Shown: positions 1-36,181 of the stretch, one piece after another
Layout of the letters: each line of letters starts with the position of its first letter
How positions within the stretch are numbered: position 1 is the first letter of the stretch
Source of the DNA: a virus
Strand: one strand, 5' to 3'
Length of the DNA: 36,181 nt
IMG/VR virus record: IMGVR_UViG_3300043466_002696
Location: 1 to 36,181 of that record
Program-made: the position numbers and the translations under genes
Notes under the pieces: generated by a model
Database searches by the model: none
Told to the model about the DNA's origin: nothing
Seen by the model: only the letters and a program-made list of their open reading frames with translations

Positions 1-75
1 TTTAAGTTTTTATTTATATTGTATTCCACAATCCTGTTTCACTATCCCAATTTGTTGAGTTGGTATTCCATAGTT
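1..75. repeat. Exact 75-bp repeat, copy 1 (other copy 33568-33642)
   Basis: The first 75 bases of the window are identical to 33568-33642. The repeat covers the shared C-terminal codons, the stop and the following spacer of the two giant tail genes. It ends by mismatch at base 76 (g versus t). The left limit coincides with the window start. Confidence 0.95.
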
Positions 76-2434
76 GACCACCACTCCCACTACTCGGAGT
101 TATACTTGGAGTTGGTGTATTAGTAGGAGTCTGAGTTGGAGTATCAGTTATTGTTGGAGTTATTGTCGATGTAATAGTTGGTGTTATTGTAGGAGTTACC
201 GTTGGTGTTTGTGTTGGGGTTTCAGTTACGGTTGGAGTTGGTGTCTCACTACTTGTTGGAGTTTGTGTTGGAGTTTCTGTTACCGTTGGTGTTGGTGTCT
301 CTGTTGGTGTTTCTGTAACCGTAGGAGTTATCGTTGATGTAACCGTTGGGGTAGGAGTTGGTGTCTCACTACTTGTTGGAGTTATCGTTGTTGTTACAGT
401 TGGAGTAATTGTAGTTGTTGGAGTAGGTGTTGGTGTTTCAAATGAATCAAATGCAGCATCACATCTATTAAGAGGTATTATTACCTCAATATTCAATAGA
501 CCTGACCATCCACCACATAAGTCTGTATACTTCTCAATGAATGGATTACAAGTTACTGGTGTTTGTAGAAAGTATTCTTTGTTAAAGTTTCCAAGACTAT
601 CCGTTACAGATAATCTAAACTGACTTATAACATCATCTAATATCTGATTCGTATCTGACAACACGTCAGTCTGATTTGATAGGTCTCTCTCAATAATATC
701 TAAGATAATAACATTGAATTGATAAACCATATGTGTAAGTCTCTGTTCCACATTTGCAGGAACAACATACATCAATGGAAATACTGGTGCTTGGAAGTTT
801 GCATTGTCTTCCTTCATTCTTGACTCGGTCCAAAAGGATAAGTCTTCAAGTGCTCCAAAACCAAATGAATTGATTTGTTTGTGATGGTCTGCTAACAATC
901 TAAAATCATCATGGAAGGTCTTAAAGTTAATTCCTTCTAAATGTAAGATTGGTGTTCCTGTAAATGGAAGGTATGCTGCAGAACATCTATCTAATGGCGT
1001 TATTGTTTTGAGTTGTAGTAATCCGTTCCAACCATTTGTTAAGTCATGATACTTCTCAAGGAATGGGGTGCAGATAACCGTATTGTCTAAGAAATACTTG
1101 TCATAGTAATTACCAAAATATGCTGTATTGGAATATCTAAATTGAGATATAACATCATTAAGCATTTGAAGAGTATCTGATACTGTATCAACTTGGTTCT
1201 CCAAATCTCTTTCCACAACATCCATGATGATTGAATTAAATTCCCATGTCTTGTAATTCAAGTCGTGTGTTACCTTTGAAGGAACAACATATAACAACGG
1301 ATATATTGGAGGATTGAATGTGGTGTTATCTTCTTTATCTCTTGATGTGGTCCAATAAGATAGTGTATCAATATCACCTAAACCAAATGAATTGATTTGT
1401 TTGTGAGCATTGGCTAAGGTTTCAAAGTCATCAGCAATCGTTTTAAAGTTAACCCCAAATGAAGGTAATGGTTCTGGTGATGGTGTTGGTGGTATTGGTG
1501 TTGATGTTTGTGTTGGAGTAGGTGTGGGAGTTACAGATGTTGATGTAACCGTTGGAGTGATTGTTGGTGTCGGAGTATTTGTAGGAGTCTCTGTTGGGGT
1601 TGCAGTATTGGTTGGTGTTACAGTAGGAGTCTGTGTGTTTGTAGGGGTTGGTGTTGGAGTAACTAATACTGATGATGCTGTTGGGGTTGGTGTAACACAA
1701 GGATTGGTATATTTGTTTGAAAGATACGTAAACATATCCCCCATCTCACTATCACTTATCGGTCTTGAATAAAAGAATTGTTCTGCGATTGCACCACCAA
1801 CTTGATACCCTTGAAGAATACCTTGATTGTTAAGTGGTGCTGCTGGTTGTGTTACACCGAATTGTAATGTTTGTTCTGTCATCACACCATCTAACCAAAG
1901 TTGTGCAACCAAGTTTCCATTTACAGGATTCCATGATAATCTATATGCGGCATTATACCACTGGTTTTGTAATAGTTGTATTTCGGGAACACCACCACCT
2001 CCTATTCCTGATTGAAAGAAGAACGAGGCGGATAATTTCATAGCACCAACAACAGCAAAATCAAACCATCTTATCGTTGTGGTTGTTCCATTATAAAGTG
2101 GATTAAAGAAATCTGATGTGACTAATCTGTTACTACCTGTATTACCTGTTATATTAAATCTCGAAAATATTGTAAATTCATAGGTAGAAGGATAATCACC
2201 ATTAAGTGTTGTTAGTGATGAGTTGAAATTACTACTATCATACAATCTTGACCCCAAACATCCATCTATAAAACTTGGGTCATATATAGGTCTATTGGGA
2301 CTGACTTGTTGAAAGAGTGTTGTTGCAGAATAAGAATCTGTTATGGAACTAATCGATGCTCCAACCAAATTTACTTTTGATTGATTGGAATAATCACTCC
2401 ACCATGTTAAACCTGATATACTAATTGGGGTCAT
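14..2434 (-). CDS. Giant tail/adhesin protein: LamG-like domain, Thr-Pro linkers, two copies of a ~165-aa domain
   Basis: This is an 806-residue probable virion tail protein. Residues 1-244 look like a concanavalin/LamG-type beta-sandwich: a SGLTWW start, an FTIFSRF strand, a WLDG turn and a C-terminal AEQFFYSRPIS segment. A Thr-Pro-rich linker follows (about 245-323). Next come two copies of a ~165-residue domain (about 325-495 and 497-664), each with HKQINSFG, YVVP, SDT.Q.L.DVISQFR and P...RC.AA motifs. A second Thr-Pro linker (665-785) leads to a C-terminal tag containing LWNTNSTNWDSETGLWNT. The start overlaps the -1 frame stop of the upstream gene as TAATG. A paralogue of 860 residues sits at the other end of the window and would be the next gene downstream if the molecule is circular. 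A role in receptor or glycan binding is inferred from the lectin-like fold and tail context. The repeated domain resembles tail-completion/terminator-type proteins of Bacteroidota phages, which is a weak impression. Confidence 0.85.
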   Translation of the reverse strand: MTPISISGLTWWSDYSNQSKVNLVGASISSITDSYSATTLFQQVSPNRPIYDPSFIDGCLGSRLYDSSNFNSSLTTLNGDYPSTYEFTIFSRFNITGNTGSNRLVTSDFFNPLYNGTTTTIRWFDFAVVGAMKLSASFFFQSGIGGGGVPEIQLLQNQWYNAAYRLSWNPVNGNLVAQLWLDGVMTEQTLQFGVTQPAAPLNNQGILQGYQVGGAIAEQFFYSRPISDSEMGDMFTYLSNKYTNPCVTPTPTASSVLVTPTPTPTNTQTPTVTPTNTATPTETPTNTPTPTITPTVTSTSVTPTPTPTQTSTPIPPTPSPEPLPSFGVNFKTIADDFETLANAHKQINSFGLGDIDTLSYWTTSRDKEDNTTFNPPIYPLLYVVPSKVTHDLNYKTWEFNSIIMDVVERDLENQVDTVSDTLQMLNDVISQFRYSNTAYFGNYYDKYFLDNTVICTPFLEKYHDLTNGWNGLLQLKTITPLDRCSAAYLPFTGTPILHLEGINFKTFHDDFRLLADHHKQINSFGFGALEDLSFWTESRMKEDNANFQAPVFPLMYVVPANVEQRLTHMVYQFNVIILDIIERDLSNQTDVLSDTNQILDDVISQFRLSVTDSLGNFNKEYFLQTPVTCNPFIEKYTDLCGGWSGLLNIEVIIPLNRCDAAFDSFETPTPTPTTTITPTVTTTITPTSSETPTPTPTVTSTITPTVTETPTETPTPTVTETPTQTPTSSETPTPTVTETPTQTPTVTPTITPTITSTITPTITDTPTQTPTNTPTPSITPSSGSGGQLWNTNSTNWDSETGLWNTI
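95..440 (-). repeat. Thr-Pro linker repeat tract (3' part of the 806-aa gene)
   Basis: Degenerate tandem 6-bp and 12-bp units encode T-P-T-x. Bases 189-241 are identical (53 bp) to 34077-34129 in the paralogous gene. A shorter exact match joins 294-331 to 34050-34087. Confidence 0.9.
1465..1705 (-). repeat. Thr-Pro linker repeat tract (between LamG-like and repeated domains)
   Basis: Degenerate T-P-T-x codon repeats join the N-terminal lectin-like domain to the first ~165-aa domain of the 806-aa protein. Confidence 0.9.
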
Positions 2435-2452
2435 TATCTATTTTTAATTTTG
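2398..2452. repeat. Exact 55-bp repeat, copy 1 (other copy 36127-36181)
   Basis: It holds the start region of the 806-aa gene and the last -1 frame codons of the gene upstream. It is identical to the last 55 bases of the window. Flanking mismatches are at 2397/36126 and at 2453 versus the first base of the window. Confidence 0.95.
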
Positions 2453-3182
2453 CTTAACCTTTCTTGTTCCCTGTTTTTGTCAATAAGATACGAAAGGTGA
2501 TTGAGACAGCTAAGAAGGGATAAAGAAGTAATGTCATCAATCTTCCAAACTTTGTCTTCCGAGAGAGTCGATATTGCTTGATACCATCCCCAATGAGCAT
2601 TAAAGTTATTCTCAGCTTCAATACCCTCCAAATGAACTTGCTGCGGGAATAAATCTGTATAAGTTCTTGTGATGCCTTTGTTAAATTCAACAAAAAAAAA
2701 AGTGAGCTCTCAACATATTTGATTGGGAAATCTTTCATGTTTTCGATTCTCTTTTTGATATCTGACTTACCATATTCTACTCCTTCCTCAGTATATAGAT
2801 ATGCTGCCAGTTCATTCAAGTTTGTTATTCTATATGATTCATCTTTTCTAAGGAACGAATCAATATCAACATACTGACCAAATGAAATGTTATTCATATC
2901 CACCAACTTATATTTCTCACCTCTATATTCTACAACAGGAAATAATTCTTTTGATTCTTGGTTGAAGATTTTATATATCTCTGCCCCGATTTGTGTTATG
3001 GTAGATGCATCTGATTCAAGGATTTGTTCCTTGCTTAAACCTGTTATGGTTTCAATCATCTTTACATAGATATCTTCTTCATCAAGGATATCTTTTAGTC
3101 TCATCACTTCAGCCCAACTTGATACTGTTGGTTCTTTAATTTCATAGGTCTTTCCCTTGTGAGTAATTTTTCCTCTTATCAT
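2434..3182 (-). CDS. Conserved phage protein read through a -1 frameshift at a T10 run
   Basis: Read straight, the frame from 3182 stops at 2454 (242 aa). Its last ~75 residues look like out-of-frame sequence, rich in Arg, Lys, Leu and Ile. At a run of ten T on the coding strand (2692-2701, residues 161-164), a -1 shift opens a far more protein-like C-terminus. That C-terminus contains SSLFFF, VEFNKGITRTYTDLFPQQ and NAHWGWYQAI, and ends SKIKNR at the stop 2434-2436. That stop overlaps the next ATG as TAATG, which is typical of real neighbours. The shifted product would be 249 aa. T-TTT-TTT is a classic slippery sequence, but a homopolymer length error or a real mutation is also possible. Residues 1-160 carry TGLSKEQILESD and NISFGQYVD motifs that recall tail-assembly-chaperone-type proteins. 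Function is uncertain. It lies 21 nt downstream of terL. Confidence 0.8.
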
Positions 3183-3203
3183 AACTATTAATAAATATCT
3201 TTT

Positions 3204-4343
3204 TTAATAAACATAAACTCCCGTATTTCTATGAACTTTCATTTCCAAAACATATCTGATACCATCAATCAAGTGGTTATCAGAATCTACTGGTTCATCT
3301 AAGTTGTTTCCGTTCTTATCTGTCTTCCAAATATAAGATTGCAACTCCTCCTGTAAATTCTTTGAGAATCCATGAACGAAGAAATTGCTTCTCTTAATCA
3401 TATCGATGCCGTGGAGTATCGAATTCTTTTTTACCGGTTTGCAATTTATCCCCGACCTTCTTAACTCTTCAATTGATTGTGGTGATGCTGAGTCAGCAAT
3501 GAAATCATCAGACAGATTTATCCCCAAGTCTTTTATCTTGTAAATAAAGTCTGTAATGGTCACATTTTTTAAGTAGAGCATTTCCTCACAAAATATATTA
3601 TCGTTGAATTTTGATACCTTTACGAGTGTTGAGGGGTCATTGAAACCGAAGTCAATCCCATACCCCAATAACTTTGCTCCTTGTGGTAGGTCCACATAGA
3701 TTTGTTGGTGAGTAAATACCATCTTGGTTGGAACACCTTTAAGTCCCAAACCAAATATTCTCCATAGGTTGGGGTCTCTCTCTTTTAACTTTTCGATTTC
3801 ATCCACTTGCACTTGAGGTAGAAATGGATTATCCTTATACGTAACCAAATTGTATTGAACATCGTCTTGACCTTCCAAATCGTATATCCACGATTTCCAT
3901 AATGATGGGTTGAGGTCGATAACAACGAGACCACTTGTTCTAAGAATGAGTTGAATATATTCGTCATAGGATACTTCCGTTCCTTCGTTGATGAATAGGT
4001 AGTCACGCTTTCTACCTCTAAGTTTTGTCTCATCATCAACTGAGAACCATTCGATGATATTCGTTCCAAGTTCAAAGTATCCATCAACTGAATGCCATTT
4101 CTCTTGGTCATATACATCGAACATTAAAAGGATTTCTTTGAGGTCTCTAAGGACCGAACCCTTTAAGGCTGGTAATGTTTTTCTAACAATAGATAATGTC
4201 TTGTTATCTTCTTGTAATAACTTATAAACAAAGTAGATTAAGATGTTGTATGTCTTGGATGCTCTTGATGAACCCTGAAATACGTTAACCCTCTTGGTTG
4301 AATCCAACAAGTCCTGAAAGACCTTCGTTGTTTTTATTCTCAT
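3204..4343 (-). CDS. terL: Terminase large subunit (packaging ATPase/nuclease)
   Basis: A 379-aa protein with the two-domain terminase layout. The ATPase domain has a Walker A-like QGSSRASKT near residues 23-31 and a Walker B YLFINEGTE near 114-121, with the catalytic Glu after the hydrophobic strand. The C-terminal RNase H-like nuclease shows its acidic residues in GYGIDFGFNDPST (near 227-238), FIADSAS (near 280-286) and DNHLIDGIRY (near 354-363). The length is at the short end for TerL but complete. It packages phage DNA into proheads using ATP and makes the terminal cuts. It lies in the late leftward operon downstream of the small-subunit candidate and the methyltransferase. The start overlaps the preceding 67-aa gene by 59 bp, but Walker A at residue 23 leaves little room for a later start. 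Confidence 0.94.
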   Translation of the reverse strand: MRIKTTKVFQDLLDSTKRVNVFQGSSRASKTYNILIYFVYKLLQEDNKTLSIVRKTLPALKGSVLRDLKEILLMFDVYDQEKWHSVDGYFELGTNIIEWFSVDDETKLRGRKRDYLFINEGTEVSYDEYIQLILRTSGLVVIDLNPSLWKSWIYDLEGQDDVQYNLVTYKDNPFLPQVQVDEIEKLKERDPNLWRIFGLGLKGVPTKMVFTHQQIYVDLPQGAKLLGYGIDFGFNDPSTLVKVSKFNDNIFCEEMLYLKNVTITDFIYKIKDLGINLSDDFIADSASPQSIEELRRSGINCKPVKKNSILHGIDMIKRSNFFVHGFSKNLQEELQSYIWKTDKNGNNLDEPVDSDNHLIDGIRYVLEMKVHRNTGVYVY

Positions 4344-4488
4344 CTAATTGTTTTTCTGCTTTAATCTTCTCGAAAGTTTCCCATCCAGCTTTTGATGCTC
4401 TCTTCCAATCTGATTTTATTTTTTCGTTACGTAATGCAACTCTTTTACGATGAGCTTTTGCTCCCCCTCTCTTGTGACTTTTTGGCAT
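4285..4488 (-). CDS. Small basic protein, unknown function
   Basis: A 67-aa protein with a strongly basic N-terminus (MPKSHKRGGAKAHRKRVALR), then an amphipathic helix and an acidic, Gly-rich end. It overlaps the preceding gene by 44 bp and terL by 59 bp, typical of tightly packed phage operons. Similar short basic proteins occur beside terminase genes in Bacteroidota phages. Nucleic-acid binding is plausible from composition only. The unusually long overlaps lower confidence slightly, but codon use in this frame looks real. Confidence 0.65.
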   Translation of the reverse strand: MPKSHKRGGAKAHRKRVALRNEKIKSDWKRASKAGWETFEKIKAEKQLDENKNNEGLSGLVGFNQEG

Positions 4489-4918
4489 ATCTTTTTTTTG
4501 ATAACATTCGTTTATGGAATTTCATCTTATCTGAATCTTGAATATTGTTATTCCAAACATAGTTAGATATTGTATTCAATTCCCTTTTTAATTCTTCGTA
4601 GGTTGTCGGTCTTATTGTGAAGAAGGTATACTCCAACTTTGTAAATGACTTACCAGTGTTAACAAAGGAATCAGGGATATCTTTGTTGAGTAGAAACTCT
4701 TCTCTGAATAGGTCCTTGTTTAATACTGAGTTAACGGTCTGAGATATCTTCTTACATATCCCATTGATTGTTCTCATCTTATCTTCTACATCTGTTTGGA
4801 ATGTTCCTTTGATTTCAAGGAAACATGATTTCAATTTGTTCTTATCTTCTGTTCCACCATAGAAAACTATGTTGGGGTATTCTGCTATTTCTATACTTCT
4901 GAAATCTCTATTGACCAT
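4445..4918 (-). CDS. Hypothetical protein, 157 aa
   Basis: I do not recognise this family. It is a mixed alpha/beta, charged protein with a Lys/Arg/Ser-rich C-terminus (KRMLSKKRYAKKSQERGS) and no membrane segment or signal peptide. Its start overlaps the 3' end of the methyltransferase gene by 11 bp, and its end overlaps the small basic gene. It is therefore co-transcribed between the methyltransferase and terL. A packaging or DNA-binding role is only a guess from position and the basic tail. Confidence 0.7.
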   Translation of the reverse strand: MVNRDFRSIEIAEYPNIVFYGGTEDKNKLKSCFLEIKGTFQTDVEDKMRTINGICKKISQTVNSVLNKDLFREEFLLNKDIPDSFVNTGKSFTKLEYTFFTIRPTTYEELKRELNTISNYVWNNNIQDSDKMKFHKRMLSKKRYAKKSQERGSKSSS

Positions 4919-6260
4919 CGAATAATTTTGTTTGAACTGGTTTATTCTTTTCGTGTTCTATTCTTGCTGATGCTATATCCATATACTCCTGTTCTTTCTC
5001 AATGCCGATGAAATTAAGACCACATCTCACCGCTGCCTTCCCTGTGCTTCCACTTCCCATAAAAGGGTCTAAAATTGTCCCATTTGGTGGTGTAACCAAA
5101 TTGATTAAGTATCTCATTAAATCTGTTGGTTTAACTGTGGGGTGATTGTTTTTGATTTTACCCCATCTACCAAATGGATTTCCATCTTCACCTTCTAATG
5201 CTTTCTCCATATGGTTAGGTCTAAACTCTGCTCCTGCTTTAATCTTTTCCTCAAAATTATCTAACCCTTCGTTTCTATCTTTCTTCGCTGCCTTGGGGCA
5301 ATAGAAGAAACGACTGGCTCCACCTTTATCATTGAAGAACTTACCCTCAACTTTATTTACAATCTCATTATTTTCTGTTCCAACATATTCTTTTCTGTGA
5401 CCCCCTTTGTAATTACCTTCTTCTCTTCCTTTATTGTATTGTTTAATTCCACTTTGTTCGTCCAATAGTTGTCCCGCTTCTTCATCAAAGATTATGTTTG
5501 CAGGAAATCTACCTTGTTCGTTATATTCTTTTATGTTAGGGTCTTCCCATGTAATACCCAAATCATATACCCAATCCTTTTTCTCTCTAACTCTTGGTCT
5601 ATCGAAATTGATGTTCTCTTTGTCTTTCATTTCAATCCTTGAACCATCAATATTTATTCCACCTGTTCCGTGTTTCAATACATTCTCCGCAATTGATTTC
5701 TCACTTATAGGTTTCCTTGCCATAACGATTGGTTCGTGTGCTGGCTTGAGTGCTGTTCCCCAACCTTCGTAATCATGTTCTATTTCCATCTTACCTATTG
5801 CCTTACCGATGTTATGTGACTTGGGGAATCCTGAACCGAATACCCACATCAGTTGGTCTCTAATCTCAAACCCTGCATCTTCAAATGCTGATGCCATTCT
5901 GTGATATGTTCTTGGAGCACTAAACGATAAGATGTGTCCACCTGGCTTTAATATTCTTAAACACTCTTCAGCCCATAACTGACACCATTGTTGAAACCAT
6001 AAACCTTCTTTTCTTCCTTTATAACCTTGACCAGGAAATGGTGAGAAACTTGCTGTAACAGGTGCTGTTCCATTTTCATTTCTGATTTTGCTTCTTTCCA
6101 AATCTCTCTCTTGTTGTTGTCTTAACTTTTCAGGATTATCCCACTCCTTATTCATAAACCCAATTCCATATGGTGGGTCTGTTATTACTGCGTCTATTGA
6201 GTTATCAGGTATTGTTTTCAGGACTTCTAAACAGTCCCCTAATCTTAAGTCTATATTCAT
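4908..6260 (-). CDS. DNA methyltransferase, N6-adenine/N4-cytosine class (beta order)
   Basis: A 450-aa protein. The catalytic motif IV DPPY is at residues 28-31. The AdoMet-binding motif I DPFMGSGST is near 398-406, followed by an acidic-strand motif FIGIEKEQEY. Motif IV before motif I marks the beta class of amino-methyltransferases (N6_N4_Mtase family). The central part (about 160-380) is long and probably holds the target-recognition region. No restriction endonuclease is adjacent, so it is a solitary (orphan) enzyme. It probably protects phage DNA from host restriction or marks it for packaging. Its ATG overlaps the stop of the small upstream gene (TAATG at 6260), so translation is coupled. 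The target site cannot be read from the sequence. Confidence 0.95.
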   Translation of the reverse strand: MNIDLRLGDCLEVLKTIPDNSIDAVITDPPYGIGFMNKEWDNPEKLRQQQERDLERSKIRNENGTAPVTASFSPFPGQGYKGRKEGLWFQQWCQLWAEECLRILKPGGHILSFSAPRTYHRMASAFEDAGFEIRDQLMWVFGSGFPKSHNIGKAIGKMEIEHDYEGWGTALKPAHEPIVMARKPISEKSIAENVLKHGTGGINIDGSRIEMKDKENINFDRPRVREKKDWVYDLGITWEDPNIKEYNEQGRFPANIIFDEEAGQLLDEQSGIKQYNKGREEGNYKGGHRKEYVGTENNEIVNKVEGKFFNDKGGASRFFYCPKAAKKDRNEGLDNFEEKIKAGAEFRPNHMEKALEGEDGNPFGRWGKIKNNHPTVKPTDLMRYLINLVTPPNGTILDPFMGSGSTGKAAVRCGLNFIGIEKEQEYMDIASARIEHEKNKPVQTKLFDGQ

Positions 6261-6388
6261 TATTGTCTCTTTGCGTTTTGTTTGTGATAACTTGATTTGG
6301 AATTATGTTTGTTGAAACTCTTGGTTGCTTTTCCTCTACCCTTTTTTCCAAAGGATACTTTATTTGAACTGTTAGATGCTTTCGCCAT
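6260..6388 (-). CDS. Very small basic protein, 42 aa
   Basis: The frame runs ATG at 6386-6388 to TAA at 6260-6262. It encodes a 42-residue protein rich in Lys, Ser, Asn and Gly (starts MAKASNSSNKVSFGKKGRGK, ends KQNAKRQ). The stop overlaps the methyltransferase ATG as TAATG. The start overlaps the end of the upstream terminase-small-subunit candidate by 17 bp. This spacing and the VSFGKKG..K..KSFNKH pattern, seen in small proteins of related phages, argue that it is real. Function is unknown; nucleic-acid binding is plausible from charge. Confidence 0.7.
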   Translation of the reverse strand: MAKASNSSNKVSFGKKGRGKATKSFNKHNSKSSYHKQNAKRQ

Positions 6389-6797
6389 TATCTATCTTTG
6401 ATTTGATTATTTCTATTTCAATCTTTTTGTTGGAATCAATCTTATCTCCACCTGTTGTGATATCCACTTTCTTTTCTGTGTTCCAATCATCTTTAAATCT
6501 ATTCCTCATTACCAAAGAATAAAGATTAGAATTTATGTTTTTTGATTCACCATTTTGGAATCCTTTCTTAGGTATTGATGCCCACCAATTGTGTGATAGT
6601 TCCCTGAATTCCTCAACGGCTTCCGAAAAATCTGGTTCAGTCTCAATCCAACCGTAGAATACATCCTTCGATATTCCGAGAGCAACTCTAACATCTACGT
6701 CAAAATCCCCCCTTCTTCCCATCTCTTGCATCATGAGTCTCCAATTCTTTGGTAAATCATTTAATGTCTTTCTTGGTCTTCCTCTTTCGTTTGTCAT
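6372..6797 (-). CDS. terS: Probable terminase small subunit
   Basis: A 141-aa protein. The N-terminus has a GRPRKTL motif followed by a helix-turn-helix-like region (VDVRVALGISKDVFYGWIE, near residues 38-56). Later comes a helical stretch with a WW...KKGFQ segment and a NSNLYSLVMRNRFKDDW motif near residues 90-106. This layout, DNA-binding HTH plus a conserved 'NRF..W' segment and an acidic tail, matches small terminase subunits of Bacteroidota phages. These recognise phage DNA and load TerL. Its place at the head of the packaging gene group agrees. The family match is by eye only. Confidence 0.72.
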   Translation of the reverse strand: MTNERGRPRKTLNDLPKNWRLMMQEMGRRGDFDVDVRVALGISKDVFYGWIETEPDFSEAVEEFRELSHNWWASIPKKGFQNGESKNINSNLYSLVMRNRFKDDWNTEKKVDITTGGDKIDSNKKIEIEIIKSKIDNGESI

Positions 6798-7084
6798 TGT
6801 ATTTCTTGTTGTCTTAGTTTAGTATCCATATCAATTATTCTATCTCTTACTCTTTCATAACACTGATGACAACTTGGTATCACTTGTTCGCTATGATGTT
6901 GATTATGGAAATTATATAACCAACTTCTTTCTGTTGGAGACTGGTCCACACCATTTACATAGTTGAGAGCTCTATTGATTTCATCTCTTGTATATTTCAC
7001 AGGTTCAACTGTTGATGATACTTGTTGAACTTGTATTGGTGCGAATGTTGTTTTAGGAACTGGCTTTGATTTACAGTTACACAT
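6794..7084 (-). CDS. Hypothetical protein with Cys pairs, 96 aa
   Basis: Unrecognised family. It starts MCNCKSK (Cys at 2 and 4) and has a CHQC pair in the second half (PSCHQCYERVRDRI), so a metal-binding site is possible. The middle is predicted helical (DEINRALNYV). It overlaps the terminase small-subunit candidate by 4 bp and follows the sigma-like gene by one base, so it belongs to the same operon. Confidence 0.7.
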   Translation of the reverse strand: MCNCKSKPVPKTTFAPIQVQQVSSTVEPVKYTRDEINRALNYVNGVDQSPTERSWLYNFHNQHHSEQVIPSCHQCYERVRDRIIDMDTKLRQQEIQ

Positions 7085-7085
7085 G

Positions 7086-7577
7086 TTATAATATTTTGCT
7101 TCTTTCTTTTCGCAACTTATTGCGATATTTGTTTATGTCTCTTGAAACTGAGTTAGCTGGTATTGTAGTCAATTGTGATGTTTTCTTGATGCTACATCCC
7201 ATCTCTAAATATAGTTCAAACAGTCTGGCATAATACCATTGGTCAGTTGCCTTATCCCTTGAGATAATATCTTTAACCCAATTCAAATCTATTACTGGTT
7301 CTTCGTATTGTGAATCCATTACTTCCACATCATGTAACTCTGAGAAATTATATCTTGTATAAGTTCTTGCATACTGTGATGAATTTGAAAAATAGTTATT
7401 CCTGACAATCCTTGCAAAGAAGAATAACCACTGCGTTTGTGCTATGGTTTCTATATTCTTATTCTTCATGAACTGTTCTATACATAAGTGTAACAAGTCA
7501 TCCACATCTGTATTCCTTGATATCTTTTTGCATATGAGTATTAACTCTTCGTAGTTGTCAACTAACCAATCATTCAC
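7086..7577 (-). CDS. Sigma-factor-like protein (sigma-70 regions 2 and 4), candidate late regulator
   Basis: A 163-aa protein of about the length of an ECF sigma factor. Near residues 23-40, NTDVDDLLHLCIEQFMKN resembles sigma region 2, which starts with 'D.eDl.qe.f'. The segment QWLFFFARIVRNNYFS fits the following helix. The C-terminus (MGCSIKKTSQLTTIPANSVSRDINKYRNKLRK, read in parts) fits a region-4 helix-turn-helix. It overlaps the upstream DNA-binding gene by 4 bp. If functional, it could redirect host RNA polymerase to phage promoters. It could also be a DNA-binding protein that only resembles a sigma factor. Confidence 0.6.
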   Translation of the reverse strand: MNDWLVDNYEELILICKKISRNTDVDDLLHLCIEQFMKNKNIETIAQTQWLFFFARIVRNNYFSNSSQYARTYTRYNFSELHDVEVMDSQYEEPVIDLNWVKDIISRDKATDQWYYARLFELYLEMGCSIKKTSQLTTIPANSVSRDINKYRNKLRKERSKIL

Positions 7578-7822
7578 TCAAATTTTCCTTTAGAAATAAG
7601 TCTTGGATAATATGTGTTACCAACCCATAGGTCATGTTCACAATCGATATATCCTAACTTGTTTAGTCTTACCACTTTGTCTCTTACTTGAGGATATGAA
7701 TAACCCCCTAATAATAAACTGATTTTTGCATTGGTAATGGCTGATTTGTTGCTTGGACTCTTCTTGATGTCTTCGTTGATTACGTTTAGAATCTCCTGGT
7801 CCTTAACATTTAATTTCTTCAT
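7574..7822 (-). CDS. Small DNA-binding protein, winged-helix-like
   Basis: An 82-aa protein. Residues 1-60 form helices ending in YSYPQVRDKVVRLNKLGYID, which reads like the recognition helix and wing of a winged-helix domain: choose site, 'V...V.RL...G.i'. It is the first gene after a promoter-like sequence at 7841-7869. A perfect 9-bp inverted repeat (7822-7830 / 7841-7849) spans its -10 region and start codon. Autoregulation is therefore a reasonable inference. It overlaps the sigma-like gene by 4 bp. Confidence 0.65.
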   Translation of the reverse strand: MKKLNVKDQEILNVINEDIKKSPSNKSAITNAKISLLLGGYSYPQVRDKVVRLNKLGYIDCEHDLWVGNTYYPRLISKGKFE

Positions 7823-7849
7823 AGTATATTCTTTTATATAAATATACTA
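7822..7849. promoter_or_regulatory. 9-bp perfect inverted repeat over promoter and start codon
   Basis: TAGTATATT at 7822-7830 is the exact reverse complement of AATATACTA at 7841-7849, with a 10-bp spacer. It covers the -10 element and the first base of the start codon of the winged-helix gene. It could be an operator or an mRNA hairpin hiding the start. Confidence 0.55.
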
Positions 7850-7869
7850 CACCCCCTATTCTAAGTCAA
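7841..7869 (-). promoter_or_regulatory. Promoter for the packaging/late operon
   Basis: On the minus strand TTGACT (7864-7869), 17 bp, TATATT (7841-7846). Read as the Bacteroidota type it is TTG-N20-TAtaTTTa. It overlaps the stop of the preceding gene and lies about 20 bp before the ATG at 7822. Confidence 0.55.
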
Positions 7870-8154
7870 TAGTGTAGCAACACCCCACTCTTCTTCAAAT
7901 CTAATCTTTAATCTTTTGAGAATATCTGCTCTCTCGAACTCTTCATGTAATTCTGATTCCTGTAATTGGTCTGTAATAACGCTGAAATAATGACCTAACC
8001 TTCTTGGGTCTTCTGTAATTGCTGCTTCTAAATGATGATATAATTCATTTGTTAAATCATTTTTAAACTCTTCTGGATATTTGAAATAATCATAAATATG
8101 AATATCAAATTTCATATCCAGTGTTAAGAATAATTTATGTAAGTGCTTATTCAT
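7861..8154 (-). CDS. Hypothetical protein, 97 aa
   Basis: An unrecognised, mostly helical, acidic protein (HHLEAAITEDPRRLGHYFSV, LKRLKIRFEEEWGVATLL). The open frame could start at a TTG at 8167-8169, but the ATG five codons later (8152-8154) is preferred, giving 97 aa. It is the first gene after the ~260-nt structured leader transcribed from the promoter at 8421-8448. No terminator separates it from the next promoter. Confidence 0.7.
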   Translation of the reverse strand: MNKHLHKLFLTLDMKFDIHIYDYFKYPEEFKNDLTNELYHHLEAAITEDPRRLGHYFSVITDQLQESELHEEFERADILKRLKIRFEEEWGVATLLT

Positions 8155-8184
8155 ATTGATAAATATCAAATCTTACTTACGAGT

Positions 8185-8278
8185 TATGCAGTGAGATGCT
8201 ATCCTGAAGTTCAGGTTAACAACTGCATATACCAGTCTTACTTGACTGAGGATGCAATAAGTTTCAGTGAAAACTTAT
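8185..8278 (-). ncRNA. Structured leader or small RNA: two stem-loops
   Basis: A perfect 8-bp stem pairs 8185-8192 with 8222-8229. It encloses a 6-bp inverted repeat (8203-8208 / 8210-8215). A second perfect 8-bp stem pairs 8257-8264 with 8271-8278 around a 6-nt loop. An 8-bp direct repeat TCTTACTT occurs at 8171 and 8236. The region lies between a strong minus-strand promoter and the gene at 7861-8154, so it would form the 5' leader. It does not fold like a tRNA. Function is unknown. Confidence 0.4.
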
Positions 8279-8291
8279 ATTTGGAAACTAC

Positions 8292-8414
8292 TTAAAGATT
8301 TATCACTAATCTCTCATACCATGTTTCTCCTTTGTGCTCATGTTGACCTATGTATGAATCCCCTGGTAAGTCATTATGATAAGTGCCAGTGTTAAGTTCC
8401 CCCCATCTTATCAA
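8292..8414 (-). CDS. Possible small protein with non-ATG start, or gene remnant
   Basis: The minus strand is open from 8444 to the stop at 8292-8294. Its translation is strikingly protein-like: LIRWGELNTGTYHNDLPGDS, then YIGQHEHKGETWYERLVINL. There is no ATG in frame. The only usual alternative start is TTG at 8412-8414 (40 aa), which lies almost at the predicted transcription start. A single-base change in the A7 run (8438-8444) would extend the frame upstream. It may be a leaderless small gene or the decayed end of an older gene. Confidence 0.3.
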   Translation of the reverse strand: MIRWGELNTGTYHNDLPGDSYIGQHEHKGETWYERLVINL

Positions 8415-8420
8415 GTCATA

Positions 8421-8448
8421 AATATATTCAATTGAATTTTTTTGTCAA
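8421..8448 (-). promoter_or_regulatory. Strong leftward promoter with internal palindrome
   Basis: On the minus strand TTGACA (8443-8448), 16 bp, TATATT (8421-8426), also TTG-N19-TAtaTTTa. A perfect 12-bp palindrome ATTCAATTGAAT (8426-8437) sits between the elements and is a candidate operator. The rightward gene at 8467 starts 19 bp from this promoter. Confidence 0.5.
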
Positions 8449-8459
8449 CTCATTATAAT
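8432..8459 (+). promoter_or_regulatory. Possible rightward promoter overlapping the leftward one
   Basis: On the plus strand TTGAAT (8432-8437), 16 bp, TATAAT (8454-8459), only 7 bp before the ATG at 8467. Transcripts would have almost no leader. It overlaps the 12-bp palindrome. Confidence 0.35.
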
Positions 8460-8466
8460 TATTGAT

Positions 8467-8820
8467 ATGAAAAAAATCTGTAAATCTTGTGGGATTGAAA
8501 AGAACCTAACTTCTTATTTCAAAAACTCAAATAGAAAAGATGGTGTCCAACCAGAATGTAAAATCTGTATGTCAAATACGGTTAAGAACTATAGAAAAAA
8601 AGCTAAAGAAGAAAGGGAGAAATTTGATACCCTAACTTTAAATTTAATCGGTAGTTCCAAAGGGGACTATTGCCAAATGTATTCTTTTATGTCAAAAATC
8701 GGATATAATCCTGAGATGGATATACACCTTCAATTTTGTGAGAAGTGGGGAATTTCGACCTATAAAGAACGAGCAGTGAAACATAAGAATAGATTCACAT
8801 ATGATGATTGTAAGGAATAA
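8467..8820 (+). CDS. Zinc-ribbon protein, 117 aa, the only plus-strand gene
   Basis: Two CxxC pairs (Cys 5/8 and Cys 31/34) frame a motif of the type 'K.C..CG.EK.L..F.KN...KDG....C..C'. This is the treble-clef-like N-terminus often seen with HNH endonucleases and small phage regulators. The following KNYRKKAKEEREK is a basic helix. No HNH catalytic motif is visible in the rest, so nuclease activity is unproven. It is transcribed against all other genes and shares a control region with the leftward leader. It is thus a candidate regulator. Its stop abuts the terminator of the opposing cluster. Confidence 0.75.
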   Translation: MKKICKSCGIEKNLTSYFKNSNRKDGVQPECKICMSNTVKNYRKKAKEEREKFDTLTLNLIGSSKGDYCQMYSFMSKIGYNPEMDIHLQFCEKWGISTYKERAVKHKNRFTYDDCKE

Positions 8821-8850
8821 AAAAACCCCAACCAATTAAGGTCAGGGTTT
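8821..8850 (-). terminator. Terminator of the small-gene cluster
   Basis: On the minus strand an AAACCC...GGGTTT stem with an inner ACC/GGT pairing is followed by a run of T (A run 8819-8825 on the plus strand). It lies between the convergent ends of the plus-strand gene and the minus-strand gene at 8874, and could also stop plus-strand transcripts weakly. Confidence 0.7.
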
Positions 8851-8873
8851 GTCATCATCAAGAAACACACATA

Positions 8874-9308
8874 TTAATTTAATATTGCTGAGAGGATACC
8901 TATTCCAATAATCCAACCGATGACTGTTGGCCATTTAGATGCCTCTTTAACTTCTTGGACCTTACCATTAGGTGAGGTTAATATTCTTGATAGACCATCG
9001 ATAATCTTTTGAATGTGTTCATTGGCGTTTTGAACTTCAACCCAATTGTCAAATGCTCCTAACTTTCTACGAACCTCAATATTGATTTCAGTTCTGTTGT
9101 TAGCATGTTCTGTAAGGTTGATGTCAACATAGACACCAAGAGATAAGAACTCAGACGCTTCCAATGTAAACTGATTAAACATCGGATTCTCTTTTTCCAT
9201 TCTGTATTTCTTATACACTTTGGAAATGTTTCTAACTCCATCTTTTACAAGACTGATGGGGAAGTCAATTGTTACCTTCTTGGTAGGATTTGCGATTGCA
9301 CCTATCAT
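8874..9308 (-). CDS. Hypothetical membrane-anchored protein, 144 aa
   Basis: Unrecognised family. A soluble N-terminal part of ~120 residues (DFPISLVKDGVRNISKVYKK, EASEFLSLGVYVDI, RTEINIEVRRKLGAF) is followed by one predicted transmembrane helix (TVIGWIIGIGILSAIL, residues ~127-143) at the very C-terminus, suggesting a tail-anchored protein facing the cytoplasm. It is the last gene of the small-gene cluster. A TATCTTTG element at 9363-9370 lies ~55 bp upstream. A membrane takeover, exclusion or lysis-related role is possible but not shown. Confidence 0.7.
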   Translation of the reverse strand: MIGAIANPTKKVTIDFPISLVKDGVRNISKVYKKYRMEKENPMFNQFTLEASEFLSLGVYVDINLTEHANNRTEINIEVRRKLGAFDNWVEVQNANEHIQKIIDGLSRILTSPNGKVQEVKEASKWPTVIGWIIGIGILSAILN

Positions 9309-9362
9309 AATAATTTTTGTTCAGATTGTGTCCTGTCCACGAGTTAATTGATGATTAAAAGA

Positions 9363-9370
9363 CAAAGATA
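9363..9370 (-). promoter_or_regulatory. -7 element TATCTTTG before the 144-aa gene
   Basis: It matches the Bacteroidota -7 consensus TAnnTTTG exactly, but I see no clear TTTG at the right distance upstream. Confidence 0.35.
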
Positions 9371-9377
9371 AGGAAAA

Positions 9378-9590
9378 TTAGTTACCACCGTGTGCATAAC
9401 ACTTAGAATTCCAACTGAGTGTCATATTCTTACAACGAGAACCTGATTGAGTAAGACTAACACATTGAACCGATGTGGTTCTCTTTGGTGTTGTCATACC
9501 GTTTGTAGATGTCGTTGGAGCAACGATGTCTGACTTAGAACAAGATACCATAGCAATTGAGGTGATTGCGACCATAAGTAGTTTTTTCAT
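9378..9590 (-). CDS. Small lipoprotein with a C-terminal Cys/His motif
   Basis: A 70-aa protein. A type II signal peptide is visible: MKKLL, a hydrophobic stretch and a lipobox AMVSC with the lipidated Cys at 17. A Thr/Ser/Pro-rich spacer follows, then a compact Cys43, Cys53, Cys64, His67 motif (QCVSLTQSGSRCKN, KCYAHGG). The C..C..C.H pattern resembles a small zinc-binding-like domain common in bacterial and viral proteins. It should be exported and anchored to a membrane. Phage lipoproteins are known to cause superinfection exclusion (for example T5 Llp), so that role is a fair hypothesis. It has its own promoter at 9607-9636. Confidence 0.8.
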   Translation of the reverse strand: MKKLLMVAITSIAMVSCSKSDIVAPTTSTNGMTTPKRTTSVQCVSLTQSGSRCKNMTLSWNSKCYAHGGN

Positions 9591-9606
9591 GTGTGTTTAT
9601 TTTTAA

Positions 9607-9636
9607 CGAAGGTAAGGAAATTATTTATATGACAAA
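9607..9636 (-). promoter_or_regulatory. Promoter for the lipoprotein gene
   Basis: On the minus strand TTTG (9633-9636), 18 bp, TACCTTCG (9607-9614), 16 bp before the ATG. The -7 element differs from consensus by one base. Confidence 0.55.
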
Positions 9637-9640
9637 ATTT

Positions 9641-9877
9641 TTATTTAAATTTTATATAAGAAAAAATTCCATGATACATACTTTTAATGTATTCATAAAG
9701 AACATCTTGTTTTTTTTCTACTTCATTACTGAATTGAGACCATTCTTTGTCGGTCATTTTAACATCAAACATGGATTCAATAACCTTTTTATCACCACCC
9801 TCAATTATTTGATATTTTCTATTCTCACGAATGTAATCAATAATTTCCCAAGTTTTCATTTCATCAATATTTTTCAT
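9641..9877 (-). CDS. Hypothetical protein, 78 aa
   Basis: An unrecognised small protein with alternating charge (starts MKNIDEMKTWEIIDYIRENR; contains KMTDKEWSQFSNEVEKKQDV), predicted helical, with no signal peptide. It lies 6 bp downstream of the 87-aa gene and has no promoter motif of its own, so the two are probably one transcript. Confidence 0.65.
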   Translation of the reverse strand: MKNIDEMKTWEIIDYIRENRKYQIIEGGDKKVIESMFDVKMTDKEWSQFSNEVEKKQDVLYEYIKSMYHGIFSYIKFK

Positions 9878-9883
9878 AGTGTT

Positions 9884-10147
9884 TTATTTTTTAGATTTGA
9901 TAGTCTTTTCTGTGAAGGTATCGTATAACTCAACCTCCAATGATTTACAAAGTCCTGCAAGAGCGAAGTAAGTTTTATTATCCAACTTAGAATCACATAG
10001 TTCTAATGAGTTAGATTCAGTGTCTAATGTAACTTCAGTTCCATTCTTACAATACCATACGATTAGAGAATCCTGTGTAGTGCCAACCTCTTCGTTAATC
10101 CATACAGAGATTTGTGATACTGCCCAAATAATGTTTTGATGTGTCAT
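9884..10147 (-). CDS. Hypothetical protein, 87 aa
   Basis: An unrecognised acidic protein. It has an N-terminal helix (QNIIWAVSQISVWINEEVG), a beta-like middle with the pattern DSLIVWYCKNGTEVTLDTES, and a Lys-rich end. It is the first gene of a two-gene unit with the 78-aa gene, behind the promoter at 10165-10195. Confidence 0.65.
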   Translation of the reverse strand: MTHQNIIWAVSQISVWINEEVGTTQDSLIVWYCKNGTEVTLDTESNSLELCDSKLDNKTYFALAGLCKSLEVELYDTFTEKTIKSKK

Positions 10148-10164
10148 TGTTTCTTAATTTTAAA

Positions 10165-10195
10165 CGAAGTTATGGAATTATTTCCTTCTAACAAA
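10165..10195 (-). promoter_or_regulatory. Promoter for the 87/78-aa gene pair
   Basis: On the minus strand TTTG (10192-10195), 19 bp, TAACTTCG (10165-10172), 17 bp before the ATG at 10147. Confidence 0.55.
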
Positions 10196-10549
10196 ATATT
10201 TTGCAAATATTTTTTGAAACTCTAACGGCATGAATGCTACCTGAGACATAAGATTAAAACCAGTTGTATTGGTTTCCTTAGAATAATTTATCAGATATTG
10301 CAATTCAGGGACTCTAACCTTATTCAAACTGTTAGTCAACTCATACATCGTTTGGAATGACTTAGCCCATTCAACCATCGATTGATACTCATTCGGACTT
10401 TGAATCCTTGATAGTTCTCTTACTCTCACGAAATCAAGAACAATTTCATTGATAGATTCCTCTGAATTTTTTTGTAGTTTATACTTTCTGATTAAATCAG
10501 ATTCTGTCTCGGTTACGAAGACTTTAGCAAATGTAGTTTGTGTGTTCAT
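10178..10549 (-). CDS. Hypothetical protein, 123 aa
   Basis: An unrecognised, mostly helical protein (ETESDLIRKYKLQKNSEESI; YQSMVEWAKSFQTMYELTN) with a basic C-terminal end (KIFAKYFVRRK). It has no membrane segment. A -7 element TATCTTTG lies 22 bp upstream of its ATG. It belongs to the small-gene cluster whose members appear to be individually promoted, typical of phage early or host-interaction genes. Confidence 0.65.
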   Translation of the reverse strand: MNTQTTFAKVFVTETESDLIRKYKLQKNSEESINEIVLDFVRVRELSRIQSPNEYQSMVEWAKSFQTMYELTNSLNKVRVPELQYLINYSKETNTTGFNLMSQVAFMPLEFQKIFAKYFVRRK

Positions 10550-10568
10550 ATTGTGTTTTTTATAATTT

Positions 10569-10778
10569 TTACAAAGATACTGATTCTTTATTTAATTCTT
10601 GAATTTTTTTATACAAAGTTTCTGCTCCAAGTTTAACTCCTTCCCAATGTAATCTGTCATATTCAGATTCTTCATATGAGATTTTTTTATCACATCTGAG
10701 ATTAAAACTTTCTTCTAAAGCATCATCGGCTTTCATTTGGATGGTCAAATACAAGTTGTAGATTTCTAATAGTTTCAT
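10569..10778 (-). CDS. Hypothetical protein, 69 aa
   Basis: An unrecognised helical protein (EIYNLYLTIQMKADDALEES; KLGAETLYKKIQELNKES), net acidic, with possible coiled-coil character. It has its own consensus promoter at 10800-10830. Its spacer to the next gene carries the -7 element for that gene. Confidence 0.6.
   Translation of the reverse strand: MKLLEIYNLYLTIQMKADDALEESFNLRCDKKISYEESEYDRLHWEGVKLGAETLYKKIQELNKESVSL
10572..10579 (-). promoter_or_regulatory. -7 element TATCTTTG before the 123-aa gene
   Basis: Exact match to TAnnTTTG. The -33 box is poor (TTC about 20 bp upstream). The surrounding 30 bp is nearly the same as the promoter region at 10800, suggesting a duplicated control element. 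Confidence 0.4.
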
Positions 10779-10799
10779 AATTGTGTTTTTTAATTTTTA

Positions 10800-10830
10800 C
10801 AAAGATACTGATTATTCTGATTCCACCAAA
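10800..10830 (-). promoter_or_regulatory. Consensus promoter for the 69-aa gene
   Basis: On the minus strand TTTG (10827-10830), 19 bp, TATCTTTG (10800-10807), 22 bp before the ATG at 10778. It lies partly within the 3' end of the preceding gene. Confidence 0.65.
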
Positions 10831-11135
10831 TCTATTTCAAAATCATTTACATAAAGACCTTGTTCTTGAACATCATTAAATCCACCCTGTTCGATAACTT
10901 TCTTAATCATGTATTGAATCTCTGACCAATTCTCTTGAACACTTTCTTCAGTATAACCCCACATAGATGCAATCTGTTTGTAGTCATACCAGTTTGGAAT
11001 GATAAAATCTTCACGTTGATACAGATGTAACATAACTTCTGCTGGTCCGAATTTATCAATCATCTCGTTGATGAGAGAATGGTTTTCAAAATAATTGTCG
11101 ATGTTGACTTTTGTTAATGGTAATGCGTTTGACAT
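10812..11135 (-). CDS. Hypothetical protein, 107 aa
   Basis: An unrecognised acidic protein. The stretch NWYDYKQIASMWGYTEESVQ resembles a helix-turn-helix (residues ~48-67), followed by a helix NWSEIQYMIKKVIEQ. It could be a small DNA-binding regulator, with low certainty. It has a consensus promoter of its own at 11156-11186, immediately after the terminator of the preceding gene pair. Confidence 0.68.
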   Translation of the reverse strand: MSNALPLTKVNIDNYFENHSLINEMIDKFGPAEVMLHLYQREDFIIPNWYDYKQIASMWGYTEESVQENWSEIQYMIKKVIEQGGFNDVQEQGLYVNDFEIDLVESE

Positions 11136-11155
11136 ATAGTGTGTTGTTTAGACAA

Positions 11156-11186
11156 CAAAGATATGCAGATATAATTTACTGGCAAA
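11156..11186 (-). promoter_or_regulatory. Consensus promoter for the 107-aa gene
   Basis: On the minus strand TTTG (11183-11186), 19 bp, TATCTTTG (11156-11163), 20 bp before the ATG at 11135. This is the clearest example of the promoter class in the window. Confidence 0.7.
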
Positions 11187-11203
11187 AAAAAAGTTATCCA
11201 CAT

Positions 11204-11235
11204 AAAAAAACCCCATCATAGAAATGACAGGGTTT
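11204..11235 (-). terminator. Terminator after the 95-aa gene
   Basis: On the minus strand AAACCC..TCAT, loop TTCT, ATGA..GGGTTT, then more T. It sits 20 bp after the stop at 11256 and just before the next promoter. Confidence 0.8.
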
Positions 11236-11255
11236 ACACATGAACCTTACAATGC

Positions 11256-11543
11256 TCAATACCTTGATATTGCAAAGACTCTTTGACCAATTAGTATCTC
11301 GGTCATAATCTTTTCACCATTGAATCTACTCATCTCCATAACTTGTGTTGTAGGGTTCGAATAAAGGTCAATACAGACACTTAATGGGACTTCCATATTG
11401 TCGTTCCGAGAGAATAGAAAACTATCAAAATCAACCTTATTTTCGACCATAGCACCATACATCTCAGGTTCTACTATTGAGTAAGACATATTACCCCTTT
11501 GGTATTCAAATGAGAATACAATTTTATATAACTTGTTTTCCAT
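11256..11543 (-). CDS. Hypothetical protein, 95 aa
   Basis: An unrecognised, beta-rich-looking protein (KLYKIVFSFEYQRGNMSYSI; MEVPLSVCIDLYSNPTTQVM). No signal peptide or membrane helix. Its start overlaps the end of the 77-aa gene by 20 bp, so the two are co-transcribed and end at the terminator 11204-11235. Confidence 0.68.
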   Translation of the reverse strand: MENKLYKIVFSFEYQRGNMSYSIVEPEMYGAMVENKVDFDSFLFSRNDNMEVPLSVCIDLYSNPTTQVMEMSRFNGEKIMTEILIGQRVFAISRY

Positions 11544-11757
11544 TTTGTTTTTCTTTTTCTACTTGAATATATTTCTCCATCTTTTCAAATCTTTCTAATA
11601 CAGCTTTAGTTGGACCGTTGAGAGCAAAGTCTACCATAACATCTGTAGCTAAGGCAATGGTTAATAGTGATGGACATATCCCACAATCTGTGAAATACTT
11701 AGCCACAAGATGTGACTGATTCTGAAATACGATTTGTTGTTCTTTAGTTCTTGACAT
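11524..11757 (-). CDS. Hypothetical protein, 77 aa
   Basis: An unrecognised helical protein. After a polar start (MSRTKEQQIVFQNQSHLVAK) it has a mildly hydrophobic middle (CPSLLTIALATDVMVDFALN) and a charged helical tail (KAVLERFEKMEKYIQVEKEK). The middle is not long enough to be a convincing membrane helix. A promoter-like sequence at 11773-11804 precedes it. Confidence 0.65.
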   Translation of the reverse strand: MSRTKEQQIVFQNQSHLVAKYFTDCGICPSLLTIALATDVMVDFALNGPTKAVLERFEKMEKYIQVEKEKQNGKQVI

Positions 11758-11772
11758 AGTTTTTAATTTTTA

Positions 11773-11804
11773 TAAAGGTAATAATTTATTTTGTGTCAGA
11801 CAAA
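11773..11804 (-). promoter_or_regulatory. Promoter for the 77/95-aa gene pair
   Basis: On the minus strand TTTG (11801-11804), 20 bp, TACCTTTA (11773-11780), 16 bp before the ATG at 11757. It lies in the end of the 49-aa gene. Confidence 0.5.
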
Positions 11805-11935
11805 AGTTCTTCATAGGCTAACTTCTCTGCTTCTTTCTGAGCCAACCATTGCTCATAGTTTAAGTCCATATCCTCAGGATATACCACCATTTCTTCTTCG
11901 AAAATAAAATCTAATAGTTGTTTAATTTGTCCCAT
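11786..11935 (-). CDS. Very small acidic protein, 49 aa
   Basis: The frame runs ATG at 11933-11935 to TAA at 11786-11788. It encodes 49 residues (starts MGQIKQLLDFIFEEEMVVYP, ends AYEELLSDTK), strongly acidic and helical. It follows a good promoter (11958-11986) and an A-rich AAAAACAAAG stretch just before the ATG. It is the first gene of the small-gene cluster. No family is recognised. Small acidic early proteins often bind host proteins, but that is a guess. Confidence 0.68.
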   Translation of the reverse strand: MGQIKQLLDFIFEEEMVVYPEDMDLNYEQWLAQKEAEKLAYEELLSDTK

Positions 11936-11957
11936 ATTCTTTGTTTTTATTAGTTAA

Positions 11958-11986
11958 AATATAACCTATACCAAGCATAGTATCAA
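11958..11986 (-). promoter_or_regulatory. Promoter at the head of the small-gene cluster
   Basis: On the minus strand TTGATA (11981-11986), 17 bp, TATATT (11958-11963); also TTG-N20-TAtaTTTt. It lies between the late-operon terminator and the 49-aa gene. Confidence 0.65.
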
Positions 11987-12004
11987 GTTTTTAACAAAAA
12001 AAAA

Positions 12005-12022
12005 CCCATTATTTCTAATGGG
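12005..12022 (-). terminator. Strong terminator ending the virion operon
   Basis: On the minus strand CCCATTA, loop GAAA, TAATGGG, followed by nine T (A run at 11996-12004 on the plus strand). Confidence 0.88.
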
Positions 12023-12057
12023 AATTGATATATGGTGAGTGAGAATGTATTAAAAAA

Positions 12058-12139
12058 GGGGGAAGGGAAACAATAGTAAAGATGGGAGTCATATCTGCAA
12101 AGAATAATAACCTTCCCCCACTATTAAATATATAATAGT
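12058..12139 (-). terminator. Second hairpin region upstream of the terminator
   Basis: A perfect 9-bp GC-rich stem pairs 12058-12066 with 12111-12119. On the minus strand it is followed by TTTTTTAAT, like a terminator with a 44-nt loop. A 7-bp AT stem (12120-12126 / 12133-12139) lies just upstream in transcription. It may be a tandem terminator or an RNA-stability element. Confidence 0.5.
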
Positions 12140-12161
12140 ATCTCGGTAATTCAATAGTTTA

Positions 12162-12632
12162 TTAAGGAACTGGGGTTGGGGTAGGAGTTCTTGTCGCTGT
12201 AATAGTCGGAGTCACTGTGATTGTTGGTGTTATGCTTGGTGTTGGTGTATTAGTTGGTGTTGAACTAATTGTAGGGGTTGGACTTGGTTCAATAATATTA
12301 TAAATATTGAAAATTAAATCTTGATTTGTTACTATAGGACCAGGTATTTGTGCGAACCCACTACCAAAATCTCCACCAAATACTTTTGAACCATTTACAA
12401 AATAATCTATGTGTGCACCACCTTCAATCAAGAACATAAATATAGTTCCTGTTTGAGAACCAAAACCATCATTAATTGTTGTATATGTTCCTGTTATATC
12501 GGTGTTTCCCGGACGGAGTGGAAATGTTCCACCCGTTATTGTAAAAGTATTTGATTGGTCTGGTGCTGATGATATGTTTGTTATTGTTGTTTCAGCCCCA
12601 CCCTTCATACTTATTGTAAATAAATTTGCCAT
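12162..12632 (-). CDS. Small virion protein with C-terminal Thr-Pro tail
   Basis: A 156-aa protein. Residues 1-115 look like a compact beta-sandwich (MANLFTISMKGGAETTITNI; GTIFMFLIEGGAHIDYFVNG). The last ~40 residues are T-P-T-x repeats like those in the giant tail proteins, here with nothing after them. It is the last gene of the virion operon, just before two terminators. A surface decoration or fibre-associated protein is plausible because the tail sequence type is shared with the tail genes. The domain itself is not recognised. Confidence 0.75.
   Translation of the reverse strand: MANLFTISMKGGAETTITNISSAPDQSNTFTITGGTFPLRPGNTDITGTYTTINDGFGSQTGTIFMFLIEGGAHIDYFVNGSKVFGGDFGSGFAQIPGPIVTNQDLIFNIYNIIEPSPTPTISSTPTNTPTPSITPTITVTPTITATRTPTPTPVP
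12170..12290 (-). repeat. Thr-Pro repeat tract in the 156-aa gene
   Basis: T-P-T-x codon repeats encode the C-terminal tail. Confidence 0.85.
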
Positions 12633-12655
12633 TTTTTTTATTTTTTATTTTAATT

Positions 12656-13561
12656 TTATTCTGATAATTGTTCTAATTTTTTTTCTGCCCATGTTAAAGC
12701 AGATTCTCCACCCCAACTGTCATACATAAGTTTACCACAACCATCTCCATATTCTTTTGATGTTTCCAAATCAACCTTATGTCTTGATAGATAAGAATAC
12801 ATACGCTTCAAAGTATCTACTGAAATGTTTTCTCCTTTTGCTAATTGAGATGCTCTTTGTTTTCCTACATCAGTTCCACAAGAACCCCAACCATTTTCAT
12901 CAGCATATTTTACAGCTCTTGCAGCTGCGTTCTTAACTGATTCAGGATAATCGTTGATTGATTCAGCAAAGTCATCTTCTGTCATATCAACAGGAACACA
13001 GTTTGGAACTTCTCTACCGTCAACAATCTTTGTTCCGATAGCTTCATATCCTTCCCAACATGCATCCTCCAATCCTTCCATAGCAACAGGTTCAACCAAT
13101 AAATTATCCTCAGATAAAACGATTGGACCAGGTTGTGCTACAACTCTACTTGCACAATGTGCATATGCTTCTTTGTAATCAAACCCTCTGGCTTTCTGTT
13201 TTGTGATACAATCACCAAGTGCTGTATCTGCAGGGACTTCAGACATTTCTATCTTAGCCCAATATTTGTAATACTCATTGAACGAGGTCATACAAAATCC
13301 AAGTCTTTCTTTTAATGAACCGAACTGTGCTTTAACTTTTGAGTTAGCTGAACATCTTGAAAGATACTTACCTCTTGATTCTGCCTTACGAGGAACAACA
13401 ACATACAAGTCTTGTTTTTTCATTTCTTGAGATGATAAATCCCACTTTGATTTGCAAACAGCATAACGTTGAGCTGAGTCAGGAAAACTACCTTTCTCCT
13501 CACTCATACATCTTGAAATAAATTCTTGTTCTGTTTCTGAACTTCTTGGTTTGATTGGCAT
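12656..13561 (-). CDS. Cys-rich composite virion protein, 301 aa
   Basis: Residues ~8-146 contain three related Cys modules: TEQEFISRCMSEEKGSFPDS with AVCKSKW, then GKYLSRCSANSK with LGFCMTSF, then LGDCITKQKARGFDYKEAYA with HC. Next is a motif CWEGYEAIGTKIVDGREVPN-C (~170-192) that recurs in phage head proteins. The last ~100 residues (YPESVKNAAARAVKYADENG, GTDVGKQRASQLAKGE, VDTLKRMYSYLSRHK, GDGCGKLMYDSWGG) form a helical domain often attached to phage head-maturation or structural proteins. Location between the neck gene and the end of the virion operon agrees with a structural role. The exact function is unknown, and the high Cys count is unusual for a cytoplasmic protein. Confidence 0.75.
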   Translation of the reverse strand: MPIKPRSSETEQEFISRCMSEEKGSFPDSAQRYAVCKSKWDLSSQEMKKQDLYVVVPRKAESRGKYLSRCSANSKVKAQFGSLKERLGFCMTSFNEYYKYWAKIEMSEVPADTALGDCITKQKARGFDYKEAYAHCASRVVAQPGPIVLSEDNLLVEPVAMEGLEDACWEGYEAIGTKIVDGREVPNCVPVDMTEDDFAESINDYPESVKNAAARAVKYADENGWGSCGTDVGKQRASQLAKGENISVDTLKRMYSYLSRHKVDLETSKEYGDGCGKLMYDSWGGESALTWAEKKLEQLSE

Positions 13562-13562
13562 A

Positions 13563-13826
13563 TTATAAACTATTTTTCTTGGATTTCAATTTTCTATTTT
13601 CATCGTGCAAAACATCTATTTTCTGTTCCAATTCTTGTATCTTGATGTTAAGGCTTTCAATTTCAGTCTTTAAATCACGGATTATTTGAGCGTATAGATT
13701 AACAGATAATTCAAGGTTCTTCAACACAACAGAATCAGTCTCAGCATTCGTTCTTCTTTTACCAGCAAAGAATGCTGCAACTCCTGTTAACGCATTGGAT
13801 AATATTAAAATTAGTTCGGTATTCAT
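13563..13826 (-). CDS. Membrane/coiled-coil protein, holin-like candidate, 87 aa
   Basis: The preferred ATG (13824-13826) lies one base after the upstream stop, giving an 87-aa protein; a longer frame to 13877 would overlap the upstream gene. Residues ~3-22 (TELILILSNALTGVAAFFAG) form one membrane helix, followed by a basic KRR and a long coiled coil (LKTEIESLNIKIQELEQKID). One helix followed by a charged coiled coil is common in small phage proteins encoded near the neck genes of Bacteroidota phages. It could act in lysis (holin or spanin-like) or in virion assembly. No enzyme motif is present. Confidence 0.7.
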   Translation of the reverse strand: MNTELILILSNALTGVAAFFAGKRRTNAETDSVVLKNLELSVNLYAQIIRDLKTEIESLNIKIQELEQKIDVLHDENRKLKSKKNSL

Positions 13827-13827
13827 A

Positions 13828-14445
13828 TTATAAACCACAACAGTTATAGGTAGGGTCAGAATAAGATTGTAGACCATATGTCTTCATCATATAACCTGGT
13901 GAGTTTGTCCATTGACCGTTATTTAAGTGGACACCAGAGAAGTAGTTGACTCCCAGATGAGGAACTAACCCATCTCTTGTTGTATAACCAAAACATAATG
14001 GATATAAATTTGAGTTGAATATAATCTCTTGTATCATTCTCTGCTCAAAGAACTGACTTCTGTCATCTGCCCTCTGTTGTAGCCACTGCATTTCTTTGAC
14101 TGTAACAGTTTGTTCTGAACCAGTAACGATACCGTTGTTTTTAATTCTCATGAAAACGCTTCCCAAAGATTCAGAATAAGCCGCCCATATGAGAAGGGGT
14201 TGTGCAAAATAAGTTAAGAAATTAAAATCAGTTTCATTATTCTGAATTGTATTATCAGCAACTTGATTCAATAATGACTTGTAGTAACGAGCTCCTATGA
14301 TATATTCCAGCTTCGTCTGTTGACAAACTGCAATGAAAGGCAAAAGAACTGAACTCGTAACATTGGGGTCAATGTCTGTGAAATTCTTTAATTTATTTTC
14401 AGATATCAGTAAGACATTCTGAGGAACTATACCAGGACTACTCAT
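13828..14445 (-). CDS. Neck / head-tail connector protein
   Basis: A 205-aa protein with an N-terminal pattern typical of connector proteins that follow the portal gene in Bacteroidota phages: LLISENKLKNFTDIDPNVTS, LLPFIAVCQQTKLEYIIGAR and YYKSLLNQV. The central part is helical, with a basic RADDRSQFFEQRMIQ segment. The C-terminus is Gly/Tyr/Asn-rich. It overlaps the portal gene by 8 bp, which supports the assignment. It probably forms the ring between portal and tail. The family (DUF6712-like) is assigned by eye. Confidence 0.7.
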   Translation of the reverse strand: MSSPGIVPQNVLLISENKLKNFTDIDPNVTSSVLLPFIAVCQQTKLEYIIGARYYKSLLNQVADNTIQNNETDFNFLTYFAQPLLIWAAYSESLGSVFMRIKNNGIVTGSEQTVTVKEMQWLQQRADDRSQFFEQRMIQEIIFNSNLYPLCFGYTTRDGLVPHLGVNYFSGVHLNNGQWTNSPGYMMKTYGLQSYSDPTYNCCGL

Positions 14446-15649
14446 TTGTATTAGTTATGTTTTCATTTTTATCTACACCAACAACTTCAGTTTTATTAAC
14501 ATCAACTGTCTCGATTGGTTTCTCATCAGGACGTGTAATAATTTCGAATTGTTTAATCTCAATTTCAATCGGCATACGGTCTCTGAGATTTAAAATCTTC
14601 TCGAACACTTTTTTTATTTCAGTCTGAATAGGTTTTATAACGAGGTTCTGAAAATGTGACTGTGCTTGCAGATGGTCAGGAGTTCCCAAACCACCAGGAG
14701 TAATAATACCTAAGAGTTCAGGTGAACTAATTTGGTGTGATGTAAGGATTGCTTGTTGCACTGCTGAGTTCATTTCAATCCACATTTTATCAGAACCATT
14801 TGGCGATATGGTTGTAATTTCTGGTGCTTGTTCTTTCGAATCACTGAATGTTAAAAATAACTTACCTGGATTTTGAGAAGATGAATATTTTGCAACAAGG
14901 TTATTGTATATCTGTTCTCTTTCTTCAGGTGCAGGTATACCAGTATTCAATGAAACAAATAATGATGGATTCAAACCATTCACAATATTAGAGTGCCACC
15001 AATTATAAACTTCGATTTCTGTGCTAATCGCTGTCGCTCCACCCCAATAGTGAGGCGTTGGATAATAGTTATTCCCACAAGAGTGAGTAACGTAGTAAAA
15101 AACCTGAGATGGTTCTTCTTCATTTGTTGGGTCAAATGCTGCAAGTTTTCTTGGAACAAATTTCTTTGGGAATGCCCAATCAGCTGAATAATAATAGTGA
15201 TGAACCTTGTCGTATATATCACTCTTATCGGCTCTGAGTTTTGAGTAATCCATGTAATACATTTCAAACCCTTGTTCTCTATCTTTCTTCCAAACAATAT
15301 TTAACGAAAATCCGCCATAGAGTATAAAATCCAAACAACACTTCGACCAAATATCAAAAAGTGTATCACCCAAAGAGTTAACCATAAGACCTCTGTCTTT
15401 TTCTACCAAGATTAAATCTTCCCCACGAACGCCATACCACTTTGAAGTAACAGATGCTCTGTGTGTTGGGGAACTGTTATAAAGACGAATTAACTCCTGT
15501 GGAGCCAAGTTTGCGATTCCGTAGCTCACCCAAGGCCATCTTGTGTTAATTATTAAATTCTCTTCGATTATGGGAACATTTGCACTTTGAAAATTGAATA
15601 CCTTTAAGATATCTTCATTTATCGGCTTATCTGGTGTCATTTCGTTCAT
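14438..15649 (-). CDS. Portal protein
   Basis: A 403-aa protein of normal portal length. Visible portal-like features are an N-terminal region ending SPTHRASVTSKWYGVRGEDL (~residues 60-79), then a DFILYGGFSLNIVWKKD strand pair (~105-122) with the 'G.af....' pattern. Further on is a GTPDHLQAQSHFQNLVIKPI helix (~322-341), the conserved helix before the C-terminal region. It forms the dodecameric DNA channel at one prohead vertex. Position immediately before the connector gene agrees. The C-terminal 40 residues are charged and probably flexible. Confidence 0.85.
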   Translation of the reverse strand: MNEMTPDKPINEDILKVFNFQSANVPIIEENLIINTRWPWVSYGIANLAPQELIRLYNSSPTHRASVTSKWYGVRGEDLILVEKDRGLMVNSLGDTLFDIWSKCCLDFILYGGFSLNIVWKKDREQGFEMYYMDYSKLRADKSDIYDKVHHYYYSADWAFPKKFVPRKLAAFDPTNEEEPSQVFYYVTHSCGNNYYPTPHYWGGATAISTEIEVYNWWHSNIVNGLNPSLFVSLNTGIPAPEEREQIYNNLVAKYSSSQNPGKLFLTFSDSKEQAPEITTISPNGSDKMWIEMNSAVQQAILTSHQISSPELLGIITPGGLGTPDHLQAQSHFQNLVIKPIQTEIKKVFEKILNLRDRMPIEIEIKQFEIITRPDEKPIETVDVNKTEVVGVDKNENITNTNE

Positions 15650-15683
15650 ACTATTAAATATATTAAATTAAGGGTGTAATCAA

Positions 15684-15902
15684 TTAAATCAAGATTGAAG
15701 GAGTGGGTGGAACCCAATCTATCAACGGTAATTCAGTTATCCAATCATAGTTTGGATTTTGATTATTGTCTATCTCTTCTGTTGAGATAATCCAATTTGG
15801 TGGTTCATTACCATCTTGAACTGGATTGAAATACCAGTCTGCTTGTAATAATTGTCCAACCAATTCGTCTTTCTGTTGTATTGTTAATAATGCTACTTTC
15901 AT
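15684..15902 (-). CDS. Hypothetical protein, 72 aa
   Basis: An unrecognised small acidic protein rich in Asp, Asn, Trp and Pro (VGQLLQADWYFNPVQDGNEP; IDNNQNPNYDWITELPLIDW). It lies 3 bp after the 94-aa gene, within the virion operon. Aromatic and Asn/Pro-rich composition suggests a small structural or fibre-associated protein, without proof. Confidence 0.65.
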   Translation of the reverse strand: MKVALLTIQQKDELVGQLLQADWYFNPVQDGNEPPNWIISTEEIDNNQNPNYDWITELPLIDWVPPTPSILI

Positions 15903-15905
15903 AAA

Positions 15906-16190
15906 TTATATTGTTGAACCAGAGAATAGAACACAGCTGTTTATATTTGCTGGTAATATTAAAATGTCGGCAATTTGTTGTTCTGTCATACAAGGAATAA
16001 CATAATCTAAGAGCTCAACACCCCAACCAATTTGCCAAGACTCTCCTGTTGCTTCATCATACTCACACATTAAATCAGGATACGCATAAGTTATAGTTCC
16101 TGAATCATTTGGATAACCTAAACATGTGTCTACCTGTTGAATAAATTGTTCTGCCTCAGGCTTCTGTAAAAAGATGATATACTTTACCAT
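15906..16190 (-). CDS. Hypothetical protein, 94 aa
   Basis: An unrecognised protein beginning [20 protein letters not shown], a beta-helix-like start, followed by an acidic, aromatic middle ([20 protein letters not shown]) and a hydrophobic end. Its start overlaps the end of the 603-aa lectin/linker gene by 7 bp, so the two are coupled. It could be a chaperone or companion of that fibre protein. Confidence 0.65.
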
Positions 16191-17995
16191 GTGTTATATT
16201 GGTATTTTGTTTTCAAATAATTCTCTACTTGCAGAGCTTCACTTGTGGTTAGGTTTCTATTGTAAGCTAAAAACTCAACAACAACTGTATTGTTCGTTGA
16301 AGTTCCACCAGGGTCTCTTCCAATTTGTAGAGAAGTTACATTATTAAATGCTGTTAAAGTTGCTGCAGAAGTCATTAGAGAATCATTAAGAAATACTGAG
16401 GCTGCAGTAGTTGTTCCAGTAACCTCTAATAATAATGGTGTATTGTTCGTAGCACCCGATGTATATTGTCTTCCACCGGCATTTACTAAATAATCTCTCT
16501 GAGCAATTGTTCCTCCACCATTAGTGTAGAATAATACATTCGCTGATGAAGATGAATATGTTTGGAAACCAATATATGCGAAAGTATCAGCAGCAACTCT
16601 TTTACCAACCCAATAGTAAGTATGGGCTGAGAAATTGGTTGAACTGAAACTTGTAGATAACATTACATCTCTTGAACTAAATTCAATACCTGTTCCTGTA
16701 AAAGAACCAAGTGTTGTCGTAACTGAAGATGGTTGATTTATTGCTGTTCCTTGTGTTATACTACCCCCCAATAAACCATAGTTGGTCCATGAAGAAGTTG
16801 TAAATCCTGATGTTGCATCAAACCAAAACTGTAAATTAGATAATTGACTTGGTGAAAATGCTGCTTGAGTTGGACTTGGAGTTATCGTTGGTGTGATACT
16901 CGGAGTTAAACTAATCGTTGGTGTTACTGTAGATGTAACCGTTGGAGTTACAGTATTAGTTGGTGTAATCGTTGGAGTTATTGTTGATGTTATTGTTGGA
17001 GTTATTGTATTGGTAGGAGTTATACTTGGAGTGATACTTGGTGTAATACTCGGAGTTAAAGATATTGTTGGTGTTACTGTCGATGTAATCGTTGGTGTTA
17101 CAGTATTAGTTGGTGTTACTGTCGGTGTTACAGTTGATGTTATTGTTGGCGTTAAAGTATTAGTCGGAGTAATACTTGGTGTAATACTCGGAGTTAAACT
17201 TATCGTCGGTGTTACTGTTGGAGTTTGTGTTGGTGTTCTTGTAGGAGTAACGGTTGGTGTTACCGTTTTAGTTGGAGTAATACTTGGTGTAATTGAAGGT
17301 GTAATACTTGGTGTTAAAGATATTGTTGGCGTAGTTGTAGGTGTCTGTGTAGGAGTTGGAGTCTGAGTCCTTGTCGCTGTCACAGATGGTGTTGGAGTAA
17401 TTGTAGATGTCGGTGTAACGGTATTTGTAGGGGTCTGTGTTGGGGTATCAGTTATGGTTGGAGTAACGGTAGGAGTTGGAGTATTGCTCGACGTAATGGT
17501 AGGTGTAATCGTTGTTGTTGGAGTTATTGTAGGAGTAATTGTCGGAGTGATACTTGGAGTTGGTGTTGGATTTAACTCATTTGGAGCAAAGATATAGTTT
17601 GAGTTATCTTCATTGTCAGAAATATACTCAACATAATAATCGTTTGTTGTATCCGCAGATGTTGCAATAAGAAGAGCTGTTCCATATTCAACCGTATTAT
17701 AAGCCAGTGCTGGATTTAGATTGGTTGGAATTTGTGCAACCTGTTCTAAAATTTTATACGTATACTGACCTTCGTATGGAAAAGGGATTTCACCTAAGTC
17801 TGTTCTTGGTCCTTCAACAAAATCAAACTCATCATATCTAACCTTATGCGTTGATAAGTTAGGTAATACAAAGTTTACCTGTTGCTTTGAGAAGATGTGA
17901 GTAAAGGAGAATAACCATTGAGGATTTGTTAGTTCAGCATTCTGTGATACTGTAACTACCATCTTATTCAATTGTCTTGTCTTAAGTAATATCAT
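16184..17995 (-). CDS. Fibre/adhesin protein: N-terminal virion domain, long Thr-Pro linker, C-terminal LamG-like domain
   Basis: A 603-aa protein. Residues 1-142 form a beta-rich domain ([33 protein letters not shown]) of the type found in small phage structural proteins, probably the virion anchor. Residues ~143-377 are an almost pure T-P-T-x repeat of ~235 residues, the longest in the window. Residues ~378-603 are a LamG/concanavalin-like domain ([47 protein letters not shown]). The order is reversed relative to the 806/860-aa proteins, where the lectin domain is N-terminal. It follows the tube-like gene behind a strong hairpin (18007-18039). A stalk carrying a glycan-binding head is the likely role. 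Confidence 0.82.
16866..17575 (-). repeat. Longest Thr-Pro repeat tract (~710 bp)
   Basis: Degenerate 6/12/18-bp units encode T-P-T-x with long near-identical higher-order blocks ([13 protein letters not shown] repeated several times). Such a tract is prone to slippage, so its length may vary or be misassembled. Confidence 0.92.
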
Positions 17996-18006
17996 GGCAT
18001 TAAAAT

Positions 18007-18039
18007 AAACATAAGGAGGTCGAAGACCCCCCTATGTTT
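18007..18039 (-). promoter_or_regulatory. Strong hairpin between the tube-like and fibre genes
   Basis: AAACATA (18007-18013 complement) pairs with TATGTTT, and inside it GGGGGTC pairs with GACCTCC (one G-T) around a 3-nt loop. A T-rich stretch follows on the minus strand. It is an attenuator, terminator or mRNA-stabilising hairpin. Confidence 0.6.
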
Positions 18040-18052
18040 AAATATAGAATTT

Positions 18053-18583
18053 TTATAACGCTTCTACAGTAATACCTGTAGTTACACTGTAAATTGTTCC
18101 GTTAAGTGAATTGATAGGGAACTGCTCAAGAGATTGGAAAGTCATATTGAGCCCGTTAGCGTCGCCCAGCGATTTTCCACTAACCTGACTACCAGCACTT
18201 ATGAAACTTCCGTAGTTAAGACCCATGAACCAATAAAGACCATTGTTATCAGAAAAAACAATTGCAAGTTTTTGGTTTTGAGCCAACACTTTAAGAATAT
18301 TTCTTTTCTCTTGTGTCATCTTAGCAAAGTATGTTACAAGTTCGTCTTGGTAGAATACTGTTCCCGCTTCTAATGAAGCATTTACAGTCTCAGTAAACTG
18401 AGATGAAGTTCTAATCAATTCGAAAGCGTAAAATGTGCCAGTTCCTGAGATTTGTGTGATGGTATCACCAGTAGATTGAGTTACGGATGCGATGTTACTG
18501 AAATCAGTAATCCATGCATTTGCAATACCACCCGCATTATCACGACATCCTAAAGGTATACCAGCTGTTAAATTACAAGCCAT
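18053..18583 (-). CDS. Structural protein, tail-tube-like
   Basis: A 176-aa protein immediately after the major capsid gene. The opening MACNLTAGIPLGCRDNAGGI and the following WITDFSNIASVT pattern are typical of small, abundant structural proteins next to capsid genes in Bacteroidota phages, often annotated as tube or structural. The rest is beta-rich with Gly/Ser/Thr loops. Size and position suggest a tail-tube or head-decoration subunit. It lies between two strong hairpins, which suggests tuned, high expression. Assignment to tube rather than decoration is uncertain. Confidence 0.65.
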   Translation of the reverse strand: MACNLTAGIPLGCRDNAGGIANAWITDFSNIASVTQSTGDTITQISGTGTFYAFELIRTSSQFTETVNASLEAGTVFYQDELVTYFAKMTQEKRNILKVLAQNQKLAIVFSDNNGLYWFMGLNYGSFISAGSQVSGKSLGDANGLNMTFQSLEQFPINSLNGTIYSVTTGITVEAL

Positions 18584-18620
18584 TTTATATTAGATTTAAT
18601 TTTTGTTTATGTTTGTAGAA

Positions 18621-18647
18621 GAGGTGGGGGTTTCCCCCCGCCACCTC
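18621..18647 (-). promoter_or_regulatory. GC-rich hairpin just after the major capsid gene
   Basis: On the minus strand GAGGTGG pairs with CCACCTC, followed inward by a GGG/CCC pairing after a bulged C, loop ~6 nt. No T run follows, so a partial terminator or 3' mRNA stabiliser is more likely than full termination. Confidence 0.55.
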
Positions 18648-18652
18648 AAATA

Positions 18653-19621
18653 TTATAATCCGTTAGTCACGAAAAACTCAGGGAAAGCAATTGCTGAACC
18701 TAATTTCCATGCTGACATGATTCTTACCTCTTGGAAGTCTTGTGACCACCATGCTCTAAATGAATCTTCATCAGATGCTAAGTCAGTTCCAACAAGCATA
18801 TACTGCATTGGTCCGATAACGATTAAGTTAGAACCATTCAATCCTGGAACACCTACAACTTTGTAGTTAGTTTGAGGATGGAATACTTCATACACTTGAC
18901 CCAAAGTTGGTTCAGTGAAATGGAAGTTATTCACGTTTCTTAACGCTACACAGTAACATTTGAATTGAGACTGAGACATGTAGATAATGATATCATCTCT
19001 GTCATAAACGTTTCTATCTAAAGAAGCGATTAAGTTATCGATTTGAGCTAATGTGTTGTAAGCCTTCTCAACTGTAGAAGAACCTGTTACAGAACATAAA
19101 GCAGTTTGACCAGTTAATTGAACTACACCAGCAGTGTTGTTAAATAATTGGATGAAACCAGAAAAAGTAGATGAACCTGAAGAAGCATTCCAAAGAGTGT
19201 CTTCGTTAAATCTCTTAATTTGTTTAGTTTGTAAGTCTATGATAGCTTGTTCAAATGGAGCGTTCTCATTGTAAGAACCAGCATTTAAATATTGACCTAA
19301 CCATAGCGTGTTTAATTGTTGTAAGCAAAGACTAATATTCGTCTTAAAGCTCTGAACTGTCACAGGAGCAACAGTAAATGTGGTTTGACCGCTACTTGTC
19401 CATCCACAAGCTGTTCCAGTTTGAACTTGTAAAGTTTCAGAAAGTAAGTTTACGTTTTGTGTTCCTTTAATTCCAGGAATGATATTAACGTAACGCATTG
19501 TTACTGGAGTAAGCACCGCCTCTGATACGATGTCAGCAGAAAGTTGGTCTACATAAGCACCCAAACCGCCTAAATCATATGCATCTGCGAAATTCATTTT
19601 GCTTAAATTTCCTTTTTTCAT
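18653..19621 (-). CDS. Major capsid protein
   Basis: A 322-aa protein of HK97-fold length without an obvious long N-terminal delta domain; scaffold appears to be a separate gene upstream. Features include FADAYDLGGLGAYVDQLSAD near the start, SFKTNISLCLQQLNTLWLGQ (about 90-109) and the acidic/aromatic SDEDSFRAWWSQDFQEVRIM near the C-terminus. Two starts are possible, MKKGN or the Met at residue 9. The order protease, scaffold-like, this gene, tube-like, portal group supports the call. It is likely the most abundant virion protein and is followed by a GC-rich hairpin. Confidence 0.85.
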   Translation of the reverse strand: MKKGNLSKMNFADAYDLGGLGAYVDQLSADIVSEAVLTPVTMRYVNIIPGIKGTQNVNLLSETLQVQTGTACGWTSSGQTTFTVAPVTVQSFKTNISLCLQQLNTLWLGQYLNAGSYNENAPFEQAIIDLQTKQIKRFNEDTLWNASSGSSTFSGFIQLFNNTAGVVQLTGQTALCSVTGSSTVEKAYNTLAQIDNLIASLDRNVYDRDDIIIYMSQSQFKCYCVALRNVNNFHFTEPTLGQVYEVFHPQTNYKVVGVPGLNGSNLIVIGPMQYMLVGTDLASDEDSFRAWWSQDFQEVRIMSAWKLGSAIAFPEFFVTNGL

Positions 19622-19633
19622 TTTTGATTTTTT

Positions 19634-20635
19634 TTAGTTTTGAATCATTTTCTCTCTTAATCTCTTGAAGCTTTCGAACTTAGAGTTTGTAAGAGGTGAT
19701 TCTTCATTTATTGTTTTTTGAGTATACACTCTTGAACCCGCAGGTTCTTTTGAAAACTTTTGGAATTTACCCTCAAGTGTTTCTTGTTTAGATACTACCG
19801 CATCTAATTTTGTTTCAAATCTCTTTATTGCTTCAGCGAATAGGTTTGCAATCACTTCCATGTCAGAAGACATTTCTTCAACATTTTCACGTTGAGTGAT
19901 TTTACCATCCTTAGTAATAACTCTGATTTTAACATCGTTTCCTTCGCTGTCCTTAAGAACAACTTGATGTTCACCATCTGGTGCAGGTGTCTTCTCACCA
20001 TCTTTTACAACATAGACTTCTTCGCCTACATCATAAGTTTTTGATTCGAGAACAGCCCCATCTGTTGTTTTAGCTTCAACAAAGCCAGTCTTTCTTTTCG
20101 CATCATCTGCTTTAGATTGAACTCCTACGATTGCTCCACCCACGATTTGTAACATTTGTCCACCAACAGTCTCATATTGACCGTCAGCAATAGCCGATAA
20201 AGTTCCATCGTATCCAACTTTTGCAAGTCTTCTACCTACGATTTCACCTTCACCTTCCATTCTTAAAACTGTTCCATCCACGAGTTTAACATCACCGAAT
20301 TCCATTTCTACTTCAGACATGATTTCGTCAGAGATTGCTGCTTTCTCATCTTCGTCTTCTTTGATTTCATCTTCAGTTTCTTCCATTTCTCCCATCTTGA
20401 TTTTACTGATAATTCCATCATCGTCTACTTCGATTTGCGAGCCATCGTCCAACATATGAACACCTGGAGGTGCAGGTATCATACCTTCTTCTGTTGAGAT
20501 ATAAACTTTCTTGCCTACTTCTAAATCTCCGTCAATCTTAATTGGCATTCCCTGGTCGGTCTTTGCTTCAAAAAATGATTCAGATTTAAAACCCAATACT
20601 TGCTTAATAACTTCAATTGCTTGTTTGCTTGTCAT
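19634..20635 (-). CDS. Scaffold-like acidic protein, 333 aa
   Basis: A highly acidic protein with low-complexity Glu/Asp stretches near residues 80-115 and a C-terminal helical, coiled-coil part (IANLFAEAIKRFETKLDAVV, SKQETLEGKFQKF). The middle has repeated Gly-turn beta units (DGTVLRMEGEGEIVG, DGAVLESKTYDVGEEVYVVK). Position directly upstream of the capsid gene and after the protease fits a scaffolding protein that is cut during maturation. It overlaps the protease gene by 23 bp. The beta-repeat part is unusual for a pure scaffold and could remain in the head. Confidence 0.68.
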   Translation of the reverse strand: MTSKQAIEVIKQVLGFKSESFFEAKTDQGMPIKIDGDLEVGKKVYISTEEGMIPAPPGVHMLDDGSQIEVDDDGIISKIKMGEMEETEDEIKEDEDEKAAISDEIMSEVEMEFGDVKLVDGTVLRMEGEGEIVGRRLAKVGYDGTLSAIADGQYETVGGQMLQIVGGAIVGVQSKADDAKRKTGFVEAKTTDGAVLESKTYDVGEEVYVVKDGEKTPAPDGEHQVVLKDSEGNDVKIRVITKDGKITQRENVEEMSSDMEVIANLFAEAIKRFETKLDAVVSKQETLEGKFQKFSKEPAGSRVYTQKTINEESPLTNSKFESFKRLREKMIQN

Positions 20636-21119
20636 CTTTAATAGATTTAAGTATTCTATTTATTTGGTTTATTTGTTTATCTTCTTTTGAGAAGAAAGAT
20701 TTCTCTGCGAATAAACCTTCGACAGAAAAACCTGTTAGAGTATTTGTCTTAACCAATTCCCAAATCTTCGGGTCATCAATCTTCATCTGAACAAACCATG
20801 TTCCTGCTGGTAATTCAAAACCATACATATTTGATTTGTCTTTGATGGGGTCTTCTGATACCCAAGATTCTGTAATATAAACTTTATCTGCTCCCAATTT
20901 AATACCGTTATGTTCTATTGATGTTTCATCTGTCCTCTTTTGTTTCAAGAACTTATCAGCCATCTTCTTAATAGATTCCTTCGAGAAGAATACATAATAC
21001 ATGTTCCCCAACTCATCATAACGATAAATCATTTTATGTGGCACCATTGCAGCACCAACAACTACCTTCTTTTCTTCATCAACAACTCCAAAAGTCATTA
21101 ACTGTTTTGTTTCACACAT
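20613..21119 (-). CDS. Prohead maturation protease, XkdF-like
   Basis: A 168-aa protein with the layout of phage serine-protease-like head proteins. It begins with a beta strand and GVVDEEKKVVVGAAMVPHKM, then MYYVFFSKESIKKMADKF, a candidate His in the SIEHNGIKLG region, VYITESWVSEDP, and a C-terminal TNTLTGFSVEGLFAEK strand (the 'GfS.eg.f' motif of this family). It cuts scaffold and capsid during head maturation. It sits between the MuF-like gene and the scaffold-like gene, the normal place for this enzyme. Catalytic residues are inferred only. Confidence 0.78.
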   Translation of the reverse strand: MCETKQLMTFGVVDEEKKVVVGAAMVPHKMIYRYDELGNMYYVFFSKESIKKMADKFLKQKRTDETSIEHNGIKLGADKVYITESWVSEDPIKDKSNMYGFELPAGTWFVQMKIDDPKIWELVKTNTLTGFSVEGLFAEKSFFSKEDKQINQINRILKSIKDDKQTSN

Positions 21120-21121
21120 AT

Positions 21122-21847
21122 CTATTTCTTTGTTGTTTTTTTTGAGAAGTCATTATAACCTGGTGCGAATATAGAACCATCTCTTGCTTCACCTGGCTTC
21201 CATGTATTAGGACCAGGATTTAATTTTGTGGCATCATTACGAGTATCCAAACCAACATACACACTTTCATCTACAACACCTTTGGTTGAACTACCTGAGT
21301 TTCTGATTTTACCATCCTGTTTTGAATATAATAATCTAACCCACGCATGTCTACAGTTATACGAACCACGTAAAGCAAAAATTGAATATCTACCAAATTC
21401 AGGATTTGATAGTTGTTCGATATCTTCAATTCTGTATACTCTGTTTTTTGCTAACATCTCAGAACAAAATCTTCTTGTCTTCTCATCTCTTGGTCCGATA
21501 TACTTGTATCTAACTAAGATGTTGCCATGGTCTAATACTGATTCTTCATTCGGAGATGAGAATGCTTCCATCTTAGACATCATTGTAGGGGTTATTTTTT
21601 CGACTTTAATTACGTCGTAACCCTCTTTTATCAAATGAGAATAAGGCTCTCCCAATTCGTCTAATTTTGGGTTATGAACACAGAAGTCTTCATCAGCTAT
21701 TTTATACATACTGATTGGTTCAACTTCTTCATTAAATGCCATCCATGATTCTTCATGTGCAGGTTTTGATACTAATGAGATGGCTTCAATTCCGCTCTCA
21801 TCGAACTCATCACTGATAAATAATTCTACAATTCTTGTTGGTCTCAT
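21122..21847 (-). CDS. Head morphogenesis protein (MuF/XkdF-related)
   Basis: A 241-aa protein. The start has a motif 'GIEAISLVSKPAHEESWMAF', which is common at the N-terminus of XkdF-type proteins. The C-terminal half carries GPRDEKTRRFCSEMLAKNR and a Cys-His segment SYNCRHAWVRLLY, the pattern of the MuF-type minor head domain (G.RD..TR.FC ... NCRH.W). It probably sits inside the prohead near the portal. It is followed by the protease gene two bases later. The fusion of an XkdF-like start with a MuF-like end is worth noting. Confidence 0.72.
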   Translation of the reverse strand: MRPTRIVELFISDEFDESGIEAISLVSKPAHEESWMAFNEEVEPISMYKIADEDFCVHNPKLDELGEPYSHLIKEGYDVIKVEKITPTMMSKMEAFSSPNEESVLDHGNILVRYKYIGPRDEKTRRFCSEMLAKNRVYRIEDIEQLSNPEFGRYSIFALRGSYNCRHAWVRLLYSKQDGKIRNSGSSTKGVVDESVYVGLDTRNDATKLNPGPNTWKPGEARDGSIFAPGYNDFSKKTTKK

Positions 21848-21885
21848 TGTCTATAAATATTAAAAAAATCAAATTATTCCACTTC

Positions 21886-24543
21886 TTATATTAAAGAACG
21901 TGATTTAATTACTCTGTCAAATTGTTGTTGGTTGGTAATATCCGCAGATGTTACATAAGTTCTAATTGGTTGATTCGCAATGCCTTCCTGTATAGCCTCT
22001 GCAATTCTCGTTGAGTTGTCCATAGTTGGTGCATTTGCTTGTTGAACTGCAAGTCCTCCCGCTGCGAATGCCGGTGTGTTGATACCATACTCATTAATTG
22101 CCGCAAGTAAAGGTTGGAATAATCTTGTTGAACGAGCATTAACAACAAATTCCCCATTAGATAAAAATGCTGGTATTGAATCAGATGTTGGACCACCTGG
22201 TCCTGTAATCATACCACCCTGTGCTTTCTTTTGTGCATTTACATTTATTGTCCCCTTTGGAAGAGTTGTTGTCGCAACATTTTCTGCTTCAGGAATTTGA
22301 ACCGCTACAATTTTCTTAACCGTTGCGATACCTGAGGCAACTGCTGCAGCCGCTGCGATAGCACCAAGTGCAGGACCGATAACAGGAATTCCTGATAATG
22401 CTTTGTATGCTGCAACTGCTGATTGGTATGTATCCACTGTTGCCTTTGCAATACCAAATGCCTTACCCGCCTTTGTATCTTCTCCAACAATCTTGGATAG
22501 GTTACCTAACGCATCACCAATCAAACCAGCCTTCTCTAATTGAGACTCACTTTCAAGTTGATTTAATTTTATTCTTGCATCCCCTAATTCAGCATTCCTT
22601 TGGTTGTATTGTTCTTGGGTAATTGTCCCCGCTTTTAACGAAGCATCGAGGTCTGCTTGATATTGAGCTTGAGCTGCTCTTTGTTCATCATAAAACTCTT
22701 TTGTAAAACGAGCAAAGAGACCATATTTGTTCTCACTCATTCTGATTTCAGCCTGATAACCTGAATCTAAATCTTGTAGTAACTGGTCTCTATAACCTTT
22801 AATTAAATTAAATTGTTCGAGTTCATTAAGTTCTGTATTACTTCTAATCTCACCTTCTAATCTCTTAACAATTGCAAACTTCTGTTCTAATGTTAATGTC
22901 TCATCCTGTAATTCTAATTCAAGAGCATCAATTCTATTCTTCCTTCTATCCTGTTCGTCTTTATCTAATTCTTCCTTTAAAAGATTTGCATATTTGAGTC
23001 TGATTGCAAGTCTTCTTGCCTCAGCATTTTCAACACCATCAAGTTCTTCTAACTCGATATTCATCCTCTTATCAAGGAATTCTCTGAGTTGTGCTTCTCT
23101 TGTATCTAATCCATCTTGACCTCTTTGTTTTTCTAATTCAATTAAAGCATCTAATTCTGCTGCTCTGTCATCTTTTTCTTCCTTACCATATTTGTCTCTG
23201 ATGTCAGCAAGTTCTTTGAGTCTTGCATTTTCTAACTCAGTTGTATCTTGTTTGTATTTTACAGCAAGAGATTGAAGTGCACTATATTTTTCATTGACAG
23301 CATATTCTTCTTTTTCTCTTGCTGATAGTTGAGACAAGAAAGCCTCTTTTAAACCTTTATCAAGTTCATCTTGTTCTTGTTCTCTAATTTGTTTGTTTTT
23401 ATTTGCAATCTCTTTTGCATCAGAAATTGCTTTGTCACCTCTCTTTCTTCTTTCGTCTGCTTTTCTTTTCTCATCATCAGCTTCGAACTGTCTTTGTTCT
23501 GCTAATAAATCACCTAACTTTTTACCATTCTCTATCTGTAAAGCATCTAATTCTGCAGATTTCTTAACTCTTTCCTCATCACTTATTTTTACATTCTTTT
23601 GTAAATCTAAAGCCTGTTGTGTAATTTGTTGACTTGCTTTTTTATTCGCATCAACTCTTTTCTGAAGACCCTTCCTCTCAATTTCAACAATTTGGTCTGT
23701 TGTTGCACCAATTGTCTCAGCTCTTGTTTTTAGTAATTTTGTTTCATCACCAATTGCTTGTTGAGTAGCATCAATACTTCTCTTCAACATATCAAATGAC
23801 TCAGCAAGTTTTTGGTTAGCATTATCTGCTGCAAAAAGTGAACCAACAAGTGTAGAAATTCTTTCTATTAAAAATCCAACTAAAGCAATTACTGCACCAA
23901 TACCAAGTGCCGCAAGGGCTGCTCTAAACAAACCTGCTGCGATTGTTCCTGCTCTTTGTGCGTTTGTTAATGCTTTGGTTGCAGTGGTATTCGAATCAAC
24001 ACCGGCTTTTGATTTTTCTAAACCTTCAGCTACACGAGCGTTTGCAGACTCCAAACCAACTTGTTGTTTTACATTATCAGCAAACTCACTTGTTTGTTCT
24101 TGAGTTGCCTTTGTTAACTCCTGACCAGACTTTGTTGCAGCATCCTGTGATGCTTTAATCCCACCTAAGTTGAATACAATTTCCTTAATGTCATTACCAA
24201 ATCCTTTGAATTGATTCTGAATGTCTTTAAGACTGAATCCTGAGAATGTTTTCAATAATGATACTGCACCATCAATCTTGGATGCAATGTCACCTATTGG
24301 TCCTGGAATGAGTTGTAGCGTTCCGAATAATTCACGAGATTTAACGTTAACTCTTTCAAAATTATCTTTTGTTTCATTGAGTTTATTTGTTAATATCTCA
24401 AACTCTTTTGTTCCCTCCTGTGTCTTCTGTATTTCCTTTTTGAGTATACGAATCTGTTCGACAAGAGTTAGGGTCTTATCGGTCGCAAACTGGACGTCTT
24501 TTGCGTCCAAGTCAAATATGAGTTCAATCTTTTTGGTTGCCAT
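21886..24543 (-). CDS. Tail tape measure protein
   Basis: An 885-aa protein dominated by coiled coil, with long charged helices (for example ~residues 240-680) rich in Glu, Lys, Gln and Arg. There is a hydrophobic helical segment near 205-235 (AALGIGAVIALVGFLIERIS) and another Ala/Gly/Ile-rich one near 735-770 (GIPVIGPALGAIAAAAAVAS). The C-terminus contains GGMITGPGGPTSDSIPAFLS, a common tape-measure end motif. Its length sets the tail length; by the usual ~0.15 nm per residue this would suggest a tail of roughly 130 nm, which is a rule of thumb. A 57-aa gene overlaps its start by 20 bp. Confidence 0.9.
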   Translation of the reverse strand: MATKKIELIFDLDAKDVQFATDKTLTLVEQIRILKKEIQKTQEGTKEFEILTNKLNETKDNFERVNVKSRELFGTLQLIPGPIGDIASKIDGAVSLLKTFSGFSLKDIQNQFKGFGNDIKEIVFNLGGIKASQDAATKSGQELTKATQEQTSEFADNVKQQVGLESANARVAEGLEKSKAGVDSNTTATKALTNAQRAGTIAAGLFRAALAALGIGAVIALVGFLIERISTLVGSLFAADNANQKLAESFDMLKRSIDATQQAIGDETKLLKTRAETIGATTDQIVEIERKGLQKRVDANKKASQQITQQALDLQKNVKISDEERVKKSAELDALQIENGKKLGDLLAEQRQFEADDEKRKADERRKRGDKAISDAKEIANKNKQIREQEQDELDKGLKEAFLSQLSAREKEEYAVNEKYSALQSLAVKYKQDTTELENARLKELADIRDKYGKEEKDDRAAELDALIELEKQRGQDGLDTREAQLREFLDKRMNIELEELDGVENAEARRLAIRLKYANLLKEELDKDEQDRRKNRIDALELELQDETLTLEQKFAIVKRLEGEIRSNTELNELEQFNLIKGYRDQLLQDLDSGYQAEIRMSENKYGLFARFTKEFYDEQRAAQAQYQADLDASLKAGTITQEQYNQRNAELGDARIKLNQLESESQLEKAGLIGDALGNLSKIVGEDTKAGKAFGIAKATVDTYQSAVAAYKALSGIPVIGPALGAIAAAAAVASGIATVKKIVAVQIPEAENVATTTLPKGTINVNAQKKAQGGMITGPGGPTSDSIPAFLSNGEFVVNARSTRLFQPLLAAINEYGINTPAFAAGGLAVQQANAPTMDNSTRIAEAIQEGIANQPIRTYVTSADITNQQQFDRVIKSRSLI

Positions 24544-24697
24544 CTATAACTAAATTTAGGAAGCCGACTATCTTCAAATTATCAACGAGTGTTGCTAACT
24601 CAGGAGATAGTTCTTCCATGTATTGATTTATTCTTTTTGGTTCTATGAACCCTGGCTCGATTTGTTCGCCTTCATTAGAAAATATATATAATTCCAT
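24524..24697 (-). CDS. Small protein before the tape measure gene, 57 aa
   Basis: The frame runs ATG at 24695-24697 to TGA at 24524-24526. It encodes MELYIFSNEGEQIEPGFIEP... ending VIDGNQKD, with a helical middle (INQYMEELSPELATLVDNLK). It overlaps the tape-measure start by 20 bp. The position just before the tape measure is where tail-assembly chaperones normally lie, but at 57 aa it is much shorter than usual and I see no frameshift site within it. The good codon content and tight packing support a real gene. Confidence 0.68.
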   Translation of the reverse strand: MELYIFSNEGEQIEPGFIEPKRINQYMEELSPELATLVDNLKIVGFLNLVIDGNQKD

Positions 24698-24728
24698 AAG
24701 TAAATTTTTTTAACACATTTGTTTAAGG

Positions 24729-26798
24729 TCAATAACCACAACATTTGGTCAATGGATTTGACCATATTGTTCCTGTTACGAAAGGAACTGTTGGATTTAG
24801 AGTCGCAGTGCTATCAACGTAGAATCCATTCTTACCAGGGAATGAACTCGAACAATATGGGTAACCAACAGTCAATGGAGTAAGACTATTGACAGTTTGT
24901 TGTTCAGAAGTAAATTCGGTGCAACTTTTAGGGAAAGCTTGATAATTTGTTGGAGTTACTACATAGGTATAATATACAAATGTAGGAGTTACACTTGGAG
25001 TTGGAGTTGGAGTTACAGGTGTTCTTGTTATAGTTGGAGTTGGTGTTGCACTTAACCCTGGTGTTGGTGAAATTGATGGAATACATCTGCCCAAAGCACA
25101 CTCATAATTCGAAACACAAATTGTTAAAATTGATATTTCTTGTGGTGTTAAACCAGAACCAATTGTTACTAATCCAATTCTTTTCGATGAATAAAACTCA
25201 GGTGTTCCATTATTATTATTTGCTGCTATGAACAATTCAAACGGAACTGTTCCATTCGTTGTCGTTGTGGCAGATTGTTCTAACACACCATCTTTATAAA
25301 GATACGATGATGTATTATTAACTCTACTCGAAACAAAGTATCCTGTTGTTGCAGTATTTGTTATCCCTTGTGTAGCATTACCAATTGAATTGATATTATA
25401 TTCACGATAATCTATCCCCCCAATTAAATTGTCTAAAGCTAATCTCCAATAAGTTCCAATACCGCCAGTTCCCCTCTGTGCTCCTAATTCAATTTGTCCA
25501 CCTCTACTATTTGTTTGTGAGTAGTATGATACGTGTGCGGATGTTGTTGGTAGTGTTGTTCCTGAGAGATATGTTCTGGCGTAACCATTAGCACCATTCG
25601 GTGTTGCACCAAGTGAGTTATGTGTCCACCCACCATTGAACGTAAGTCTATACGCCCCGTTTGTATCGATTGGATTTAAAGCATTGAATTTATTAGATGA
25701 TGCGGTTCCACCTATGAAAGGATAGATTGCTGTCATCTTACTTAAAATTCCACTTGTTTCTAAACAACAGAAAAATTCCCTTGTTGCTGCAGATATTGAT
25801 GGTGTTATTCCTGTTCCTCCTGCACTAACAACAGCTGACAAATAGTTGTTGGCAATTACACTCGAGTTAATACAAGGTGTTGGTGTTGGAGTTCTTGTTG
25901 GAGTTTGAGTAGGAGTTAATGTAAGTGTTGCAGTTTGAGTATTAGTCGGTGTTGATGTTATTGTTGGTGTTGGTGTTGGATTCCTTGTTGGTGTTACAGA
26001 AGGAGTTTGGGTTGGAGTATCAGTTATTGTTGGAGTCGGAGTTTGGGTCGGAGTCCTTGTAAGCGTTGGTGTTTGTGTTGCAGTTTGAGTATTAGTCGGT
26101 GTTAATGTTATTGTTGGTGTTGGTGTCTGAGTATTTGTTGGAGTTAAACTTATTGTAGGAGTTATTGTTGATGTAACAGTTGGAGTTTGTGTAGGAGTAT
26201 CAGTTATTGTCGGAGTAGGAGTTTGAGTTGGAGTCCTTGTTGGAGTTGGGGTGTTTGTTGGTGTTGGAGTTAAGAAACATTGTGTTGTTGGTGGTGTATA
26301 AACATACCAGTCAGGATAAGTTGTTGAAACACAACCAGTATCTGTATATCTAAAATCAATCTTTGGATAAATGAACTCTGTGAAATATTGATTTGGTTTA
26401 ATTGATACCGTTGCAAAATCAGTTCCATTTGTTAATGTGAAACTAAGTTGTGGATGGTCATTTGTGAATTGACTGCCAGTATATGCTGAGAAAGTCCAAA
26501 CACCATAAGTATCAAAATAATCAAGTCCATCATTTGGACATTGAAATATCGCATTGTGATAACTGAATCCTGATATGTAACAGAAGTCAATTGGTGTTGG
26601 AGTAGGTGTGGGTGTAACACCTGTGCAATCTCCACTTATAACCAAACCATTTAAGTTAATTAATGGTTTCGAGTTGTCCATACAAACCTCTTGTCCCAAT
26701 GTGAGAGTATAATAGGCAACACTTCCTGTGCAGGTTGTTCCTGATATAAATTTTGAACCTCCTATTGGGTCATTATGAACGTAGTTTGTGCAACTCAT
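24729..26798 (-). CDS. Modular tail protein: Cys modules, Thr-Pro linkers and LamG-like domain, 689 aa
   Basis: Residues 1-60 form a Cys module ([37 protein letters not shown]). A short Pro-Thr run leads to a second beta domain (~70-175). Residues ~176-310 are a T-P-T-x linker. Residues ~311-575 form a LamG-like domain (AAIYPFIGG-type start, [37 protein letters not shown]). A further Pro-Thr stretch (~580-604) precedes a C-terminal Cys-containing domain. The gene lies between the large baseplate-like protein gene and the tape measure. It is probably an externally displayed tail component binding glycans. The domain order differs from the other LamG-linker proteins in the window. Confidence 0.78.
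25870..26275 (-). repeat. Thr-Pro repeat tract in the 689-aa gene
   Basis: T-P-T-x codon repeats with near-duplicate blocks ([19 protein letters not shown] occurs twice). Part of the shared linker family. Confidence 0.9.
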
Positions 26799-26814
26799 TT
26801 ATTATAAATATTTT

Positions 26815-29800
26815 TTAACAAGGTGATGTCGCACAATCTTCATTAGTTGAACAAGGTGTTCCACATGGGTTTATGTTAATGTTAGGGTCAGCAAGTGGTA
26901 AGTCCTCAGAACAGATACTAACACTTGAGAATGCTGCTAAACTATCTGATACAGGAGTTGATGAACCACATTGTGTATATGAATAATCCCCACCTGTTCC
27001 TGTTGAGTTAGTCAATGTATAACATAGACATCCTCCGACTGTTGTTGATGGTGTAATAGTAGGAGTTGGTGTTTTTGTAGGTGTTGGTGTAACTGATGTA
27101 GATGTTGGTGTTGGAGTTAATGCTTCAGTCTGACTTGGTGTCGGAGTTACAGTATTAGTTGGTGTTGGTGTCGGAGTAACTGGTGTTGCTGTTACAGTTG
27201 GGGTAACTGTTGGAGTTACACTTTGTGATGATGTTGGAGTTGGTGTCACACAAGTTGTAGAACATATTCCTTCTTCAACAACAGGACCAGGTCCAAACAT
27301 TGTTCCTCTTCTAACCCCACCTGATGGAGAACAAGCAATAGTAAATGCGTCACCAGGATTTACGAAAGAATCCTGAGTTATTCCATCACAATCTCTCCAT
27401 ACAACTAAACCATAATCAGTTGCTGGTCCGAATGAATATGAATAACATTCAATACAAGGGGTTGTTGTTGGAGTTGGAGTTGGAGTTACAGCTGTTGATG
27501 TAATTGTCGGAGTTGGAGTTGGGGTTCTTGTCGGTGTAGATGTTGGAACAAAATTACAATCTGTGCAACCTGTGAATGAAGCTATCTCAGTCCATGAAAC
27601 TAATTGAAGGAATGTTGGAGTAACACCTGTCACACAAACATTCTGAGTTGTTCCTGAATTGAATATCTTATAAACAAGACCTGTATTTTCAAGGTTTGCA
27701 CTTGTTGACCTGAAATTATATTGTGTTGATGTATTACATTCAACACCAATATAGTTAAAGTATCTTATATCCACTGGTTCTTCTTGAACAAGATTCAAAT
27801 CTGTTCTACCAGTGCAACCACAATCAGGATAAGCGTTGACCAATTCTATGTTGGTATATCCTGAACTTAAATAATAATGTTCGTAAGTATAAGTGTCATC
27901 AAATGCACTTATGATAACATTATAACAACCTAAGTAATTTAAGTTGTCATTATATAGTCTAACGTATCTGTCTGCATAAGAATATAGATGATACATTAAG
28001 TCTGAATTGGAATGTAATTCAGGACCACCCGCACAAGGTATTAAGTCATAGTATAATACTCTATGACCTTCATATTCTTTCGTAAGTTTAACAAGTTCAA
28101 TATCACAAACACCAGGTTCAAGAGCATTGAAGTTTGTGATTTGATTGATTCTAAAATAGGTATTGTTGATTAAGATTCTCTCATTCCATCTAAGACCTTG
28201 TATGTCTTGTGGATAAAGATAAATCTTGGCTTTGTATATCTTATTTTCTTCACTTATTAAATCATCCACATAAGGCTTATAATAAATGTCATACAAGTCT
28301 GGTGCAACAAATGAGTATTCTGATGGTGTAATATTTGTTTTATCTTCCCCTCTGAAATTACAATAGTGTGAGAAGTTATTATAGTTAAATGGATAAGTTG
28401 TGAATCGGTTCAAGTTCGTGAATATACTTGCTTGATATTGGTCCATAAACCAACTCTGATATACAGCTGGACTTATTGAACTACCACATTGTGTTCCTGA
28501 ATTAGTTACTGTGAATGCCGCTAAATCTGCATAAGGAACACCACCAGTTACTGAGGTATTATCAATACAACCAGGAATTACTTTCGACCCTGTTGTTGAA
28601 TAGAATTGATATGTTGAATTTCCAAAACAATCATTCCATTTTACCCAACCGGTATCAGTTACGTTGATAGTTACACCTGATGTGCAAGTTGGGTCACCAG
28701 AAACTACTTGTGGACCACCAACAAATCCCCAATTGTCTGTTGGTAATGTTGGTCCTCTGAATATCAATTTTGGTAATACCTTAAATGGAACGAATGTTTG
28801 TTGTGGTTGTCCCGCAACATCAACTGATTTTAACTTTGACATCGATGACACTGTAATTAGTGGCACCCATGAGTTATTAATTGTTATATCAATTGGAGAT
28901 GAGAACATATAATCAAACTTGGTCTCAGCATCTTTATACTCTTGATTAAGTTTAAATTTATCTGTTCCAAATGTTCTGTTTGTTTGTCCTTTGAAATCTT
29001 GGTTGGCGTAGTCTTGGTCTAACTTAAAATCATAAAAGAGTGTTCCATTAATTAACGAGTTAGTAGGATATAAAGATTGAGGTTGATTGTAGTCTATCTT
29101 TGTTGTCCAATCTAATACACCTCCCTTACCAACATAATCTATAATCGGTTCAACGATTAGCGTCTTCGGTTTATCAGGATTCGGAACTACTATCAGATTG
29201 AAATATTTGTTAATCGATGTTATGAAATCAATTTGTGTATAATCATTCGAAGGGAATTCCTCTGCATAGTTAATGGTAGTTCCTGTTGGTAAGAATCTCG
29301 GACTTGAAACCATTTCCGCTGTGAATCCTGATACTGTTGCAAATTGACCTCTCAAGAAAAAACTCACAGTAGATGCACCAGTGAAGTTAAAAGATTGAGT
29401 AAACTGAACCGTGTTAACCTCTCCATTGTCACACCACTGAGTTGAATAAAATGGTGTTTGTGCTATTCCATCATCTATTGCTAATTCAACAGTTGGAATA
29501 TTGAAAGATTGATATATACATGCACCAATTAGATTCATTGTGAATCTGTAAGTATATTCTCCCGCAAATTGTGCTGGAACGGTAAATGTTGTTGCACTCA
29601 ATGTATATCCAAGAGTATTACAACTCACACCTGAGTTTGGAACTGTATCAACTCTTGTTAAATAACTTGTTAAATCAAAATCTTGTGGACCATATTTGTA
29701 ACATCCAACGATTGAGTTCTTAGCATAAATTGTTTCATCTAAGAACTTGAGTGGCATGTAGTAATGTTTGAAATAGTCAGTATTGAAAAACTCTGATTCA

Positions 29801-30546
29801 ATTTCATAACCAGCATCTGAACAGATTGCTTCATACAATGATTTAATCTGTATTGTTGGCTTAAAATAATAATCACGCACTGGTGTTCCTGAGAAATCAA
29901 AATTACCTGAGGTTGGGAAATAAGTTATTTGGGTTGATGCAGATAATAATGGACTGAATTGTATAAACGGGGATATGTCTTCATTAACTGTATTTCCTGA
30001 AACATATTCATATCCAATGTTGTATAACCCCCACATCGTTTGACCATTCTCATAAGAATAGTTTGTTGCTCCTGTTAAAGGAAATAGTGTTGAGTCGTAT
30101 AAAGACTTTAATACAACCTCTTTCTGATAAGGATGTGTAAGACCAGATAAGTTAGTATCAACCAAGAACTTATCTCCAATGTTTGCCATCAAATCCCCAA
30201 CCTGATTATAGAAAGTTACTTGATAAATAATCTCACCACCATTTGCAATCGTTACACCATCAAGTCTAATATGTCCTTGAAACAACTCATAACCATCCCA
30301 TAATAGAGATGCAGGAAACTTATTATTTGGATTGAAGTCTGTGGGGATTGCATTTAAGTCATAGAAGAAATTGAATATCTCATTATTTCTTTTAGAACCT
30401 GGTAAAGAAAATCCTTTTGAGAATGCAGAGTTCTTCTTAGTTATATCTTGCAGTTCAGCGAAAGATAGAGATAAAAATACTGGTTCATTCTGATATAAAT
30501 CAAGATATACATTTCTATTTTCAACCGTTGTTCTTATTTGCAGCAT
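26815..30546 (-). CDS. Large tail/baseplate protein with C-terminal Cys modules, 1243 aa
   Basis: The largest gene product in the window. The N-terminus (VYLDLYQNEPVFLSLSFAEL, QDITKKNSAFSKGFSLPGSK) is a widely shared start of baseplate or tail-tip proteins in Bacteroidota phages. Residues up to ~1000 are beta-rich with many Tyr/Asn and a central hub-like region. From ~1000 onward, three T-P-T-x linkers (around 1000-1027, 1102-1167) separate two Cys modules (CIECYSYSFGPA... and CLCYTLTNSTG...), ending in CGTPCSTNEDCATSPC. Its first base shares position 30546 with the stop of the upstream gene. It probably forms the tail tip or hub carrying adhesive modules. Confidence 0.78.
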   Translation of the reverse strand: MLQIRTTVENRNVYLDLYQNEPVFLSLSFAELQDITKKNSAFSKGFSLPGSKRNNEIFNFFYDLNAIPTDFNPNNKFPASLLWDGYELFQGHIRLDGVTIANGGEIIYQVTFYNQVGDLMANIGDKFLVDTNLSGLTHPYQKEVVLKSLYDSTLFPLTGATNYSYENGQTMWGLYNIGYEYVSGNTVNEDISPFIQFSPLLSASTQITYFPTSGNFDFSGTPVRDYYFKPTIQIKSLYEAICSDAGYEIESEFFNTDYFKHYYMPLKFLDETIYAKNSIVGCYKYGPQDFDLTSYLTRVDTVPNSGVSCNTLGYTLSATTFTVPAQFAGEYTYRFTMNLIGACIYQSFNIPTVELAIDDGIAQTPFYSTQWCDNGEVNTVQFTQSFNFTGASTVSFFLRGQFATVSGFTAEMVSSPRFLPTGTTINYAEEFPSNDYTQIDFITSINKYFNLIVVPNPDKPKTLIVEPIIDYVGKGGVLDWTTKIDYNQPQSLYPTNSLINGTLFYDFKLDQDYANQDFKGQTNRTFGTDKFKLNQEYKDAETKFDYMFSSPIDITINNSWVPLITVSSMSKLKSVDVAGQPQQTFVPFKVLPKLIFRGPTLPTDNWGFVGGPQVVSGDPTCTSGVTINVTDTGWVKWNDCFGNSTYQFYSTTGSKVIPGCIDNTSVTGGVPYADLAAFTVTNSGTQCGSSISPAVYQSWFMDQYQASIFTNLNRFTTYPFNYNNFSHYCNFRGEDKTNITPSEYSFVAPDLYDIYYKPYVDDLISEENKIYKAKIYLYPQDIQGLRWNERILINNTYFRINQITNFNALEPGVCDIELVKLTKEYEGHRVLYYDLIPCAGGPELHSNSDLMYHLYSYADRYVRLYNDNLNYLGCYNVIISAFDDTYTYEHYYLSSGYTNIELVNAYPDCGCTGRTDLNLVQEEPVDIRYFNYIGVECNTSTQYNFRSTSANLENTGLVYKIFNSGTTQNVCVTGVTPTFLQLVSWTEIASFTGCTDCNFVPTSTPTRTPTPTPTITSTAVTPTPTPTTTPCIECYSYSFGPATDYGLVVWRDCDGITQDSFVNPGDAFTIACSPSGGVRRGTMFGPGPVVEEGICSTTCVTPTPTSSQSVTPTVTPTVTATPVTPTPTPTNTVTPTPSQTEALTPTPTSTSVTPTPTKTPTPTITPSTTVGGCLCYTLTNSTGTGGDYSYTQCGSSTPVSDSLAAFSSVSICSEDLPLADPNININPCGTPCSTNEDCATSPC
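27040..27240 (-). repeat. Thr-Pro repeat tract in the 1243-aa gene
   Basis: T-P-T-x codon repeats between two Cys modules. Confidence 0.85.
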
Positions 30547-32180
30547 TAGATTGGTAATTCATATTGTCTATAAGGTGTAAGTCTCATCTCCATTGTATAT
30601 TGGAAAATCCTTTGATACTTTTGCTCGAATACTTTCACCTCTTTATTTTCTATTAGAACTGGTATTAGATATGGGTAAATGAAATCTTGGTTTGATGATG
30701 GTAACCAGTTATCTTCTATCATGTAAACATAAGGGGACATTAACAATTCCTCAATAATAACCCCGTCATTTTGTAATACAAATCCTGAATCAACTGTCAT
30801 CAACTCATCAGCATATCCCCAAAATACTGTCTCAGCACTATCATAAGATTGTCTGTTCCAATATTGTGTGTTGAGAGATTTCTGTGTAGAATAAGTTTTC
30901 TTATTCATGTTATAAACCTTCTCTGATTTCTTTGTAAAAGTATATGTGTCCCAAATACCATTTCTGTTCATGAATAAGAACGATACTGGATTATTGAAAC
31001 ATTCTTCTCCAACCATTTTATATTGAACGATTTCAGATACACCATACACATCATAGTCATAACCTAACACATCATTTGTTAGATAGATTGCAACATCTGA
31101 ATCAGTTCTTACTGTTGGATTTGGTTTGAATATACCATAAGCCATTCTCTGTTGAAGATATGAATATGGTGCTACTGTTTGAAGGTTTGGTCTTGCTGAA
31201 TACCCAATCGAATTTGATTGTATGGTATCATAATTGTATTGACCATTACCTTGTGTTTTCTGTAGATACATTATTGATTTAACTGCATCTGTATTGTTGT
31301 AAAGAGGATTTCCACCATACATAAATCCAACAACGATTGGACATTTGTAGTAGTGTGTTCTCCATCTTGTTTGATAAATGTTTGAACCGAGAATTGTCAT
31401 CGGTATTGTTTCACTACCATACGTAGACATGAACTGACCAGTGTTTCCTGTGCTCATCTGATAGTCATAAATCTTTGTATTAAGATAGTTGTATTGACCT
31501 GTTAAGTTATTACCTGAGTAATAATATTGTTGGGACATTCTCTTATTGTCTTGAACACCAGGCCATATCATAACTCCATAAGGTTGAGTCTCTGCTGAGT
31601 ATGGGGATATTGTTCCACCTGTATAAGACGTATATGCTGAGAAGTTTGTTGGGATAATTGTTATTGTCGTGCCAGAGGTGTATTGCACCCCGAATAAGAG
31701 ACGATATTCATTTATCTGATATACGTTCTCAAAACCAGGATAACCTCCGTTAAACCCGTTAGAATACGAAATGGTGGTGGTTCTATCATTTACTACTGTT
31801 GCTTGGCTTGTTTGTTGATTAACCGATGTTGTATCTGAGTCAGCAACCCTAACCAAATAAGGATTCATTGTAAATGAACTGAAGTTAACTCCATTGACTT
31901 GACCCAAGTTTCTTGGGTTCTTATCAATCAAGTTTGTGATAACTGTTTCTATGTTGAATATACAGTTACCAAATTCGTTTGAAGGAACTAATAATCTTGC
32001 AACCTTACCATAATTCTGAGTTGAACCAGAATCATTTTGATAAGGATTTTTATACACATCGACAACCAATCTAAAATCAGTATATGCTGACCAATCATTC
32101 ACAACCACATTCCAAGTATGGTCTGCGTGTGCTGGTGTCATCGCTAATGGTGATTGTCTTATAAAAAGGTCTAAACTCAT
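30546..32180 (-). CDS. Tail protein, 544 aa
   Basis: No enzyme motif. It begins SLDLFIRQSPLAMTPAHADH, then WNVVVNDWSAYTDFRLVVDV, a start pattern shared by minor tail proteins of Bacteroidota phages. The body is beta-rich with many Tyr, Asn, Ser and Gly. It overlaps the 192-aa gene by 4 bp at its start and touches the 1243-aa gene at its stop, so these three are translationally linked. It probably builds the tail tip together with the 1243-aa protein. Confidence 0.7.
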   Translation of the reverse strand: MSLDLFIRQSPLAMTPAHADHTWNVVVNDWSAYTDFRLVVDVYKNPYQNDSGSTQNYGKVARLLVPSNEFGNCIFNIETVITNLIDKNPRNLGQVNGVNFSSFTMNPYLVRVADSDTTSVNQQTSQATVVNDRTTTISYSNGFNGGYPGFENVYQINEYRLLFGVQYTSGTTITIIPTNFSAYTSYTGGTISPYSAETQPYGVMIWPGVQDNKRMSQQYYYSGNNLTGQYNYLNTKIYDYQMSTGNTGQFMSTYGSETIPMTILGSNIYQTRWRTHYYKCPIVVGFMYGGNPLYNNTDAVKSIMYLQKTQGNGQYNYDTIQSNSIGYSARPNLQTVAPYSYLQQRMAYGIFKPNPTVRTDSDVAIYLTNDVLGYDYDVYGVSEIVQYKMVGEECFNNPVSFLFMNRNGIWDTYTFTKKSEKVYNMNKKTYSTQKSLNTQYWNRQSYDSAETVFWGYADELMTVDSGFVLQNDGVIIEELLMSPYVYMIEDNWLPSSNQDFIYPYLIPVLIENKEVKVFEQKYQRIFQYTMEMRLTPYRQYELPI

Positions 32181-32755
32181 CGTATGTTATTTATCGTTTC
32201 GATTTCTTTAGTTAAGGTTTGTTCTATGAAGTTGTTTATATCTTCTGCTACCGCTTCGAAAATGTCAGCACCTTCAGCTAATAAATCAGGAGGTAAGTTA
32301 TTTGGAAAGTCATCGAAGTATTGTTCCAGGTCACTGATACCAGCATCATATATATTTGTTGGTCTCACTCCATATCTAAATATATTTGTTTGGATAGCCC
32401 AAGCAAGATTTGTTGTAGACATGAATCTACCCTTCTTGTCTCTACCTTTTAATCCCCTGATTTTTATCCATTCAATTAAAGCTGATAACGGAACTCTTTT
32501 GACACCTGCTCTTCTACCAAAATTTACGTTATTAAAATAATCTGCATATTGAATAAGAGCTATTGGTTCTCCATTTGGACCTATCTCAATACTACCACTG
32601 AGTGAATTGTATAATTGTCCTGAAGCATACTTATTACCCACTCCTTTTGCTTCAGGATTTCCATAGGGATAATCCTTTGCAAGAAGTCTCTCTTTTATCT
32701 TTGCGATAAAGAGATTCATCAGTAATTGTAGTGCTCTCTCAGTTAATTGATACAT
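32177..32755 (-). CDS. gp10-like head-tail / tail completion protein
   Basis: A 192-aa protein. It starts with an amphipathic helix (ALQLLMNLFIAKIKERLLAK), then SGQLYNSLSGSIEIGPNGEP and ALIQYADYFNNVNFGRRAGV. A VPLSALIEWIKIRGLKGRDK helix and WAIQTNIFRYGVRPTNIYDA follow. The 'a.Y...v..Gr......p...l..Wi..rgl' pattern and the 'R.tni.d' end resemble HK97 gp10-like tail-completion or minor virion proteins. Its place among tail genes agrees. The exact ring position in the virion is not known. Confidence 0.62.
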   Translation of the reverse strand: MYQLTERALQLLMNLFIAKIKERLLAKDYPYGNPEAKGVGNKYASGQLYNSLSGSIEIGPNGEPIALIQYADYFNNVNFGRRAGVKRVPLSALIEWIKIRGLKGRDKKGRFMSTTNLAWAIQTNIFRYGVRPTNIYDAGISDLEQYFDDFPNNLPPDLLAEGADIFEAVAEDINNFIEQTLTKEIETINNIR

Positions 32756-32756
32756 G

Positions 32757-33557
32757 TTATTTGATTACATTTAATCCGAAACCTGGCAAACCAGTTCCTG
32801 TTGTTGTGCTTTGATTCGTTTGAATATCAGAATTACTATATGATGATTGAACTGGTAGTGTATTGATTATATAAGTTCCTTGTGGTAACATACCAATTCT
32901 TGAACCGTTGTTTAGATTTGTGCCAGTTGTATTTAAATAATAACCCAATGTTTCGGGAAAGGATTGGTTTCTCGCAGATATAGAAGGTGCAGTATATCTT
33001 ACCGTTGGGGTAACACCCCCATTAGATACATAAAATGCGAATACATAAAATCCTCCACCCGTTCCACTGAATGATAGTGTTGAAGGTAACACAGTTGTTT
33101 TTACTCCCGTAGAACCAGCACTTGTTAATGTTATACCACTCATGATTAAATCTTTTGGGGCAATACCAATATTAGGAACTAATTGTAATGAATAGAAAAA
33201 TCCTGTAACAACATCACTTGTTGATGTAAGTGTTCCTAAGTTATAAGTTATAGCACTATAAGATGCAACACCATTATCATAGAATACATTATATTGTAAT
33301 CTATTCTGAGAGTTTACGGACATTGCAGTTCCGACTCCTCCTTGAAAACCATTACCCATAAAATCAGGTAATAAATTCATGTTGAAATTTAATACATTTG
33401 GTGCTGTAAAGAAGTTGGTTGCAATTCTTGCTCCTGTATTATTACCAAGTCCATCTTGGATTGGTTGAAGAGTTGATGTAATACCATTTGTTGAATCTTG
33501 TAAATTCAATAATCCATCGTAGGTATTTTGTATTTGTTGTCCCGTTAAATTAGACAT
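32757..33557 (-). CDS. Virion protein with fibre-like N-terminus, 266 aa
   Basis: It starts NLTGQQIQNTYDGLLNLQDS, with TLQPIQDGLGNNTGARIATN: an N-terminal motif that recurs in phage tail-fibre and neck-fibre proteins of Bacteroidota phages. The rest is beta-rich and Gly/Ser/Thr/Asn-rich (FNMNLLPDFMGNGFQGGVGT; GFYVFAFYVSNGG), without Thr-Pro linkers. It lies between the 860-aa adhesin gene and the gp10-like gene. A small fibre or decoration protein is likely. Confidence 0.65.
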   Translation of the reverse strand: MSNLTGQQIQNTYDGLLNLQDSTNGITSTLQPIQDGLGNNTGARIATNFFTAPNVLNFNMNLLPDFMGNGFQGGVGTAMSVNSQNRLQYNVFYDNGVASYSAITYNLGTLTSTSDVVTGFFYSLQLVPNIGIAPKDLIMSGITLTSAGSTGVKTTVLPSTLSFSGTGGGFYVFAFYVSNGGVTPTVRYTAPSISARNQSFPETLGYYLNTTGTNLNNGSRIGMLPQGTYIINTLPVQSSYSNSDIQTNQSTTTGTGLPGFGLNVIK

Positions 33558-33567
33558 ATATTTTTAT

Positions 33568-33642
33568 TTTAAGTTTTTATTTATATTGTATTCCACAATC
33601 CTGTTTCACTATCCCAATTTGTTGAGTTGGTATTCCATAGTT
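33568..33642. repeat. Exact 75-bp repeat, copy 2 (other copy 1-75)
   Basis: This is the 3' end of the 860-aa gene plus spacer, identical to the first 75 bases of the window. Confidence 0.95.
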
Positions 33643-36163
33643 TACCACCTCCTCCACCACTCGGAGTTACGGTTTGAGTTGGAGTTGGTGTTGGTGATGG
33701 ACAAGGTCCAATTGCAATTGCAGACCCAGCACCATCATAAGTGAATGTCCCAAACTTACCACATAATTCTGTTGTATCTGAACCTGGTAAGAAAATAGTT
33801 CCTGGTGTTCCATCACAGTTTATCCAATAAAAATTAGAACCAAAACCACCTGCACCCAAAGAATATAAAGAACATTCTCCACTTGTCTCTGAAGGTGTTT
33901 GTGTTGGTGTTAATGTAGGAGTAATCGATGGGGTATTTGTTACCGTTGGTGTTGGAGTTACACTACTTGTTGGAGTTTGTGTAGGAGTCTCTGTAACTGT
34001 TGTTGTAATTGTTGGAGTTTGTGTAGGTGTATCTGTAACCGTTGGTGTAGGTGTCTCTGTTGGTGTTTCTGTAACCGTAGGAGTTACCGTTGGTGTTTGT
34101 GTTGGGGTTTCAGTTACGGTTGGAGTTGGAGTCTCAGATGATGTTGGAGTTATTGTTGTTGTAACCGTAGGTGTTATTGTTGGAGTGATTGAAGGTGTTG
34201 GTGTGATGAATGATTCAAATGCTGCATCACATCTATCAACAGGAGTCATTACTTCAATCTTTAAAGTTGCAGACCAACCTCCTACATAATCAGCATATTT
34301 TTCTAAGAACGGAGAACACACAATTGGATTATTCAAATAATAATCTTTATTAAAATTACCTAATGCATCTGTAACTGATAATCTAAACTGACTTATGATA
34401 TCATCTAATATTTGGTTTGTATCTGATAACACATCGGTTTGATTTGATAAATCTTCTTCAAGAATATCCATTACAATAACCAAAAATTCATAATTGGTAT
34501 ATTGCATGTTCTGACTAACATTTTGAGGAACAACATATAACAATGGATATACTGGACTATTATCGTTTATATTCTCAGACTTTAATACTGATTCAATATA
34601 GTATGCAAGGTCTTGTAATTGTCCAAACCCAAATGAGTTTAATTGTTTGTGATGGTCAGATAACAATAAGAAATCATCATGGAATGTTTTGAAGTTAATC
34701 CACTCATGCATGATTGGTGTTCCAGTAAAAGTATTATATGCTGCAGCACAACGATTTAATGGTGTCATTGTTTTAATCTTCAACTCACAGTTCCAACCAT
34801 TCGTTAGGTCCTGTTTCTTTTCCATAAACGGAATAAGAGTTAAAGTTTCATCTACAAAATACTTATCGTAGAAGTTTCCAAATTCGGCGGTTGTTGAATA
34901 TCTATATTGACTAATTACATCTTGTAATATTTGTAGTGTGTCAGATAAGGTGTCAACTTGATTATCTAAATCTCTTTCAACAATATCCATCATAAGACAA
35001 TTGAAATTCCATGTCTTGTAATGTAGTTCATTCACAATCTTTGATGGGACAACATAGAACAATGGATATACTGGACTGTTGTATTCAGGGTTTGTTCCCT
35101 TCAATATTTGTTCGGTCCAATAAGATATTTGGTCAACATTACCAAGTCCAAATGAATTGATTTGTTTGTGTTTACTCGCCATGAGGTTGAAGTCATTCGC
35201 AAGTGTTCTGAAATTGATTTCTTTTGGTGTCTCAGATGGTGTTGGTTGTGGAACTGGTGATGAAGTATTGGTTGGAGTTATTGACGGAGTATTTGTTATT
35301 GTGGGAGTGACAGTTGGAGTCTGTGTATTTGTTGGGGTAACAGTGGGAGTTTGTGTATTGGTAGGTGTTTGAGTGGGTGTATCTGTTATCGTTGGAGTTG
35401 GGGTCGGTGTAATATTCGGTGCATCATATCTGTCAATTAGATAATCGAACATTTCAGTTAGTTCTGTTGAATTTAACTTTTTGTTAAACCAAAATTGTTC
35501 TGCCATGTTCCCTCTAAAATTGCTAGAAACAACAATACCAGGATTTAATACTGGTGGAACAGATGTGAATGTTGTTGAGTTGGAATTAACTAATGTATCG
35601 TTAATCCATAATTCAATCCTATATAATGGTCCATCTTGATAACATCTGAATGCTTGGTTAATCCAAGTATTTGCACTCAGAGTTTGACTCATGTTTAAGA
35701 ATCCACTTGAGGTATTAGGGTCTGCCCAAACATTGTATTCTATTGTTGACCCTTGTATCTTATTTTGAAACCATCTATATGGGACTGTTGTTCCATTATA
35801 CAATAAACCATTGATACCACCACCCGCATCAGAAGAACAAATAACATCATCGGATGCTGACCCTGTGAAAATATATCTTGAAAAAACTGTGAAATCAGAA
35901 GTTCCTGAATATTGACCATTCAGTGATGACATCAAGGAAACTCCACCATTTGGAGAAAAAATAGTTCCTCCACTAAAGTTCGGTGTTGTTGCAGAATAAA
36001 TTCCATTTTGGAAACCAACTCTACTTGATGGGTCTGTTTGGAAATATGTTGTTGCATTTAGTCCATCAATTACACTCAATATTTGATTTCCTGATAAATT
36101 CAGAAATGCTGGATTACTGTATTGATTCCACCATGTTAAACCTGATATACTAATTGGGGTCAT
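33581..36163 (-). CDS. Giant tail/adhesin protein, paralogue of the 806-aa protein, with extra Cys module
   Basis: An 860-aa protein with the same plan as the gene at 14-2434: LamG-like domain (~1-247), Thr-Pro linker (~248-309), two ~165-aa domains (~312-480 and ~485-652), Thr-Pro linker (~653-756), then an inserted Cys module (CSLYSLGAGGFGSNFYWINC... CPSP, ~757-815), and the same C-terminal LWNTNSTNWDSETGLWNT tag. The first copy of the domain resembles the first copy in the paralogue more than its own second copy, and likewise for the second. Domain duplication therefore came before gene duplication. Interior DNA is strongly diverged while the two ends are identical (repeats at 33568-33642 and 36127-36181). 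Function as a host-binding tail appendage is inferred. Confidence 0.85.
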   Translation of the reverse strand: MTPISISGLTWWNQYSNPAFLNLSGNQILSVIDGLNATTYFQTDPSSRVGFQNGIYSATTPNFSGGTIFSPNGGVSLMSSLNGQYSGTSDFTVFSRYIFTGSASDDVICSSDAGGGINGLLYNGTTVPYRWFQNKIQGSTIEYNVWADPNTSSGFLNMSQTLSANTWINQAFRCYQDGPLYRIELWINDTLVNSNSTTFTSVPPVLNPGIVVSSNFRGNMAEQFWFNKKLNSTELTEMFDYLIDRYDAPNITPTPTPTITDTPTQTPTNTQTPTVTPTNTQTPTVTPTITNTPSITPTNTSSPVPQPTPSETPKEINFRTLANDFNLMASKHKQINSFGLGNVDQISYWTEQILKGTNPEYNSPVYPLFYVVPSKIVNELHYKTWNFNCLMMDIVERDLDNQVDTLSDTLQILQDVISQYRYSTTAEFGNFYDKYFVDETLTLIPFMEKKQDLTNGWNCELKIKTMTPLNRCAAAYNTFTGTPIMHEWINFKTFHDDFLLLSDHHKQLNSFGFGQLQDLAYYIESVLKSENINDNSPVYPLLYVVPQNVSQNMQYTNYEFLVIVMDILEEDLSNQTDVLSDTNQILDDIISQFRLSVTDALGNFNKDYYLNNPIVCSPFLEKYADYVGGWSATLKIEVMTPVDRCDAAFESFITPTPSITPTITPTVTTTITPTSSETPTPTVTETPTQTPTVTPTVTETPTETPTPTVTDTPTQTPTITTTVTETPTQTPTSSVTPTPTVTNTPSITPTLTPTQTPSETSGECSLYSLGAGGFGSNFYWINCDGTPGTIFLPGSDTTELCGKFGTFTYDGAGSAIAIGPCPSPTPTPTQTVTPSGGGGGKLWNTNSTNWDSETGLWNTI
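33890..34205 (-). repeat. Thr-Pro repeat tract in the 860-aa gene (second linker)
   Basis: T-P-T-x codon repeats. Bases 34077-34129 match 189-241 exactly, and 34050-34087 match 294-331 exactly. Confidence 0.9.
35235..35420 (-). repeat. Thr-Pro repeat tract in the 860-aa gene (first linker)
   Basis: T-P-T-x codon repeats between the LamG-like domain and the first ~165-aa domain. Confidence 0.9.
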
Positions 36164-36181
36164 TATCTATTTTTAATTTTG
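36127..36181. repeat. Exact 55-bp repeat, copy 2, at the window end
   Basis: It covers the start region of the 860-aa gene and 18 bases upstream, which still spell the SKIKNR-stop tail of the gene at 2434-3182. It ends exactly at the last base of the window. Confidence 0.95.

Follow-up and report, generated by a model that had tools for sequence, protein, structure and literature searches.

A conserved divergent promoter with an exchangeable slot for a structured RNA in a putative Bacteroidota phage

A compact intergenic region in a 36,181-base virus record (IMGVR_UViG_3300043466_002696, all of which was analysed and is referred to here as the window) raises the question of why two overlapping promoters, a palindrome and a structured leader lie between a rightward gene and a leftward operon that includes the terminase genes. 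The initial annotation took the region for a mutually exclusive switch between the plus-strand protein and that operon. Among the best matches listed, the window terminase has 33-35% identity to terminases of Bacteroides, Parabacteroides and Flavobacterium phages, and TAnnTT[TC]G boxes precede several genes; on these two grounds we infer that the host belongs to the Bacteroidota. The order in the leftward operon is p97-wHTH-sigma-TerS-TerL, and the elements around the control region are as follows.

7086 to 7577, minus strand: 163-aa ECF-sigma-like protein (PHROG sigma factor, E 0.015)
7574 to 7822, minus strand: wHTH, an 82-aa winged-helix-like protein, conserved in relatives (LexA_DNA_bind E 0.021, under the curated cut-off)
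7861 to 8154, minus strand: p97, 97 aa, leading protein gene of the leftward operon, its position kept in relatives
8467 to 8820, plus strand: Zr, 117 aa, with an N-terminal Cys4 zinc-binding part and a C-terminal GYNPEMDIH motif, with homologues in relatives
8823 to 8850, minus strand: predicted intrinsic terminator, 3' of Zr, for leftward transcripts from the right-hand genes

Profile searches gave no family match for p97. Zr is, as judged from the ORF list, the only credible plus-strand gene, as had been annotated, and the zinc-binding part is borne out by C5, C8, C31 and C34, which like GYNPEMDIH are invariant in all 4 aligned homologues. Zr matches an Endonuclease VII-like PHROG (E 1.6e-9; best stretch at profile positions 62-116 of 271), and the best Foldseek match of a low-confidence structure model is the zinc part of Hpy99I (E 0.16). 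The Zr homologue of L032 (start near 4083, minus strand) is without the zinc-ribbon part and keeps the C-terminal domain and the box before the start. The terminator has 81% DNA identity across 48-52 nt in L003-L007, and would shield the control region from leftward transcription of the right-hand genes. At the ends of the contig a paralogous pair of tail-type genes shares repeats (1-118 with 33568-33685, and 2398-2452 with 36127-36181) within which 55 bp are identical, and as the repeats are common to both ends the contig may end inside one.

The control region itself has three elements.

8418 to 8448, minus strand: leftward promoter, TTGACA at 8448-8443, N16 and TATATTTAT at 8426-8418 (consensus match)
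8432 to 8462, plus strand: rightward promoter, TTGAAT at 8432-8437 and TATAATTAT at 8454-8462, 4 nt from the ATG (consensus match)
8426 to 8437, no strand assigned: 12-bp palindrome ATTCAATTGAAT, in the window only

Both promoters are as first described, TTGACA-N16-TATATT (hexamer at 8426-8421) having 11 of 12 consensus matches and TTGAAT-N16-TATAAT (8454-8459) having 10 of 12, with 7 bp between the TATAAT and the ATG at 8467. The consensus in question, TTGACA-N16..18-TATAAT, is of E. coli type; PMC7366714 describes sigma-70 motifs as absent from promoters of Bacteroidota. The consensus scan alone is weak, as it finds 31 promoter-like sites where shuffled sequence gives 24.7 +/- 4.3, and it is conservation in relatives, of the box pair as described here and of the leader as described below (87-88% identity, covarying helices), that puts promoters and leader beyond chance. 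Starting from homologues of Zr and the sigma-like protein, we reached contigs that share the divergent layout, with Zr in one direction and p97, the winged-helix-like and the sigma-like proteins in the other. In 9 of 11 distinct loci TATATTTAT-type boxes stand face to face (pattern ATAA[AG]TATA-N24..30-box) with a gap that is always 26-28 bp, while the dinucleotide shuffles that served as control gave none; L032 and L047 are near misses as judged by eye. The divergent control region is thus genuine. However, L087, a distant relative found after this count, is a counter-example with two boxes 50 bp apart and without overlap, so that promoter overlap is not universal. A leftward -35 (TTGA[CT]N or TTTACA, with TTGATA counted) was found by regular expression 16-17 nt from TATA[CT]TTAT in 11 of 12 loci, L087 being the only one in which it found none.

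We use the 9-mer TATATTTAT (8426-8418 on the minus strand, and as TATAATTAT at 8454-8462 on the plus strand), which is a better definition of the -10 element for this phage. As the rightward box lies 4 nt before the start codon of Zr, the Zr mRNA should be nearly leaderless. In this phage and those closest to it, the overlap of the -35 regions makes mutual exclusion plausible. In the case of the palindrome, ATTCAATTGAAT does exist at 8426-8437, but its suggested role as an operator is not borne out, since the 10 other loci of the 11 are without it.

The boxes fall into two classes in the window. Five of the nine minus-strand ATATTTAT sites lie at most 45 nt upstream of a start codon, against about 0.4 expected (fraction 0.0485), and a sixth is the leftward promoter itself. 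Minus-strand ATATTTAT boxes 4-8 nt before start codons are seen at 26812, 21861, 8167 and 3199. The class also precedes several late or structural genes, and the divergent region uses it on both sides. We suggest ATATTTAT boxes as a candidate for a phage-specific promoter class with near-leaderless mRNAs, and since both divergent promoters share this class both sides may be switched on together. One further box of this kind concerns p97.

8159 to 8167, minus strand: GATATTTAT box, a possible separate p97 promoter, 4 nt before the p97 ATG

A box-type promoter sits directly before p97 in the window and in L032, and in L049, L046 and L048 there is no strict match to the p97 box.

The other class, TA..TT[TC]G[TC] before start codons, is confined in the window to 9.6-11.2 kb. 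A cluster of small genes lies at 9614-11163 on the minus strand, five of them with TAnnTT[TC]G boxes 24-30 nt upstream. The boxes of this cluster are probably early promoters for a host sigma factor. Relatives have a broadly similar split of the two classes, with some host-like matches elsewhere. PMC7366714 gives TAnnTTTG as the -7 element of sigma-ABfr promoters in Bacteroidota, and reports that only about 3.7% of 5' UTRs are shorter than 10 nt in B. thetaiotaomicron. Perfect TAnnTTTG boxes occur at 10.6-11.2 kb of the window, and the early-type genes at 9.6-11.2 kb resemble genes with sigma-ABfr promoters in their TAnnTT[TC]G boxes, 24-30 nt upstream of the start codons. In contrast the divergent pair has TATATTTAT-type boxes, the final G being missing from both the leftward TATATTTAT and the rightward TATAATTAT, and these are 4 nt from the Zr and p97 starts, nearly leaderless.

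The operon may itself supply a reader for the ATATTTAT class. The 163-aa protein has no Pfam match in the window, and its Foldseek best matches, from a low-confidence model (pLDDT 59), are mostly ECF sigma factors with E at least 0.73; the homologue in L003 matches Sigma70_r4_2 at E 0.08. It is thus weakly ECF-sigma-like, and a candidate for the protein that reads these promoters.

The first element past the leftward promoter is a structured RNA, which we call RNA A.

8165 to 8412, minus strand: RNA A (about 248 nt), structured and non-coding, from conservation and covariation
8179 to 8406, minus strand: closing helix P1 (8406-8402 with 8183-8179), paired in all four sequences (alignment columns 8-12/241-245)
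8294 to 8314, minus strand: hairpin P3b (8314-8308 with 8300-8294), 3 of 7 pairs double-changed and all cells paired
8256 to 8279, minus strand: hairpin P3c of the consensus fold, which holds the second 8-bp stem
8185 to 8229, minus strand: hairpin P5, the first 8-bp stem, from the fold and relatives

RNA A of the window has 87-88% nucleotide identity to that of L032, L049 and L046/L009, which are 94-98% identical among themselves, whereas in the same comparison the genes for p97, wHTH, the sigma-like protein, a 96-aa protein and Zr have 50-61% (35-56% at third codon positions) and TerS 48-51%. The conserved block begins about 6 nt past the leftward -10 box and decays inside p97. Constraint need not be the cause of the high identity, which could also come from recent transfer. 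The two perfect 8-bp stems that had been noted (8185-8192/8222-8229 and 8257-8264/8271-8278) are both present, and covariation in relatives, which had been proposed as a check on the leader, gave 6 double-changed pairs against 1.8 in shuffled alignments, with none of 500 shuffles reaching 6. As three of the four known sequences are 94-98% alike, most of this covariation comes from comparing the window with those three, and P1, being invariant, has none. The RNAalifold consensus has 68 pairs, with 96% of cells able to pair, a percentage that leans towards the fold because the fold was picked from the same alignment. Against column shuffles the alignment fold has a z of -2.61 for the transcribed strand but -0.87 for the antisense, while the window leader alone folds no better than its shuffles (z -1.17 for 8155-8420 and -1.32 for 8165-8412, both minus strand). 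P5 gives a compensatory change, the 8-bp TATGCAGT/ACTGCATA of the window being a 9-bp TATGTATGT/ACATACATA in the three relatives. A possible pseudoknot, TCATAC/GTATGA, is invariant in all four sequences. These alignments show RNA A to be conserved as RNA rather than as protein, and structured on the transcribed strand. The conservation that the initial annotation looked for thus holds for the stems, kept as RNA structure, but not for the palindrome, found in 1 of 11 loci.

Searches of databases for RNA A were negative. Rfam 15 gave no match in the whole window at gathering thresholds, no credible match across RNA A at E<=10 over 7700-9000, and none across the slot described below at E<=1 in L032, L046, L048 and L049; ARAGORN found no tRNA or tmRNA gene in the window or in 8 slot-bearing loci. 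Our RNA A model, R1, was run over 60 loci. Three pattern scans of viral contigs returned the same three contigs each, and a scan of genome contigs gave 28 stretches, none matched by R1. Matches in phage records were short and weak, covering at most 16% of the query, and likewise in plasmids. Among the 395 genomes that belong to the class of G003 there was a single weak match by DNA (E 4e-4, likely chance) and none with R1, for which 5 candidates per genome were scored with no positive control among the genomes. Among the papers listed by literature searches none was seen to describe RNA A or such a slot, and this is not proof that RNA A is undescribed. PMC8040213 gives candidate structured RNAs near phage domains, one of them in Bacteroidetes.

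RNA A is not the only content of its position. The slot from the promoter to p97 is readable in 17 contigs. RNA A occupies it in 4, a second structured RNA (RNA B) in 2 and a DUF6291-type protein in 9; of the remaining two contigs, one has a helix-turn-helix-like protein (weak HTH_36 match) and the other non-coding DNA that is unassigned. The tally excludes contigs cut inside the slot or without it (L006, L007, L038, L040, L041, L045, L050, L051), the distant sigma matches L053 and L054, and contigs matched by Zr only (L008, L012-L025, L027-L031). The DUF6291 calls are from Pfam, above the cut-off in L004 and L037 and below it in L039, and for the rest from tblastn to the L004 protein. An obligate leader would be present wherever the p97 operon is, and the 4 of 17 contigs with RNA A are not in keeping with this. 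The non-coding DNA, at 4805-4953 of L002, has two copies of GGGGGG(G)TAAAC and is perhaps a third type of RNA; it has no significant similarity to RNA A or RNA B.

Two pairs of contigs are particularly informative on exchange. The p97 proteins of L048 and L049 are identical, and the two contigs have 91% DNA identity from p97 on and 85% before the slot through the promoter, and yet the L049 slot holds RNA A and that of L048 holds the unrelated RNA B and a 53-aa ORF. In L037 and L034 the DNA to either side of the slot is 96% identical, but the DUF6291-type genes in the slot fail to align over most of their length. Near-identical flanks with differing slots show exchange of the content among phages that are otherwise almost alike, and by these alignments the breakpoints are at the start site of transcription and at the p97 start codon.

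L048 4008-4252 and L087 6697-6965, slot position: RNA B, second structured RNA, from covariation

RNA B is 75% identical in L048 and the more distant L087, in the same place, and between these two sequences 11 of 51 pairs are changed on both sides with all pairs kept; the alignment fold has a z of -8.0 for the transcribed strand, against -5.3 for the opposite one. Its first 120 nt or so have a cloverleaf-like junction fold that is not recognised as tRNA. RNA B has no Rfam match, and no significant similarity to RNA A that would point to a common origin (z -0.5 to 1.85). The RNA B model, R2, found only L048 and L087 among 36 loci, and one weak match (24 bits) in the 395 genomes.

Several explanations have to be weighed. 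RNA A may be a cis leader (riboswitch, protein-binding or attenuator) of the p97-wHTH-sigma-TerS-TerL operon, with other phages of the clade using other controls, and we give this a modest chance of being correct. It would suit an RNA of complex structure that is the first transcribed element and stops about 10 nt short of the p97 ATG with no terminator in between, but promoter and operon persist without it, L048 having RNA B, the 53-aa ORF and an identical p97; 9 of the 17 readable slots hold DUF6291-type proteins; and in the window and L032 p97 has a box-type promoter directly before it. The switch of the initial annotation, in which the palindrome would serve as an operator and the stem-loops would add accessory structure to the leader, is in our view unlikely. 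The overlap at fixed spacing is indeed conserved in close relatives, as a switch between Zr and the leftward operon would lead one to expect. However the idea of two exclusive programmes is weakened by the two promoters being of one box class, by the 50 bp between the boxes of L087, and by the persistence of the promoter region in L032 where Zr has no zinc ribbon, and the palindrome is in only one locus of 11. What is likely to remain of the switch is competition between two overlapping promoters.

It is improbable that the conserved block is a signal at the DNA level, such as a packaging site, replication origin or recombination site. The block is upstream of the terminase genes and adjoins swappable DNA, and its hairpins could form in DNA, but the transcribed strand gives the stronger signal of structure and the block starts at the predicted transcription start. 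In addition the ORF that does best against TerS of the window has a score of only 34-40 in the RNA A carriers L032, L049 and L046, but 538-556 in L034, L035, L039 and L042, which are without the RNA; presence of RNA A is thus independent of the type of TerS, which speaks against a packaging role. We also considered and rejected a small protein gene in the leader, either a 50-codon open frame at 8292-8444 on the minus strand or an 11-codon frame within it, which we regard as scarcely credible. The 50-codon frame looked real by tblastn, which finds similar peptides in L009/L046, L032 and L049 (71-80% over 25-38 aa), but substitutions fall 6/7/6 by codon position with no third-position bias, 12 of the 13 changed codons (a stop included) are non-synonymous and 1 is synonymous, there is an in-frame stop in L032 and by eye also in L049, and L046 has a frameshift.

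The explanation that we prefer, and consider probable, is a conserved divergent promoter with a slot behind the leftward start, in which RNA A is exchangeable and most likely trans-acting cargo. On this reading the site resembles a cargo bay more than it does a plain on/off switch. Content that changes behind a conserved promoter, with two unrelated structured RNAs among it, is easier to reconcile with cargo than with a leader that the operon needs, and since there are phages that keep the operon without RNA A it would be cargo and not a required cis leader. RNA A would be transcribed from the leftward TTGACA/TATATTTAT promoter, with a start near 8412, and would act, most likely in trans, on a target in host or phage that changes slowly, while p97 could start from its own GATATTTAT box. 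The overlapping -35 regions would admit one RNA polymerase at a time, so that Zr and the leftward unit would compete, and the competing promoters, being of one class, may be read by the operon's own ECF-like sigma. A trans-acting product would be the simplest account of the slot. More tentatively, and with well under an even chance by our estimate, the slot RNAs (RNA A, RNA B and perhaps more) and the small proteins (DUF6291-type and HTH-type) may be interchangeable solutions to one task, swapped by recombination, such as neutralising host defence or recruiting host machinery. If that is true, these RNAs and proteins are functional equivalents exchanged by recombination.

The locus thus offers two structured RNA families that are absent from Rfam 15 and whose promoters and boundaries are defined. 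They are from phages that are uncultured and have an inferred Bacteroidota host, a setting in which little is known of phage RNA biology. With RNA A, RNA B, DUF6291 protein and HTH protein swapped naturally at one site in near-identical phages, there is a ready comparison for the function of the cargo, and there is a testable second promoter class for these phages together with a candidate phage sigma factor.

With regard to known systems, RNA A resembles bacterial riboswitches and protein-binding leaders in being structured and in its predicted place at the 5' end of the transcript of an operon, but unlike these it is dispensed with in sister phages that retain the operon, and unrelated RNAs or protein genes replace it. 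Lambda-type regulatory regions have promoters that stand back to back, with elements that overlap, between genes read in opposite directions. The present locus resembles them in this arrangement, and differs in being without a conserved operator palindrome and in having both promoters of one class. The phi29 pRNA is also a phage non-coding RNA, which RNA A resembles by its location near packaging genes, but the presence of RNA A is independent of terminase type. GOLLD and ROOL are large structured RNAs (Rfam; PMC12286853). Like RNA A they are non-coding RNAs carried by phages, and their function is unsettled. RNA A and RNA B differ from them in being about 250 nt long, in matching no Rfam model, and in occupying an exchangeable slot behind a conserved divergent promoter.

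Follow-up and report, generated by a model that had tools for sequence, protein, structure and literature searches.

A putative Thr-Pro joint between conserved anchors and exchangeable, mostly lectin-like modules in several structural genes of uncultivated aquatic phages

The analysed DNA (hereafter the window) is a whole virus record of 36,181 bp, in which the structural genes lie on the minus strand. Six open reading frames (ORFs), which we name by length (i.e. the 806-, 860-, 603-, 689-, 1243- and 156-aa ORFs), together contain thirteen Thr/Pro-rich segments, 2,736 bp in total. The reported span, 16866–17575, corresponds to the linker of the 603-aa ORF (234 residues; 16868–17569, minus strand; 44% Thr and 21% Pro), whose repeats are also visible at the DNA level; over the 891 linker residues as a whole, Thr makes up 45% and Pro 24%. 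The best segment score exceeds the best of 500 own-composition shuffles in all six proteins, with 107 versus 17 in the 603-aa protein and 18.6 versus 12.2 in the weakest, the 156-aa protein. The T-P-T-x repeats that the original prediction had placed in six ORFs and over more than 2 kb are therefore far above chance, and they lie, as it also said, between modules or as a C-terminal cap. The long ORFs on the plus strand across from the linkers (e.g. 16893–17366 and 1410–1772) merely mirror the repeats and are not genes. Judging from synteny, the Thr-Pro proteins are probably located in the virion. The features of four of the six genes and of the small genes beside the 603-aa gene are as follows:

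12165–12287, minus: 41-aa Thr-Pro C-terminal cap, 156-aa protein (segment scan)
15687–15902, minus: type A small gene, 71 aa (97% and 89% identical to the L029 and L007 copies)
15906–16190, minus: type B small gene, 94 aa (goes with some LamG-like modules)
16184–16867, minus: C-terminal module, LamG/ConA-like family (CL2), 603-aa protein (profile match, PilC)
16868–17569, minus: 234-aa Thr-Pro linker, 603-aa protein (segment scan, DNA repeats)
17570–17995, minus: N-terminal anchor domain, 142 aa, 603-aa protein (69 orthologs, window included)
24981–25046, minus: 22-aa second Thr-Pro linker, 689-aa protein (segment scan)
25047–25874, minus: CL3 module, 689-aa protein (AlphaFold2 pLDDT 85.5, pTM 0.87)
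25875–26270, minus: 132-aa Thr-Pro linker, 689-aa protein (segment scan)
27040–27246, minus: 69-aa Thr-Pro linker, 1243-aa protein (segment scan)
27457–27546, minus: 30-aa Thr-Pro linker, 1243-aa protein (segment scan)

Here L numbers denote related loci and CL numbers denote module families. The N-terminal domain of the 603-aa protein has no Pfam or PHROG match and no convincing PDB match; its model is poor (pLDDT 58.4), with no PDB match above Z 5. The C-terminal module of this protein has weak profile matches to the PilC lectin-type pilin (E 1e-4) and to trypanosomal sialidases (E ∼0.1). A Pfam search of the window modules gave no LamG match at E<1, and PF13385 (Laminin_G_3) matched one of the 17 members of this module family at E 0.037, short of the cut-off. 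The name LamG used in the original prediction is thus a loose one, with weak lectin-type support for this module. The middle module of the 689-aa protein belongs to a different sequence family, CL3, and hhalign found no sequence relation between the two. The best structural match of the CL3 model is domain 4, the sugar-binding domain, of the arabinanase AbnA (Z 17.1 over 185 residues), and many lectin-type domains also match at Z 14–16. As modelled, CL3 has a ConA-type jelly-roll lectin fold and is a predicted carbohydrate binder.

The 806- and 860-aa ORFs occupy the two ends of the contig:

95–436, minus: 114-aa Thr-Pro linker 2, 806-aa protein (segment scan)
437–1462, minus: duplicated core, 342 aa, 806-aa protein (one copy in 18 of 18 relatives)
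1463–1693, minus: 77-aa Thr-Pro linker 1, 806-aa protein (segment scan)
1694–2434, minus: N-terminal LamG-like module (putative fold), 806-aa protein (33% identical to the 860 copy)
33662–33700, minus: 13-aa Thr-Pro linker 3, 860-aa protein (segment scan)
33884–34204, minus: 107-aa Thr-Pro linker 2, 860-aa protein (segment scan)
34205–35224, minus: core, 860-aa protein (whole gene 99.6% identical to L190)
35225–35419, minus: 65-aa Thr-Pro linker 1, 860-aa protein (segment scan)
35420–36163, minus: N-terminal LamG-like module, 860-aa protein (second version of the 806 gene)

The two proteins are 59% identical in alignment. Read in the direction of transcription, the contig starts with 55 bp that have an exact copy at the start of the 806 gene and ends with 75 bp that have an exact copy at the end of the 860 gene. 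This gene type is single-copy in all 18 relatives that contain both flanking genes (242 and 266 aa), and L190 has, as its sole copy, a gene 99.6% identical to the 860 gene over 2,749 bp, while the neighbouring genes are 70–80% identical. This suggests that the genome is circular or permuted and that 806 and 860 are probably one gene divided by the ends of the contig, as alleles, as a recent tandem copy or through an assembly join. The "six virion proteins" of the original prediction are thus six ORFs, but not six independent loci. In L087, whose core is 98% identical, the LamG-like module at the N-terminus of the 806-aa protein is missing; a separate search with the 806-type core found CL14 or LamG-like modules in front of it and CL3, LamG-like or CL21 modules behind it, with Thr-Pro joints.

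Some further features of this region and its surroundings can be recorded here. Proteins of the 806 type, those of many relatives included, often have a conserved end tail like LWNTNSTNWDSETGLWNTI (14–90 and 33581–33660 in the window). The 266-aa gene (32757–33557) is highly variable (47% identical to L087, versus 98% for its neighbours), and the 99.6% match to L190 stops within it, at 33432. The terminase gene (3204–4343) marks another mosaic boundary, with 54% identity to L087 versus 94–98% for nearby genes. In the part of the ORFs that was searched, no replication or recombination genes were recognisable in the contig (6300–12200), apart from an endonuclease VII-like ORF (8467–8820) and a DNA methyltransferase (4908–6260); the genome looks nearly complete.

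We then compared about 190 related loci, which are metagenomic contigs of uncultivated aquatic phages. A search with the capsid-like protein (18653–19621) yielded 80 loci, 53 of them with Thr-Pro proteins, and splitting these proteins at their linkers gave ∼25 module families. About 15 of the 69 N-domain orthologs are stand-alone proteins of ∼140 aa that stop where the linker would start. The 603-type N-domain may thus be naked, carry the linker only, or carry both the linker and a module from one of six or more families (i.e. LamG-like, CL3, CL5, CL14, CL16 and CL21). The distal modules are optional, and the same linker is joined to other modules in related phages, a check that the original prediction had named. 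On the MCP tree (61 loci), the module state of the 603-type gene changes at least 21 times. Close pairs (MCP 93–99% identical) have both flanks ∼84–98% identical and different modules: the window and L007 (MCP 93%) are 88–90% identical on both sides of a LamG-like module in the former and a CL3 module in the latter, and modules also differ in L027/L033, L049/L053, L071/L082 and L017/L047.

Breakpoints were placed by windowed identity rather than by blastn ends, because Thr-Pro DNA aligns at roughly 65–75% to any other Thr-Pro DNA. In swapped pairs, homology is usually lost within the first 0–100 linker codons (60-nt windows). In three pairs (i.e. L027/L028, L028/L033 and L039/L048) the N-domain itself is already less similar, which indicates that exchange is not restricted to the linker. 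As a control, the window and L029 (MCP 96%), which share a module, keep a linker identity of 83–100%, whereas in L007/L029 (MCP 97%), with swapped modules, it drops to 68–80%. Modules are replaced as cassettes, and their phylogenies conflict with the gene and MCP phylogenies. This strongly supports the module shuffling that had been proposed: by the refutation test set for it, the modules are not passed on vertically.

A small gene often accompanies the module. Type B is located after LamG-like genes in L029, L049, L066 and L038. Type A is located directly 3' of CL3 in L007 and, after dereplication, directly follows the 603-type gene in seven of the eight cases with CL3 versus none of the 18 others (p = 1.2e-5). 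Of the 90 type A genes in all loci, 85 stand immediately behind a CL3 ORF; the selection of part of the loci by CL3 inflates these numbers but leaves the adjacency unaffected. The sequence distances of CL3 and type A are also correlated (Mantel r 0.50, p 0.001), and CL3 usually travels with this gene. Where CL3 is part of an 806-type gene, type A is present in only one of six cases, and it is therefore not obligatory in cis. In the window, type A is placed behind type B, which is consistent with a replaced CL3 cassette; it is probably a relic of a former CL3 cassette that gave way to the LamG-like one. Neither the type A nor the type B protein has a significant Pfam or PHROG match, and a chaperone-like role for the small gene would be a guess.

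Our results also reveal that modules move between genes. Several families occur in two to four different genes: CL3, LamG-like and CL5 modules are each present in three or four, and the LamG-like family CL2 is present in 603-, 689-, 1243- and 806-type genes. Relatives of the 156-aa protein in L013 and L046 contain an extra module past the linker. In the careful CL3 tree, starred branches require that CL3 entered the 689-type gene at least twice. A wider quick tree covers 37 CL3 copies linked through Thr-Pro, with anchors of nine families, and requires at least 16 changes of anchor; in it, the CL3 of L007 is sister to one borne by an unrelated anchor in L099 (98*). In a wide CL3 scan, the Thr-Pro segment, wherever there is one, lies on the N-side of CL3, and in many phages CL3 comes with no linker at all. 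The nearest homologs of CL3 among viral models include phage proteins named for collagen repeats or Ig-like domains, which suggests that Thr-Pro is one of several joints.

These observations lead us to a reading to which we assign a probability of roughly 0.72: Thr-Pro segments are joints between conserved anchors and exchangeable, mostly lectin-like modules, which are swapped as cassettes, including between genes. The segment would be an extended, low-complexity stalk and a common joint from a structural-protein anchor to a display module. The distal module would be replaced together with, usually, the neighbouring stretch of stalk and, often, a small cognate gene past the stop codon, and such cassettes would pass between phages and between different structural genes. 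The stalk would accept almost any length and composition in frame, so that junctions inside it would be harmless and hence kept. Sequence comparison finds a conserved anchor with a variable distal module, the arrangement of an adhesin or receptor-binding protein, and the segments fit the idea of a stalk; we infer both adhesin function and stalk shape. The likely outcome would be a fast change of the glycans or surfaces bound by the particle.

The original prediction also held that the linkers create DNA homology between unrelated genes, which could drive the shuffling. Against a synonymous-codon null, exact 15-mers shared between genes number 94 versus 80 ± 20 and exact 20-mers 19 versus 7 ± 6, a value reached in 14 of 300 null runs; between-gene sharing is thus close to the level expected from protein sequence and codon usage, and linker homology as a driver is a less secure part of the proposal than the shuffling itself. 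Such sharing is consistent with ordinary homologous recombination via conserved flanks (i.e. the MCP, N-domain and portal sides) in which linker DNA has no part, as are the conservation of both flanks in close pairs and the location of some crossovers upstream of the linker. We regard this explanation as a strong competitor, at somewhat less than even odds. However, modules move between genes although different genes share no flanks, which indicates that some junctions lie at the linker or at no homology. A bolder version, in which one Thr-Pro joint serves several particle positions and lectin-like modules move with their partner gene by recombination seeded in stalk DNA, is rather doubtful; if true, a phage lineage could re-deploy one binding module at different virion sites. 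Within genes, repeated 20-mers number 34 versus 4, a value reached in none of 300 null runs, so linkers do lengthen by duplicating stretches of their own. A scheme in which low complexity expands independently in each gene and is inherited vertically, with no exchange, may hold for linker length; for the modules it is contradicted by their conflicting phylogenies, and as a general account it is improbable.

Part of the variation could instead be an assembly artefact, with repeats joining alleles or strains, since the loci are metagenomic contigs and chimeric assembly at repeats can imitate swaps. This is possible at 806/860, where the contig ends lie inside shared exact repeats and the match to L190 far exceeds that of its flanks. 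Against this, metagenomes independent of one another contain the same architectures, complete with partner genes and phylogenetic structure, and we consider it unlikely that such artefacts account for part of the variation. Least probable of all is the mucin-like stalk of the original prediction, O-glycosylated by a host Bacteroidota system. The Thr and Pro content would suit it, and terminase relatives, distant ones, include Flavobacterium and Bacteroides phages. Tailed-phage virions, however, assemble in the cytoplasm. The Bacteroidota pathway recognizes the motif D-S/T-[ALVIMT] and acts on non-cytoplasmic proteins (PMC12871550). This motif is absent from all 891 linker residues (which contain six DTP only), versus 14 occurrences elsewhere in the same proteins, and the window ORFs searched in PHROGs gave no glycosyltransferase match.

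A further comparison is with the Nonlabens phage P12024S (Inhavirus), which shows distant synteny through the protease/scaffold, the MCP (20% identity), a 176-aa homolog (28%) and the portal (29%). In the slot of the 603 gene it has gp05 (125 aa), which lacks a Thr-Pro linker and shows no convincing similarity (E 0.012 when nine proteins were searched). No match was found in a host search of genome contigs with MCP and CL3 profiles, nor by tblastn when the 860 protein or the core of 806 served as query; at the DNA level, the first 25 kb had no near match in phage records, and a literature search on proline/threonine linkers in phage fibres found nothing on point.

Distal-module exchange in one fibre gene is already known. 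In phages of the lambda, Mu and T4 type, the tail fibre and a small assembly gene are exchanged together. The loci described here are similar in that a small gene immediately behind the putative distal binding module moves along with it, but no described family significantly matches the type A or B proteins. Closest in working are the Streptococcus thermophilus antireceptors, in which collagen-like repeats sometimes lie between the domains, so that low-complexity repeats part host-recognition domains, and in which the variable region VR2 is held to be the main determinant of host range (PMC5601072, citing Duplessis and Moineau 2001). By contrast, the repeats are Thr-Pro here and collagen-like there, several unrelated structural genes are involved here and one antireceptor there, and the portions of that account consulted report no partner gene. 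Marine metaviromic islands, in which lectin-like, carbohydrate-binding and tail-fibre regions differ among otherwise similar phages, also combine a conserved N-terminus, repeats and a variable C-terminus; the relevant sections of their description (PMC3909814) mention no linker common to several genes and no module moving between genes. One linker type common to several unrelated structural genes would be a new variant on modular phage adhesins, and modules moving with their partner gene among genes would make exchange genome-wide rather than limited to one fibre. The Thr-Pro joint and the type A gene could serve as a marker for unrecognised adhesins in uncultivated aquatic phages, and the close natural pairs offer material for comparing binding specificity.
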